Positions 1-64,000 of a DNA stretch of 64,000 bases are shown one piece after another. Under the pieces are notes generated by a model. It was not told where the DNA came from. It was given only the letters and a program-made list of their open reading frames with translations, and ran no database searches. Position 1 is the stretch's first letter, and every line of letters starts with the position of its first letter. Source of the stretch: Ichthyophthirius multifiliis (Eukaryota > Ciliophora > Oligohymenophorea > Hymenostomatida); contig NW_004086346.1 of the NCBI RefSeq assembly GCF_000220395.1, positions 27,720-91,719 on the forward strand. The letters run 5' to 3'. The translations under genes and the position numbers were made by a program.

Positions 1-2
1 TA

Positions 3-572
3 GCAATAGCACATGAATATAATATTTAAGATGAATATTTAAAACCAGCAACTATGCCTTTTGTAGCAATGGCTAAAAAAGCAATTGATATAGATTGTAA
101 TATGGATTTGAGAAAAAGTTTAGAAGATTCAGTAGGTTAATTTTTTGCAAATGATACTATCTTATTTAGAGAAGATAGTGAACTTGGTGATATATAAAAT
201 AAGAGACTAAATAATGTTATTGAATATATAAATAAACTTTTAAATATCAGTTTAGAACCAACAGAAACTTTTTTCACCAAAGAGTTGTCTGAATAAGAAA
301 TATAAAAAATTAAGAAGTTTATTTAAGAATAGGATATATGGAAGTTAATATCCATATAATAGGCAACTATAAATTGCAAATCATCTTGTTTGGGTATTTC
401 GTTAATTAACAAATATATCGGAATTTAAGAATGCTTTGAACTTGCTAGACTTGAAGAAAGTTATTAAATTAATTAATATGGATTGGTAGAAGGATTCCAT
501 GATATAGATGAAAATACTTTGCGTCTTAATTTAGCTACAGCAAGACTTTTTAATGATTTAATAAATTTTTGA
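3..572 (+). CDS. ATPAF2: ATP synthase F1 assembly factor 2 (ATP12 family), 5' partial
   Basis: The 3' part of a gene entering from the left edge. ATP12 is a mitochondrial matrix chaperone that binds the F1 alpha subunit before F1 is assembled. The 189 codons present contain family landmarks in order: TMPFVAMAKKAID near the left edge, FFANDTILFRE, then the C-terminal core with ARLEESYQINQYGLVEGFHD followed by a short helix ending in NDLINF and a TGA. Many glutamines are encoded by TAA or TAG, so it only reads with the ciliate code. No intron is visible in this part. The N-terminal transit peptide and start lie outside the window. The family call is strong from the C-terminal LEExYQI..G..E..HD pattern; the gene symbol is by family, not by alignment. 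Confidence 0.85.
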
Positions 573-824
573 ATTAAATTATTCTGTTTTTTTATATATT
601 TTATAAATATAATTCTATTTTAGTAATTTTAGAGTTTTTATAATTTAGTATTTTAATTGGTTATTATACGTAAAATAAAAAAGATTTATGCTATTTTTAT
701 TTTTTTAATAATTAATAATTTTTCTTTATATATTTATTTAAAAATATAATATAATTATAAGAAAAAAAATTATTAATATTTTATTATTATTATAAAAATT
801 TATCAATAATTTAATTTTTTTTTA
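573..824. other. A/T-rich intergenic spacer
   Basis: Convergent 3' ends meet here (ATP12 on +, globin polyprotein on -). Almost only A and T, with no readable gene. Confidence 0.6.
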
Positions 825-3800
825 TCAAAAATAATTGTAATTAGGTTATTATTATACAAATATAAATTATTTTCTTAAAGGCTCTAAATATTTGTTTTTT
901 ATTTCATCTAAAAGACTATAATCAAAATCCAATTCTTAAAAAGATTAAATTAATAGTAATTTCATAACATCAAAATGAAAATTATTTAAACTTAAATTTT
1001 AATGTGATTCTTTAATTGATTTTCCTTAATAACTATAAATAAATATAATTTAAAATAGTTTAAATTAATTTTTATTATGTACCTTTAATCTCCTTTAAAT
1101 AATGAAGTCAAATATATAATCAATGTATTTTTATGCATTTCGATATCAACACTTGCAAAATATGTGTTAATCCTTTCGTCTTTTTATATTTTTTTTATAA
1201 ATAAATCAATAGCCATATTTAAATAGAATTCTCCTCCAATCCTTTCATAAATGCTTTATTTAATTGAAACAATATTATTTCTTAAAGTTTCTAATTTTTA
1301 AGATAATTTTATTAACTAAACTTAATCAATTCCCATTTCTCTAAAAGTTTAATCTAATAAAATCTTAAAAGTATCAAACTCGCTGTCTTTAATATTTAAA
1401 CCTAAATGTTTATCGTTCATATTTTTTCTTCATAGCTTTTTTATTTAAAAAATCAATTATTTAAAAAATTTATAAGTATTTAATTACGTTTAATCTCCTA
1501 CACAAGTTTCATGTTTTAGAAAATCAAAAAACTATTGTTTATATTTTTCAGCGTCAATAAATTTAAAATATTCTTTTAACTTATTATTATTCATAATTTT
1601 TACATAAAATCTTTCAATTGCAATTTTAATATTTTAACTATCACCTAATTCTTAAAACAAGCTTAAAGTTTTCTATTCTAAACATAACTTTTTAAATGAT
1701 TAGAATATTAATAATGCTTGAGAAATATCTTAAGATTATAAATTATGTTTTAATAAACTTTAAACTATAATTTCCTATAAAACATCAAAATGATTATCTC
1801 CAAATGTAATAGTTTAATAAATTTATTTTAATTTAATTTAATCTATCTTCCTTAATTTACCAAAAAATAAATAATTTAAAAAATTGACAATAAAAGTAAA
1901 TAATAATACGTATTAGGTTGTTCAAGAACAATCTATAAAATTATTAAAATTACTTATTTCTGTTAATCATACTAAATATTTTTAAAGGAAATATTAATTC
2001 TTTAATCTTATAAAATTTCATCATAAATATATTCAACAAGCTTTTTAATCCCATTTTCTCCTCCTATTTTTTCAAAGAGAGTATTTTGTTAATTAAAATT
2101 TATTAATTAAGAGCGAGAATATTCAAAACTTTTTCCAATTTCGATAATATTCTAATAATTTACATTTAGTTCTCTTGCACTATTCATTAAGTGTGATTTT
2201 ATTATATTAAATTAGTTTTCGCTTATTAAAACATAATTATATTTTTAATATTTTTCTTCAGTAATACTATTTAATATAATAAATAAATTTAAAAATATTT
2301 TTTTATCTTACAATTGTTTTCCTTTAAAACAAACAGTTAATATTTCTTAGAAATATTGTTTTTCTTAAATAATATCTTAATTCCTGTAGAGATGAGAAAT
2401 TCGAGCATCACATAAAAATCTATCAAATGTAAGATTTACAAGTTATTCAAGAAAAGATGCTCCTCCTAATATATAGTAATTAGATTGTTAATATTAGCTA
2501 CTTTATTTTACTGTAAAAACCAAATTTTATTGGGTAATTTCAGGTTTATAAACAATACTATCCCTCAATTAATTTAAAACTTCATGAATTTCTCTAATTT
2601 TAACTTCTTAGACTTTAAATTCTCTAAAAGTATTTTAAAAAGCTTAAAGTGCTTAATCAAAATCTTAATTTGTTATCTAAAGATGTCTGTGTGTATCTTT
2701 CATGTTATTTCCAGTATAACTATAATTAATAAATTACTTTTTGTAAAAGTATATTTTTTTTTTATAAAAAAAGGAACATAAATTAATAAATACTTATTTG
2801 GACCGCCAAAAGCAAAAGCAAGAAAATTTTTTAAATTTTCTTTTAATTTTTAAATATTTACGCCTTTAAAAAATGGACATAAGGTTTAACTTCCTAAAAA
2901 TTAATCGTATATTATATCAATAATTACCTCTATTCCCATTTCTCCTCCCAAAATATCATATAAAGGCATATTTTCATGGTCATTGTTTGGTACAATCAAT
3001 TATTTTATGGAATAAAGTCTTTCTTAAATTTCTTAAATTGTATTTTAATCAACATTGACTTTAAAAAAAGCTTAACAAAGCTATTTTACAAAAATATAAA
3101 AATCGTTTAATTTTATATTAAATTATTAATGTGTTTTTTTTAAACTTCTTCCTCTAAAATTATCATAAAAAGCTATTTCCTTTTAATTTCCTTACATTTC
3201 AAATATATTTTTTAAGTATTCTGTTAATTTTAATTTCATATTCTTTAAATTAACTTAACTAAAATTTATTTTTAAAAATTCATTTTTTAATATGTTATCA
3301 TAAAATATATTCACAGCTTCCTTCAAAATATTAATTCCACCAATTTTTTCTAAAAGCGATAATTAAGAATCTAAAGGACAAGCCTAAATACTAATAAGTA
3401 GTTAAAAAATGTGATCAGTATTCACTATTATATTTGAATTACATACATTTAAATATTAAATAAATCCCAATTTATCTAATATATATATACTTTTATATCT
3501 TTAATTTTGAAATAATCCTATTGGGACTTTGAAATTTTTAAATAATTTACCTTGAGGATCTGGAAAAATACCTATACTAAACTAAGATATTCCATTTACA
3601 TTATTAAGAATTTATTTTATTATATTTAATTATTAATCAATAATAAAAATTATTTCACAGTGTCTTTCATAAAATTATTAAAATAGTTAATTATACATAA
3701 TGAATTGCTCTAAAAAGTCTTAAAAAGGGTAAAACATTAATATTAAATACCTTCCTTAATAATCTTTTAATTATTTTTAAATTAAGCTATTATTCAAATA

Positions 3801-3991
3801 GCAACTCCCTATAAATTAAGGTGCTTGTATTCCAATTTATATTTTATGTTAAACTTTTGAAAATAAATTTAATTTATTAAATATATTTGATAATTTTAAT
3901 AACTAATACATTCTTCAGTCTTTTATTATGTTTAAATTAATGTTTCTTAAGTATCTTAATATAGATAATTTGTGTTTTTACAGTTTCCCAT
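825..3991 (-). CDS. Peroxiredoxin-like domain fused to six tandem truncated hemoglobin domains
   Basis: About 950 residues. The start codon gives MGNCKNTNYL, a possible N-myristoylation/palmitoylation signal. Residues ~33-190 resemble a 2-Cys peroxiredoxin: IGIQAPQFIGS, LKDYQGRYLILMFYP, HCEIIFIID, and a late ACPLDS. The stretch after FYP is shortened and has no cysteine where the peroxidatic FxCPTE motif should be. From ~193 on, six 2/2 globin repeats of 120-140 residues start near 193, 323, 462, 590, 712 and 830, each with a LxEKIGGxxxI-type opening (LLEKIGGIN, LYDILGGEM, YILGGASF, LFEKIGGEN, LFQELGDSQ, IYERIGGEF). Repeat 2 is the most canonical: FGGPNNYTGNNMKDTHRHL with the F8 histidine. 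Repeats 1, 5 and 6 also keep a histidine at that position; 3 and 4 do not. Introns lie at about 3854-3909, 2720-2793, 1851-1909, 1436-1487 and 1024-1082; the last leaves a one-base phase problem. Truncated hemoglobins bind heme and handle O2, NO or peroxide. The role of this fusion is unknown. Confidence 0.8.
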
Positions 3992-4692
3992 TGTAATTTA
4001 AATTAAATTATTTTATTTTTATTTAAAATAATAAATTTTAATATAAAATTTTATAGTATAATTTATTGTTTTATTTTATTAGTTATTTTTAAATATTTTT
4101 AATTTAGTAAATTTATAATATTTTTATAAATTTGAGCTTTTTTATTTGATAAATAAATATTTCATTTCTTTAAAATAATATAATATTTATTTAAAAAGAA
4201 TTAGGATAAAAAAAATAGAGTAAAAAATTATTTATATATTTTTAAATAAATTTATCAATATATTTAAAAAATAATCTTATATTAATAAATATAAAATTAA
4301 TATTTTTTTTTTTACTTTTTGAATATAGAATTTTTTTAATTACATATTTTGATTTATTTTATTTTAATTTATATATTAACTAAATTTTTTCATATTTTTT
4401 TTTTTTAATTTTTATATATATTTTAATTAAGATTATTATCATTTTTATTAAAATTTTACATATTTTAATTTAGATTATTATTTTCTATTTTAAAAGATGT
4501 ATATAAATATAGTCTTATTTATTTGCTTTTATATAGAAAAATCTCTTTTGATAATAGTATCAAATACAAAAAATCAAAATTAATCAATATACTTTGTTAT
4601 ATGTAAAAAAAAAGATAATAAAAATATATTACAATATTAAATAAAAAAATTATTATATAGAAAATAAATATATATATATATAAAATAATTAA
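3992..4692. other. Divergent intergenic region, A/T-rich
   Basis: About 700 bases between two divergent genes (globin polyprotein on -, WD40 protein on +), so promoters for both should lie here. It is nearly all A/T. The minus-strand ORF at 4637-4894 is antisense to the WD40 gene start. I see no gene or defined site. Confidence 0.5.
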
Positions 4693-6946
4693 ATGTATGA
4701 TTAATCAAAAAAAAAAAAAACACAATGTTTTCTAAAATAATGTTTAAGATTAAAAACTCATTCTTATGGTTTAGGAGGAATAAGATATAATAACATAATA
4801 GTATTATCCCAAAAAATATTAATAATTCCAATAGGTTGCTCGTTAAGTATTTGGGATACTGAGAAAAGAGAAAGAATAAGTTTAATATAGTCAAATAATG
4901 ATATTATATAAGTACTTTTAAAATATTAAAATTATTTATTTTCAATATCTTATAGTGGATAAATATCTGTAATTGATATAAATAATGAATTTAATATAAT
5001 AAATGAATTATAAACTTAAGGAAGAAAAGTAAAGTATGCATCATTAACAAATTAATTCTTATGTATTTCAAAAGATGAATTCAATGAAAAAGAAGAAGGA
5101 ATAACAGAAATATTTGAAATAAAAAAGTTAATAAATCTTGCATTTAAATAAGAAGGAAATTATTATTAAATAATAGGAAGATTTGTTTATGGAACCTTAA
5201 TTTAATAGTCAAAGTTAATAATTTTTGAAGAAAAAAATTAATAAAATGATTAATCTTAAAATTTAATAAAAAATAATACTTCTTTTTCATAATTCAATAT
5301 TAAAAATATCTAATATGATATAATATAAATTGATTTAATAGAAAAGAATATAATTAAAAAATAATCTTTAAATTGTTCTGATTTCGGGAACATAATAAAT
5401 GGATGCTCTAATGGGATTAATTTTGGTGCTTTTTTAAGTATAAATAGATATTTGCTTATTTTAGAATTGTAAAATCTTCAAATAATTGCACTTTCTAAAA
5501 TATAAGGAAGCGGCTAAATATTTACCTCAAAATTCGTCGATGAAACATTATTTTTAATTCAGATAAGTTCTATTATAATGAAAATCTTTTGTTAAAAACT
5601 CTATGAAAATAATAATGAATTTCCATCACTTTTGAGCCTAAGTACTTTGAATTAAGAATTATATACAAATTGCTTTTAAATTCAAAAAATTAAATCTGAT
5701 GCTATTTCCTCATAAAATTATTTTCTAGATGTTGTCAATAATTTCATTTTTACATCTAACTTTAATACTTTTTATATTTAATGCATCGATTCATAATTTG
5801 AACCTAGTTTAATAAAAATCGAAAACTAAATTAAAATTACTTGCTCTGGTCTTGCAGTTAAACCTGATTCTTGTCTTATTGCAGTTGGAGATATGGTTGG
5901 AAATATTATTGTTTATTAAAATTAAAATAATAATCCTTCTAATGAGAAATATGCATAATTTTTTATAGCTAAAGCCGTAAGAAGCTTAGAATGGCACCCA
6001 AGAAATGATGAATTGTTTATAGGAACAATGCAAGGATAAATTTATAAATGGAATTATGAAAATAATAATTAAAAAGTAAAATAAGTTGCTTATTTTTAAG
6101 GAGGAATTACAAGTTTAAGGTTTAAATGTAATGGTTTTTATATATTTTTTTATAAATTTATTAATTATATAAAGAATCTGATAATAATTTCTATCTTTTA
6201 TCCTCTTCTACAGAAGAATAATTTGCTATTTTATTAGAAGAAGAAAATAATTACAAAATTTTAAATTTAGCTTATGCTCATCTTCCTTTAGAGTCATCAG
6301 CTTAGTTTGGTTCTTTAGGTAAAAAAACAAATCAAATTTAATAAAATAACATTATATAATAAAAAAGACAAATATTCGGAAATATGGTCAGCTGTAAAAA
6401 TCATTACTAAATAGCAACATGCAGTGAAGATTAATGTGTTAATATTTATGATTTGAGGAATAAGTAGCCTATAAAAATATAAAATATAAAAGGACATTTA
6501 TTAGCTGTTACTTGTATAGATTGGAAAGTAATTTATATTTATTATTATATCTATTTTAATTTAATTATTTTAGTAAATGAATCAATAATTAAGTGAGATT
6601 TTTATTTCTTGTTCTGATGATAAAACAGTTAAAATATATAATCCTTAGTAAAAATTTTAATTAATTCATGAATTTAATACAAATTTTGTTAATGAATGGC
6701 ACACATTAACATATTTGTCTCTTGAAAATGTAAACATAGATATTAATATTTTATATTTAAATATATAAAAATTAATAGGGTGGTACTAGAGTTGCAATTG
6801 GATATCTGTTTATTTATGATTTATTAAATTATGAATTCTAATATTGTGAAAAAATCCATATGGGAGGAATTGAAGGATTAATATGGAAAAATAATTAAAT
6901 TTTCACATGTTCTAATGATTGCTGTATAAATATAATTACTCTTTGA
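4693..6946 (+). CDS. WD40-repeat protein
   Basis: About 690 residues. The chosen ATG opens a reading frame that runs with only Gln TAA/TAG to about 6127. Two WD clusters are visible. N-terminal: CSLSIWDTEKRER and ISYSGQISVIDI. C-terminal: VRSLEWHPRNDELFIGTMQG with QIYKWN, then CDINVYD-like ICSEDQCVNIYDLR, then SCSDDKTVKIYNP and TCSNDCCINI just before TGA. The middle is a poorly conserved stretch rich in Ile, Asn and Gln. Three short introns fall near 6128-6174, 6526-6574 and 6728-6779, all in the 3' half. WD40 propellers are protein-interaction scaffolds; I cannot name a specific family. The N-terminal frame begins in an A-rich run (14 A), so a base error there could change the start. Confidence 0.75.
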
Positions 6947-7086
6947 AAAAATTATATAATTAAATTTATAGATTAAAAAAGAATAAATATATAAATCTTT
7001 ATATATGTATTTTTTGTTTAATTTATAACGTATTTTTCTTTTTTCATTATTAATAAATATAATTCTAAAAAAAGTAAATATTTTAA

Positions 7087-8300
7087 ATGGATATACAATA
7101 TGAATATTTATTGTCAGTAGCAGAAAACTTATTGTAATAAAGTGAAATGCCAAAAGAAATTTTGGCAAAATATTTTACTTTGAAATAAATAACACTTAAA
7201 TAGAAACTTTATTAAGACTAAATACAATAAAATATTTTAATGAATTTTATAAATATGTTATAATAAACAATAGATAATGTTTAAAATCACGAATAAAATT
7301 TAATTAATTTTAAATAATAAATAGGTAATAATATTAAAAATCTATATTTCTTAATATTAACTAAAATATAGAAGGATATAATGATCTACATGAAAATTTA
7401 GATTCTTTTTATATAAAATTTGTTAAAATAATAAAATATAATGAGGAACTAAATACAAATATATAAAAAAATAATAAAAAAGAAAAATAATAAGAAATGG
7501 AATAATATAAAAATGAATTATAAGAATAGAATAAATAATTAAAATATGAAATATAAAAACTAAATAAATAGTTCGATTAGTCTTTTTAATCTAAAATAGA
7601 TTTTTATTCAAATCATAAAATTTATTAATTAGAATAATAAGTTTAATAAAAAAATATTATTTTGAACAAAATTAAATAGTTTTCTTAAAAATATTAGAAT
7701 CTAATAAAAAAATATAATAATAATTTCCCTTAAAATGAAAATAATGAATTTATTTTTTATATAAATATTCTTATATTTATTATAAATACTTTTGAAACTG
7801 ATAATATATAACTTATATAAAAATTAGTTGGTGTTAATAAATAAAAGGAATTTAAAAATATTTATGAAAAAAAAAGTTTTTATGAAGATTTAGAATAAAC
7901 ATATATTGACGTAAATCATTATTTTATATTAATTAGAATTTTTTTTACAAATTATAAATTAAATATTATTATTATAAATATAAAAAAAGATGTAAAATTA
8001 AATTTAAGATTCATCAAAAAAAAATATTTATTAAAATTATTAATGAAAGATAGATAATAAGAAACATATTAATTAGAAAAAATAATCAAAATATAGAAAA
8101 TATTTTATTAATTTAATTTATATATTATTTATAAAAAATATAAAATTAATATATTTATATATTATAATATATAAATTATATTATTAATATATTTTTATAA
8201 TATGATTTTCGTATAAAATATATAAATTTCATTTTCTTATAAAATTAGACTTTTATAATATTTTAATGATTCTTAAAAGTTTTAATTTATAAAATATTGA
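7087..8300 (+). CDS. Glu/Gln/Lys-rich coiled-coil protein, hypothetical
   Basis: Starts MDIQYEYLLSVAENLLQ at the first ATG after the WD40 gene and runs through about 350 codons with no TGA apart from one intron near 7324-7371. The middle has long runs of Gln, Lys and Glu (for example QEMEQYKNELQEQNKQLKYE) typical of a coiled coil. The last third is Ile/Leu/Tyr/Lys-rich, low in complexity and may be 3' untranslated sequence or contain unrecognised introns; the first in-frame TGA is at 8298-8300. No domain is recognised. The first 140 codons are more convincing than the end. It converges on a possible minus-strand gene that stops at 8309. Confidence 0.5.
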
Positions 8301-8308
8301 TTTAAATC

Positions 8309-8959
8309 TCATATATTATATAATATATATATTACCTAAAACTTTTATGTTCGCATATATTATATTACTTTATTAGTTTGATATTTTAAAAATATTTATA
8401 AAATAAATTTAAATTCAGAATAACTTCTTATTAATTTTATTATAATCATTTACTCCTAAAAAAAGAAACCACAATTAAGTTTTCTTTTCTTATTTGATTG
8501 GCTTTCTTTAGAAAAAATAATTTTTTAAATTATAAATAATTATTCTTAATACAACATTACAAATTATTCAAGATTTATATTAAATCTATCTTAAAAAGCA
8601 TTTATAATATTTATCTTTTTATTTTATTCTCTTTATTTCAAATATTGAATTATATTAATTATAAATTAATATTAATATTTGTCTATTTTAAATTAATAAT
8701 TTATTTTATTTAATATGTTTGAAAATAATATTCTTAGAATAAATAGAAAAACTTTATTTAAAATTTCAATGCTTTTTAGGTTGTAATTAGTTTCTAAACC
8801 AAAATAATTTACATATTATTTTTTTATTATATCCAGTTTAATTTCACCGTAAGTCCTATTTTAAAAAAATATTTACAATTATATTTCGGTCTGTAGATAA
8901 AGCTCTAAACAAGCTAAAATAAAATATTTCTTTTACAATATATAAATAATTATAAATGT
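8309..8959 (-). CDS. Possible hypothetical protein, boundaries uncertain
   Basis: A minus-strand frame of about 215 codons stays free of TGA and includes protein-like stretches such as RTYGEIKLDIIKKQYVNYF and NAFQDRFNINLEQFVMLYQ. No start codon can be assigned, and a second frame is also open over the 5' half, so unseen introns are likely. No family is recognised. In DNA this poor in G, an open frame of this length is only modest evidence. It could be the 3' end of the equally weak signal at 9500-10947, with the TTTAA repeat lying in an intron. Confidence 0.3.
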
Positions 8960-9360
8960 TATATTTTTTTTATTATATTATAATTTAATTAACTAAATTT
9001 TTATATTGCAAATTAAAAATATTATAAAAATATGCGTAAATATATTTCAAAACATTTTCAAACATATAATATTTTATTTTTAACTAAAGAACTAAATAAA
9101 ATAAAAGACATTAATTAATTAAAACTATATATATATTTATTTTTAAAAAGTTAAATTTAAAAATTATTATTAATATAATATATTAATTATTTTATGATTT
9201 TTATTTTTCTTTAATTTTTCTATATACAATAAAATAAATTTATCAATTTTTTTTATTGATTATATTTAAAAAAAATACAGAAAAATAAAAAATTATAAAC
9301 AAATATTTGAATTTTTAGATAAATAAATATTTTTTTAAATATAATAAAAATCTTATCTAA

Positions 9361-9493
9361 TTTAATTTAATTTAATTTAATTTAATTTAATTTAATTTAA
9401 TTTAATTTAATTTAATTTAATTTCATTTAATTTCATTTAATTTCATTTAATTTAATTTCATTTAATTTCATTTAATTTCATTTAATTTCATTT
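9361..9493. repeat. (TTTAA)n pentanucleotide tandem repeat
   Basis: Twelve perfect TTTAA units fill 9361-9420, followed by about 14 units in which TTTCA alternates with TTTAA. The variant is confined to the right half, so unit duplication has spread it locally. It lies between two weak minus-strand coding signals. Confidence 0.95.
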
Positions 9494-9499
9494 ATTTAT

Positions 9500-10947
9500 A
9501 AATTAAGGATATTTAATTAAATATATAGATTATTTTATATTTTCATAATCTTCATTAATAAAGTTTTAGACTACAACTATCTTCATAAGTAAACATCAAT
9601 TAGAATTTTTTTAAAATATTAATAAAAAGAAAAATATTACATGAATTTGACTAAATCATATTAATCTTAATATTAATGAAATTTATTTATAACTAATTTA
9701 ATATATTATTCTTATGTATTCATTTTTTATGTTTTTTTAATTTTTTTTTTATCATGATTAATTAATATTTAAGTTTTTATATATTTATTCTTTTCGCACT
9801 TTATTTATTAAGAAAAAAAGAGTTTCAATTTTATTAATTATAATATTATTACTATTATCTTTAAAGGGGTTTTAAAATTTTATTTTTCTTAAAAAGCACA
9901 ATTATCCTTTAATATTTTAATAAAAAAAATTTCTTAATTTTAATAAGCCTTTAAATTTTCAATAATTAGTTTTAAAAAAGATGAAAATCTATTGATATTA
10001 AAAAATGATTATATAAGATTATTTAAATTAACTAATTTCAATACATTTTTAAATAATTTAACATTTTCTAAAAAAAACATAAAAGGAAAAAGATAATAAT
10101 AATTAATTTTAGGATTTTATTAGTTTTAAAAATTTTGAAACTAATTAATAAAATATTAGTTATTATCAGAAAAAAAAATATAATATTTTTTTCTTCAAAG
10201 TTCAGATAATTTTTATTTTTAATTTTTTTTAAAAATTATTTTATTCGATAAAAATAAAAAAAAAATTGCATTTTTAATATTTGTTTCTAAAAATAAATAT
10301 TATATATAAAAAGCAAAGATTATTGCATCTTTTATATATTATTTTGTTATTTTTATTTATAAAATGTTTATTTTCAAAACTCATTTCCATTTTAAAAATT
10401 ACTTTTTTTAGTAATTTTATTTTGAGCAATCGTTTAACAGATTATTTGAAATTTAAATTAATCATTAATTATTTTATAATTTTCATATACACTGAATAAA
10501 TTTAAATTTTTTGATAGTTTGCTTAGTTTAATTATTTCTTTTGAACTTTATTTCTTAAATTTCAATTTAAAAGTTCATATATATTATATTATCAAATTTC
10601 ACTTTATTTAAAAATTTATTTATTTTCTAATTAATTTTTTTTCTATTTTGGTGATTATTCTTAATTCTAAAATAAACACTTCCTAAATTTATGGTTATGT
10701 TAGCAATTTACGTAAGGAAGGGGTTATATATTGCTCTAAAATATCTATTATTTCATTACTCAATGTTTAGAATAGAAATAATATTTCTCAAAAATTAATT
10801 GTTTTTTTAAACTGTAAAAATACTTAATATTGGAATAATAAAATAACATTTATTTGAAAAGTTAAATTCCATATAATAATTGTTTTTTTATTCTTTCTCT
10901 TATTTTTATTTTAAATCAAAAAAAGCCATTATTAATTTTTCTTACAT
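9500..10947 (-). pseudogene. Poorly resolved coding region, decayed or intron-rich gene
   Basis: Several protein-like stretches occur on the minus strand in different frames: an ATG at 10947 giving MQEKLIMAFFDLKQ, then SNEIIDILEQYITPSLRKLL around 10660-10760, then IENLKAYQNQEIFFIKILKD around 9880-9970, then about 35 codons starting MKIVVVQNFINEDYE near 9590. In-frame TGAs separate them and I cannot find a consistent set of GTA...AG introns to join them. Either this is a real gene with several introns and base errors, or a decaying copy. No family is recognised. The plus-strand ORF at 10281-10499 is low complexity and I do not support it. Confidence 0.3.
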
Positions 10948-11461
10948 TTATTGAGGTTTTAAAAAAAATTAATTAAAAATAAAAAATTAATATTAACAAA
11001 TAATACTTTTAAGGCAGATTATTATTATTTATTAAAACTCTAATAATCATATTTTATTTAAATAATCATAATTTATATATAAAACTCAATGATTAGGCTT
11101 TTATTATGATATAACATAGGAATGTCATATACTTAATATTTTTTCAATTATATTGAATTTATTTATTTAAAAAACAATAACAATATATTTTTTAAGAAAA
11201 AATGATTATAAATTATCAAAAATAAATTTATTACTAATTAAGTGTTATTTATTTTATTTACTTAAATGTAAACTTATTTATTGATTTTCATAAATAAGAA
11301 TTGTGTTAAACTTTTATTATTAAATTTTATATATTTAACTTTTTATATTTGATTAATATATACTTATTAAAAACGAAAAAATTAAATAAATAAAGTATAT
11401 CTAAATGATTTTTATTATAATATATTTAATTTAAATAGGATAAGTAATAACATTTTTTTTT
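10948..11461. other. A/T-rich spacer
   Basis: No gene or structured element seen. The next gene (WDR26-like) ends at 11462. Confidence 0.5.
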
Positions 11462-11585
11462 TCAGTTTTCTTCTTCTGCTTCTTCAAATTCATCTTCATC
11501 TTCTTCATCATCATCTTCATTATCCTCAATTTAATAATCTTCTTCTTCATTTTCACCATCTTCATCATCTTCTTCTTCCTCTTCT

Positions 11586-11619
<34 letters not shown>

Positions 11620-13930
11620 TATTTTTAAATAATTCAATTTTAAATTTAATTTTAATTTTTAAATAAATTCATTATAATTTTTAATTTAATAATATCAAAT
11701 AAATATAAAGCATATATATATATATACCTATATCTTAACATTCTTCATCTTCCTCTTCCTCCATTTGATTAATTTTCTTTTATGGTACATATTCTTATTC
11801 AAATTATGTATTACTTTCTATAAAGTGGTTACATATTCCTTTCTCTTTTTTTTTTTTAAAAAAAAAACAATATTTATAACTATAAAAATTTCAATAAAAC
11901 CTTTTTATTAAGAACTATTCTATTCAGAAATCCAAACTTTAATTTATTAATCATCAGAACAAGAAATCATTAATTATTTATTCTTAGGATGAAAAGTGAC
12001 AAAATTAACAGGTTATTTATGTGCTTTTATTTTGTTCAAAATCTTACTATTGAATTTATACCAGACATAAATTTGTCCTGATTCACATCCTTAAAATATA
12101 AAAGAATCTCTCAGTCCACCAAAAGTACAATTTAATTAAAATTTCTTTTATTAATAACCTTCAAAAGTACTTATTTTTTCGTTTTATTATATATCCCACA
12201 TTTAGATATTCTATTTTTTTTTTGTAAATTAAACTTTTATATTATTTATATATTTATTACTGCTTATTTAAGTGATGTATTTAACAATAATATTTATTCA
12301 TCTGAACTTAAACTCATTGATATAATAGGTTCTTCTTATTCAATTCTTTATATAAATAATTTTTTATCAAAATGAAATATTATTTTTTTAAATTACGTCA
12401 AAGTTATTTATTAAGTTTATAAATTTTAAATTAAAATTTTATATTAAGCTGCACATAGCATAATTATTTATTAACCTTTATTAATAAATATTATATCTTT
12501 AATTTTACAACTATTGATTTTATTAATTAACTTTTTTATTTATATTTTGATGATATATATTTTTTTATTTATTTTTACATTTTTTCCATTAGGATTATAA
12601 ACTAAAATGTAAGGATCTGCTCCTGCTGTATACATATTATTATCTACAGGATGATATGCAATACATAATATAGAACTTTAATGACAAACAATATTATTTG
12701 AAGGATTGTTTTTGGAAATTTCACAAACAGAATTATATTTGTTAGCATTATATATTGCCACTTTTCCATCTTAAAATCCTAAACTTACAAACTAATCCTC
12801 ATTATCAAACGCTATACAAGTAATATCCGAAGTAGTTTTTTTATCCAATTCTAATTATTGTTATTTTGTTAATTTATAACTACTACAATCGAAATTCCAA
12901 AAAATCACTTCTTTATCAGAACCTATACTAACTAATTAATTTCCTTAATTATTAAACTTTATCATCCATATCTTTTTTTATTATTTTAAGAATAAATATT
13001 ATTTTTTTAACATTGATTACTTCACTTTTATGTTCTTTTATAGTTTAAATGCAAATATTTGGTGGATGTACTTATTTGCATATATGATCCTTTTTATAAT
13101 TTTAATAAGTTAATTAAAAAAATTATATATTTTACGTCTATTAAACTAAATCTTTATTAATTATTTTAAATATGGACTGGACATTAAAGAGTTTAATAAA
13201 TAAGACTATCTTTTATTAATTTCTGGTAATTTTTAAATTTTTATAAATATATAACAAATAAATTTTTATATAATAATTTATTTTTTAAAATACTTCCATA
13301 ATATTAGGTTCTAATAAATTAGGAATTTTACAATTTTTTTATATAGTCTAAATTAGGTTTTTCCTTGAATTTTATCCAGATTTCCAACCAATTTTTTCTT
13401 AAATTTCTTAAGAATTTCTGCAAATTAAAAGCGAAGATAATTTAAAAATGTATTCTTAATTGAAATTAAGTTAAGTTATTTCATCTCTTAATACATTTAA
13501 TGCTTATTCCGTTTGTTTATTTTCTATTAATTCTAAATATTTTTATTTTGAAATTAACTATTTTGCTTTCTATTTTTTTATTAATTAAAAAAATATTAGA
13601 ATATTAAATAAATAATATCATACATCTAAAGATTCTTAGTTCATTTATGTTTATTTTAAATATTCTATAGCCTTTTAACAAAAATATATATAATAATTAT
13701 TTTATTTTTTGATTATTAGAAACTTATTGCCATTATCCATTCATAATTGATTTTTTAAAATCCTATATAATTTCATTGTCTAATGTAATTTTTGATTCTA
13801 ATTACAATGTATCAGCTGATTTTCTATATTTTAATTAAATTTTATTTACATATTTTTAATTTAATTTATAAATGATTATACTCAAGCCCTAAGTTTTACA
13901 TAGTTTAAATAATTATTTTTATTATTTCAT
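11462..13930 (-). CDS. WDR26: WDR26/GID7-type subunit of the CTLH E3 ubiquitin ligase
   Basis: WDR26 (yeast Gid7) is a scaffold of the CTLH/GID ubiquitin ligase. Order of elements: a LisH-like N-terminus (LCKTQGLS then SADTLQLESK), a CTLH region with QKYLELIENKQTEQALNVLR, DEITQLNFNQEYIFKLSSLL and KIGWKSGQNSRKNLIQ, then DHICKQVHPPNICICTIKEH leading into a WD40 propeller (SIGSDKEVIFWNF, GFQDGKVAIYNA, AGADPYILVYNP, CESGQIYVW, SCSDDQQIKVWISEQ). The order and spacing match the family. The extreme C-terminus (11462-11620) is an acidic tail of about 50 residues, nearly all Glu/Asp, ending at TGA. At least seven short introns are present. The first intron near 13880 does not keep phase with a canonical GTA site, so the LisH exon join is uncertain. 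Confidence 0.85.
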
Positions 13931-14468
13931 TTTTTCTTATTTAATTTTCAAATATATTATCTTCTATTTTTTTTATTTATATTAGTTGTTAAATATGCAA
14001 TATAATGCAAAAAAATATAATTGATATTAAAAATACCATTAATTTCTTAAGATATACGATATAATTGCTGCTAATTAATCATTTTATATATATATATATA
14101 TTTTTTTTTACGATTCTTATTTTTTAAAATATATTATTATATATTAATATTTATAAATATTATTAATTTAAAATTATAAATAACAAATTATTGTGCAAAA
14201 AAAATAAATTAAAAAACTATTTATAAAATTTGATTTATTTTATTTTTTATATAATATTAGAATTTTGTAGTTTATATAATTATAAAGAATAATATTAAAA
14301 AAAATATTTAAATAAAAAAAAATTAATAAACAAATAAATATAACATTTTGTAAAAAAAAAAAACTATTTAATTTTATTAATTTGCTTTTAAAAAAAATAT
14401 ATATAAATAAAAATAATAAAATATAAAAAAAACTTATTTACATTATAACTAAAAATAACATAACAAAA
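13931..14468. other. Divergent intergenic region
   Basis: About 540 A/T-rich bases between the start codons of the WDR26-like gene (-) and IQCH (+). Both promoters should be here. It includes a short (TA)n stretch near 14085-14100. No distinct motif is recognisable. Confidence 0.5.
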
Positions 14469-17400
14469 ATGATAGCAGAAGACGTAGGAAAATATTTTTC
14501 AGGAACATAAAAAGAACTTACAAGACTGAAATAAAATTTAAATAATTTGCAATAAATTGAATAAATTAATTGTTTTCTATTATATATAATTTAATACTTA
14601 TTTTTTTTTTGAATAAATAAATAATAAAATAGCTGACCCAAATTTATTAGGAATATATGGAAGCATAAATGATAATGTAAATAAAATTAGCAATGAAATA
14701 GAAGGAAAATTAGAAGATATATTCTATAAAGTAATTTTATAAATATTTTTAAAATTTTATTAATAAATATAATATATGTATTGATTAAAGATGATGAATA
14801 ATTTTGGGGTCTCCGCATAAGAAATAAAATAATTATAGCCTATTTTGCCAGTATAAGATAATATTGAAAATTTAAGCTAATCCAACGACTAGAAAGGTAA
14901 TTAAAAAGAAAATAAAACAAATATTAATAATTATTTATAAAAGAGTCTAATATGCAAAAGTCAATTTAGTAAAAAAAAAGTAATAGGTATTATTAATTAT
15001 TATTATATTTAACTTTAATGATTTTATTTTATAAAAAAAAGACTAATAAATAATCAATGTTTCCATAATTTTAAAATGAATATCCATAATAAGATCCTCG
15101 CAAAAAACCACTAGGAAAAAATCTTTATAAACCAAAATATGTCTCTCAAAAAAGGCATGAAAAAATTCGTAATTTTTTATTAAAAAATTATTTTAATTAA
15201 ACTAAAATTATTTATAGTCTCAGAAAATTAATTAAAAAAAGAAAATAAACGTTATAATCAGTATAGACATTAAGCTAAAAATAGTAGTTTCTAGATTTAA
15301 TAAATAAAGATTAAAAAGAAGGATTATTCGAAATGATAAATAAAGGTAAATTATATAAAAACACAGATCTTTCATCTGCCTTTTTTGGTCCTTAATCAGG
15401 TTCTATAATAGTAACTTAATAAGCAAAGTAAATTGAAATTTTTAATTTCAAAATAAAAAAATATAAAAAATAAGATTTTTTGATAATATCGAAAAGAATG
15501 TAAAAAAATAAATAAGCACTGGCACAGAAAATAAAATTTAAATGTTCAAGCTCGAATAACCTGATTTTTTACCTTCTATATAATCAACTTAATAAATAAA
15601 ATAATTATAAATATAATCTAATATTAATAATATTTCAAAATAAAAAATGAACTCTGATTTGAATAGTTTTATGATAGATACTTTTCCAAAAACATCTTCT
15701 TAATAATAAAAGGAAATTAATTTAGATATTTAAGACCCTAAAACATATCCTTAAGTATTAGATACTTATTCTTTGCATCATTTTATAATAAGAAAAGTAA
15801 ACATATGTATAGAAATATCTTCTTATTAATTTTAAATTAAAAATAAATAAAAACTACAATAATTAATTATTTTTTTATAAAAATATATAATTAAAGGGTA
15901 AAACTTTAGAAGAAACTCCGGAATTTTAAAGTTATAAAAGAATGTTTTCGAAAGAATGGCCTTATTTAAAGAACATAATAAAAAGCCTGGAAAAACTTAT
16001 GAAGGATTATGGGGTTTAAATTGCTTAAATTGATGGAAAATAACTTGTGAATTATTCATAATAAAAGATAATACCATAATTAGAGCATTTAATAGATTCT
16101 TGTATAAATTAAGAAGATATATTAAAGGTTAAAAAATAAAAAATAAATATAAAATAAATTAAAAAAGGTTATAAAAATTCCAAAACTTCAATATAGAGGT
16201 ACTTAAGGAAAAATTAAAGCAGCAACAAAAATACAAAGTGTATGGAGAATGTATAAAAGTTTAAAAGAATATCAAAGAATTTAAATAATGGTGTAAAAAG
16301 TTAAGTTTATATAAAGTTAATTTCGCTTATTTATAAACAAGAAATAAACTCGAAAAAAAATAATTATAAAAAATTAATGGGAAATAGATTTTCATAAAAC
16401 TCTCCAATAAAAGTTTAAAGAAGATTGGAATATATTAAAGCATAAAAACAGAGTAGAAATTCATATTAACTCTTTTTCATTTGATGAATTGAAAAGACTT
16501 TCTATGGAAAAAATTTCATAAAGATAAAATATCTAAATAACAAGGATATTCGCCCTTAAAGATCCTTTATTAGAAATTATATATATTTCTCCTTACTAGC
16601 TTTCAAGTGAAATAGTAAATTATTACTATAAAATTTTAGAGTTAGGAGATATACAGAATTATAAAGATAGACTCCATTTTATTTATCCTGAAAACTCTTG
16701 TTAATTCCCTTCTCATTTTTCAACTTCATCTCTTCTCCTTTATTCTCCATAAGCAATAAATAGAATAAAAAAGTTAATAAAAGGTATTTTTTAAAAAAAA
16801 AATATTAATTAAACTTAAAATTAGGTAAATAAGCATTTATAGTGCCTGGATATCCTTCAAATGATGATATTAGACTTTCAAAAAGTATTGAAGCACCTTT
16901 AATGTGTGGTGAGCCTTAATAACATATGATTTATTCTACAAAATCTGGTTCAAAAAGAATTTTTAATATATGCGATGTACCTACTCCTCCCGGTGCCTTT
17001 GAAATTTATGAAGAAAAGGAGTTCATAAACACTTTAGCTATTTTAATTTTAAACAATATAAAAATTGATACTTGGTTATTTAAAATTGATGATGAAATTA
17101 ATAGTAGGGGAATTGCTTACTTAACTGTTGACAATATTTCTTTTATCAAAAATTTGAGAAAAATAAATGCAACAATAGAAATAAACTAAGATTTACTACA
17201 TAAAATATAAGAAGTTTTAACCAAAAGCCTTCCATCAAAAATAAAAATGGCGATTCCTTCACTTTATTAAAATTATAAATAATTTATTAATTATTTTGTT
17301 AGAAAAGGAGGTATTATTGAAGCAAGTCCTACTTATTAATCTAACTAAATAAGTTCACCTTCTATATTTTTTCAAATAGATCCTGTAGGAGCTATTAAAG

Positions 17401-18407
17401 TACCTAAAATAAAATATTTATATAAAATAAAAATTACATACATATTATAGGTATTAGGTTCTTATGATAAAATAACAGGCCCATAATATAGAGTTATAGG
17501 TTGCTCAGGTTCTTAATAATCTCTTGTAAATATGAACTTAGAACTCATATGTAATATTATTGGTAAAACTTTATTTGAAAAAGGTGTTTTTGGTTATATT
17601 ACTATTGATTTGATTGCTTTTCCTGACCCTTCCAACTATAATGCACACCCGCTATTCTGGGCAATTGGTTTAGATTGTTTTTTAAATAATTACTCTGCAG
17701 CATTTTTTTACTTTTATTTTTTGGTTAAAGGACATGCTAATAGTATTACTGGCGAATGTATTTTGGAATAAAATAGCAACTTTTTGAAAAATAGTTAGAG
17801 TTTATCTTAAATAGTAAAAAATTAACCTAATTAAATTGAAGATACAAGATCTTTTGTTTATTGCCCTTATATTTAGCATTCTGGAATTGAATAATTATAA
17901 TATAAAACTTTCTTTCATTTATGTAGACTTGAATAAATATCATTTGATATTGAAAAAAAATACGGATCAACCTTTATTTTAGTTGATTCTCTTTAAAGCT
18001 CTTTAGTTGGAATTATGACAGTTGGTAACTTTTATTTATTTTTATATAATTATTTTTAAAAAAGCTGAGAATCAAATAAAAGGATTGTAATACTTAAATG
18101 ATACAGTTAAATTCCTATAAAAGCATTTAGGAAATTTAAATGATAAATTTTATTAATAAAATAATGATTCCAAGTAAAAATATTTTAATAGATAATTTTT
18201 TATTTTATATATAAAATTAAAAAGAACTGATAAAATATACTTTTCAGATATAGTAAGTAGACTAAAAATATTGTTAAGAAAATACGAAAGAGTAAAAGAT
18301 TATGAAAGTAAATCTCTTTCAATAAATAATGGGTAATATTATTTATACATTATAATTATTTTTTATTTATTAATATTATATAAAGTAAAAGTAGTATTTA
18401 TTTATGA
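14469..18407 (+). CDS. IQCH: IQ motif-containing protein H (IQCH)
   Basis: A large gene of at least ten exons, about 1,050 codons. The N-terminal part (MIAEDVGKYFSGTQKELTRL) is low complexity. An IQ calmodulin-binding motif lies at 16208-16270: KAATKIQSVWRMYKSLKEYQ, with a second partial one (VKFIQSQFRLFINKK) after it. The conserved C-terminal two thirds carry family signatures: VEIHINSFSFDELKRL, GELGDIQNYKDRLHFI-type text, FIVPGYPSNDDIRLSKSI, NICDVPTPPGAFEIYEE, FFQIDPVGAIKVLGSYDKI, VFGYITIDLIAFPD, HPLFWAIGLDCFLNNYSAA. In vertebrates IQCH is needed for sperm flagella and binds calmodulin; a ciliary role here is inference. The last exon gives SSIYL before TGA. Open pieces at 16926-17189 and 17532-17771 are exons of this gene. 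Confidence 0.88.
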
Positions 18408-18778
18408 TTTTGAATATATAAAAATATGCATTTTAAATATATTCATATAAATAAAAAAATTAATTTAATTTACTTAAAATAATTAGTAAACAAACAAAAT
18501 AAAATAATTGTATTTTTTAAAAACAAATATTTGTATATTAATAAAAAAAAAATATATTTTTTTAAAAAACTATTGCTATTTTATTTAAAAAATATTTTTA
18601 AATTTATAATTAATTTTATTTTTATTTATATCACTTTATTTATTTTTTTAATTAAAAAATGATATAAATAACATAAATTGATTGATAAAATAAAAAGGAA
18701 AAAATTTAATAAATATATAAAAAATTAAAAATTCATATTTAATAATTCAAAATTTAAATCAAGTAAATATTTGCTAAT
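18408..18778. other. A/T-rich spacer between convergent genes
   Basis: Convergent 3' ends of IQCH (+) and the CXC-domain gene (-). Nothing else recognisable. Confidence 0.5.
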
Positions 18779-20332
18779 TCAAACTTATTTATTTTTTTGT
18801 TCATTAATTCGAGTGGAATTAAATATTTTTTCAACTTTTTACTTGTTTTTAATTATGTTTTTTACTTATTTTTTATTCAATCCTTTTTTCAAAGTGTTAC
18901 TTAAATCACATTCATTAAAAATTTATTTTTTCTCAGTTTATTCCAAGTTACTAATTTTGAAATTTTCTTTTAATGAATTTTCAGGTGAATTAGATTTTTT
19001 AGACAAGCATTCGATATTTTAACATTCAACACATTAGCATAAACTTGAACACTTAACTCCATTTTAATGGCAAACACAATATTTTTTTTAGCAATGAGAA
19101 TTTTTACAATTACATCCTTTTATATGAGAATTATTAATAATTACAGGCTCAAAAGCATTTTTTATTCTCTTTTTTTTCTTTACTATAGCTTTTTATCTCT
19201 CTTCTTCAAAATTAACAAGGTTATGACAATCCTCACATTTGCATTCTTAAGCACAATATTATCCAGCTGCAAAGCAATCACAGTATCTTTTTAAGCATTT
19301 GCTGTTTTTGCAGTTGCAAGGTTATGATTAATCATCATTACTATTGTTGTTTGTGTTTTCCTGTTTAGATATTTCTCTTTGTTTCTATTATTAAAAATTT
19401 TCAATATTATTTAATAATTTTTCTTCTATTTATCCTTAAATTTATGTATTTTTTTTACTTATTATTTTATTTTATTATTATTTTCAAATTAATCTATATT
19501 TTATTATTAGTTATTTAAAGTTGAAATTATATTATTTTAATTTCTAGCTTTTTATTTATTGCCTTCATTGTTTTAAATTTTCGGATTAATATTCTCTTAA
19601 TAAGCATAGCGATTATCATATTCTTCATGTATATCTACTTAATTTATAATAGCATCTAGATTAAAATCTAAAACATTTTTATCTTATATTTACTCATAGT
19701 CTTATTCTTAGTCTTTTTTTCTGATTTGTTTAAGTATATATATTTTTTTATTTTTAAATGGGTAAATATTATATTTTACATAAGTAATTTACTTCTGATC
19801 ACATGATTACATGTCTAAATTGTCTTTTTTTTCTTTTGCTTGTGAAGATTTTTAATACTATTAATCGTTAAAGAAAAAATCTTAGTATTAATAGTTATTA
19901 TTATTATTATTATTGCTTTGATAGTTATTATTCCCATAGCAATTACAGAAAAATTAAGATTAGCATTCATAATTTGATTAATTATATCTTATTTTTTAAA
20001 AAATTAAATATGTTAAACATAAATAATATACTAATATTAAATAAATATGTCTAAATAAAAATTAAATATTTTTTTTTTCATATCAATTTATTGGTTTTTA
20101 TTTATATTATTTAGCATATTTTTATATATATTTTTTACCTTTAGCAGTCTACTTATCTATTCTTTTAGACTAAGTTATTAGAAGAAGCCATACATAAATT
20201 ATTGTAGTAATTAGGAAGCCTTTTCGGTGTATATATATCTTGTAATTAATCAAAGTTGCTTGAAGAATAAATATTATTATAATTATTATTATAATTTGTT
20301 CGGTTATTATTTTTTTAGAAATTAAATGACAT
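18779..20332 (-). CDS. Tesmin/TSO1-like CXC (CRC) domain protein, LIN54 type
   Basis: Two cysteine-rich CXC repeats form a CRC DNA-binding domain. Repeat 1: CNCKNSKCLKRYCDCFAAG, then YCAQECKCEDCHN. A short linker includes RIKNAFEPVI, the usual RNxxAF-type spacer. Repeat 2: CNCKNSHCQKKYCVCHQNG then VKCSSLCQCVECQN. All the metal-binding cysteines of the family are present. LIN54 and relatives bind TTYGAA-type promoter elements in cell-cycle (MuvB) complexes. The N-terminal half is Asn/Gln/Ser-rich, beginning MSFNFQKNNNR, and is broken by introns near 19990-20150 and 19740-19800. The C-terminal tail after the CRC is Lys-rich and ends at a TGA at 18779-18781. The plus-strand ORFs 18771-19022 and 19067-19294 are antisense to this gene. 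Confidence 0.88.
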
Positions 20333-21592
20333 TTTTTTAAATGATGTAAAAAATATACTTTTTATATTTATTTATTAATTTTTTATTTATTTTATATTTA
20401 ATTTTTTAAATATTTTGCATTAAAATGCAATAACAACAAAATATTTATATTTTTATATTTAAATTTTTAATTTTTATATTTTAAATAATTTTTTTATGAT
20501 TTTATTTACATTAATAAAAGAAAATAAATAATATTATGATTATGATTATATTATATAATCATAGAAAAAATAAATTGAATATTTATTTTTTATAAAAATA
20601 ACTTAAAAAAATTATAATATATATAAATATAAATAATTTTTTTTCATTTTTATAAATAAAAATAATTTTTTATTTCATACAATTGATAAATAAAAAATAA
20701 TATTATACAAAATATTTAAAAACATTTATTTTTAACATTAAATATTTTATTTTTTCTATCTATTTTTTTTTTTTAAAAAAAACTCTATTAACAAAAAAAT
20801 TTTGTTATGATTTTATTTTTTATTTAATTTTTTAAAAAATCTATTTAAACAAGTTTTAAATATGATATTTTATATATTTAATTTTATGATTGACTTTTTT
20901 TAATATTATTAACTATCAAAGCTGATATCAATATATTAAAACATAAAAATTTGTCTATGCATTAATTAATTTATTTGAATAATAAATAAAATTATTTTAA
21001 CAAAAGAAAATGTAAAAAAATTAACTAAATATAAATTTATTTTTCATTTTAATTATATTATTTTATTTTTTTAAAATAATTGCATTAAAGATTATATTTA
21101 TTAATTCATAAAATATTATATTTACTAAAATTAATATAAATTAATGTTTAAAAAAAATTAATTCAAAAAATAAGATTTTTAAATTACGAAAAAAAAATTG
21201 TATTATTTAATGACCATTTTCAAAAATAACTTAAATACTAGAATAAATATATTTTTTCGTTTAAAATTTCTTATTTGTTAATTTATTTGAAACTAATTAT
21301 AACTTTTAATATAAAAAACATAAATAATATTTATTATTTAAATCATTTTGATAAAAATATAAATATAATATTAAAATAATAATATGAAATAGATTTCGAA
21401 ATGTATATTTAAAAAAGCATATAATATATTATTTTATAATATTATTATTTTTTTATTTATTATGAATATAGTTAAATTAATTTTATAGCATTATGCAAAA
21501 ATTAAAGGAATAAATTATAATAAGATTTTATTATGTATTAAAAATTTATAATTTTACGAAATAAGCATTTTTCAAAAAAAATATTTAAAAAA
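20333..21592. other. Long divergent intergenic region, about 1.26 kb
   Basis: The longest gene-free stretch with no supported coding signal. It lies between divergent starts (CXC protein on -, coiled-coil protein on +). Nearly all A/T with short poly-A and poly-T runs. No gene, RNA or repeat array is recognisable. Confidence 0.5.
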
Positions 21593-23709
21593 ATGCAAGT
21601 ATTAAAGAAATTAACAAATTAACCAAACATATAAAAAGAAAAGATGGATTAATTATACTAAGATGTTATAGATTCAAAAGGAATTTCCGATGAAATTTAT
21701 TATTTAAGTTAAGACTAGTTAATACAAATAGTATTAAAGTATTCTCATTATATTATAAATTATAAAAAAAGAGTAACTCATATTATTGAATAATATGAAG
21801 AATTATAAGAAAAAAGCAAAATTTATGATTTATAATTATAAGACTAATAAATTTTAATAAATAAAGAAATATAGAAAAACATGTTATTATAACAACAAGT
21901 TAATTAATTGCAAAACGAAGAAATAAAAATAAAAAGTAATAATAATATATTTTTTTTAGTTTACAAAATATATAGGTTTTAATTAGGGTTAGTTTATTTA
22001 AATTTTTACTGATGATTTATATTTAGAATAAATATGTAATTAGTTTTAATAAATAAAATAAGATGTAGATTTGATAAATTAAAAACTTAAGAAATCTGGA
22101 AAAGAAATAACATTAGAAGAATAATAAAAAAGAGATAAGACATAATAAAATTAACAATAAGAAGAATAAGAATATGATGAATATTATACTTTAGAAGAAT
22201 TAATTGGGAATGCATGGGATAGTTTTGATGAGTTTAATTAGAAAGCAGAAAACATAAAAAATATTATAAAAAACAATACAAATTAGCAATAATAATAAAA
22301 TAATTGTATAGATGCTTAAAATTAAATAAATAAACTAGAATAAGAAAAATGTAAACAAAAAAATTAAGTATTTAATTTAAATAAACTTCTAAAATAGAAT
22401 AACTATAGCAGATTTATACATAATTAGAATAAGATTTTAATTTAATAAATGACGATTTAACGAAAGAAAAATTAGAAATTAATAATTAGAAGAAAAATAA
22501 TAGAACTAATAAAATAATAGTAATTGCTATATTAATAAAATCAATAATTATAATAATAATAAGATTAATATAAGTAAAAAATAAAATAAGAAAATAAAGA
22601 TTACAATAATCAATTAATATAAGAATATAAATAAGATATTTTAGATTTTAAATAATAAATTAACGATTTAGAAGAATAATTATGTTTGAAATCTTAAGAA
22701 TTAGAAAATAAAGCTAAATAAGAATAATTAAAAAACTTTTAGTTTTAAAAAGATTTACAAAAAATGGAATAAAAATATGAAGAGTGTAGATAAAATTTAG
22801 AGAAATAACTTATTGAAAATTATAAAAACATATAATTAATAAAATAATATGAAGGAAATAAAACTAAAGAAAAAAATAAATTACTAACTGATTAAAATAC
22901 TAATTTAACTAATTAAATAAATAACTTAAAGGAAGAATTTCAAATATATAAATAAAAGACACAAAATGAAATCAGTAAACTTTAAAATATTAATGAAAAT
23001 TTTAAAAATCAATGTAAAGAAGAATTTAATAAAAAACAATAGAGAAAGATATAAAAATTTAAAGTTTAGAAATATAACTGAATGAAGAAAAAAATAAAAA
23101 TGATAAAAATATATAAACCATAAATAGCTTATCAAAAAAATAGAAGATCTCTAAACAAATTTAGAATAATAATTAATCCTTATTGAGTCTTTATAATAGA
23201 AAAGAGAAATAAGCTTATAAGAAATTCTAAAATTAAATACCTAAATAGAAATGATTAAGCAATAAGCAAATCCTTCTGTATAAGCAAAAATGAGCCAAAT
23301 ATAAAATTTGGTTGAAAGAGCTTCCAGCTTAAATAGTAGTTACTAATCAGTTTCTGAAAGTAATAATCAAAATAATTTATCATAATATAATTAGTTTGAT
23401 TTTGGAAATTTAAATGATATAAATATCAGTTTACCAAGTAAACATAATAATTACTAATAAAAATTTGCTCTTAATACTAGTAATAATTCTATTAATTATA
23501 AATAATAATAATAAAGTTACTTAAATTATGTTCATCAACTCAAAAAAGACATCGAAAATATATACAAAGAATATATTTCTGTAGCTTTTAATTATTAATA
23601 AAATAATCCAGAAACTAATATGAAGAATTTCATGAAGGTTGAAAAAATAATTAATTTAACAATCAAAAAAGCACAAGATATTATGGATAATATTGAAGAC
23701 ACAATATGA
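21593..23709 (+). CDS. Long coiled-coil protein, Gln/Asn/Lys/Glu-rich
   Basis: About 660 residues. Starts MQVLKKLTNQPNIQKEKMDQ. After the first ~130 codons there is an intron near 21940-21980, then a long stretch dominated by Gln (mostly TAA/TAG), Glu, Lys and Asn with heptad-like spacing. One motif stands out: YTLEELIGNAWDSFDEFNQK near 22190-22250. The C-terminus is less repetitive and globular looking: KKDIENIYKEYISVAFNYQQ, MKNFMKVEKIINLTIKKAQD, ending in a TGA. The frame changes near 23075 (an intron or base error). It resembles cytoskeletal or Golgi tether proteins in style only; no family is recognised. The minus-strand ORF at 22926-23135 is a shadow. Confidence 0.65.
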
Positions 23710-24228
23710 TTTTTTTTTCAATATTTTAAAATAGAAAAATAATAATAAATTAAAATTATTATATTCTATTTAAATACGAACAATAATATACAAACAAAAA
23801 CTTTTATGTAGTATTTTTATAATAATCAATTTATTATATATTTAATTATAAAAATTTATATATAATACTAATAATTAATGTTCTTTATTTATTAAATTAT
23901 TATAATAATTATTCAAAAATATTTAAAAAAATAAATACTATCAATTTTTTTTTTTAAATTTAAATAAAAAAGCATTATAAAAATAAAAAATTACAGAATT
24001 TTCTTTTATTCTATAAATTTAAAGATTAAACATTATTTTATAATTAATAATATTTATTTATTTTTTCTAAATAGAATTTTCTTTTAAATTTAAATTTTTT
24101 TTCTTTTAGAAATTTTAATAAAAAGAAAAATAACAAATATTATAAATTTTATGATATATGTATGTACATTTAAAAATGATGATTTTATAATTATTAATTA
24201 TTGTAATAATTTTATTTTTTAAAAAAAA
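23710..24228. other. A/T-rich spacer
   Basis: No supported gene. A/T-rich with poly-A tracts. Confidence 0.5.
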
Positions 24229-24330
24229 ATGGGAAAAAAGGACACTAAAAAAGATAATAATAAAGGTGAAAACAAAAATACTGAATAAAAAACTGATAGC
24301 AAAAAAGAAGGAGAAAAAAAGAAAAAATGA
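24229..24330 (+). CDS. Small Lys-rich ORF, 33 residues
   Basis: A complete ORF starting MGKKDTKKDNNKGENKN and ending EGEKKKK at a TGA. It contains one TAA Gln codon. Codon content (GAT, GGT, GAA, ACT) is richer in G and C than the flanks, which argues for coding. It is highly basic and hydrophilic with no predicted fold. The second-position Gly (MGKK) is compatible with N-myristoylation, but the following residues are not ideal. It could be a genuine small protein or a terminal exon. No relative is recognised. Confidence 0.4.
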
Positions 24331-24662
24331 TTATAATATAAAATATTTAAACTACATATTTACATAGTTTACTATTTGTTTTATTTTCGAATTTTAAATT
24401 TTTTTTTAAAAAAAAATATCACAATAATTATATGTTAAATTATTATTATAATAAAAAAGAGCGAAAAAAATAAATAATAAATATAATAATAATTATTTTT
24501 AATTATATAAATTTACTATACATGATTTTTATATTTTTTGATATTTATTATTAAAATATAGAGAAAAAAAGAAAACAATATAAATAAATTTAAAAAATTA
24601 TTAATTCATTTATTATTATTAAACAAAATGATAAATTTTTTTTGTTATAGTTCTTGTTTCTT
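24331..24662. other. A/T-rich spacer
   Basis: Convergent 3' ends of the small Lys-rich ORF (+) and the RING gene (-). Nothing recognisable. Confidence 0.5.
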
Positions 24663-26016
24663 TCAAATTTTTAAAACCTTTTATCTACATAAAGGACATT
24701 CGTTTTTTTTTTAATCCACTGAATAATACATAATTTATGGAAATTATGGTGATAACCACATTATAAATACTAACATCATCATCATCCTCATAATTACTTA
24801 AACAAATTGAGCATTCAGTGTTAATTACTTAATCTTTTAAATTACTGAATTTTTTAAAAATAAGTTAGTCAATTTATTTATTAACTTAATATTCATAATA
24901 TCTATTTAGTATTTTTGATACAACAATTTTTATTGTTTTAAAAAATAAAACCAAGAAAATGATAATAGTAAAAATTATAATCACAAAAATAAGAACATAA
25001 TTATCGAAAAATAAATTAACATACAAAGCATATTTAGTAGAAGATTATTTCTAAACACTAAATTAGTTAAAAATTATAGATAAGTTTAAAACAGTCAAAA
25101 CCATTTTAAAAATGACTTAACATTTGCTCCAAATAATTAATGACTTTTTGTTTTTTTAAAGTATTTCTCTAATAGTTTGAATTTATTAAATTTGATTTTA
25201 ATTAAAAAATCTATTATTGCCTTACAAAACAAAGTAAATGAACATTGCTATATTTTATTTTAATTTTATTATTTCTTCTTTTATTTATTCGTTATTTACA
25301 CTATTTTATTATTATTAATTTAAATCTAAACTTAAAAATTATCTTAGTTTATTAAATTGCATATACTTCTTAATAAAAAGAGTTACTTCTAAATAATTGA
25401 AATATATAAAAATAGACAATTTCAGAATATATAGGCCTATTACTTTTTAATCAATTCTATTTAAGTTAAAATTATCAAATAAAGCATTCAAAGATATACA
25501 CAGAACTACGAAAGAAAGAGCTGCCTCAATAAGTAATCTCCATATACATTTACAAAGAAGACTTTAAATAGTATATGCTTAAGGGCTATTTAAATAATTT
25601 TAATCCACTACCGGATAATCAGCATGACTTTCTAATTAAAATTACTAGATTTATTACTACTAATAAGATTGTATTAAATTTTACAATAATTATAAATTTT
25701 ATTGTCTTTGTTCATTATATTATGTTTAACTTATGTTTTCTACTATTTATATTTATAAGCTACTTTATTAGTTTTAAGATTAACTTTGGACTGATTAATT
25801 AGTTTCTAAATTTTATTATTAACTATTTGGTTGCACTTATATATTGTTTTTTTCATTTTTGTAACTTTATATTTAATTTATATTAGTTGCTTAATCATCT
25901 TGGGGTTATAAATTTTATTATTAATATTTTTGAATGACATTTATACTTTATTTTAATAATTCTATGTCTATAACTGAATCTTAATTTGTTTATTGAGAAT
26001 TTTAGCTATTGTTCAT
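24663..26016 (-). CDS. Multi-pass membrane RING-H2 finger protein (probable E3 ubiquitin ligase)
   Basis: About 450 residues, apparently intronless, starting MNNSQNSQQTNQDSVIDIEL. Residues ~1-150 are Gln/Asn/Ser-rich. Then come hydrophobic segments: LLIEAALSFVVLCISLNALF, a second around VIGLYILKLSIFIYFNY, one near MFIYFVLQ/MVLTVLNLSIIF, and a strong helix YVLIFVIIIFTIIIFLVLFF. The C-terminus is a RING-H2: CSICLSNYEDDDD, then CGYHHNFHKLCIIQW, then NECPLCRQK. These three parts lie in three different frames. The breaks fall at a short T run (near 24765) and at a run of ten A on the minus strand (near 24710); adding one base at each joins them. I therefore take the gene as intact with two homopolymer undercalls. 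Membrane RING-H2 proteins usually ubiquitinate membrane or secretory cargo. Confidence 0.75.
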
Positions 26017-26391
26017 ATTTTATTTTTAACTTTTTTTAAAGAGAAATTAAATTTAATTAAAAAATAAATCATCATACGAATGTGTATGTTATTATTAGAT
26101 AAAATTATTTATATTTCCTTAAAAATTCTAATATAATTAATTTTTTATTTAGAAAATATAATATAAAAATTAATAAAATAATAAAAAATATAATAGATGC
26201 ATTTAAATAAAAAGTTATATATAATAAAATTATGAATAATGAATAATTAAATAATTAAATAACTAATCATAAAAAGTTTATTTTAAAACAAATATAAAAG
26301 AAATATTTAAAATTTTAATAAATTATTTAAAATATATAAAAATATCATTTTAATATAAATTTATATAGTTAATATTCTAATAAACTTTTCT
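26017..26391. other. A/T-rich spacer between two minus-strand genes
   Basis: Upstream of the RING gene start and downstream of the BTB/MATH-like gene stop. No other feature seen. Confidence 0.5.
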
Positions 26392-29041
26392 TCAAATATC
26401 AAGAAAGTCATTAAGCAAATTTTAGTTATATATGTATCTTTTAATATCTATTTCATTCAAAACTTATTTTTTTTTAATTTCTTTAATGTTTTTCTCATCA
26501 TTATCTTAATAATTAATTATTTTTTCTTATAAAATTTAGTTATTTTTTATATTATTATTCTTTGGAATTTAGTTAAATTATCCATTACTGTTTGTTTCTT
26601 AAGAGAATAAGTTTTATTTTAATTAAATAAAAATTCTACTATTCTCATTAAAATTATTAGGGTTAGCTATTTATTAAATTTTGAAATTGCTATTATTTAA
26701 ATTTCTTTTAGCTATTAATAATATATAAAGAAAATTAAAAAAAAAATACATTATATTGATTATTTACTACTATCATTATTAAACTAATTTAAAGGATATT
26801 AAACAACATCATATTATTGTTATTATTATTAAATTGTAATAGATTGTTTACTTAAATCTTCAAAATTTTGAGAAATCTTACTAGAATTATTTGATGATAA
26901 TTTTTTTAATTTATTCATAGGCATCTATTTTTCATTACTAAACTAATTTGAAAATGAATCTTTTTTTATAGATATATTTTCTTAAACAATACCTTTACAT
27001 TTAATGTCTTATGAATCATTTCTTTACATTATAAATTTAAATCTCTTTTTATATTTAAAAAAATAATAAAATTAAACTCAATTTATATTTACGTTTTCAT
27101 TAGTTTTAGAAGCATTAAAGCTATCAAGGTTTTAAGTAAGTTCATTATCTTTATAGATTTCAGGTATTATTTCAACAATATTTTCTATTTTCTTTTTAAT
27201 ATATATTTTTTTTTATTTAAATTTACATTCATTTATTATATCTTAATTTTATTTTGATATTTTTTTATTCATTTCTTTGTCAATAAATTATTTTAATTCT
27301 ATGGATGTTACTTACATTAAATTTTTTTATAATTAACTTAAAGCAGATACATTTACACATTTAAAATCTACTGCTTTCAAAACTTCTACTGGATTAGCAA
27401 TTTTATTATTTAAAACTATTTTTAAATTAATGAATTTATTTATTTATAAATATAAATAAACTCATATTTTAAATTAGGATAATTGAATTTTCCTAATGAA
27501 AGCTTTTACTTGGCTAAGCCTTTATTATCGAAACTAAATCTTCTTCAGTAACATTGCATATTTTAGGATTTTTTTACAATTCATTAAATGACTAAGCAAT
27601 GTAATTCAATAGTAAAGAATATATATAATCTGTGTTTAAATAAACAGTAAATTCTAATTTTTTACCGTCAAAATTTCTCAATTATTAAGCTTCAAATTCA
27701 TATAATAAAATTTAGGTTGATTTTTCAATAATAATATGTCTGATATTGAAATTTTAAGAATATTCTTTTTCATTTAAACTCAAAAGGAAATAGATAGATA
27801 TTATTTATTTATATTATTCATCTTTTTATTCTTAATAAAATTCATCGTTAATCTTTTTTGTTAATGGTTCTAATTTTAAATATATTTTTAGTTTTTTTTC
27901 ATTTAATTATTTATCTTCTTCCATTTTTGCTAATAATTTCCATTAATATTCATTAAATTTAAAAGGATTTGTTTCTTTGTTTATAATAGAATTTATGTTT
28001 GATAATTTCCAACTTATACTTGGGTGATTACTATCTATATTTAATAAAAAAAATTAAAATTATTTATTTATTAAAATAAAGAAATAATTTTAATTTACAA
28101 TTAATTCTTTTATTTATTATTTATTTGTATTAAATAAATAATAATTCGAAAATTTCAGAAATATTTTTAATATAAAGTATAATATCAATCATACTTTTAT
28201 AATCATATATTTATTTTTTCTTTTAATATTTAAGTGCTCTTTCAATAATCTCATCCATTATTTTATTATTTATTTTATTTAATTCAGTTGGATTATTTTT
28301 AAATATGCTAATTAAATTCTTTGCTGTAAAATTCATCCCTGTATTCAATAACATATACCATATATCACAACTATCTTCACATGCTTTTAATTTTTTGAAA
28401 GCTTCATTTAAAAATAATAAACAATTATTTATTCTTATTCTAGGAATTATTATATCAGTTATACATTTATACTAAAAATCATCAATTTAAAAATAATCAC
28501 CAATCCTTTTTTTGTTTAAAAAAAATTAAACTTTTTTATTTTATTGTTTCATACCATAATAATCTTTAAAGCGATTAATCTGACATTGTTATGCTTTTAT
28601 CAACATGACTATGTACATTTTTTTGCTTTGCATAATCATAAAAAACCCTAAACACATCATTTGTTACCCATTTAGGTAATGTTAGTGTTATATCCTTTTT
28701 TTATTTTAAATAAAAATGTACATAATTCTAATAAAAATACATTATCTATATTCTTAGCAATATTTTATAGTAAAATTTCTTTTAATAATCCTGAATCAGT
28801 TAAATATTTTAATTAAATTTATTCTTATTTTCCGTCAAATATAAAAGTTACATCTTTTTTAATTTTTTAAAAAATAAGTTAGTTGTTTTTGAATAATTTA
28901 AACAAATTTAAAGTTAATATAAAAATTGATTATAATATATATTTTTTTTTGTTAATAATTTTTTATTTTTTATAAACCTTTTTCAGTTTAAAATAACTTT
29001 TCTCCATCAATTAAATTTTATTCGTCTTTAACTAAATTCAT
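26392..29041 (-). CDS. BTB/POZ-like protein with MATH-like segment
   Basis: About 740 residues. N-terminus MNLVKDEQNLIDGEKLFQTE, then a BTB-like start: DVTFIFDGKQ (as VTFIFDG), DITLTLPKWVTNDVFRVFYD, VHSHVDKSITMSDQSLQRL, followed by a BACK-like helical part (FQIDDFQYKCITDIIIPRI, AFKKLKACEDSCDIWYMLL). A later exon reads ISWKLSNINS, FKFNEYQWKLLAKMEE and LKIYLKLEPL, the W...F...Y.W.L...L.IYL pattern of a MATH domain, ending with DGKKLEFTVYLN. The C-terminal third is Lys/Asn/Gln-rich and disordered, ending FLDI before TGA. BTB-MATH proteins usually present substrates to cullin-3 ubiquitin ligases. The BTB-like and MATH-like calls rest on pattern only and the order (BTB before MATH) is the reverse of SPOP. 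Four or more short introns. Confidence 0.6.
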
Positions 29042-29308
29042 TTATTTGATATATTATTATATATTTAAATTAACAAAAAAATAAAATAAAAATATTTTAT
29101 TTAATTAACTAACTTTAAAAGTTATTATAAAAATATATTTAAACAAGTTTATGAATATCTTTATAAAATAAATGACAATAAATATAAAATAAAATAATAT
29201 TTTATTAAAATAAATATAAAATAATTTATATTTATTAAAAGTAAAAATTATTATTATTTATATAATAAAAAATACAAAAAGATATATATATATAACTAAA
29301 ATAAATAA
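29042..29308. promoter_or_regulatory. Short divergent intergenic region
   Basis: Only about 270 bases separate the start codons of the BTB/MATH-like gene (-) and TIPRL (+), so it must hold both promoters. No specific element can be recognised in the A/T background. Confidence 0.4.
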
Positions 29309-30382
29309 ATGAACGATAAAAAACCAAAAGTTGTAAAAGAAGAATTTGAATTAAATGGATGGAGATTCGAATTTTCTAAATCGGGTATTATGCCTTCTTA
29401 ACAATTAGACAATTTAAAAGATGAATTAAAATTAAATAACATTCCAGATGTAGTATTTGGAGAAAATTGTGGTAGATTTATATATAATGATGCTGATTTT
29501 TGTTTAGAATTTTCGCCTAAGGATAGTCTTTGTTTAACTAATTTTTAGTCAAGAAAAAATGCCTATTTAGATTTAAGTTAAAATCAGAACATAAAGCATT
29601 ATAAATAATTAAATAATTGTACTGTTATTCCTTCTGAAGTAAAAGTAAAATATTCCTAATAATGGAAAAATAAAAAACCATAAGATCCTACAACAGAAGT
29701 AAGAGTAATTGAGCAAATTTCAGATGTTTTTTTCAGTACTCCTTATAAAGGTACAATTAAAAAAGTTTCCACTTTAATAGACCCTTAATAAAATGAAAAT
29801 TATTTTATAAATGCTTTTGAAAATTAACTTCATTTAGAAGAACTTTAATAACTAACATTGCCTTATGTAGAAAAAACGAACGATGAATTACCTTTACATA
29901 ATTTAACTGAATAAAATCCAATTAAATGGTCAACTATGATCCATTTATGGGAAGATGAATTAGGTATATAAAAAAAAATATTTTATTTGATTTTCTATAT
30001 ATTAAAAAGGTGATTCTGGATACACTATGAGTGAGGTTAGATTTAGAGTTATGGGTGATTGCTGGTTTACTTTATTAAGGCATTACCTAAGAGTAGATGA
30101 TGTTTTAATTAGAATATATGATACAAGATATTATCATGATTTTAGTTAAAATTATATTTTAAGAGAATTTTAAGTTAGAGAAGACTCATACTAAAATATT
30201 AAAGCTAGAGGATTTCAATTTACACCTAAATGGAATATAGATCCAGGTATATAAAAAACATTTAAATATATTTTTTATTAATTTATATATTGATTATAAT
30301 TAAAAAATAAGCTTAATCTCATTTAATATATTAATATGTTAAAACTGTATTAGTGGATAGGGAAAAAATATACTTTAAATGA
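29309..30382 (+). CDS. TIPRL: TIP41-like protein (TIPRL), PP2A-pathway regulator
   Basis: About 310 residues in three exons. TIP41/TIPRL binds PP2A-type phosphatase catalytic subunits and tunes TOR-linked signalling. Signatures in order: LNGWRFEFSKSGIMPSQQ, IPDVVFGENCGRFIY near the N-terminus, IKWSTMIHLWEDELG, then SGYTMSEVRFRVMGDCWFTL, LRVDDVLIRIYDTRYYHDF and ILREFQVREDSY, which are the most conserved block of the family. The end reads HLIYQYVKTVLVDREKIYFK before TGA. Introns near 29966-30009 and 30247-30313 both use GTATATAA at the donor. The N-terminal ATG follows a stop-free A/T leader. Assignment is strong. Confidence 0.92.
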
Positions 30383-30662
30383 ATCAAAAAATTAAATTAT
30401 ATAGAAATATTTATTTTTATAATTTAATTGTATTTCTAAAAAGTTTTATTTCTAGACTCTTTTTTTTTACACATTAAACTTTTTTTAATTAATTGATATT
30501 AAATTTTTTATCATATATATTTAAAAATTTTTTTCTTATATAATATACTTTTTTTTTTTCCAATTTGTATATTTTTTTATATAATTTTAAATTAATTAAA
30601 CAATTTTTAAAAAATACTAAGAATAAAATAATTTAGTAAATAATAAAAAATATTAATTAAAT
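30383..30662. other. A/T-rich spacer between convergent genes
   Basis: 3' ends of TIPRL (+) and the HSPA12-like gene (-) face each other. No feature seen. Confidence 0.5.
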
Positions 30663-32749
30663 TCAATTTCCACATTCAAACTTAAATTCACAATTTTTAA
30701 TTTCTGTTCCATCTTTATTAGTAGCAGTTGCATATATATGTGTTTATCCAAACAAAAGTGTTACTTTAACAGTTTTATCTTCTACAGATTAAAACGGTTT
30801 ACCTAAATCAACACACAACTCTCCTAATTATTTAACACCTTCCTCATCAACAAAATTAACATCTCTTTTTTCAGTGACATAAAATATTATTCTCATAACA
30901 ATTTATCGACTTCTTACTGGACAATAAATCTTTGTATGCACTTCTTAACTACCTACACTATCTCCTTTACGAACGAAAGCATCAAACACATCTTCACAAA
31001 ATTCTTCGCCTTCAATAATAACCTTTATAAATAATTTAAAAAAATATAATTTAAAAAATAAAAAATTATACTTTTTTATCTTCAGGGTGTTTTTCAGAAT
31101 CAAAAGTAGTCAAAGTATTAATTCCATAAGTTTTTTTTGCAATTCTTGAAGAAATTGATCTTGGATTTAAACCATATAAACAAGCACCTCTAATAACGCT
31201 TATTTAAGGCCTTCTTGGAACTAAAACTTATACCTAAGCAGATTCAAACTTTTATTTTATTATTTATTTTAAAAAAGGACTTTCTGAAAATCCTCCAACC
31301 ATAAATATAAAATTAACATGTTCACCCTTTGCTTCTGTTTATTTTATTAATTATTCAACCTTTTTTTATTTATAATAATAATATTAATTATTATAAATAT
31401 TTATATAAAAGTTATATATATATATTTATATATATATATTTATATATATATATATACTTTATTTTAATATTTTCAAATAAAGTTTAGAAAAAAGAAGCCA
31501 TTAAGCAAGAAGGTAATTCAATATTAGAAACCCCTTTTAGTTTTACATTAAATTCAGGAGGATGTTTTTCATTATGAATTTTTACAAGTTTATTTAATTA
31601 ACCAGATGATAAATCACTTCCTAAATAGCTTAATTTAATCATACTTCTTTCATTATTATTTCCTTTAAATTTTCTTTATTTTTATAATAATGATTAATTT
31701 ATATAAAAAAATAATAAATAAAACAAAACCTTTTTAATATTTCAAAATCTTTTAATATATCTAACCTTGCCAAAGCATTTTTTTAATAAACTCTATATAA
31801 TTCTGATCCTAAAAAATCTTTTAAAAATTCTTCAAAATAAAGTTCTACATATTTAGAACCCCATTCACATCCTCCACTAGAAGGAATAATTTCTTAACAT
31901 AAAAATTTTTCATGAACTTCACATAATAATTTGTGTACAGTTATATCTATAGTCCCACCTCCGCAATCTAACACCATAATAACAGAATTCTTTTTCATTT
32001 ATTCTTTTAATTATTATTCTGCATCTTCTCTACATTATATACTTGCTCCTTCAGGCTTTTTTCATCAAAAAAATACTAATATATGATATTTGTATTCTTT
32101 TAATACTTCAAGACATAATAAAAGGTTTGAAGAATGCAAAGATTCTATTATCTAAGCTTCAACAGCAGCTTTTCGCATAAAAAATTTATGTTCCTCACTC
32201 CATAATGCAGGCACTGTAATGATCCATCTTATTTTAGAACTCACGATTTTACCTACTTAATCTTTTAGTTTAGCTAATGCTTATTCTGCTATAAATCTTA
32301 ATGTTTCCGAAATAAGAATGACTAGAGGCATTTCTCTACCATCAATACTTTTAGCATATGTATTTAAATGTAGTAAATTTATTTTGTACTTTTTTATTTT
32401 TTTTATTTTTTATTTTTTTTATTATTTTTTACATTTTAAAAAAATAATGCAGTATCTCCATCTTCTAAAATTTCAGCGTATTTCTAAATTGCAGATGAAC
32501 CGAAATCTATAAATTTCATATTGTTATCAAAAAGAATTGCTGATGGAGTTTTCTAATCATCACTATCATCACAAGGATTAAATACTTCTATTCTTGATTT
32601 TCCATCTTAATCTAAAAATTTTGGAGCTATTCCATATCTTTTTTTATTTTTTTATTCTGAACAAAAATTATTAAATACCCTGATGCACCTGTTCCAAAAT
32701 CAATCGCTATTATATGAGTAAACTAATCGTCTTCTTTTAATAATGCCAT
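30663..32749 (-). CDS. HSPA12-like member of the Hsp70 superfamily
   Basis: About 590 residues. Begins MALLKEDDQFTHIIAIDFGT, the Hsp70/actin-type phosphate-1 loop (AIDFGTGASG). Next, IEVFNPCDDSDDQKTPSAIL and DNNMKFIDFGSSAIQKY match the start of the HSPA12 ATPase. Further on are KIRWIITVPALWSEEHK with FMRKAAVEA (the connect region) and VIMVLDCGGGTIDITVH (phosphate-2). A later block reads PSSGGCEWGSKYVELYFEEF. The C-terminus, KTYGINTLTTFDSEKH to KNCEFKFECGN, replaces the usual Hsp70 substrate domain, as in HSPA12. Six or so introns; the one near 31370-31470 contains a TA-rich microsatellite. HSPA12 proteins are atypical, non-canonical Hsp70s of uncertain substrate. The plus-strand ORF at 32318-32512 is a shadow. 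Confidence 0.85.
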
Positions 32750-33685
32750 ATTTTTATAATTTTTTTTTTTTTCTCAAATATGTTTTAGTTTTTTCAAATA
32801 TTTAAACAAATATATATTTTTAAAAAAAAAATTATATGATTTTTTCGGTATTAATATTGTTTAAATATAAAGTAAATTTTAAACCGAACAAAATATTATT
32901 ATTATTTTATTTAAATTATATAATTATTTTATACTATTTAATAAACAATGGACATCATTTTTATTCGCGTTATTTTAGGAAATAAATAATATTTTAAAAA
33001 ATATAAAGTTCAAACATTTTTAATTTATTTATCTATAACCATAGTTTATTTATATTTGCGCAAAATTAAAAATTTTATTATATATTTTATAATGAAAAGA
33101 TTTTAGTGTAAAATTAGATATACTTTATTTTAAAAATCCTATGATTTTTTTTAATTTTTTATTCAGATATTTAATAATAATTATTTAGTCGGATTTTTTA
33201 TAATTTATTAAATTATATAAAAATGCAATTTAATATTATATAAAGACATGTTAGATTCTTATTAATACTGTTTTAAAAAAGAATATTTTAAATAAACATT
33301 AATTAATATGATTTTTCTAGAAATCATATAAGAAATTAAAACTAAATAAATAAAAATAAGAAATTTTTATATATTCTTAATCAATTTTATTTATAATTTT
33401 TATAATATTTATATATCTATTATTTTTATCACTTATTTAATGTTGAGAAATTTTAAATTATATTAAATACTCGCCAAATAATTATTGATAAAGAACTAAC
33501 ATAATTTTTCAAACTATTCTTGTTTATTAAATTAAAAACATATTTTAAATTAAAATTAAACACCTGAAGGTTTGCATTTTATTAATAAAAAAAAACAAAG
33601 AGTATATACTCAAATTAAAATATAAATATTTTTTAGGTTTTGAAAAATTTGAAAGAAAAAAGAAATCTAAAAATTAATAATAAAA
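32750..33685. other. Divergent intergenic region, about 0.94 kb
   Basis: Between the starts of the HSPA12-like gene (-) and the AFG3-type protease (+). A/T-rich, no supported gene. If the protease has an extra 5' exon it would lie at the right end of this stretch. Confidence 0.45.
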
Positions 33686-36293
<2,608 letters not shown>

Positions 36294-36857
36294 CATTTAA
36301 TAATATGAAAAATAAAATAAAAAAAATATAATTAAGAATATTTTTATTTTGTTTTTTTTTTATATTTTTTAAATTTATTATAATTTTTTAATATATTTAT
36401 AAAAAAATATATATAAGCTAAATATTTAATTATTATAAATATTTTTTAACATAAGTTAATATTTTTAACAAAAAAATATTAGGAATTATGTAAATTATCT
36501 GTTAAAATTTTAATTAATATATTTATAAATTTTAGTTACAATAAATACTATATATTTATATATATATTTAATTTTTACTCAATGTGTCTATTTATTTTAT
36601 TTATCAACTGAATAAAAAAAGAAATCGAATTAAATTATAAATAATTTTATATTTTAAAAATTAATTTAATTTAATTAAATAATATTAATTAAATAAAAGA
36701 ACAGAAAGTAAAAAAATTCAAAAAGCGCATCTCTTTAATAATATAATATAATATAATATAATATAATATAATATATAATATAATATAATATATATAATAA
36801 TAAAAAAAAATATTACAAAAAAAAATAAATAAGATAGAGAAAAAAGAAAAATAAAAT
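36294..36857. other. Intergenic region upstream of UBC12
   Basis: About 560 bases, A/T-rich, containing the ATAAT repeat described separately. It should include the UBC12 promoter. Confidence 0.5.
36737..36801. repeat. (ATAAT)n tandem repeat
   Basis: About eleven ATAAT/TATAA units with two imperfect steps (ATATAAT). It ends about 55 bases before the UBC12 start codon. The same unit recurs inside an intron of the ADGB-like gene at 59149-59210. Confidence 0.9.
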
Positions 36858-37403
36858 ATGTTAAAATTACTTAAAAAAAAGCCCGAAGGTTAAGAAAATG
36901 ATGGATAAGAAAAGAAACAAAAAGTAACACCAGGATTATTACGTTTACAAACAGATTTGAGCGACTTAGGTACCGATTTACCTAAAAATGCAACTTTAGA
37001 ATGGCCTGATAAAGAAGTTTTAACTTTCATGAAATTAACAGTATGGCCAGATGTTACTAGTTATTGGGGAGGTGCTAAATATGCATTCACTATTGAAATT
37101 AGTCCTGATTATCCTCATGCAGCACCAAAAGTGCATTGTGAAACTAAAATTTATCACCCAAATATTGATTATTAAGGAAATGTTTGTTTAAATATTTTAA
37201 GAGCAGATTGGAAACCTGTTTTAAATTTATATAATATTATATCTGGAGTCCTTTTTTTATTCATTGAACCTAACCCTAATGATCCTTTGAATAAAGAAGC
37301 AGCATAATAAATGATTGATAATATAAAATAATTTGAATTAGATGTAAAAAGATCATTAAAAGGAGGATAAGTTAATGGATAATATTTCCCTAAGTTAATC
37401 TGA
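36858..37403 (+). CDS. UBE2M: NEDD8-conjugating enzyme UBC12 (UBE2M)
   Basis: A complete single-exon gene of 181 residues, close to the human length. UBC12 takes NEDD8 from the NAE1-UBA3 E1 and passes it to cullins. The start [11 protein letters not shown] resembles the MIKL E1-docking peptide unique to UBC12. The UBC fold follows: [43 protein letters not shown], the catalytic [16 protein letters not shown] with Cys110, then [15 protein letters not shown] and the terminal KRSLKGGQ...YFPKLI. HPN and the active-site cysteine are intact. TAA-coded glutamines split the gene when it is read with the standard code. It probably works with the cullin-type ligases suggested by the BTB/MATH-like gene. 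Confidence 0.95.
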
Positions 37404-37999
37404 AAAAAAAATATATATGCTTAAAATATATATTAATTCATATTTTTTTTGTAATATTTTTTTTTAATTTAATTCTTTATTTCAATAATATAATTTTTTT
37501 TGTATATAAATTAAAATATTATTTTTTTATTAAATTTCTAATAAATACATATATATTTTATTTTAAAAAATGAACTAAATAATAAAATTATTTAACCTAT
37601 AAGCTATTATAAAATAAAATTAATTTTCTAGAAAAACATTAAAATGTTAATATAGTTATTCCAAAAGAAAATTTAATAATCTATTAATAAAATATTTATT
37701 TATAAATATAAAATAAAATAAAAATCACTATATATAAAATATTAGTATTGAATTATAAACAAATTTATTTCTTTTATAAAATTAATAATAGAAAAACATT
37801 TCTATTGTAAATTTTAAAAAAATTTATACTTTGATATTCAAAATAATTAAATCAAGCTTTTTTGAAGTTAAACAAAAAATTATATATATATATAATAATT
37901 TTTTAGATACTATTTTTTATTTGATTATTTATTAAATTTAAAATACATAAAATTTTAATATTATTTTATAATTTAAAAAAGAAATTATATAAAAAAAAA
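37404..37999. other. A/T-rich spacer
   Basis: About 600 bases between two plus-strand genes. No supported feature. Confidence 0.5.
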
Positions 38000-38878
38000 A
38001 TGTCATTAAAAGAAGATTATAACGATAATTCAGAATATGTTAGTATTTTTAGTGATAATGATAAAGAAAATAATTTAGATAAAAACGAAGAGGAAAATAT
38101 AGATAACATAGACCTTGATATTGATGATAATTAAATAGATTAAATAATAAACTAAGGCGAATCAATTAAATAAATAGAATTAAATTAAGAAAAAAAAATA
38201 ATAAAGATCAAATAAATCTTAGAAATAATAATAAAATACAAAATAAGCAGAAGAATAAAAATTATATAAATAAAAATTAGTATAAGAAGTAAAAATATTT
38301 AAAATTTTATGCATAAATGTCATACAAAAGATACAATTGATTTTTAAAATGGTAAACCTGCATTGAGAAAAATTTAAAATATTGACGATGTAATAATGAA
38401 ATTAAGCAGAGTAAAATAATAAATTTAATTTTTTTTTAAAAAAAAAAAAAAAATTGTTTTAAATTTTTTAAAAAAAATATATATATATTTTGGAATTATA
38501 AAAATATATAATTTAATATATTTATATTTTTTTTTAAAAAAAATTAGTCTCATATTTAAAAATAATTTCTTGCTTAAAAGGGACTTGATAATATTGCTGA
38601 TTGGATTTATAAACTTCCTAATGGATCTGAACCACCTATTTCTTTGAAAAAAAAACTTTTATAATTTGTATATGGCTTACCTGTTAAAAAATAGAATTTA
38701 AGTGGAATTAAATTAGGAAAAATTATTTATAAAATATCAATGAAAAGTATATTTATAAATATTTATATTTTAAAATTTTTAATTATATATAGGTGATGTA
38801 AAAGAACTTAAATCGATTGCAAGTAAAATAGTTGAAAAATGGAGTTAACTTTTAAATTAAAAAGAAGAGGTTGATTGA
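38000..38878 (+). CDS. IWS1: IWS1/SPN1 transcription elongation factor
   Basis: About 220 residues after splicing. IWS1/Spn1 binds Spt6 and RNA polymerase II and acts in elongation and chromatin. The N-terminus (MSLKEDYNDNSEYVSIFSDN) is acidic and disordered, as in the family. The conserved TFIIS N-terminal (LW) domain reads NGKPALRKIQNIDDVIMKLS, then in the next exon GLDNIADWIYKLPNGSEPPI, LKKKLLQFVYGLPVKKQNL, SGIKLGKIIYKIS, and last SIASKIVEKWSQLL. The classic KPALxK opening and the KWSxxL end both match. Introns near 38415-38580 and 38745-38793. The middle, after the acidic region, is Gln/Lys/Ile-rich and its frame join is not fully resolved. Confidence 0.85.
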
Positions 38879-39503
38879 GTCTTTTTTTTCTTTTCTTTCT
38901 TAAAATATAATAATTTTAGATTTTAACCAAAAAATAAATAATAATTATTAGATATTTAAAATTCTACAACTAACATATATTTTATATAATTCATTTATTT
39001 TAAGATATTTTATATATAGAATTATAATTATATAGCCAATTAATTTAAATTTTAATTTTAAAATAAAATTTAAATAATATCTTTAATTCTTATTATTTAA
39101 AAAAATTTACAATTTTTTTGTTTTTTTTAAATTAATAATTATATATTTAACTTATTATTCTTTTTATTATTGAATTTGTATTTTCATTATTTTTTTTATT
39201 TTTTTATTAATTAAATAAATTTAGTTTTAATATTCAATATAAAAATTATTAAATATTAATCAAAATAAATAAAAGATCAAAATAATTTCAATGTTAAATA
39301 GAGATTTTATTTATAATTTTATTTAATTAATGATTAAATAAATGATATAAGAATAATTTTTCTTATAAAATCATTAAGAAAAATTTAACTTAAAATCGAC
39401 TTTTTTTTCAAAATTTAATTGGAAAAAATATTATTTAAATTTAATTCTTTTATTTTTATTTAAATTTAATTATTTTATATTTTATTAATTTATAAATAAA
39501 ATA
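38879..39503. other. A/T-rich spacer
   Basis: About 625 bases between plus-strand genes. No feature recognised. Confidence 0.5.
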
Positions 39504-41463
39504 ATGAGTTCATTTATTGAAGCAGACTTAAAATTATAACCAATTATAAATGAAAACAGATAATTAAAAAAAGCATTAAAATAATTATAAAATACATTAA
39601 CAAGAACTATAAGTATTTTTTTTTAAAAAAAAAAACGAACAAAAAATCTAAATAAGTTTTACTTTTATTTAAAAAAAAGATGATTGTGAGACCATAAAAT
39701 AAATACACGAAGATTTTAAATAGCATTATTAAAAAATAAAGGAAGAAAAAGAAGAAATACAATAAAAAATTAGTTCTGTTTTAAATGAAAAAACAGATAT
39801 TGAATATAATTATGAAAATATAATAAAAAACTTGAAAAATTAATTACTATAAAAATAAAATTAACTAGAAAATTTTTAAAATAGAATAAATCCCACTTTA
39901 AATTAAGATATATTAAGATTTAGGATTATTAATGAATTAGAAGAACCTCATAAATTTCAACTTTAATAAAAAGATAATGAAATTTAAAGACTTTAGGAAT
40001 GTTCATATCAAATGAAAACTTAAATTGAAATTTTAAAAAATAAACTAGATTAAGCTAAGAATGATTCAAGAAGAGAAATATATGATTTAAAAGAAAGACA
40101 TAAAGTATTTTTTTTTAATTGATTTATATATAATTTAAAAATTTAATAAAGTTAGAACTTAAGGAATTTTATTTAGAAAATTAAATTAATAATGAATAAA
40201 ATTAAGACACTTAAAGAGATAATTATTAAATAAAAATATATGAAAAAGAAGTTGAAAATGCTAGAATTTAGTTAATTAATAAAGAAGATAATATATATTA
40301 ATTAAGAAAGGAAATAGTAAATAATATAATACTTTTTAAAATAAAATTTAATAAAAAAATATATAATAAAAAGGACGAATTGAAATTCAAAGAATCTAAC
40401 TAAATAGAAAAATTAGTTAATGAGATTTAATAAATAAAAGAAGAAAAAAGGCAAATAGAATCATAAAAAATGCAATTTCAGGATCATATACATGATTTAG
40501 AATTAGAAATAAAAAAATATTCGGAATAATAAAATTCTTAATCTATGTCTCCTTAAAAATCAATTCTGAATTATGTATTTTTTTTTTATATTAGTATATT
40601 TTAATTTAATAAATAAGCATGGAGAAGATTTAATAAGAATAAAAAAGAAAGAAAATAAAACAAGAATTTTAAAATAATAATTAGATGAATTAAAGTAAAA
40701 GTAAGATAAATAGAAATAAGAAAGCAAAGAAAATGAGAAAAAATTGGAAGATTAAATAGATAAATTAAGAAAAGAAAAAAAAGAAATTCTAATTGAAAAT
40801 TAAAAATTAGTTATTGATTTGTAAGAAAAATTAACTGAAGAAAAGAGAAAATTTTAGGATATACAATCCAAATATAAAGATTTAGAATTCTAAAAATAAT
40901 AAAATATTGAAAATTATGATGCTTAAAAAACATAAACTTATAAATAATAAAATATTACATAATAAGTAAAAAAATATAATTTTTTTTTGTTACTTTTATA
41001 TAAAAAGGATTATTAAATTCTTAAAAATAAAAATACAAAACTAAAATAAAAACTAAAAGAAGCAAATTAAAAAATAATGACATTATTAAATTAAAAACTT
41101 CACGATAAAATAAATAAAAATAGTGTTGCCTAACAATTAATATAACCTGTATAAAATGAAAATATTTACAAAAATTTATCATTTAATAGTCTTCCTTAAT
41201 TTAAATAATAATAAAATGACCTTATTCCAAATAGTGCAATATAAAATTAAAGCAATTTTCATTTTACAAATAATAGTTAATTTTAATAATAATAAAATAG
41301 TGGTTATTTTCCAAATAATACAATAAGTTTAAATAATTAATTTAAGAATAATGATATAAAAAACGAATTAGATGAACATAAAAATAGATTAGAAAATTTA
41401 AAAAATAATGTTGATGATATAAATAGAATTACAAACTAATAGTTTTATAAATCTTATTATTGA
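39504..41463 (+). CDS. Coiled-coil protein, possibly centriolar/ciliary
   Basis: About 580 residues in several exons, starting MSSFIEADLKLQPIINENRQ. Nearly all of it is predicted coiled coil: long Glu/Lys/Gln runs with regular Leu/Ile. A more distinctive block is DILRFRIINELEEPHKFQLQ near 39910-39965, followed by YQMKTQIEILKNKLDQAKND and REIYDLKERHKV. These remind me of the CEP83/CCDC41 family (distal appendage), but I cannot confirm it. The last ~100 residues are Asn/Gln-rich with repeated FPNN/NN-type text, then DELDEHKNRLENLKNN-like heptads, ending SYY before TGA. Introns lie near 39618-39679, 40106-40149, 40317-40372, 40577-40614 and 40968-41007. Confidence 0.6.
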
Positions 41464-41542
41464 TTAGATATATATAAATACATATTTATATATTGAAACT
41501 TACAATAATAAATATAATATACGTATACTATTTTTTTTTATT

Positions 41543-43056
41543 TCAAATATCATTCATAAAATTAACAGCCGCAATTCTATCTAAAGCATAATGATAATTT
41601 TTTAAATCTTTTAAAAAATATGGCAATTTAATATTTTAAATATTTATTAATCCTTTTTATTGTAATTTAATACAATCTTTAACAGTTATTTTTCCTGAAT
41701 GTAAACTTATCATATCACACTAATTTCTATATTTTAATACCCTTCTAACACCCATTAAATATATTTGGTCTTTATACATTCCCAAAGGCTATTAAGTATC
41801 TAAAATTCCTCTTTTTACTCTCACACATTCTCTCCATCTTTTTTCAGGATCTTTTATGTATTTTTCCAAATCCTTAAATAATTCTTTTATTTTTTAAATT
41901 AACAAATTCTTGCAAAAAATTATGTATATATATAATAGAATAAAAACCTTAAAATGACATTTTACTACTTTAAACACTTGCATAATATAATAGAGCTGCA
42001 CCAAAAATGTACGGTTGTTTATTTGGATTTAATGCACTATCATATTTTTAATTTATTAAAGCTAATCCCTCTTCCACTTTATGTGATTATTCTAAATTGT
42101 ATTTTTTTCTTTACTTTTTTAATAGAAATAAAAATATATATAATTAAATAAATAGAAAAGTACTTTATTCCAAACTTATAATTTATTATTATGTTTTCGT
42201 AAAAAGTGTGTTCCTATTTCATGATTTAAAACTCCTTATATTATGTCTTGTCTATAATTAATTGGCATCCCTATAATAATTTTACTTTTTCCATCCTTTT
42301 ATTTAATAATATTAAAATAAAAATGAAATATAATTTTTACTTTCGAATGCTAACATATTGTAGGAGAAACTGTATTATATTCAAAGTCAAAATCTACTAG
42401 ACTTTCGCAATCTAAATCTTTATATTTTAATTTTTTTTATTAAAGGAAAAAAAAAAATTTATTTAAAATATTAAAATTTACCTTTAATATATTTTTAAAA
42501 ATGAAATTAAGTTAAATTTATATCAATTAAAGGGCCTCCATCGATTTCATGAAACCTATCTTCAGAACCATAATTTTTAATAACAGCATTTAATATTTTC
42601 AATGCTAAAGAAAAATATTTTGTATGTGGAATTTAAAAATTTAAAATAATTTCCTAAATTCTATATGTAAATTTAGGATTATAATTAAATTATTGTTAAA
42701 AAAAAGTAATTTTTTCTTATTCTAAATTTTCTGGACGTAAATCTTTTAATGCGGTTTTTTTTTGTTTTTTTTTTATGATTCTTATTTTTCTTGTTATAAT
42801 TATTATTATTTTGGTTTTTTTTATTTTTGTTGATTTTGCTTCTTTTTTTCTGTTATTTATTTTAATACTTTTTAATTATTTAGTTCTATTTTAATTGAAC
42901 TTTTTTTTAATCTTTTTAGATTATTTCGCTTTCTAAATACAAATTCTTGTTTATATTTAATGACTTTAATTAGATACTTATTGAAGATGAAAATAAACTT
43001 TTTGCCCTTTCTTAGTTTATCTTATTATTTTTCTGTCTTGATCTTGTTGATTCCAT
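41543..43056 (-). CDS. MATCAP-type (DUF1704) tubulin tyrosine carboxypeptidase
   Basis: About 400 residues. The family removes C-terminal tyrosine from alpha-tubulin. N-terminus MESTRSRQKNNKINQERAKS is basic and Gln/Asn/Lys-rich. The catalytic part includes LKDLRPENLEQEKITFF, FNYNPKFTYRIQE, VIKNYGSEDRFHEIDGGPL, then IIGMPINYRQDIIQGVLNHE leading into the zinc motif HEIGTHFLRKHN near 42190-42235. The next exon supplies VEEGLALINQKYDSALNP, the EEG block with a third metal-ligand candidate, and QPYIFGAALLYYASVQSSKM. The end reads RGILDTQQPLGMYKDQIYLM and ALDRIAAVNFMNDI before TGA. All the key motif residues are intact, so it should be active. About five introns. The plus-strand ORF at 41954-42151 is a shadow. 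Confidence 0.85.
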
Positions 43057-43568
43057 TTTTATTAATATACAAATAAAATTATTAAAAAATTATTATATTA
43101 TTATTATTTAAAAATATTTAAGTAATTTTTTTTTATGAAAAAACTTTATTTTATAAAAATATTTAATGGGTTAAATTAAATTTTAAAAGTAAATTAGATA
43201 TTTTTAAAAATTTCTAAAAATTTAAATGTTAAGTAAAAATTGTAATAAGATAATTGAAATTCTCTATAAATTTTTGCATAAAAATTAAATAAAATAATAA
43301 AAAAAAATGTTTTTTAATATATATTAATTAATAATAATATAAATTATTTTAAATACATTAATTATTATTATAAATATGTGTTTGTAAACTTTCAATTAAA
43401 TTAAATAATAATAAGAAAATTTGTATAATTATTATTTTAAAATAACTAACAAAAAATAATAAAATACATATAATTATTTTGGTTTTCAAAAATAAAAGTA
43501 AAATATATTTATAAATAAATAATATTTTATGTTTAATAATTAATACTTTATAATTGTATAAGTTATCT
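43057..43568. other. A/T-rich spacer
   Basis: About 510 bases upstream of the MATCAP gene and downstream of the flippase stop. The minus-strand ORF at 43358-43645 overlaps the flippase end in another frame and is not supported. Confidence 0.5.
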
Positions 43569-46500
43569 TCATTTTGAAGAATTAATGCTTTATTATGAAA
43601 ATTATTATTTATTAATAACAAATCCTTATTTATTATTTTTTCCAAACAATATTTTGCATTATATATTAGTTAATTTTTTTTCCTCAACTTTAATATTATT
43701 AACATTATTATCGTATTACTTATTAAAATCCTTTTCATATTCCCATTCTTTTTTTAATTTTATTTAAAATTAATAAATAAATATATTATAAATATACTTT
43801 AATATAAAAAATAAGCCCAGTCGAATAAACTGGTACTTCCAACAATCAAGATAGTACCAAAATGAAAATTAGGAGTAACAAGTAACCTTTAATTAAAAAT
43901 ATATTATGTGATTTTTTAAAAAAATAAATATTTACGAATTTAAATTCTCATCTATATCATTAAAACTAGGTGTTTCATATAAAAAATGCCATGAAGCCAC
44001 ATAAAATAATAAAGAAAGAATAATAGATAAATATAATCCAAAAGTATGAGTATTAGAAATAATGATAATTTTTATATTTGATATTAATATAATACTTCCA
44101 TAAATCATAGCTCCCATAGATTAATAGCATTTATTTCTTCCATCTGAAGTTATAAAATTAATAATAAGTGAAAAAAAAGAGAACGCATACATTATGCAAC
44201 TTTACAAAACTGCAATAATAATTTATTACCTAATCAGACCTTAATTAAAATTCTTATCTTTTTTTTTTTAATAAAAAATTAACATATTTAAAGCAATAGT
44301 TTATATTTTTTTTGCTTACTTTTAAGTCCTTATTCATAATAATTTTTCTTTTTGTTTTCAACTAAATGTTATTCATTATATTCTTTATCTAATAAAGCAT
44401 AAATAATGATAGGTACTGAAGTAAAGAAAATATTAAACCCTTAATAAAGAAAAGTATCATACAAAGATGTGGCACTGAAATAATTAACTACACCATTACA
44501 AAACTAAGGAAACACAAGTAATATATTCTTATAAAAATTATACAACACAAGTTAAGAATTTTTCCTATAACATTCTCTTCCGTGGTAAAAAAGAAGTCTT
44601 CTTAAATGCTTGAATTCGTCTATTGCAAAATCACTTGCTTTAGCGGCTTATTATCCCTCTTTACCTAAAATTCCTATACCTACATGTGCTGCTAAAATCA
44701 TATTTACATCGTTTGATCCATCTCCTATAGATAAAGTCATAGAATTCGGATCCTTTTGTTTATTTTTTTTTTGTTTAAAAAAAAAATAATTTCTTTTTAC
44801 GTTTTAACGCACCATAAGTAACATTTATTATTTTTAAGGGGGAGAAACTCTACAACTAAGTACACAATTGCAATGTTTGATAAGTTATAAAATCTTTTTT
44901 TTATTTTTAATTAACAAAAATAATGATATATTTTAAGTTTTGTTAAAATAAAATTACTGCATTTTTTATGTTAGGTATTTTTAAATGATTAATAGATTCT
45001 CCAGAAATAACTAATGAAAACTTTTTTTAATTATTTTTATTATTATTTTGTGATAATTCTTAATTTTTTTCATTCAAAAAGCTTAAAAGAACATTTTCAT
45101 CTTTAAAATCAATAATAATATTTTCCTAATCCTAATCTAATAAATTACATGAATATCCAATATTAATTGCTGTTTCAATTTTATCCCCTGTAAGCATCCA
45201 AATTTTAATTCCAGCCTGTTTAAAAGCTAAAATCGTTTCTGGAACTTAATCTTAAAGTTTATCTTCGATAGCTGTTCCTCCTAAAATAGTTAAATCTTAT
45301 TCCAATTCATTTTAAAGCTAATATATTTAATTATAATAATCATCCTAATTTAAACTTTATGTATTTAATTAAAAACATTACTAATATCGTATATCCCATT
45401 CATCATATTCGATTTTCGATATAGTCCTTTAAGCCAACATCATTGTCCTTAAGCCTTTCAAACTCATTTCATTAAGCTTTTCTTTCAAATAAATTAACAT
45501 TATTTAGTCTGTATTTTTAGATGCTTTCTCTGACAAAATCTAGTCATTGCCTTTACAATAAATAATAATCTTTTTAATGGAGTAAATTTTAAACACTTTT
45601 ATTAAAATTTTTATTTTTTATTTTTTTTATTTAATTTTAATATTACTTCTCCATCTTCATTTTATATTATTACTGATTATCTTTGTCTTAAAGAATCAAA
45701 CTCGAACGTTTATAGTATTTTAAATTTATATGTAATATTCATATGTCTTATATATATATTATCGTTCATATCTCTTGTCCTAAATTCTATTCCTGAGAAT
45801 TTCGCGAAATTAACAAGAGCTTATTCGTCTGGTGATTACTACATATATACTGTTTCTCCATTTTTATCTATTTTTGAATTCACAGTATGGCAAGTTGCTA
45901 TTAAAAATAAAATTTTCCTTTTTTTTTTATTTAATTTATTTATAAAAAAAAAATATTATATATTTTGTTATTACTCTATTTATTTAACTTCTTCAGTTTT
46001 TGAATTTTATAGTAGTTTCATAAACTTTTTGTCCCTAAAATTAACGTTTGTTACTTTAGGATAGTTTTTCTAAATTTCTTCATCTGTTAAAGCTTCATAA
46101 CATGGATCTTCTTCGTAACCATAAATAACATCATTTACTACTAATTATCGAAATTCCATAATATTTTTGGTTAAAGTTCCTGTTTTATCAGTAAAAATAT
46201 GGTTTATTTATCCTAGTTCTTCATTTAAATTTGATGTTTGCACATTAGTTTGACCCATTTTGGGATCTTTTTAAATTTATAACCCCTAAAAAAATTTAAC
46301 TGTCTCTAAAGTAACTAATAAACTTATAGGAACAATGTTACTTTTTAATTAAAAAAAAAAAATTTAAAAAAATAAAAGAGAAAAAAAAACGTAAATATAA
46401 GTATCCAATTTCCAAAATTAGTAAAGAAAGCAATATGGTATTATTTATCATATTCATTCATAACTAAATAGCTAAATTCATATATATTATTAAGATAAGA

Positions 46501-47724
46501 AAGCAAATATACAATGGCGGCAATAATACTTAAACAAATTTAAATAGCAAACAAATTAATGATAAACTTTTATAAAAGTATTAAAATTTTGCTTTTTTTC
46601 ATTTTATATTTAAATAAATTTATCATTATTTTAGTATTATGCCTTTTTAATTATTTTATTTTTAACAAAAATTTAAATTAACTATATTTATATATTTAAA
46701 AAATACCCTGTATAACAAACCATCCCTATAATGTATTCAGTATTCATTAAACGACAGCCTCTTAAAGCAAAATTTTACAAATTCAAAGGAATTTCATTAC
46801 CATCATACATGAGAATCTATCCGTTAAATCTATTGATAATTTCATTAGGTTTTTCATAATTTACAATAAAAATATTTTTAGGTAAATCTAATTCACTTTA
46901 AATATATTACATTAATTTCAAATTTACATTTTTTTGCTATAAATTTGTCTCTCCGTCTATGTTTTGGTTTCGACAAAGCAAGCTCCTTTTTCTTCTGAAG
47001 TGCAAATTATTATTAAATCAGCTGGGAAAGTTTATTCTTTTTTTATTTTAATTAAATGCCCAGGATATAAATTTTTAGATGGTATTTAATCAAAACAATC
47101 TTTTTTATAATCATAAATATCAATCAAAGTATTATTTTCAGTTTTATCAGATTACATTCGTTTATAATCTTCGAAAAAATCTTTAGCTGCACTTATACCT
47201 ACTATAAATAGTAGAGGAACAAATATTACTGGAAGCCCTTGTGTTATTGATATTTAAGGGATACTTTGCAATATACCAATTACCTTTATTTTATATTTAT
47301 ATATTTTTTAAATAATTAAATTTTAAATTTAAATTTTAAATATTTTAGTTTATTTAATTTAAATTATTTTATATATAAATAATAATATTATTTTTTTGTA
47401 TTTACTAAAAAGTATAAATTTGCTAATTTTCTAAATTATTAATATAAGTTTTTGGGAAAAAAAGTTAGCCATGTATATTAATTTGTTTATATCATATTAT
47501 TTGGTAAGTTCATATCTGGTCTACCACAAGTTATTTTTCTATCTTTTAAAATATATTTAGCTTTGTCAGAAGTAAATAAAGATATTTATCTTTTTCGAGT
47601 CACATGCTAATACTCATAATCTAAAATAATATTTTTTCGAAAAATAAAATAAAAAATATTGTTATTTACCATAACCAAATTAAGGATTTGTATTAATATT
47701 TTATTTGCTGATTTCTTTATTCAT
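43569..47724 (-). CDS. P4-ATPase phospholipid flippase
   Basis: About 1,150 residues in ten or more exons. P4-ATPases move aminophospholipids to the cytosolic leaflet, usually with a CDC50 partner. Start MNKEISKQNINTNPQFGYG. First TM hairpin region [20 protein letters not shown] with [15 protein letters not shown] after it. The actuator part has [20 protein letters not shown] and [20 protein letters not shown]. The phosphorylation site is [20 protein letters not shown] (46150-46200) with NVNF and [17 protein letters not shown] after it. The hinge [19 protein letters not shown] (44690-44740) is followed by [20 protein letters not shown] and the TM5-7 block. The last exons give [20 protein letters not shown], typical of the C-terminal TM pair, then a hydrophilic tail ending at TGA. 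The actuator TGES-like loop was not located by eye. Confidence 0.88.
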
Positions 47725-48038
47725 TCTTTTTTTTATGATTGTTTATTATTTATTTTATAATTTTTATTTGGGAAAATAAATTATCAATAATATAATATAT
47801 TGGAAAAAATATAATAATTTATATTATATTATTTAATTATAAATTTTAAAATAAGTTTTTTACATATATATATTTTATATGGGTAAGAGAAAATAAAAAA
47901 ATTATAAATAGTTATGAAAAATTTTTAAAATTATAAAAAAATAAAAAAAAATTATTTATAAATAAAATATAGATATAATGTTTCTTTATAATTAAATTTG
48001 ATTTATTTATTTTTATATAATTATTATCTTTATTTATT
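47725..48038. other. A/T-rich spacer
   Basis: Upstream of the flippase; no feature recognised. Confidence 0.5.
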
Positions 48039-48428
48039 TCATTTATGCTATAATTATTAATGATTATTTTCTATCAATAAACTATACTCTTTATGTACTT
48101 CAAATAATCCTAAAGCAATTTTTTCTATATTGGTTTAAAATTAATTGTTTTTCTCGTCATTTTATTATTCCAATTAGTTAAGTTTTTTATCTATATCTTA
48201 TAATACTGTATTTTAAATATTTTAATAGATTTACTGCATTTTTTATTTTAAAAAATATTAATAATTTAAATATATATATAAAAATAAATAAAAATTTATT
48301 TTAATTTTTTTCTATATCGTATAATTATTAAAAATATTGTCTGAATTATTTATTATATATATATTTGTTAATTATTTATCAAGCAAAGCTTAATAATTTG
48401 ATTTTATGAATACCAGATTAGTATTCAT
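48039..48428 (-). CDS. Small coiled-coil protein, hypothetical
   Basis: A minus-strand frame of 129 codons free of TGA from MNTNLVFIKSNYQALLDKQL to QQLQHK and TGA. The last ~65 residues look like real protein with heptad spacing: TVLQDIDKKLNQLEQQNDEK and NIEKIALGLFEVHKEYSLLI. The middle (about 48240-48330) is A/T-rich and hydrophobic and may be an intron in the same frame. No family is recognised. The C-terminal half is the convincing part. Confidence 0.5.
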
Positions 48429-48676
48429 TATTTTTCATATTCTATATTTTTATATATTAATAATAAATAAAATATATAGAAATTTTATTTTTAAAATAGT
48501 TACTAATCACATCAAATTACTTCACTATTTAAAAAATTTTTAATATTATTTTATTAATAAATTCGAGCTCATTTATGATTTTTTTAATAATAAAAAATAT
48601 TAATTTTTATAAACATTAAATTTCGTTAAAAAAAAAACATAAATAAACAACAATTATAACTAATTTAAAAATAAAT

Positions 48677-49852
48677 ATGTAATAATTAAATAAAATATTA
48701 GAGAAATAAAAACAATCAAATATTCAGATTGACTTTAAAATAAAAAATCCATTATAATAATAGTACTATTCATAATAATAATAATAAATAAATACATAAG
48801 CTTGAATATCTGAAAATTCACCTATAAAAAAACACTATTACACTAATCAATAAAATTTATATAAAACATTGCAATATCAATCAATAACAAGTATAATACC
48901 CATTTGTATGTAAACAGAAAGTTCTAAATAATCATTAAACCCTTTATAATAAAAAATAAAGTATTCATCCTAGCCTAATCCTAAAGAAACTAATTAAGAA
49001 ATAAACGAAAATATAGAATATACATTAAACAAAAATTATTCGAAGCAGATAAAAAATTAAATAATGAATGGACATATAAAGTAATCATTCGATTGCGGTA
49101 TTAACATTAGTTATATAAATCCAGATACAATAAACAAAAAATGTTCAAGTAATAGTTTATATTTAAATAAATAAAATAATAGGTGTAATAGTTTTTAATT
49201 AAATTAAAATAATTATGTGAAAATAAGTTAATAGAAATCTAGTAATTTAAAAAATAATATAATAGAATAAAATTATATAAATATAAATGATTGTTTAAAG
49301 CCTTTAAAAGTATCGAAATTATTAAATATAGAAAATTAGTATTAAAAAAGCTTTCTAAAACAGCAAATTTAATAGAAATAAAATTATTAAGAATATGATT
49401 TTTATTAAAAAAAGAAACAATTTTAATAATAAATTGAAAAAATTAAAGAAAAATTTCAAGAAAATTAAATTTAAGTTAAAAATAATATCCGTTAAAGGAC
49501 TTAATCATAAAAGTTTGTAATTAACAATTCTTTAGAAGTTCTTGATTCATATAATAGTGTATTAAAAGATATTATTTCTTATGTATAAAAAACTTTCCAA
49601 TAAACTTAAGTTTGCCCAAGAATTTAAACTTATATTAATTTCTTCTTATAAAATATAAACTTAATTTAATTAAATGATGAAAATTCCAATGAAATGGAAC
49701 TAAGCTTAAATGATCTTAATACTATTATTGAAAAAATTGCGGTCTCTACGGATTAAATATCAAGTGACGTACTTAATTATGCACATAAAGCTTATCAAAT
49801 TGGATTAAAAAAACTTAATATTTTGAAAAATTAGAAAAAAACGAATAATTGA
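48677..49852 (+). CDS. Gln/Asn-rich protein with an in-frame TGA, hypothetical
   Basis: A single frame runs 391 codons from an ATG to TGA at 49850-49852, interrupted once by TGA at 48803-48805. Text on both sides looks coding in the same frame: MQQLNKILEKQKQSNIQIDF before, and ISENSPIKKHYYTNQQNLYK after. The conservative start is the ATG at 48908. The middle is Asn/Gln/Lys-rich. The C-terminal ~110 residues are complex and probably folded: NNSLEVLDSYNSVLKDIISY, QVCPRIQTYINFFLQNINLI, EMELSLNDLNTIIEKIAVST and VLNYAHKAYQIGLKKLNIL. No family is recognised. Its style resembles the coiled-coil gene at 21593. Confidence 0.6.
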
Positions 49853-50379
49853 TATAAATATAAAATAATTATATGTAAGAAGTAAATTTATTGTTTATTA
49901 TATAACTTTATAATAATTAAATATTAATTTAAATAAATTATTCTTAATTATTATTATTTTTATATTAAAAATAAATTGATTATTAATTATTTTAATCTAA
50001 ATTAAAATTATTAAAATTTTTTTATATATAAATAATATTCATTAATTTTATAATAACATTTTTTTTAATACTTTTAATGGGATTTATGTTAAAACAAAAA
50101 TCTTAAATCTTAAATATATAATTTAAATAAGAATTCATATTAAAATTCAATTATTTACAATATTTAAAGCTTTATTAAATTCAAGTTTTTTATTTAATAT
50201 ATAATTTGTTAAATATTAATTTAAAACTATAATGAATATATATAAACAAAAATAATTGATTTATCTAAGTATTTTATAATTATTTTTTTTTTAAAAAAAT
50301 ATATATCTATATATTATATATAAAAAATAAACAAAAGAAAAAAAATTAAATAAATTATAAAATAAAAATATATAAAAAA
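49853..50379. other. A/T-rich spacer
   Basis: No supported feature. Confidence 0.5.
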
Positions 50380-50638
50380 ATGAATTAATAATAATAGACA
50401 TACAATAATTTATATGTAATTTTAAACGAAAATTAAACATGTCTTAAATTAACAAACATACTATAGATTTAAGATGATGCTCCTAGTGCTCAAGAAATTT
50501 AAAAACATAGTATTTTTTTTTAAAAAAAACAGTTTTATTATTCTTATTGAAATAATAGGATAGTGCGTAAATAATTTAAGATAATTGAAACAATAGTTTA
50601 ACTTAAAAGATTTTCTTAAAAAATAATAAATAATTTGA
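50380..50638 (+). CDS. Small protein of about 69 residues, hypothetical
   Basis: Two exons joined by an intron at about 50511-50560 (GTATTT...AATAG). Exon 1 starts MNQQQQTYNNLYVILNENQT and continues CLKLTNILQIQDDAPSAQEI. Exon 2 gives RQCVNNLRQLKQQFNLKDFL and ends KKQQII before TGA. The join keeps frame, and the amino acid composition is balanced, so I consider it a real small gene. It looks all-helical. No family is recognised; a small subunit of a larger complex is possible but unsupported. Confidence 0.5.
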
Positions 50639-51139
50639 AATACATAAAAAATTGTGAATTCATTTTTTTATATAAATATTAAATATATATTTATACACAT
50701 AGAATATAATATGGAAATAAAATATTTAATAATATGTGTTAAATCTATATATTTTATTATTATTTTAAAGTATTAATTATTATTTACACTGAAAAAAAAA
50801 ATATTTTTCATTAAAAATGAATACATTTAAATATATCTACAGTTTTTTTTTTTTTCACAGGTAAATAAAAAAAGTCTCTACATATCATTTTTATTTTTAT
50901 TTTATAAAAATGTTAAAATAAATTAAAACCTAAAACTATAATTTATTTAATATTTTTTTTTATAAGTTTATTTAATAATATCATTTATAATAAAAATTAA
51001 TTTTTTTAAAGATATTAAATAATAAATCTAAATAATAAATAGAGAGATAATTTTAAATTAAAAAAAAAAAAACATAAATAGTTTATACTAAATATTAAAT
51101 AAAACTAATTTATATAAATTATTAATAATAAATATAAAA
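50639..51139. other. A/T-rich spacer between convergent genes
   Basis: No supported feature. Confidence 0.5.
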
Positions 51140-53024
51140 TCAATATTATGCATATTTAACTGGTGATTTAGGTAATAACTCTTTAACAAATTCCCTATAA
51201 GTAACTTTACTATCTTCATTTTTATCATATCTTTTAACAAGATTATTTAAATCATCCCTAGTAGCAAATATTCCATATTCATTAAGGATTTATTTAAAGT
51301 CTTATAAAGTAATAAATCCACTATCCAAACTATCAATAGCTTAGAAAGCATTTTAAATAGAAAAGAAAGGTCTTCTATTCAATTACTATCTAATCAACTC
51401 TGCTTCTACTTCCGATTATAAAATTTTATTCATTAATTTCTAGAACAGTCTTCTAGTCTCAACTGAGAAGTTAAAAAGCCCATTTTCAGGATCACAATAA
51501 AGAGGTTCCCTTCTTTTAAACAAATAAGCATATTCGGAATTTGCTGGAGTGATTAAATCATTAAAATCACTATATTAAAGCAATCCATCATTATCTTTAT
51601 CATATCTTTAGAAAAACAAATACAATTCATTTTTTGTAGGGAAAATTCCTATGTCATTCAAAGCAACTTCAAATTCTAATTTAGAAACATATCCATTCCC
51701 TTTCTAATCGATAATTCTGAAAGCATCTTCTATTTTGAAGTCACTTCTTAAAGCAATCTAATTTTTTAACTCTTCTACATCCTTGTCAATTAAAACTTGT
51801 TGTTTTAAAGCTTTTACTAGTTGCTCTTCTTCATGTTGTTTTAAAGGAGATTATTAGCATTTTAGTTAAGAAGAAAATAAGTGTTATTTGTATTATTTAT
51901 CAGTGTTGTATTATAAACGTGATTGAACGTTTACCCTTTTTGATTATGAAGAATAACGTAATGGAGATTAGTATCTTTAAGATCTAGAATATTTCATTGA
52001 GTTTTTAAGTCTTTCTAAGCTTGCAGATCTTTGTAAATAATTATAGTATTATTAGTCTTTTAGTTCATCTTCAAATTTCTTTTTAGAACTTTTTGATGGT
52101 GTATAGAATGTTGAATTTAAATAATTTTATTCTTTTTATTTAGATTAGTATATATATTAAATAATTATATTATATTTTAAATTTTACTTTAGTTAGAATA
52201 GTTACTATAGGATTTATTTATGCTTTATTAGGGAATGTATTCTTTTACTTTATATGAAGGGAAATCATTCAATGTAATAATTTCAGCAAATTAACTGTAA
52301 GTAATATTACTTTTTGATCCTATTTTTCTAAATAAAGCAACTAATTAATCTTCATTCAACGTCATATTACACTAAATCATGAATTCGTCAATACTTTGGA
52401 TATCAATATAGCCTAAACGTTTTTTGTCAATACAATTAAAGCATTCTAACTTGTTAAAATCAAATAAATCTTGTAATGATTATTTCAATCCATCTGTTTT
52501 TCTAATATTTTTTATTTCTTATTCTAATACACGAGCCAATGCCCATTCAGCTTCATAACTTTTAATAAAATAATATATATATATATTATAGTTTTTTTTT
52601 ATTTTTACGGTAATGGTTCTCCATCTTATAAATAATAACTTTCTCTAAAATTAGCTAACTATTTTAATCTTCTATCTTCATGAGGTAGTATTGCTTCAGC
52701 GAAACTAATTTTTTTTATGTTATTTTTTATATATTATTTTTTATACTTAGAGTAAGACAATCTTCGATCTAAACTTGTTGTAAGTTCGTTAATTAGTTTT
52801 ATGGCTTCTTTATGACTTACGTATAAGTTATTATCTTAAAAGAATTCTTAAATATCTGAAGCTAAAATAAAACCTTTTTTTCCTAAGTCAAGACGGCAGA
52901 AAGCTGCATAAGGCTCAAAAGAACTCTATTCGGCTAATACTTAACGAATTACTTCAGTTTTTTATTCTCCTTCAGCTAAAGATTATAGAACACTTGCTAA
53001 TCTTAATTAAATTCTTAAAGACAT
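51140..53024 (-). CDS. EF-hand calcium-binding protein with multiple hands
   Basis: About 570 residues, starting MSLRIQLRLASVLQSLAEGE. At least six EF-hand-like units in pairs. The two best calcium loops are DKDNDGLLQYSDF (near 51590) and DKNEDSKVTYREF (near 51210); both follow a partner unit with a degenerate loop (DQKGNGYVSKLEF and DSLDSGFITLQDF). The N-terminal hands (DLGKKGFILASDI and DKKRLGYIDIQSI) lack most acidic ligands. A linker at about 51840-52130 is Ser/Arg/Gln-rich (SASLERLKNS, SRSQRYQSPLRYSS) and may be phosphorylated. C-terminus LPKSPVKYAQY then TGA. Short introns near 52140-52200, 52560-52610 and 52700-52750. The paired regular/degenerate pattern resembles protist calmodulin-like cortical or flagellar proteins; function is not known. 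Confidence 0.85.
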
Positions 53025-53262
53025 TTTATTTTTTTTAATTTTATTTATTTAGTTTTATTTTTTGTATTTTTTTTGTATTTATTTTTATTTTATTTAATAA
53101 TTATTTATATTTTATGATTTTTTTTTTAGGGTTGTTGTTTATTTCTTTTAATATATGATTTTTATAAATCACACATTTAATAAAAAGTTTTGATTAAAAA
53201 ATTATTGGAAAATATTGAAAAATTTATCAATTTTTAAAAATAAAATTAAATTGAATAGATAG

Positions 53263-53320
<58 letters not shown>

Positions 53321-54212
53321 ATATATATATATATTATTTTATTAAAATTTTAATTACCATTAGAAAAAAAGTATTTTAAATTTTATGGTATAATTTTATT
53401 AAATAATTTATTAAATTAAAAATTAATAAATTTTTATCAAATTAAATCAATAAATTTTTTTTATTTAATAAATAATTAATTAAAATTAATTTTATAAATA
53501 TTTTTTTTTATATATTTTTTGTAAATATTTTTATGGAATTTGTTAAATTTTATTAATCTCAACATTTAATAAAAAATAATTTATTTTAATAATATTTTTT
53601 TTTTTTTATTATTAATATGTAAAATATTTAAAATTGAATTTATCTTTTTATACAATATAAATTTCATTAGTTGTTATTATAATATTAATTTTAATACTTT
53701 TTATTTTAATAATTTTATATATTGTTTTTATATATAAAATAAGCATTTTTTTTTATTTGCTTATAATCTATTAGGTTATAATAACTTTTTGTAATTGAAA
53801 TAGAAACATTTTTAATTTATCTTAATAAAAACAAAAAATTATTGATTTATATTATTTTTTAACGTAATATACTTCATCAAAATTATATTTAGTTTTATAA
53901 ATTATATAATAATTTAAAAATATAAATTTAATATAAAAAAAAAAAAATATTCTTTTGTTATAATATATATATAATTAAAAATTTATAAAACATATTTAAT
54001 ATAATAATATAATTAATAATATATAGAAAATATTAAAATTTAAATAATAAAAAAAACTTTTTAATCTTAATTAAATTTATTAAGTATAATATAAAAATAA
54101 AGAAAAAATATAAAAATAATAAAAATTGCGAAAATTATAATTTATATTTTGTATGTAAATATATATATATATATTTCTTTTATTATAATAATATGTAAAT
54201 ATATTATTTTTT
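53025..54212. other. Long A/T-rich intergenic region, about 1.2 kb
   Basis: Upstream of the EF-hand gene. Nearly pure A/T and includes the (TA)n array listed separately. The ORFs at 54080-54271 (-) and 54149-54343 (+) are not supported. Confidence 0.5.
53264..53334. repeat. (TA)n microsatellite
   Basis: About 35 TA units, interrupted once by TTGT near 53318. It lies in the 5' flank of the EF-hand gene. Confidence 0.95.
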
Positions 54213-54665
54213 TCATGTCTCCTAAAAGACTTCAAATGCTTCAGGAATTTGTAAGTTTTTACAGAATTCAATATTCATTAAAATTTCTTTTTAAAATTAT
54301 TAAATATCATTTTTTCTTTCTTTTAATTATGTTTATAATTTAACACATTATTAATAAATTTAAGGAAACAATTACCTTGCTTGTTAAATCTATTAAAAAT
54401 ATTACTCAAAAGCCTAAACAAGAACTTTATTTGATTAATTGGATTAATAAACTTTATTATATTCGCTATATTATATTTTGTTATGAAATTTTTAATTAAT
54501 AAACTATTAGCTTTACATTATTTATTGTGCTAAATTATAATAAAAATCAAAACAATTACTTAATTCATATTCTAATTAAGCTTTAGATTTAATATTATAT
54601 CCTAATTTGGAATTGTCATTATTATTTTCTTTTTATTTTTGTTCTTTAATAATTACACAACCCAT
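54213..54665 (-). CDS. Small protein with MGC N-terminus, hypothetical
   Basis: An intronless ORF of 150 residues. It starts MGCVIIKEQKQKENNN, a good candidate for dual N-myristoylation (Gly2) and palmitoylation (Cys3), so membrane attachment is likely. The body is helical and rich in Gln, Asn, Tyr and Phe: AQLEYELSNCFDFYYNLAQQ, NKVYQSNQSNKVLVQAFEQY, RQLFPQIYQQCVKLQTQLKE. The end is NLQIPEAFEVFQET before TGA. Many Gln residues are TAA or TAG. No family is recognised. Confidence 0.65.
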
Positions 54666-54938
54666 TTTTATAATTATAAAAAATAAATTTTATTAAATTG
54701 TATAAAAAAAAATGTATATTTAAGTTTTATGTTTAAATAAATAAAAATATATAAATTTAAATTTGTAGATTTTATATATATATATATATATATAATAATA
54801 ATTTTATATTAATATATACATATATATATATATATATATATTTATATTTTTATACTCTATTCTTTTATATAGACTAATTTATTAATTTATTAAATATAGT
54901 TTTCAATTAAAAATATAAAAAAATCATATAATATTTAT
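54666..54938. other. A/T-rich spacer with (TA)n tracts
   Basis: Contains TA-rich microsatellites at about 54774-54794 and 54818-54841. No gene seen. Confidence 0.6.
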
Positions 54939-57900
54939 TCATTTTTTCCTTTTTTACCTGCTTTTTTTAATTCAGCTTATTTTTCTATCTAAAAATTAGG
55001 ATTATTTTCTGCTTCTTCTAAAATTTTATCCATTTTATCAATAATTTCCTATTCAATTCCTTAAACTGAGTATTTTTTGAAATTTTCAAAACAATCTTTA
55101 AGCAAATCAATATTAAAATTTGCTAAACAGTCTTATATTTTTTCCTATAGTTATTAAATTTTTAAATTATTTAATCGCATTTTTGCAGTTTATATGATAT
55201 TCTAATTAGAATCTTTGATATCTTAATAAATTAAAATCTTTTTTTCAAAATCTTAAATACTTAAAGTAGTTTATTAACTTTTTAAAAAATCAATTAACTC
55301 CCTTTCTATATTATTTTAAATTTCTAATTTAAGCCTAAAATCTTCTCTTTCATTCAAAAACTTATTCCAATTTTATTTAAAAAATAGTCGTTCTTAAATT
55401 TATTTATCTAAAATAATATTAATTTATTATTATTAATATTCTTTTAATTCATCCCTTTAAATTTAATTTCTTATTAATATTCCTGATATTTCTTCTTAAC
55501 TTAATTATAAATTTTCTCTTATTTAATTTTATTATATAATTAATATATATAATATATATATATATATATTTTTCAAAATATATATTAAATATAAATTATT
55601 TTATATTTATATCTTTAATTATATATATTATATAAAAATACTTTATTTCTTATATATTTTTTTATGTTCGTATTTTTATTTCTCCTGCATGTATTGCATA
55701 TTAATCCTATACTCTAGGTTATTCCATATGCTTTATTTTTAAAAAATTATATATTTTTTATTGATTCGTAAATTATACATTTAAAAAAGAATTAATTTCT
55801 ATCGTTTAATGTTAAAAACTTTAAGGAAAAACTAAATTTTACTCATTATTTCTACCTTAATTTAAATTTTCATCCTTTCCTCCTTTTTTATTGTTTACTT
55901 TTTTATCATCTTTTTTTTGAGATACTGGTACTCCTCCTTTTTTATCTTAATTTTTTATATATATAAATAATTAATAAATATTTAAATATAATATACTTTC
56001 TTCTCTTTGTAATTTATTTAATCTAGGTTCGTTTATTATGAGCAGTTCTTCATCAGATAGTTCAATTCCTTTTTTTTTTTTAATAGAATTTGATATTTTT
56101 TTCTAGATTTTTTAGCTTTTTCAGCTCTTCCTTATTCTTTGTCTTCCCAGCTTTTTATAACTTCTTTTTATTTTTCTTCTTTATCGGTGTCCTTAGCAAA
56201 AACTAAAGTTTCTGAACTAAAAACTTTCAAAAACCAATAAATATTTTCTGTTTTTTCATTCAAACTCTATTTTTTGTATAAAAAAAAATATATAAAAAAA
56301 ATTAAACTTTTGCATAAGGCCATTCATTTAAATCAAAAGTAGCTTATAAAATATAAGATTTATTTTAATTTTTATTAGGTTTTAAAATAATATTAGAAAT
56401 TAAAGCTTAATTGAGTCCATAACTATAAATTACAGTAATTCCATCTTCTAAAAGTTCTAATTTTATATTAATTTTTTCGATTATAATTTTTTCTTAAAAA
56501 TCTAAAAATTATTATTAATCTTTCCCTTTTTTTTTATTATCTATATTATTTCCTCCTCCTTATTAATTATTTATTAATTCTGCAATTCTCAAATTTAAAG
56601 TTACAATTGTTAATTCTGAAACAAATATTTTTTCCCTAAAAATAATTCCGTATTTTGAAGGAACGTACTTATCTACGTACTTTATAGGTTCTAAATGTTC
56701 TATATTTATGAACTCTAGTTACTAATTTTTAATTTAATGTAAAATAAATTATATAAAAATTACATCTTTTGTGTAAAAGTCTGTTTATAGAATACCTTCA
56801 GGCGCATTATAGGGAACTAATCCTTCTAAAATAATATAATAAGTAGTGTTTTATTTTAATTAGATTCTTAAATAAGACGATATCATATACGAATTTTCAT
56901 ATAAGTTTTTATGTACTCCTTCTATTGTAGTTAACATTTCGTTGTCTTCTTAATCATTCTATTCTTTAACTTTCAGTGTCATATATTTCAAAAGTTGTTT
57001 ATCATTTTTGCATTTTAATTTTAATACAAAAGAGCTTTCATTGGCTTATTTTTATATTCTAAATCTAAAAAGCATATTATACTTTATTTAATTTTTTATA
57101 AATAAAATATAATAAAAAAAACTTTATTTTATTCAAAAGCATTATAATCTATATTAAAAGATTTTAATTAATAACCTTCATATTCAGTAAGATAATTAGC
57201 AATAGAACAAGTTCTTTTATTATTATTATTTATTTTTAACAAAAAAAACATAAATATTTATAATTTAAATACCTAAAATTATTATTAGAAGAAATACTTA
57301 AAGAATAAGCAACGGGAGTATAGGCTTAAATTTTAAAAACATGATTTTTATTTTCCAATTTTAATAATTAGCAACTTTAATTTTCTTTAAATAGAGGGTA
57401 TTCATAATAACTACAAAATTATTAAAAGTTAAACTTTTACAATATACAATAAGGATCAGGGACTATTTTTGCAGTTTTTGATTCTTTAAAAATAAAACTA
57501 AATAATAAAGATATCGTATTATTGTTTTCTTCATCGTTTGTATTTCTTTCTATTATAAGTACTTCGCTTTCTTCTCCTATTGTAAATTCGAATTCTTCAG
57601 ATTATGAAACATTAACTATTTTATTATAATAGAATTTATTTGGATTATAATATATTTGGAAATGTTAAAATATGTTTTAAATATCAATATCCTAAACCCA
57701 TAATCCTCCTAAACCTCTATTTACGGGTTATAATAAATTTTATACTGAAGAAAAGTCATTTAATGTTTTCGTTTATAAAAAGTTTTCTGAATTAGCATTT
57801 TTTTATATTTAAGACATAATTTATTTTGAGTCATCTTTTATTTCTGAATTTTCTTAATAATTAGGAGGTTTTGTTAACTTTTTTTTTAAAGCAAAAAATA

Positions 57901-60066
57901 AAATAAAAATAATGATTTTAAATTAAAAAATTACATTATTTAAAATACATGTTTTAGCTATATTCAACTCATCATGTGTAAAACAAGAAAAAATATTTAA
58001 AAGAGGAACTTTAGAAACTCCAGTTTTAATTTTAAAGAATAAATATTAAATTGGTGGTTTATTAATAAGTTCTAATCTTTTTTTTTCTTCTTCAAAAATC
58101 TATAGTTTTTTTTTTTTTTAAAAAAAAATATTTTTTTAATAAAAAAAAATACTTTATCTTTTAATTCTTTTTTTCGTTTTCTAGTTTCGATTTTTTATTC
58201 TTTACTCATTTTATTTATATTTTTACTAAGAATATCATTATATTCCTTTCTATATTTAATCTCATTATCAGATTTCTTCTATGCGAAAACCATATTAAAT
58301 TAATCATTATAAAAGCATTCGACAACCGGATATGCGAAACCAGGAATAACATAATTAGGTTTATTATCTTAATTATACTTATTAATACTTAATAATTAAC
58401 TAACTTATTATGATAAAGAATTTGCCTTTGATTTTTTCTTTACAGGGCTTTAATAATTATCTGATTATGTTTCTTCATTTGTGTCATTATTTTCGTGTCC
58501 TTCATATTCATTTTCATGTAATAATGGAACATTTTCTAATTTTAAATTTTCAAGCATTTACATTTAGACTTAATTTAATCCTCCGACAGTTAAATTTCTT
58601 TATTTTCTTCTATTAGTCGCACTATCATTATTATAATTTTCATTTTCCAGAATATCTTAATTAATTTGAAATTTTTTATCACTACTATACTGAAAAGAAG
58701 ATTATCGTATTTCTACCATTTAAACACCAGCATAGCAACTAACGTAAATATCCCTATTGGAAAAATGTTTATCGGACAATAAATCTTTAATAAACTAAAC
58801 TTATTCACTATCTTGAATATGAATAGGAACACATTAAGACTATAAACCAGTTAAAGAATACATTATAAATCCAGATCCAACCAAAGATCGAATATTTAAC
58901 ACATTAGAACTCATTTCAATCACTTTTAGTATTGCTTTTGAAAATATAAAGGTCCATATTTCTTCCTTTTTTACAGATCGAGGAAATATGCATTACCCGT
59001 TAAAATTTACAGGCATTTTATCATCTATTTCTATCTTTCTCTCTTTTCCCATATAATAGAGTTTTACCCAATATTTTCCACTTTAATTAAATGCAGGTAT
59101 ATTGTCTTATTAAGGAAATATTTTTGTCCATATAGGCTTTTATTTTTAATATAATATAATATATAATATAATATAATATAATATAATATAATATAATATA
59201 ATATAATATGATTCATTTCATTTTTACTTTATTAGTATAACAATCACATATATTTCTATCTTTAATCATTTATAGTTAAGAAGCAATCCATTTAGAATCA
59301 TCTGGGACATTAAAAGACATATCTATATTTGAAAGTCGAATTTCTTTTATTAATTAAGGCTAAGTATCATTATTTTCATCTTTTTTAGCACCTTTTTTAC
59401 CAATACCAGTGTTTTTTTTTTCATTTTCGGTTTTCATATTCTATTAATATTATTTTTTATTTCTTTTTGTTTTAAATAAAAAAATGAAAATACTTTAATT
59501 CTATATTCAACTTCTTATTGCGTTTCTAATCTTTATTAATAGTCAAAAACTTTAAGTTCTAGTTTTTCTTCTTAAAAATTCTATTTATTATTATTATGTT
59601 TTTGAGAACCTACTATTTCAGACTACTTTTTAAATATTTCAGAATCTTTAACATTATTTAAAAAACTAAATCTTTTCTTGTAATATAATTTAGCCTATAG
59701 TTAGTTTACTTCTTATATTTCAGTCTTAATAAATTCATTTGGACGCCTCCAAAATACCAAGCTTTAGTATAATTAGGTTTAGAAACTTGGAGTAAGCCTT
59801 AATTATGAATAATTTTGGTCTGTGAATATTTAATTTTAAGCATTTTAGATATTAAAATCAAAATTTTGAGCAACTTCATCACTTGGCCATTCATTTATTT
59901 TATCATATTCTTGAAAAAATTATTACGTGGAAACTATTTGGCATTGATCGGGAATTTTAAATTGTATACCTTCTCTTATTTGTCCTTTAAATGTTGAAGG
60001 AATTACATCCTTTTAAGCTATTCCTTATTTATAAACTTTTCCTTTTTTATTAACTGCAGGAGGCAT
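54939..60066 (-). CDS. ADGB: Androglobin (ADGB) homologue without a globin domain
   Basis: About 1,450 residues, ten or more introns. Start MPPAVNKKGKVYKQGIAQKD. Block 1: QSLVFWRRPNEFIKTEIQEV. Block 2, calpain-like: DDSKWIASQLQMI (Lys where calpains have the catalytic Cys), SGKYWVKLYYMGKERKIEID, EEIWTFIFSKAILKVIE, SGFIMYSLTGLQ (His not at the usual place). Block 3: VFKIQAYTPVAYSLSISSN. Block 4: YVPSKYGIIFREKIFVSELT and INIKLELLEDGITVIYSYGL. Block 5: SYILQATFDLNEWP, then IYWFLKVFSSETLVFAKDTD, KSWEDKEQGRAEKAKKSRKK. Block 6: coiled coil ending AELKKAGKKGK. These follow ADGB order throughout. Between blocks 3 and 4, where ADGB has its permuted globin and IQ motif, no room exists for about 150 residues. 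The frame is continuous across 55770-55880, so the C-terminal coiled coil belongs to the same gene. Its stop needs one extra A in an A6 run at 54942. Confidence 0.8.
59149..59210. repeat. (TATAA)n repeat inside an intron of the ADGB-like gene
   Basis: About twelve units of ATAAT/TATAA. It fills most of an intron flanked by minus-strand exons that read RNICDCYTNK and PIWTKIFPQQ. Same unit as the repeat at 36737. Confidence 0.9.
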
Positions 60067-60084
60067 TATTATTATAGTTATTAA

Positions 60085-60146
<62 letters not shown>

Positions 60147-60304
60147 TTATTCTTATTATTCTTATTTTTTTTATTTTTTTATTAGTATTTATATTTTTAT
60201 TTTTAGAAATGATTTTTTTATTTAATTAACTGAAATATATATTTATATATTGATTTATATTTAGATAAAAATATATATAAATTTATTTTAAATATTTTTA
60301 TTTA
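60067..60304. repeat. (ATT)n microsatellite and A/T spacer
   Basis: About 25 ATT/TTA units fill 60067-60165 immediately upstream of the ADGB-like start codon, with a few single-base variants. The rest is A/T-rich spacer. Confidence 0.85.
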
Positions 60305-61084
60305 TCATATTTTTATTTTTATTTAATCTTAGTTTATATTTAAAAAATTATTTAATAACTATTTCTTATTAGAATAATTTTTTTATGCAAAAAAAAAAAT
60401 TATAAAAGTTAAAGATATTCCAACTATAAATTAAACAACAACATCTATTGGAATATCATTTAAAAATATTTCCTCAATAACTTTTTTTATTTTATATAAA
60501 AAAAAAATTAAATATTTATACAAAAATAATAAAATATTTAATGTGTAAATAATGTTACCTATAAAATATTCAAATTATCTTTGTTTTGCATCTAAAGTCG
60601 ATGATCTTGTTGACCTATATCCATAAACTTAAAAATAATATATATCCTATTATTCTAAATTCTTAAAATAATTATTTTTTTGAAATATAATATTACCATA
60701 TAATATATATATATAAATATATATATATTATATATATTTATATTTATTTATATATATTTTTAAATTTATTTCTATACATTTATAAATCCTTATATATCTG
60801 TTTCAAATTATTATCTTTGTGTATCTAAAGGTTTAAATTCTCCATTAATTTATTTTTATGTTAGTTCATCATTCCATTCTATTATAAAATCTAAACCAAT
60901 CTATATCAACAATTATTATTTTATTATTTTTTATTTTTTATTTTCAATTTACTGAGCCTAAAAAGGAAATCTTTATATTATATTTTGTATTTGATTTTAA
61001 TAATTTTCTATTTAATTTAAATTTCAACGGTTCATTTGGATATGAATTAAATTTTAATTAGTTGTTTATTTAAATATCAGTCAT
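60305..61084 (-). CDS. Small protein with one C-terminal TM segment, hypothetical
   Basis: About 180 residues in four or so exons. Starts MTDIQINNQLKFNSYPNEPL, then KYNIKISFLGSVN, then FIIEWNDELTQKQINGEFKP and LDTQRQQFETDIQGF. A further exon gives GNIIFQKNNYFKNLEQQD and IYYFQVYGYRSTRSSTLDAK. The last exon holds a clear hydrophobic helix (PIDVVVQFIVGISLTFIIFF) and a short basic tail ending in KIKI before TGA. This suggests a tail-anchored or type I-like protein. An intron near 60690-60780 is TA-rich. No family is recognised. Confidence 0.55.
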
Positions 61085-61389
61085 TTTTTACGAACATATA
61101 TTAATAACAATCAATTAGAATATAATAAAATAAAAAGTATATATCATTTATATTATTAATTTTTATATAAAATATTATTTATAATAAAATAAGTAAAATT
61201 AAAATAATAATCCTAAATTTATATATTTATTTATTAAATATTTTATTTTTAAAGACACAATTCACTTAAATAATATTTTTAAATTATTTATTTTATTTAA
61301 ATTATTAAAACTATTTTTTATAAAAATAATAATAATATAAATAATTAAATAATAATAATAATATATATATAAATAAATAAATATTTAAA
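61085..61389. promoter_or_regulatory. Divergent intergenic region
   Basis: About 300 bases between the start codons of the TM protein (-) and the coiled-coil gene (+); promoters for both are expected. No motif recognised. Confidence 0.4.
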
Positions 61390-62858
61390 ATGTCATCATT
61401 TAAAGTAATATATTATATTATTTTTAAAAATTAAGATATGCATAATTTTTGAAAAAAAATATAGTTAAATTAAGATATTTTGCATAAACAAAAGATTGAA
61501 AATTATGAAAAAGATGTTTTAATTTCTTAATTAAAAGCTGAAATTTACGAATTAAAAAGTTTTAAAATTAATGCTCAGATGATGCTTTAAATATAAAAAG
61601 TATAGAATAATAGTATTATTTGATAAAAGAAGAAAATGTAAAGTAAAAGCTAATTATTTTTTTAAAAAAATAATATAAAGTTTAGAATTTAAAATGAATC
61701 TAAAATGAAAATATAAGATTAATAAAAATAAATATAAAATCTTCGTAATAAAATAGATTTATTAGAATCTTAAATATCAGAGAAAAAATTAGAAAACTAA
61801 GAATTAAAATCCGAATTACTTTCTTACAGATAATCAAACGACCACTAATAATTAGATGCTTAGCGTTTTAAATAAGAAAATATTCATTTATAGGAATTAT
61901 TATAGAGAATTTAATTAGAATAAGCATAATAAAAATAAGAATTTATTTCTTTAAGAGAAAATAAAAGATAAATGTTAAAAGATATTGAATTAGTAACAAA
62001 TAGTAATGATAATTTAATATCATAAAATTAAGAATAAGATAAAATTATTAGAACTTTAGAATACGAAAAATAATAATAAATAAAGTAAATAACAATACTA
62101 AAATAATAAAATGAATAGGTTAATTTTTTTATTTATTTTTTGTTTAATTTATTAATTAATTTTAATAGATGTAAAAAGAATTAAATAATTAAACTGATAT
62201 ACTAAAAGAATTTGAGAATTAAAAATTATAAAAAAAATAATTAGGAATTTAAAATCTTTGTGATATTGATGATTTATAAAGATAAAGAGATAAATTAAAA
62301 AATGAAAATAATCATCTTTAAATGTGCTGGAAAGAAGAATCTAATAAAAATATATCTCTTGCCAGTTAAAATGCAAATATTGAAGCTTAATTAAGGTTTT
62401 TTGAAAAAAATATATTTAAATATTTTCATTTTTTTTTTTATTAGAACTAAAAATAATCTTATAGATGAATTGAAATAAAAAATGGATGTCTTGAAAAAAG
62501 AAATATAGGAAATTGTAAAATAAAATGATTATTTATAAAATTAATTAGACTCTTCTAAAAAAAATTATGATTAATATATTTAATAGAATGTTGAAGTATA
62601 TAAAATTATTATTATTTTAAAATATATATCTTTTATCAAATAAAGCTTTTAAATTAATTGGAATAATTTAATAATTAAGATGAAGATATTAGGACGATTT
62701 TAGATAGAAAAGCTCAGATTAGAGCAATAAAATAAAAAATAGAATCCTATAATAGATAATAATAAAATGAATTAAGAATATTAAGAACTAATTAATCAAA
62801 AAGTAGCTTTTAATAAAATGGGAAAAAAGAAAGTTTCTATAAAACATCACAAATATGA
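61390..62858 (+). CDS. Coiled-coil protein, hypothetical
   Basis: About 410 residues. The first exon is only MSSFK, followed by an intron ending in ATATAG at about 61464. Exon 2: LNQDILHKQKIENYEKDVLI, SQLKAEIYELKSFKINAQMM. Later exons: QKQIQNLRNKIDLLESQISE, KRQMLKDIELVTNSNDNLIS, LCDIDDLQRQRDKLKNENNH, MCWKEESNKNISLASQNANI. The last block, EDIRTILDRKAQIRAIKQKI, then KKESFYKTSQI and TGA, is less repetitive. The protein is almost entirely coiled coil with a Gln-rich background, a style common in ciliary/basal body proteins. No family is recognised. Introns near 61628-61680, 62118-62168, 62406-62446 and 62600-62640. Confidence 0.6.
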
Positions 62859-63131
62859 ATAACTTTATGAAATAATAAAAGTTTTAAATAATTATTTTAT
62901 TAAAAAAATAATTATTTATATATATCTAATATATATATATTTACAATAAATATTTTGTATTTTTTAAACCAAAATAAATAAAAAAAAAATTTAAAATAAA
63001 ATTTAAAAAATTTTATAAAAATGAAAAAAAAATTAATAAATATAAATATATAAATAATTTTATTTATTATCAAATTTTATTTAATGTATTATATTTATAT
63101 ATATATATTTATTTATTTAAATTTTCTATTA

Positions 63132-64000
63132 TCAATATGTGTAAGTTCTTTTTTCTGCTTTTTTAGGAGTATCATAAAATGTTGGTAATAAAGAAAGTTC
63201 ATAATTAGCATGATCTTCTTCTAATACATCATTAGCTCTTCTGTGGTAAGCCAGTTCCATTAAGAAATCAAACATATCATCTTAACATGAATATACAGTC
63301 TCATAATACATTCTATAGCATGGATATGCTTTATATTATTTAGGATCAGCTTTTTAATCAAAATCTTTGCTACGTAAATCCCAGAAAACTTAATCACATC
63401 TAAAAAATCTTTCAAATCTCAAAGCACATAACATGTAATGATCCTTTATTTAATTAAAATTTAATAAATATAAATATGTTCTAATTCTATAATAATATTT
63501 GAATAAAAATACTTAATAACTGAAATAAGAGTTAAATGGAACTACAACTCTTTGTCTTGGTGAAAGTCCAATTTAGTACGAGTTAGTACGTCCGGTTGGA
63601 GTAAATCCAGGAAATACAATTAAATCATCCAAAGCCTCTTTTAAATTAGTTTTTTTAAAAATATATGAAATAATTATATATAAAAATATATGAAATAATT
63701 ATATATATATAAAAAAATATAGATATATATATTTATAAATTAATATATATATGTATAATTATTTATATATATATATATATATGATTTTTTTATACAAGCT
63801 TCGAATATCATTGTGTATAAATCTTCAGGTTCAATCATTTAATATTTTTTCATTCCGTGATCAAAGTAGAATGGTCTTTTTTTTTTAATTTTTTTTTATT
63901 TTATATATTGTAATTTACTTTTTTTTACCTTCATGTAAATTTCTGAAATAATCATATAATTATTATTTTTCCAAACTGCATCAGTTCTTAATATAAAATC
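63132..64000 (-). CDS. Unknown protein, 5' end beyond the window
   Basis: Four or more exons. From the right edge: DFILRTDAVWKNNNYMIISE, RPFYFDHGMKKYQMIEPEDL, YTMIFEA, then DDLIVFPGFTPTGRTNSYQI and GLSPRQRVVVPFNSYFSYQ, then DHYMLCALRFERFFRCDQVF, WDLRSKDFDQKADPKQYKAY, PCYRMYYETVYSCQDDMFDF, and the end LSLLPTFYDTPKKAEKRTYT before TGA. Composition is balanced with several Cys, Tyr and Trp, so it is a folded conserved protein. The style (Cys pairs, many aromatic residues) reminds me of ciliate-specific mitochondrial complex subunits, but this is a guess. Start codon not in the window. Confidence 0.65.

What the first reader, a model, noticed from the sequence alone, without database searches (positions are those of the whole stretch)
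825..3991. Peroxiredoxin-like domain fused to six tandem truncated hemoglobins in one ciliate protein
Ciliate truncated hemoglobins such as those of Paramecium and Tetrahymena are known as single ~120-residue domains. Here one minus-strand gene encodes a peroxiredoxin-like N-terminus and then six 2/2 globin repeats in a continuous reading frame joined by short introns. I know of no described protein with this layout. A peroxide- or NO-handling multi-heme protein, possibly membrane-attached through an MGNC start, is the obvious hypothesis.
Basis: partly seen in the sequence, partly recalled or inferred. Interest (0 to 1): 0.88.

Follow-up and report, generated by a model that had tools for sequence, protein, structure and literature searches.

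The report
Ciliate peroxiredoxin-like protein with six hemoglobins
A fish-parasite ciliate has a gene whose protein joins a likely membrane-anchor start, a peroxiredoxin-shaped domain that lacks its key cysteine, and six small hemoglobin domains in a row; three more genes of this plan were found in the same genome and a relative in a Tetrahymena.

Summary
On the minus strand, 3991-825, removing seven short GT-AG introns (one uncertain) leaves a 926-codon frame under the ciliate code. It starts MGNC, then has a Prx1-type domain and six group-1 truncated-hemoglobin (trHb) domains. Pfam finds AhpC-TSA and five of six globins; the third is supported by a paralogue profile and a predicted 2/2 fold.

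The genome is Ichthyophthirius multifiliis. Three paralogues share the MGNC + Prx + tandem trHb plan (4, 4 and 7 globins; the last has a frame break). Tetrahymena utriculariae has a 4-globin relative whose globins match two of them one-to-one in order. An intron at the equivalent place and phase in 18 of 22 globin domains points to duplication of an intron-bearing unit.

The "peroxide/NO-handling" reading is weak for this copy: the peroxidatic cysteine is missing, none of six pockets has the Tyr-Gln-Gln distal set, and two domains have Tyr for the proximal His. I favour a membrane-tethered multi-heme array on a non-catalytic Prx scaffold, acting as gas/redox sensor or relay; that function is inferred. 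Multi-domain trHbs are already in print; I saw the Prx fusion only as database entries.

The parts
825..3991 (-). whole gene, ATG 3991 to TGA ending 825; 8 exons 3991-3910, 3853-3196, 3153-2794, 2719-2312, 2266-1910, 1850-1488, 1427-1083, 1032-825; 926 aa
   Evidence: splicing and translation with code 6. A codon-usage gene finder called 5 of the 7 introns, kept 3195-3154 and 2311-2267 as coding, and added a 3' intron at 857-724 that runs the gene on to 274; I rejected that
3980..3991 (-). MGNC start, candidate N-myristoylation (Gly2) plus palmitoylation (Cys4) site
   Evidence: identical in the four Ichthyophthirius genes and in T. utriculariae P0005; the modification is inferred
3453..3836 (-). 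Prx1/AhpC-like domain (residues 34-161), peroxidatic Cys absent
   Evidence: Pfam AhpC-TSA 39.6 bits for the N-terminal piece; PDB sequence hits to 2-Cys Prx, best E 4.9e-10; model of 3851-3363 with pLDDT 89.9, best Foldseek E 6.2e-14
2991..3362 (-). globin 1 (HisF8, TyrB10, LysE10)
   Evidence: Pfam 32.9 bits; pocket residues; contains the uncertain intron 3195-3154
2548..2969 (-). globin 2 (HisF8, TyrB10), highest Pfam score of the six
   Evidence: Pfam 68.6 bits
2098..2484 (-). globin 3 (TyrF8, PheB10), diverged
   Evidence: no Bac_globin match; paralogue profile 55.2 bits against 9.1 for the best shuffle; model matches group-1 trHb structures
1673..2085 (-). globin 4 (TyrF8, TyrB10, GlnE7)
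   Evidence: Pfam 29.0 bits
1259..1672 (-). globin 5 (HisF8, TyrB10, TyrE7)
   Evidence: Pfam 28.6 bits
858..1258 (-). globin 6 (HisF8, HisE7, IleB10)
   Evidence: Pfam 35.1 bits
3854..3909 (-). intron 1, 56 nt, phase 1, before the Prx-like domain
3154..3195 (-). uncertain intron in globin 1, 42 nt, phase 2, in frame
   Evidence: set by hand; the gene finder kept it as coding
2720..2793 (-). intron in globin 2, 74 nt, phase 2
2267..2311 (-). intron in globin 3, 45 nt, phase 2, in frame
   Evidence: set by hand; the gene finder kept it as coding
1851..1909 (-). intron in globin 4, 59 nt, phase 2
1428..1487 (-). intron in globin 5, 60 nt, phase 2
1033..1082 (-). intron in globin 6, 50 nt, phase 2

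Best explanation
The gene codes a lipid-anchored multi-heme protein: a dually acylated MGNC start holds it on the cytosolic face of a membrane, a typical-2-Cys-type peroxiredoxin fold without its peroxidatic cysteine serves as a structural or oligomerising base, and six group-1 truncated hemoglobins form a heme array. Shown by sequence: domain content, family, the lost cysteine, and an intron pattern that points to unit duplication. Inferred: anchoring, oligomers, heme loading and purpose. The most likely purpose is sensing or relaying redox state or a small gas (O2, NO, peroxide) at a membrane, not enzymatic peroxide removal: the heme pockets differ from one another, and in the 4-globin sister lineage several pockets keep residues of their own between Ichthyophthirius and Tetrahymena. 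In this copy four domains (1, 2, 5, 6) keep the proximal His and should bind heme; domains 3 and 4 have Tyr there and may bind heme weakly, differently or not at all.
For: Same plan in the four multi-globin genes found in the genome (the scan gives lower bounds) and in T. utriculariae P0005. MGNC in all five. Globins g1-g4 of C471, C779 and T. utriculariae form four one-to-one groups, each with 100% ultrafast bootstrap. Kept in those three proteins: B10 Val in g1, E11 Tyr in g2, E10 Lys in g3, E10 His in g4, each 3 of 3, and F8 His 12 of 12. LysE10 is the sixth heme ligand in Chlamydomonas THB1, 2 and 4 (passage of PMC7082302). Peroxidatic position: no Cys in the window, Tyr in C49, Ser in T. 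utriculariae; C471 and C779 have Cys there but Gln at the usual Thr place. Both ordinary typical-2-Cys Prx genes of this genome that I read (L018, L020) keep FTFVCPTE and a C-terminal VCPA.
Against: No expression, heme or localisation data. Window globins 3 and 4 have lost the proximal His and have the longest end branches (1.70 and 1.53), so this copy may be decaying rather than specialised. Its domains have no well-supported one-to-one partners in the conserved 4-globin set (best: globin 5 beside the g4 group at 89/44), so conservation arguments come from its sisters. Other pocket positions of the sisters do vary (E7 in all but g3). Two sisters keep a Cys at the peroxidatic position, so the family may not be wholly non-catalytic.
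Confidence: 0.5

Rival explanations
1. A detoxifying enzyme: the Prx part reduces peroxide and the globins dioxygenate NO.
For: AhpC-TSA family match; group-1 trHb family, whose Tetrahymena member is tied to NO detoxification in the title of Igarashi 2011, seen in reference lists. Sisters C471 and C779 keep a Cys at the peroxidatic position; C49 globins 2 and 6 keep Tyr-Gln-Gln.
Against: In the window copy the peroxidatic Cys is missing and 0 of 6 globins have Tyr-Gln-Gln; 3 of the 22 Ichthyophthirius domains tabulated do.
Confidence: 0.15
2. An O2 store or carrier: tandem globins raise heme content at a membrane, as in polymeric invertebrate hemoglobins (recalled).
For: 4, 4, 6 and 7 tandem globins in the four genes; TyrB10 in four of six window domains.
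Against: Pockets are unlike each other and two lack the proximal His; a store would be expected to keep equal, good sites.
Confidence: 0.15
3. A heme buffer or heme-delivery protein: the Prx part, which keeps a Cys-Pro near its end, binds heme and passes it to the globins.
For: Cys-Pro after the Prx fold in C471, C779 and T. utriculariae and ACPL in the window. A rat Prx I structure is entitled HBP23; heme binding by HBP23 is recalled.
Against: The Cys-Pro may only be the old resolving-Cys motif (VCPA). C49 has no such Cys-Pro there, only a CPF between globins 2 and 3. No test of heme binding.
Confidence: 0.1
4. A decaying paralogue with no function.
For: Lowest AhpC-TSA score of the four (39.6 bits, and not among the ten matches of the genome scan, where the others score 105, 92.9, 73.1), lost HisF8 in two domains, long branches.
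Against: Complete 926-codon frame, GT-AG introns, MGNC kept.
Confidence: 0.08
5. Two or more separate genes, wrongly joined.
For: No RNA evidence; the gene finder differs at three introns.
Against: Same order in three other loci and in a Tetrahymena protein deposited as one polypeptide.
Confidence: 0.02

Closest known systems
Ichthyophthirius multifiliis 'protozoan cyanobacterial globin family protein, putative' (P0004, paralogue on C471)
   Same: Prx + tandem trHb plan; identical to 79% of my C471 model
   Different: four globins; the deposited model lacks the MGNC start and the first half of the Prx domain; my C471 model is 25% identical to the window protein
Tetrahymena utriculariae hypothetical protein ABPG72_015631 (P0005)
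   Same: MGNC, AhpC-TSA domain (101.4 bits), four Bac_globin stretches
   Different: four globins, one-to-one with C471/C779 and not with the window copy; Ser at the peroxidatic position
Multidomain truncated hemoglobins (Hade et al. 2017, IUBMB Life; title only, seen in reference lists) and Chlamydomonas THB5 with four consecutive 2/2Hb domains (passage)
   Same: several trHb domains on one chain, or trHb fused to another domain
   Different: whether Prx fusions or these ciliate proteins are described there is unknown to me (not held). I recall, unverified, that its abstract names ciliates for tandem group-1 units
P0001, 1343-aa protein of an unnamed ENA record (contig 1.47 Mb)
   Same: MGC start and five tandem trHb domains
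   Different: no AhpC-TSA match; C-terminal cytochrome b5; its five globins group together, so its array looks separate in origin
Tetrahymena pyriformis trHb (3aq5) and the single-domain Ichthyophthirius trHb on C322
   Same: family and fold
   Different: single domain with Tyr-Gln-Gln pocket
Typical 2-Cys peroxiredoxins (Prx1-4)
   Same: fold; TM-score by query length 0.79-0.87 in the 50 rows listed
   Different: no peroxidatic Cys in the window copy

Membership tests
Group-1 truncated hemoglobin | Bac_globin profile / 2-over-2 fold | tested here: met
   5 of 6 domains over the Pfam cut-off; 6 of 6 by paralogue profile; domain 3 by fold
Group-1 truncated hemoglobin | proximal His F8 | tested here: inconclusive
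   met in domains 1, 2, 5, 6; Tyr in 3 and 4
Group-1 truncated hemoglobin | heme binding | not testable with these tools
   needs spectroscopy
NO-dioxygenase-type ciliate trHb | distal Tyr B10, Gln E7, Gln E11 (positions from the T. pyriformis entry titles Y25F, Q46E, Q50E, and the Igarashi 2011 title) | tested here: not met
   0 of 6 window domains
Typical 2-Cys peroxiredoxin | AhpC-TSA profile and thioredoxin-like fold | tested here: met
Typical 2-Cys peroxiredoxin | peroxidatic Cys in PxxxTxxC (motif recalled; seen) | tested here: not met
   no Cys at the site
Typical 2-Cys peroxiredoxin | resolving Cys in a C-terminal VCP motif (recalled; seen) | tested here: inconclusive
   a Cys-Pro (ACPL) directly after the domain; alignment to the motif differs between alignments
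Multidomain truncated hemoglobin | two or more trHb units on one polypeptide | tested here: met
   six units in one spliced frame; no transcript seen
N-myristoylated/palmitoylated protein | MGNC start | tested here: met
   sequence and conservation only; that the motif marks acylation is recalled, acylation not tested

The most novel reading that the evidence does not exclude
A membrane-tethered 'wired' globin array: one polypeptide carrying several trHb hemes with different axial and pocket residues (in the sister lineage LysE10, HisE10 and TyrE11 each kept at its own site; in the window copy Tyr in place of HisF8 in two domains) on a pseudo-peroxiredoxin base, working as a multi-site redox or gas sensor/relay. 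I recall no precedent among hemoglobins; I made no search for one.
Probability: 0.2. Interest if true: 0.78.

Novelty: new variant of a known kind. Interest (0 to 1): 0.52.

Why it matters
It indicates that a peroxiredoxin fold and a tandem array of truncated hemoglobins were joined before Ichthyophthirius and Tetrahymena split, kept together with a likely membrane-anchor motif, and then varied (4, 4, 6, 7 globins). That gives a system, testable in Tetrahymena, for what multi-globin proteins do in single cells and for what a peroxiredoxin fold does once its catalytic cysteine is gone.

Tried and rejected
Separate genes: rejected because the same order recurs in three other loci and one deposited Tetrahymena protein. 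Chance match in a window of about 83% A+T: rejected by shuffles. Catalytic peroxiredoxin in this copy: rejected on the missing Cys. Codon-usage gene finder: useful for paralogues, but in the window gene and C471 it added a terminal intron, and it missed in-frame introns (two in the window, one each in the Prx part of C471 and C779, and it misplaced the long one in C779 globin 2); I set these by hand. The hand-set C471 Prx intron agrees with the deposited P0004. Whether 3195-3154 is an intron stays open: removing it leaves globin 1 a few residues short before helix F, keeping it adds 14. Literature: nine searches bearing on the question and one on heme-binding Prx listed no paper whose title or abstract start concerns a Prx-trHb fusion; I saw passages of PMC1457004, PMC3820574, PMC7082302 and PMC5745447, and otherwise listings only. 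Homologue searches gave P0001-P0005; P0002 (named CheA by its source) and P0003 match weakly (E 1.3e-8, 8.3e-8) and were not pursued. Searches scored only the 8000 candidates sharing most words, so absence from other ciliates (T. thermophila, Paramecium) is not shown. NCBIfam gave peroxiredoxin matches below their cut-offs only.

Full report
What is there. The minus strand between 3991 and 825 reads, under the ciliate code (TAA and TAG as Gln, TGA stop), as one gene of eight exons and 926 codons. 90 of its 103 Gln codons are TAA or TAG. The seven introns are 42-74 nt, all GT-AG. The in-frame 42-nt piece 3195-3154 is uncertain; both versions leave the frame open (926 or 940 aa). Two of the seven (3195-3154, 2311-2267) I set by hand; the other five were also called by a codon-usage gene finder.

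Domains. Pfam gives AhpC-TSA at residues 35-161 (36.3 bits; 39.6 for the N-terminal piece alone) and Bac_globin with 159.2 bits over the whole protein; five of six globins pass the family cut-off alone. Globin 3 does not, but scores 55.2 bits against a profile made only from non-window domains, where the best of 500 shuffles scores 9.1. Its model (137 residues, including the 45-nt in-frame intron; four-row alignment; mean pLDDT 76.6) has six PDB matches at E 0.001 or better, all group-1 trHbs of M. tuberculosis, C. reinhardtii or C. eugametos. The Prx-like domain is modelled at mean pLDDT 89.9; the 50 PDB matches listed are Prx structures with TM-scores by query length of 0.79-0.87.

Organism and family. 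A public protein named 'protozoan cyanobacterial globin family protein, putative [Ichthyophthirius multifiliis]' is 100% identical to the C471 paralogue over the 79% it covers and lies on a contig of the same length, 49,253 bases. I take the window to be from I. multifiliis. Scanning the 45-Mb genome with Bac_globin gave 12 matches on five contigs. The four contigs with more than one match are C49, C471, C779 and C502, which holds the window. AhpC-TSA gave 10 matches, three of them beside the globins of C49, C471 and C779; the window's own was not among the ten, but passes the cut-off. Gene models give MGNC + Prx + 4 globins (C471, 826 aa), + 4 (C779, 759 aa, linker uncertain), + 7 (C49, with a frame break in globin 4), and a single-domain trHb on C322. 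Such scans score only the best candidates, so the counts are lower bounds.

Relative. T. utriculariae P0005 (802 aa) has MGNC, AhpC-TSA at 101.4 bits and four globins. In a tree of 30 domains (C49 globin 4 left out), g1, g2, g3 and g4 of C471, C779 and T. utriculariae form four groups, each with 100% ultrafast bootstrap. So the Prx + four-globin plan most likely predates the split of the two genera. Which Ichthyophthirius copy is nearer to Tetrahymena differs between domains (g1 favours C471, g4 favours C779). The window and C49 domains fall in poorly resolved places (9 of 27 inner branches are well supported); window globins 3 and 4 are long branches.

Origin of the array. A phase-2 intron sits at the equivalent place, between the GGP loop and the F helix, in 18 of 22 Ichthyophthirius globin domains: window 6/6 (one uncertain), C779 4/4, C471 1/4, C49 6/7, C322 1/1. 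Fifteen of the 18 were called by the gene finder alone; three (window globins 1 and 3, C779 globin 2) I set by hand knowing the pattern. The shared place and phase, including in the single-domain gene, point to repeated duplication of an intron-bearing globin unit, with some losses. The five repeats of P0001 group together, so tandem trHbs seem to have arisen more than once.

Function, shown and inferred. Shown by sequence: MGNC is identical in all five proteins. The peroxidatic Cys is absent in the window copy, Tyr in C49 and Ser in T. utriculariae; C471 and C779 have a Cys there but Gln where Thr or Ser is usual. Both ordinary typical-2-Cys Prx genes read from the same genome keep the full motif; a third gene read, L027, looks like another kind of Prx (recalled). 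Proximal His is kept in 4 of 6 window domains, 19 of 22 Ichthyophthirius domains, and 12 of 12 in the one-to-one set. The Tyr-Gln-Gln distal set is in 0 of 6 window domains and 3 of 22 overall (C49 globins 2 and 6, C322). In the one-to-one set B10 Val (g1), E11 Tyr (g2), E10 Lys (g3) and E10 His (g4) are each kept 3 of 3, while other positions vary (all). LysE10 is a heme ligand in Chlamydomonas THB1, 2 and 4 (passage); HisE10 ligation in cyanobacterial GlbN is recalled. Inferred: membrane anchoring by acylation, Prx fold as scaffold or oligomer base, heme array as sensor or relay.

Comparison and novelty. Several trHb domains on one polypeptide and trHb fusions are in print as a kind (passages of PMC7082302; title of Hade et al. 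2017). The searches named in Tried and rejected listed no paper on a Prx-trHb fusion, but the most relevant paper is not held. I rate it a new variant of a known kind: six units, a peroxiredoxin fold without its catalytic Cys, and differing heme pockets, with the fusion itself visible in databases but, as far as those searches show, not discussed.

Noticed in passing
L014 (G000:C49:11000-19000), near 3363, minus strand: The seven-globin paralogue has a reading-frame break inside globin 4; mutation and assembly error could not be told apart.
   Followed up: partly
L013 (G000:C471:38500-45500), 1431 onward: The deposited Ichthyophthirius protein P0004 starts inside the Prx domain; the genome allows a longer model with an MGNC start.
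   Followed up: partly
P0001 (1343 aa, no window coordinates): A protein with an MGC start, five tandem trHb domains and a C-terminal cytochrome b5 domain, from an unnamed record; a separate tandem trHb array, possibly with its own electron-donor domain.
   Followed up: partly
L014, C49 globin 5: Cys in place of the proximal His F8.
   Followed up: no
window 3-572, plus strand: Carries the end of an ATP12 chaperone gene (48.8 bits).
   Followed up: no
window 4552-6456, plus strand: Frame with weak WD40/beta-propeller matches, all below their curated cut-offs, probably part of a WD40 gene with introns.
   Followed up: no
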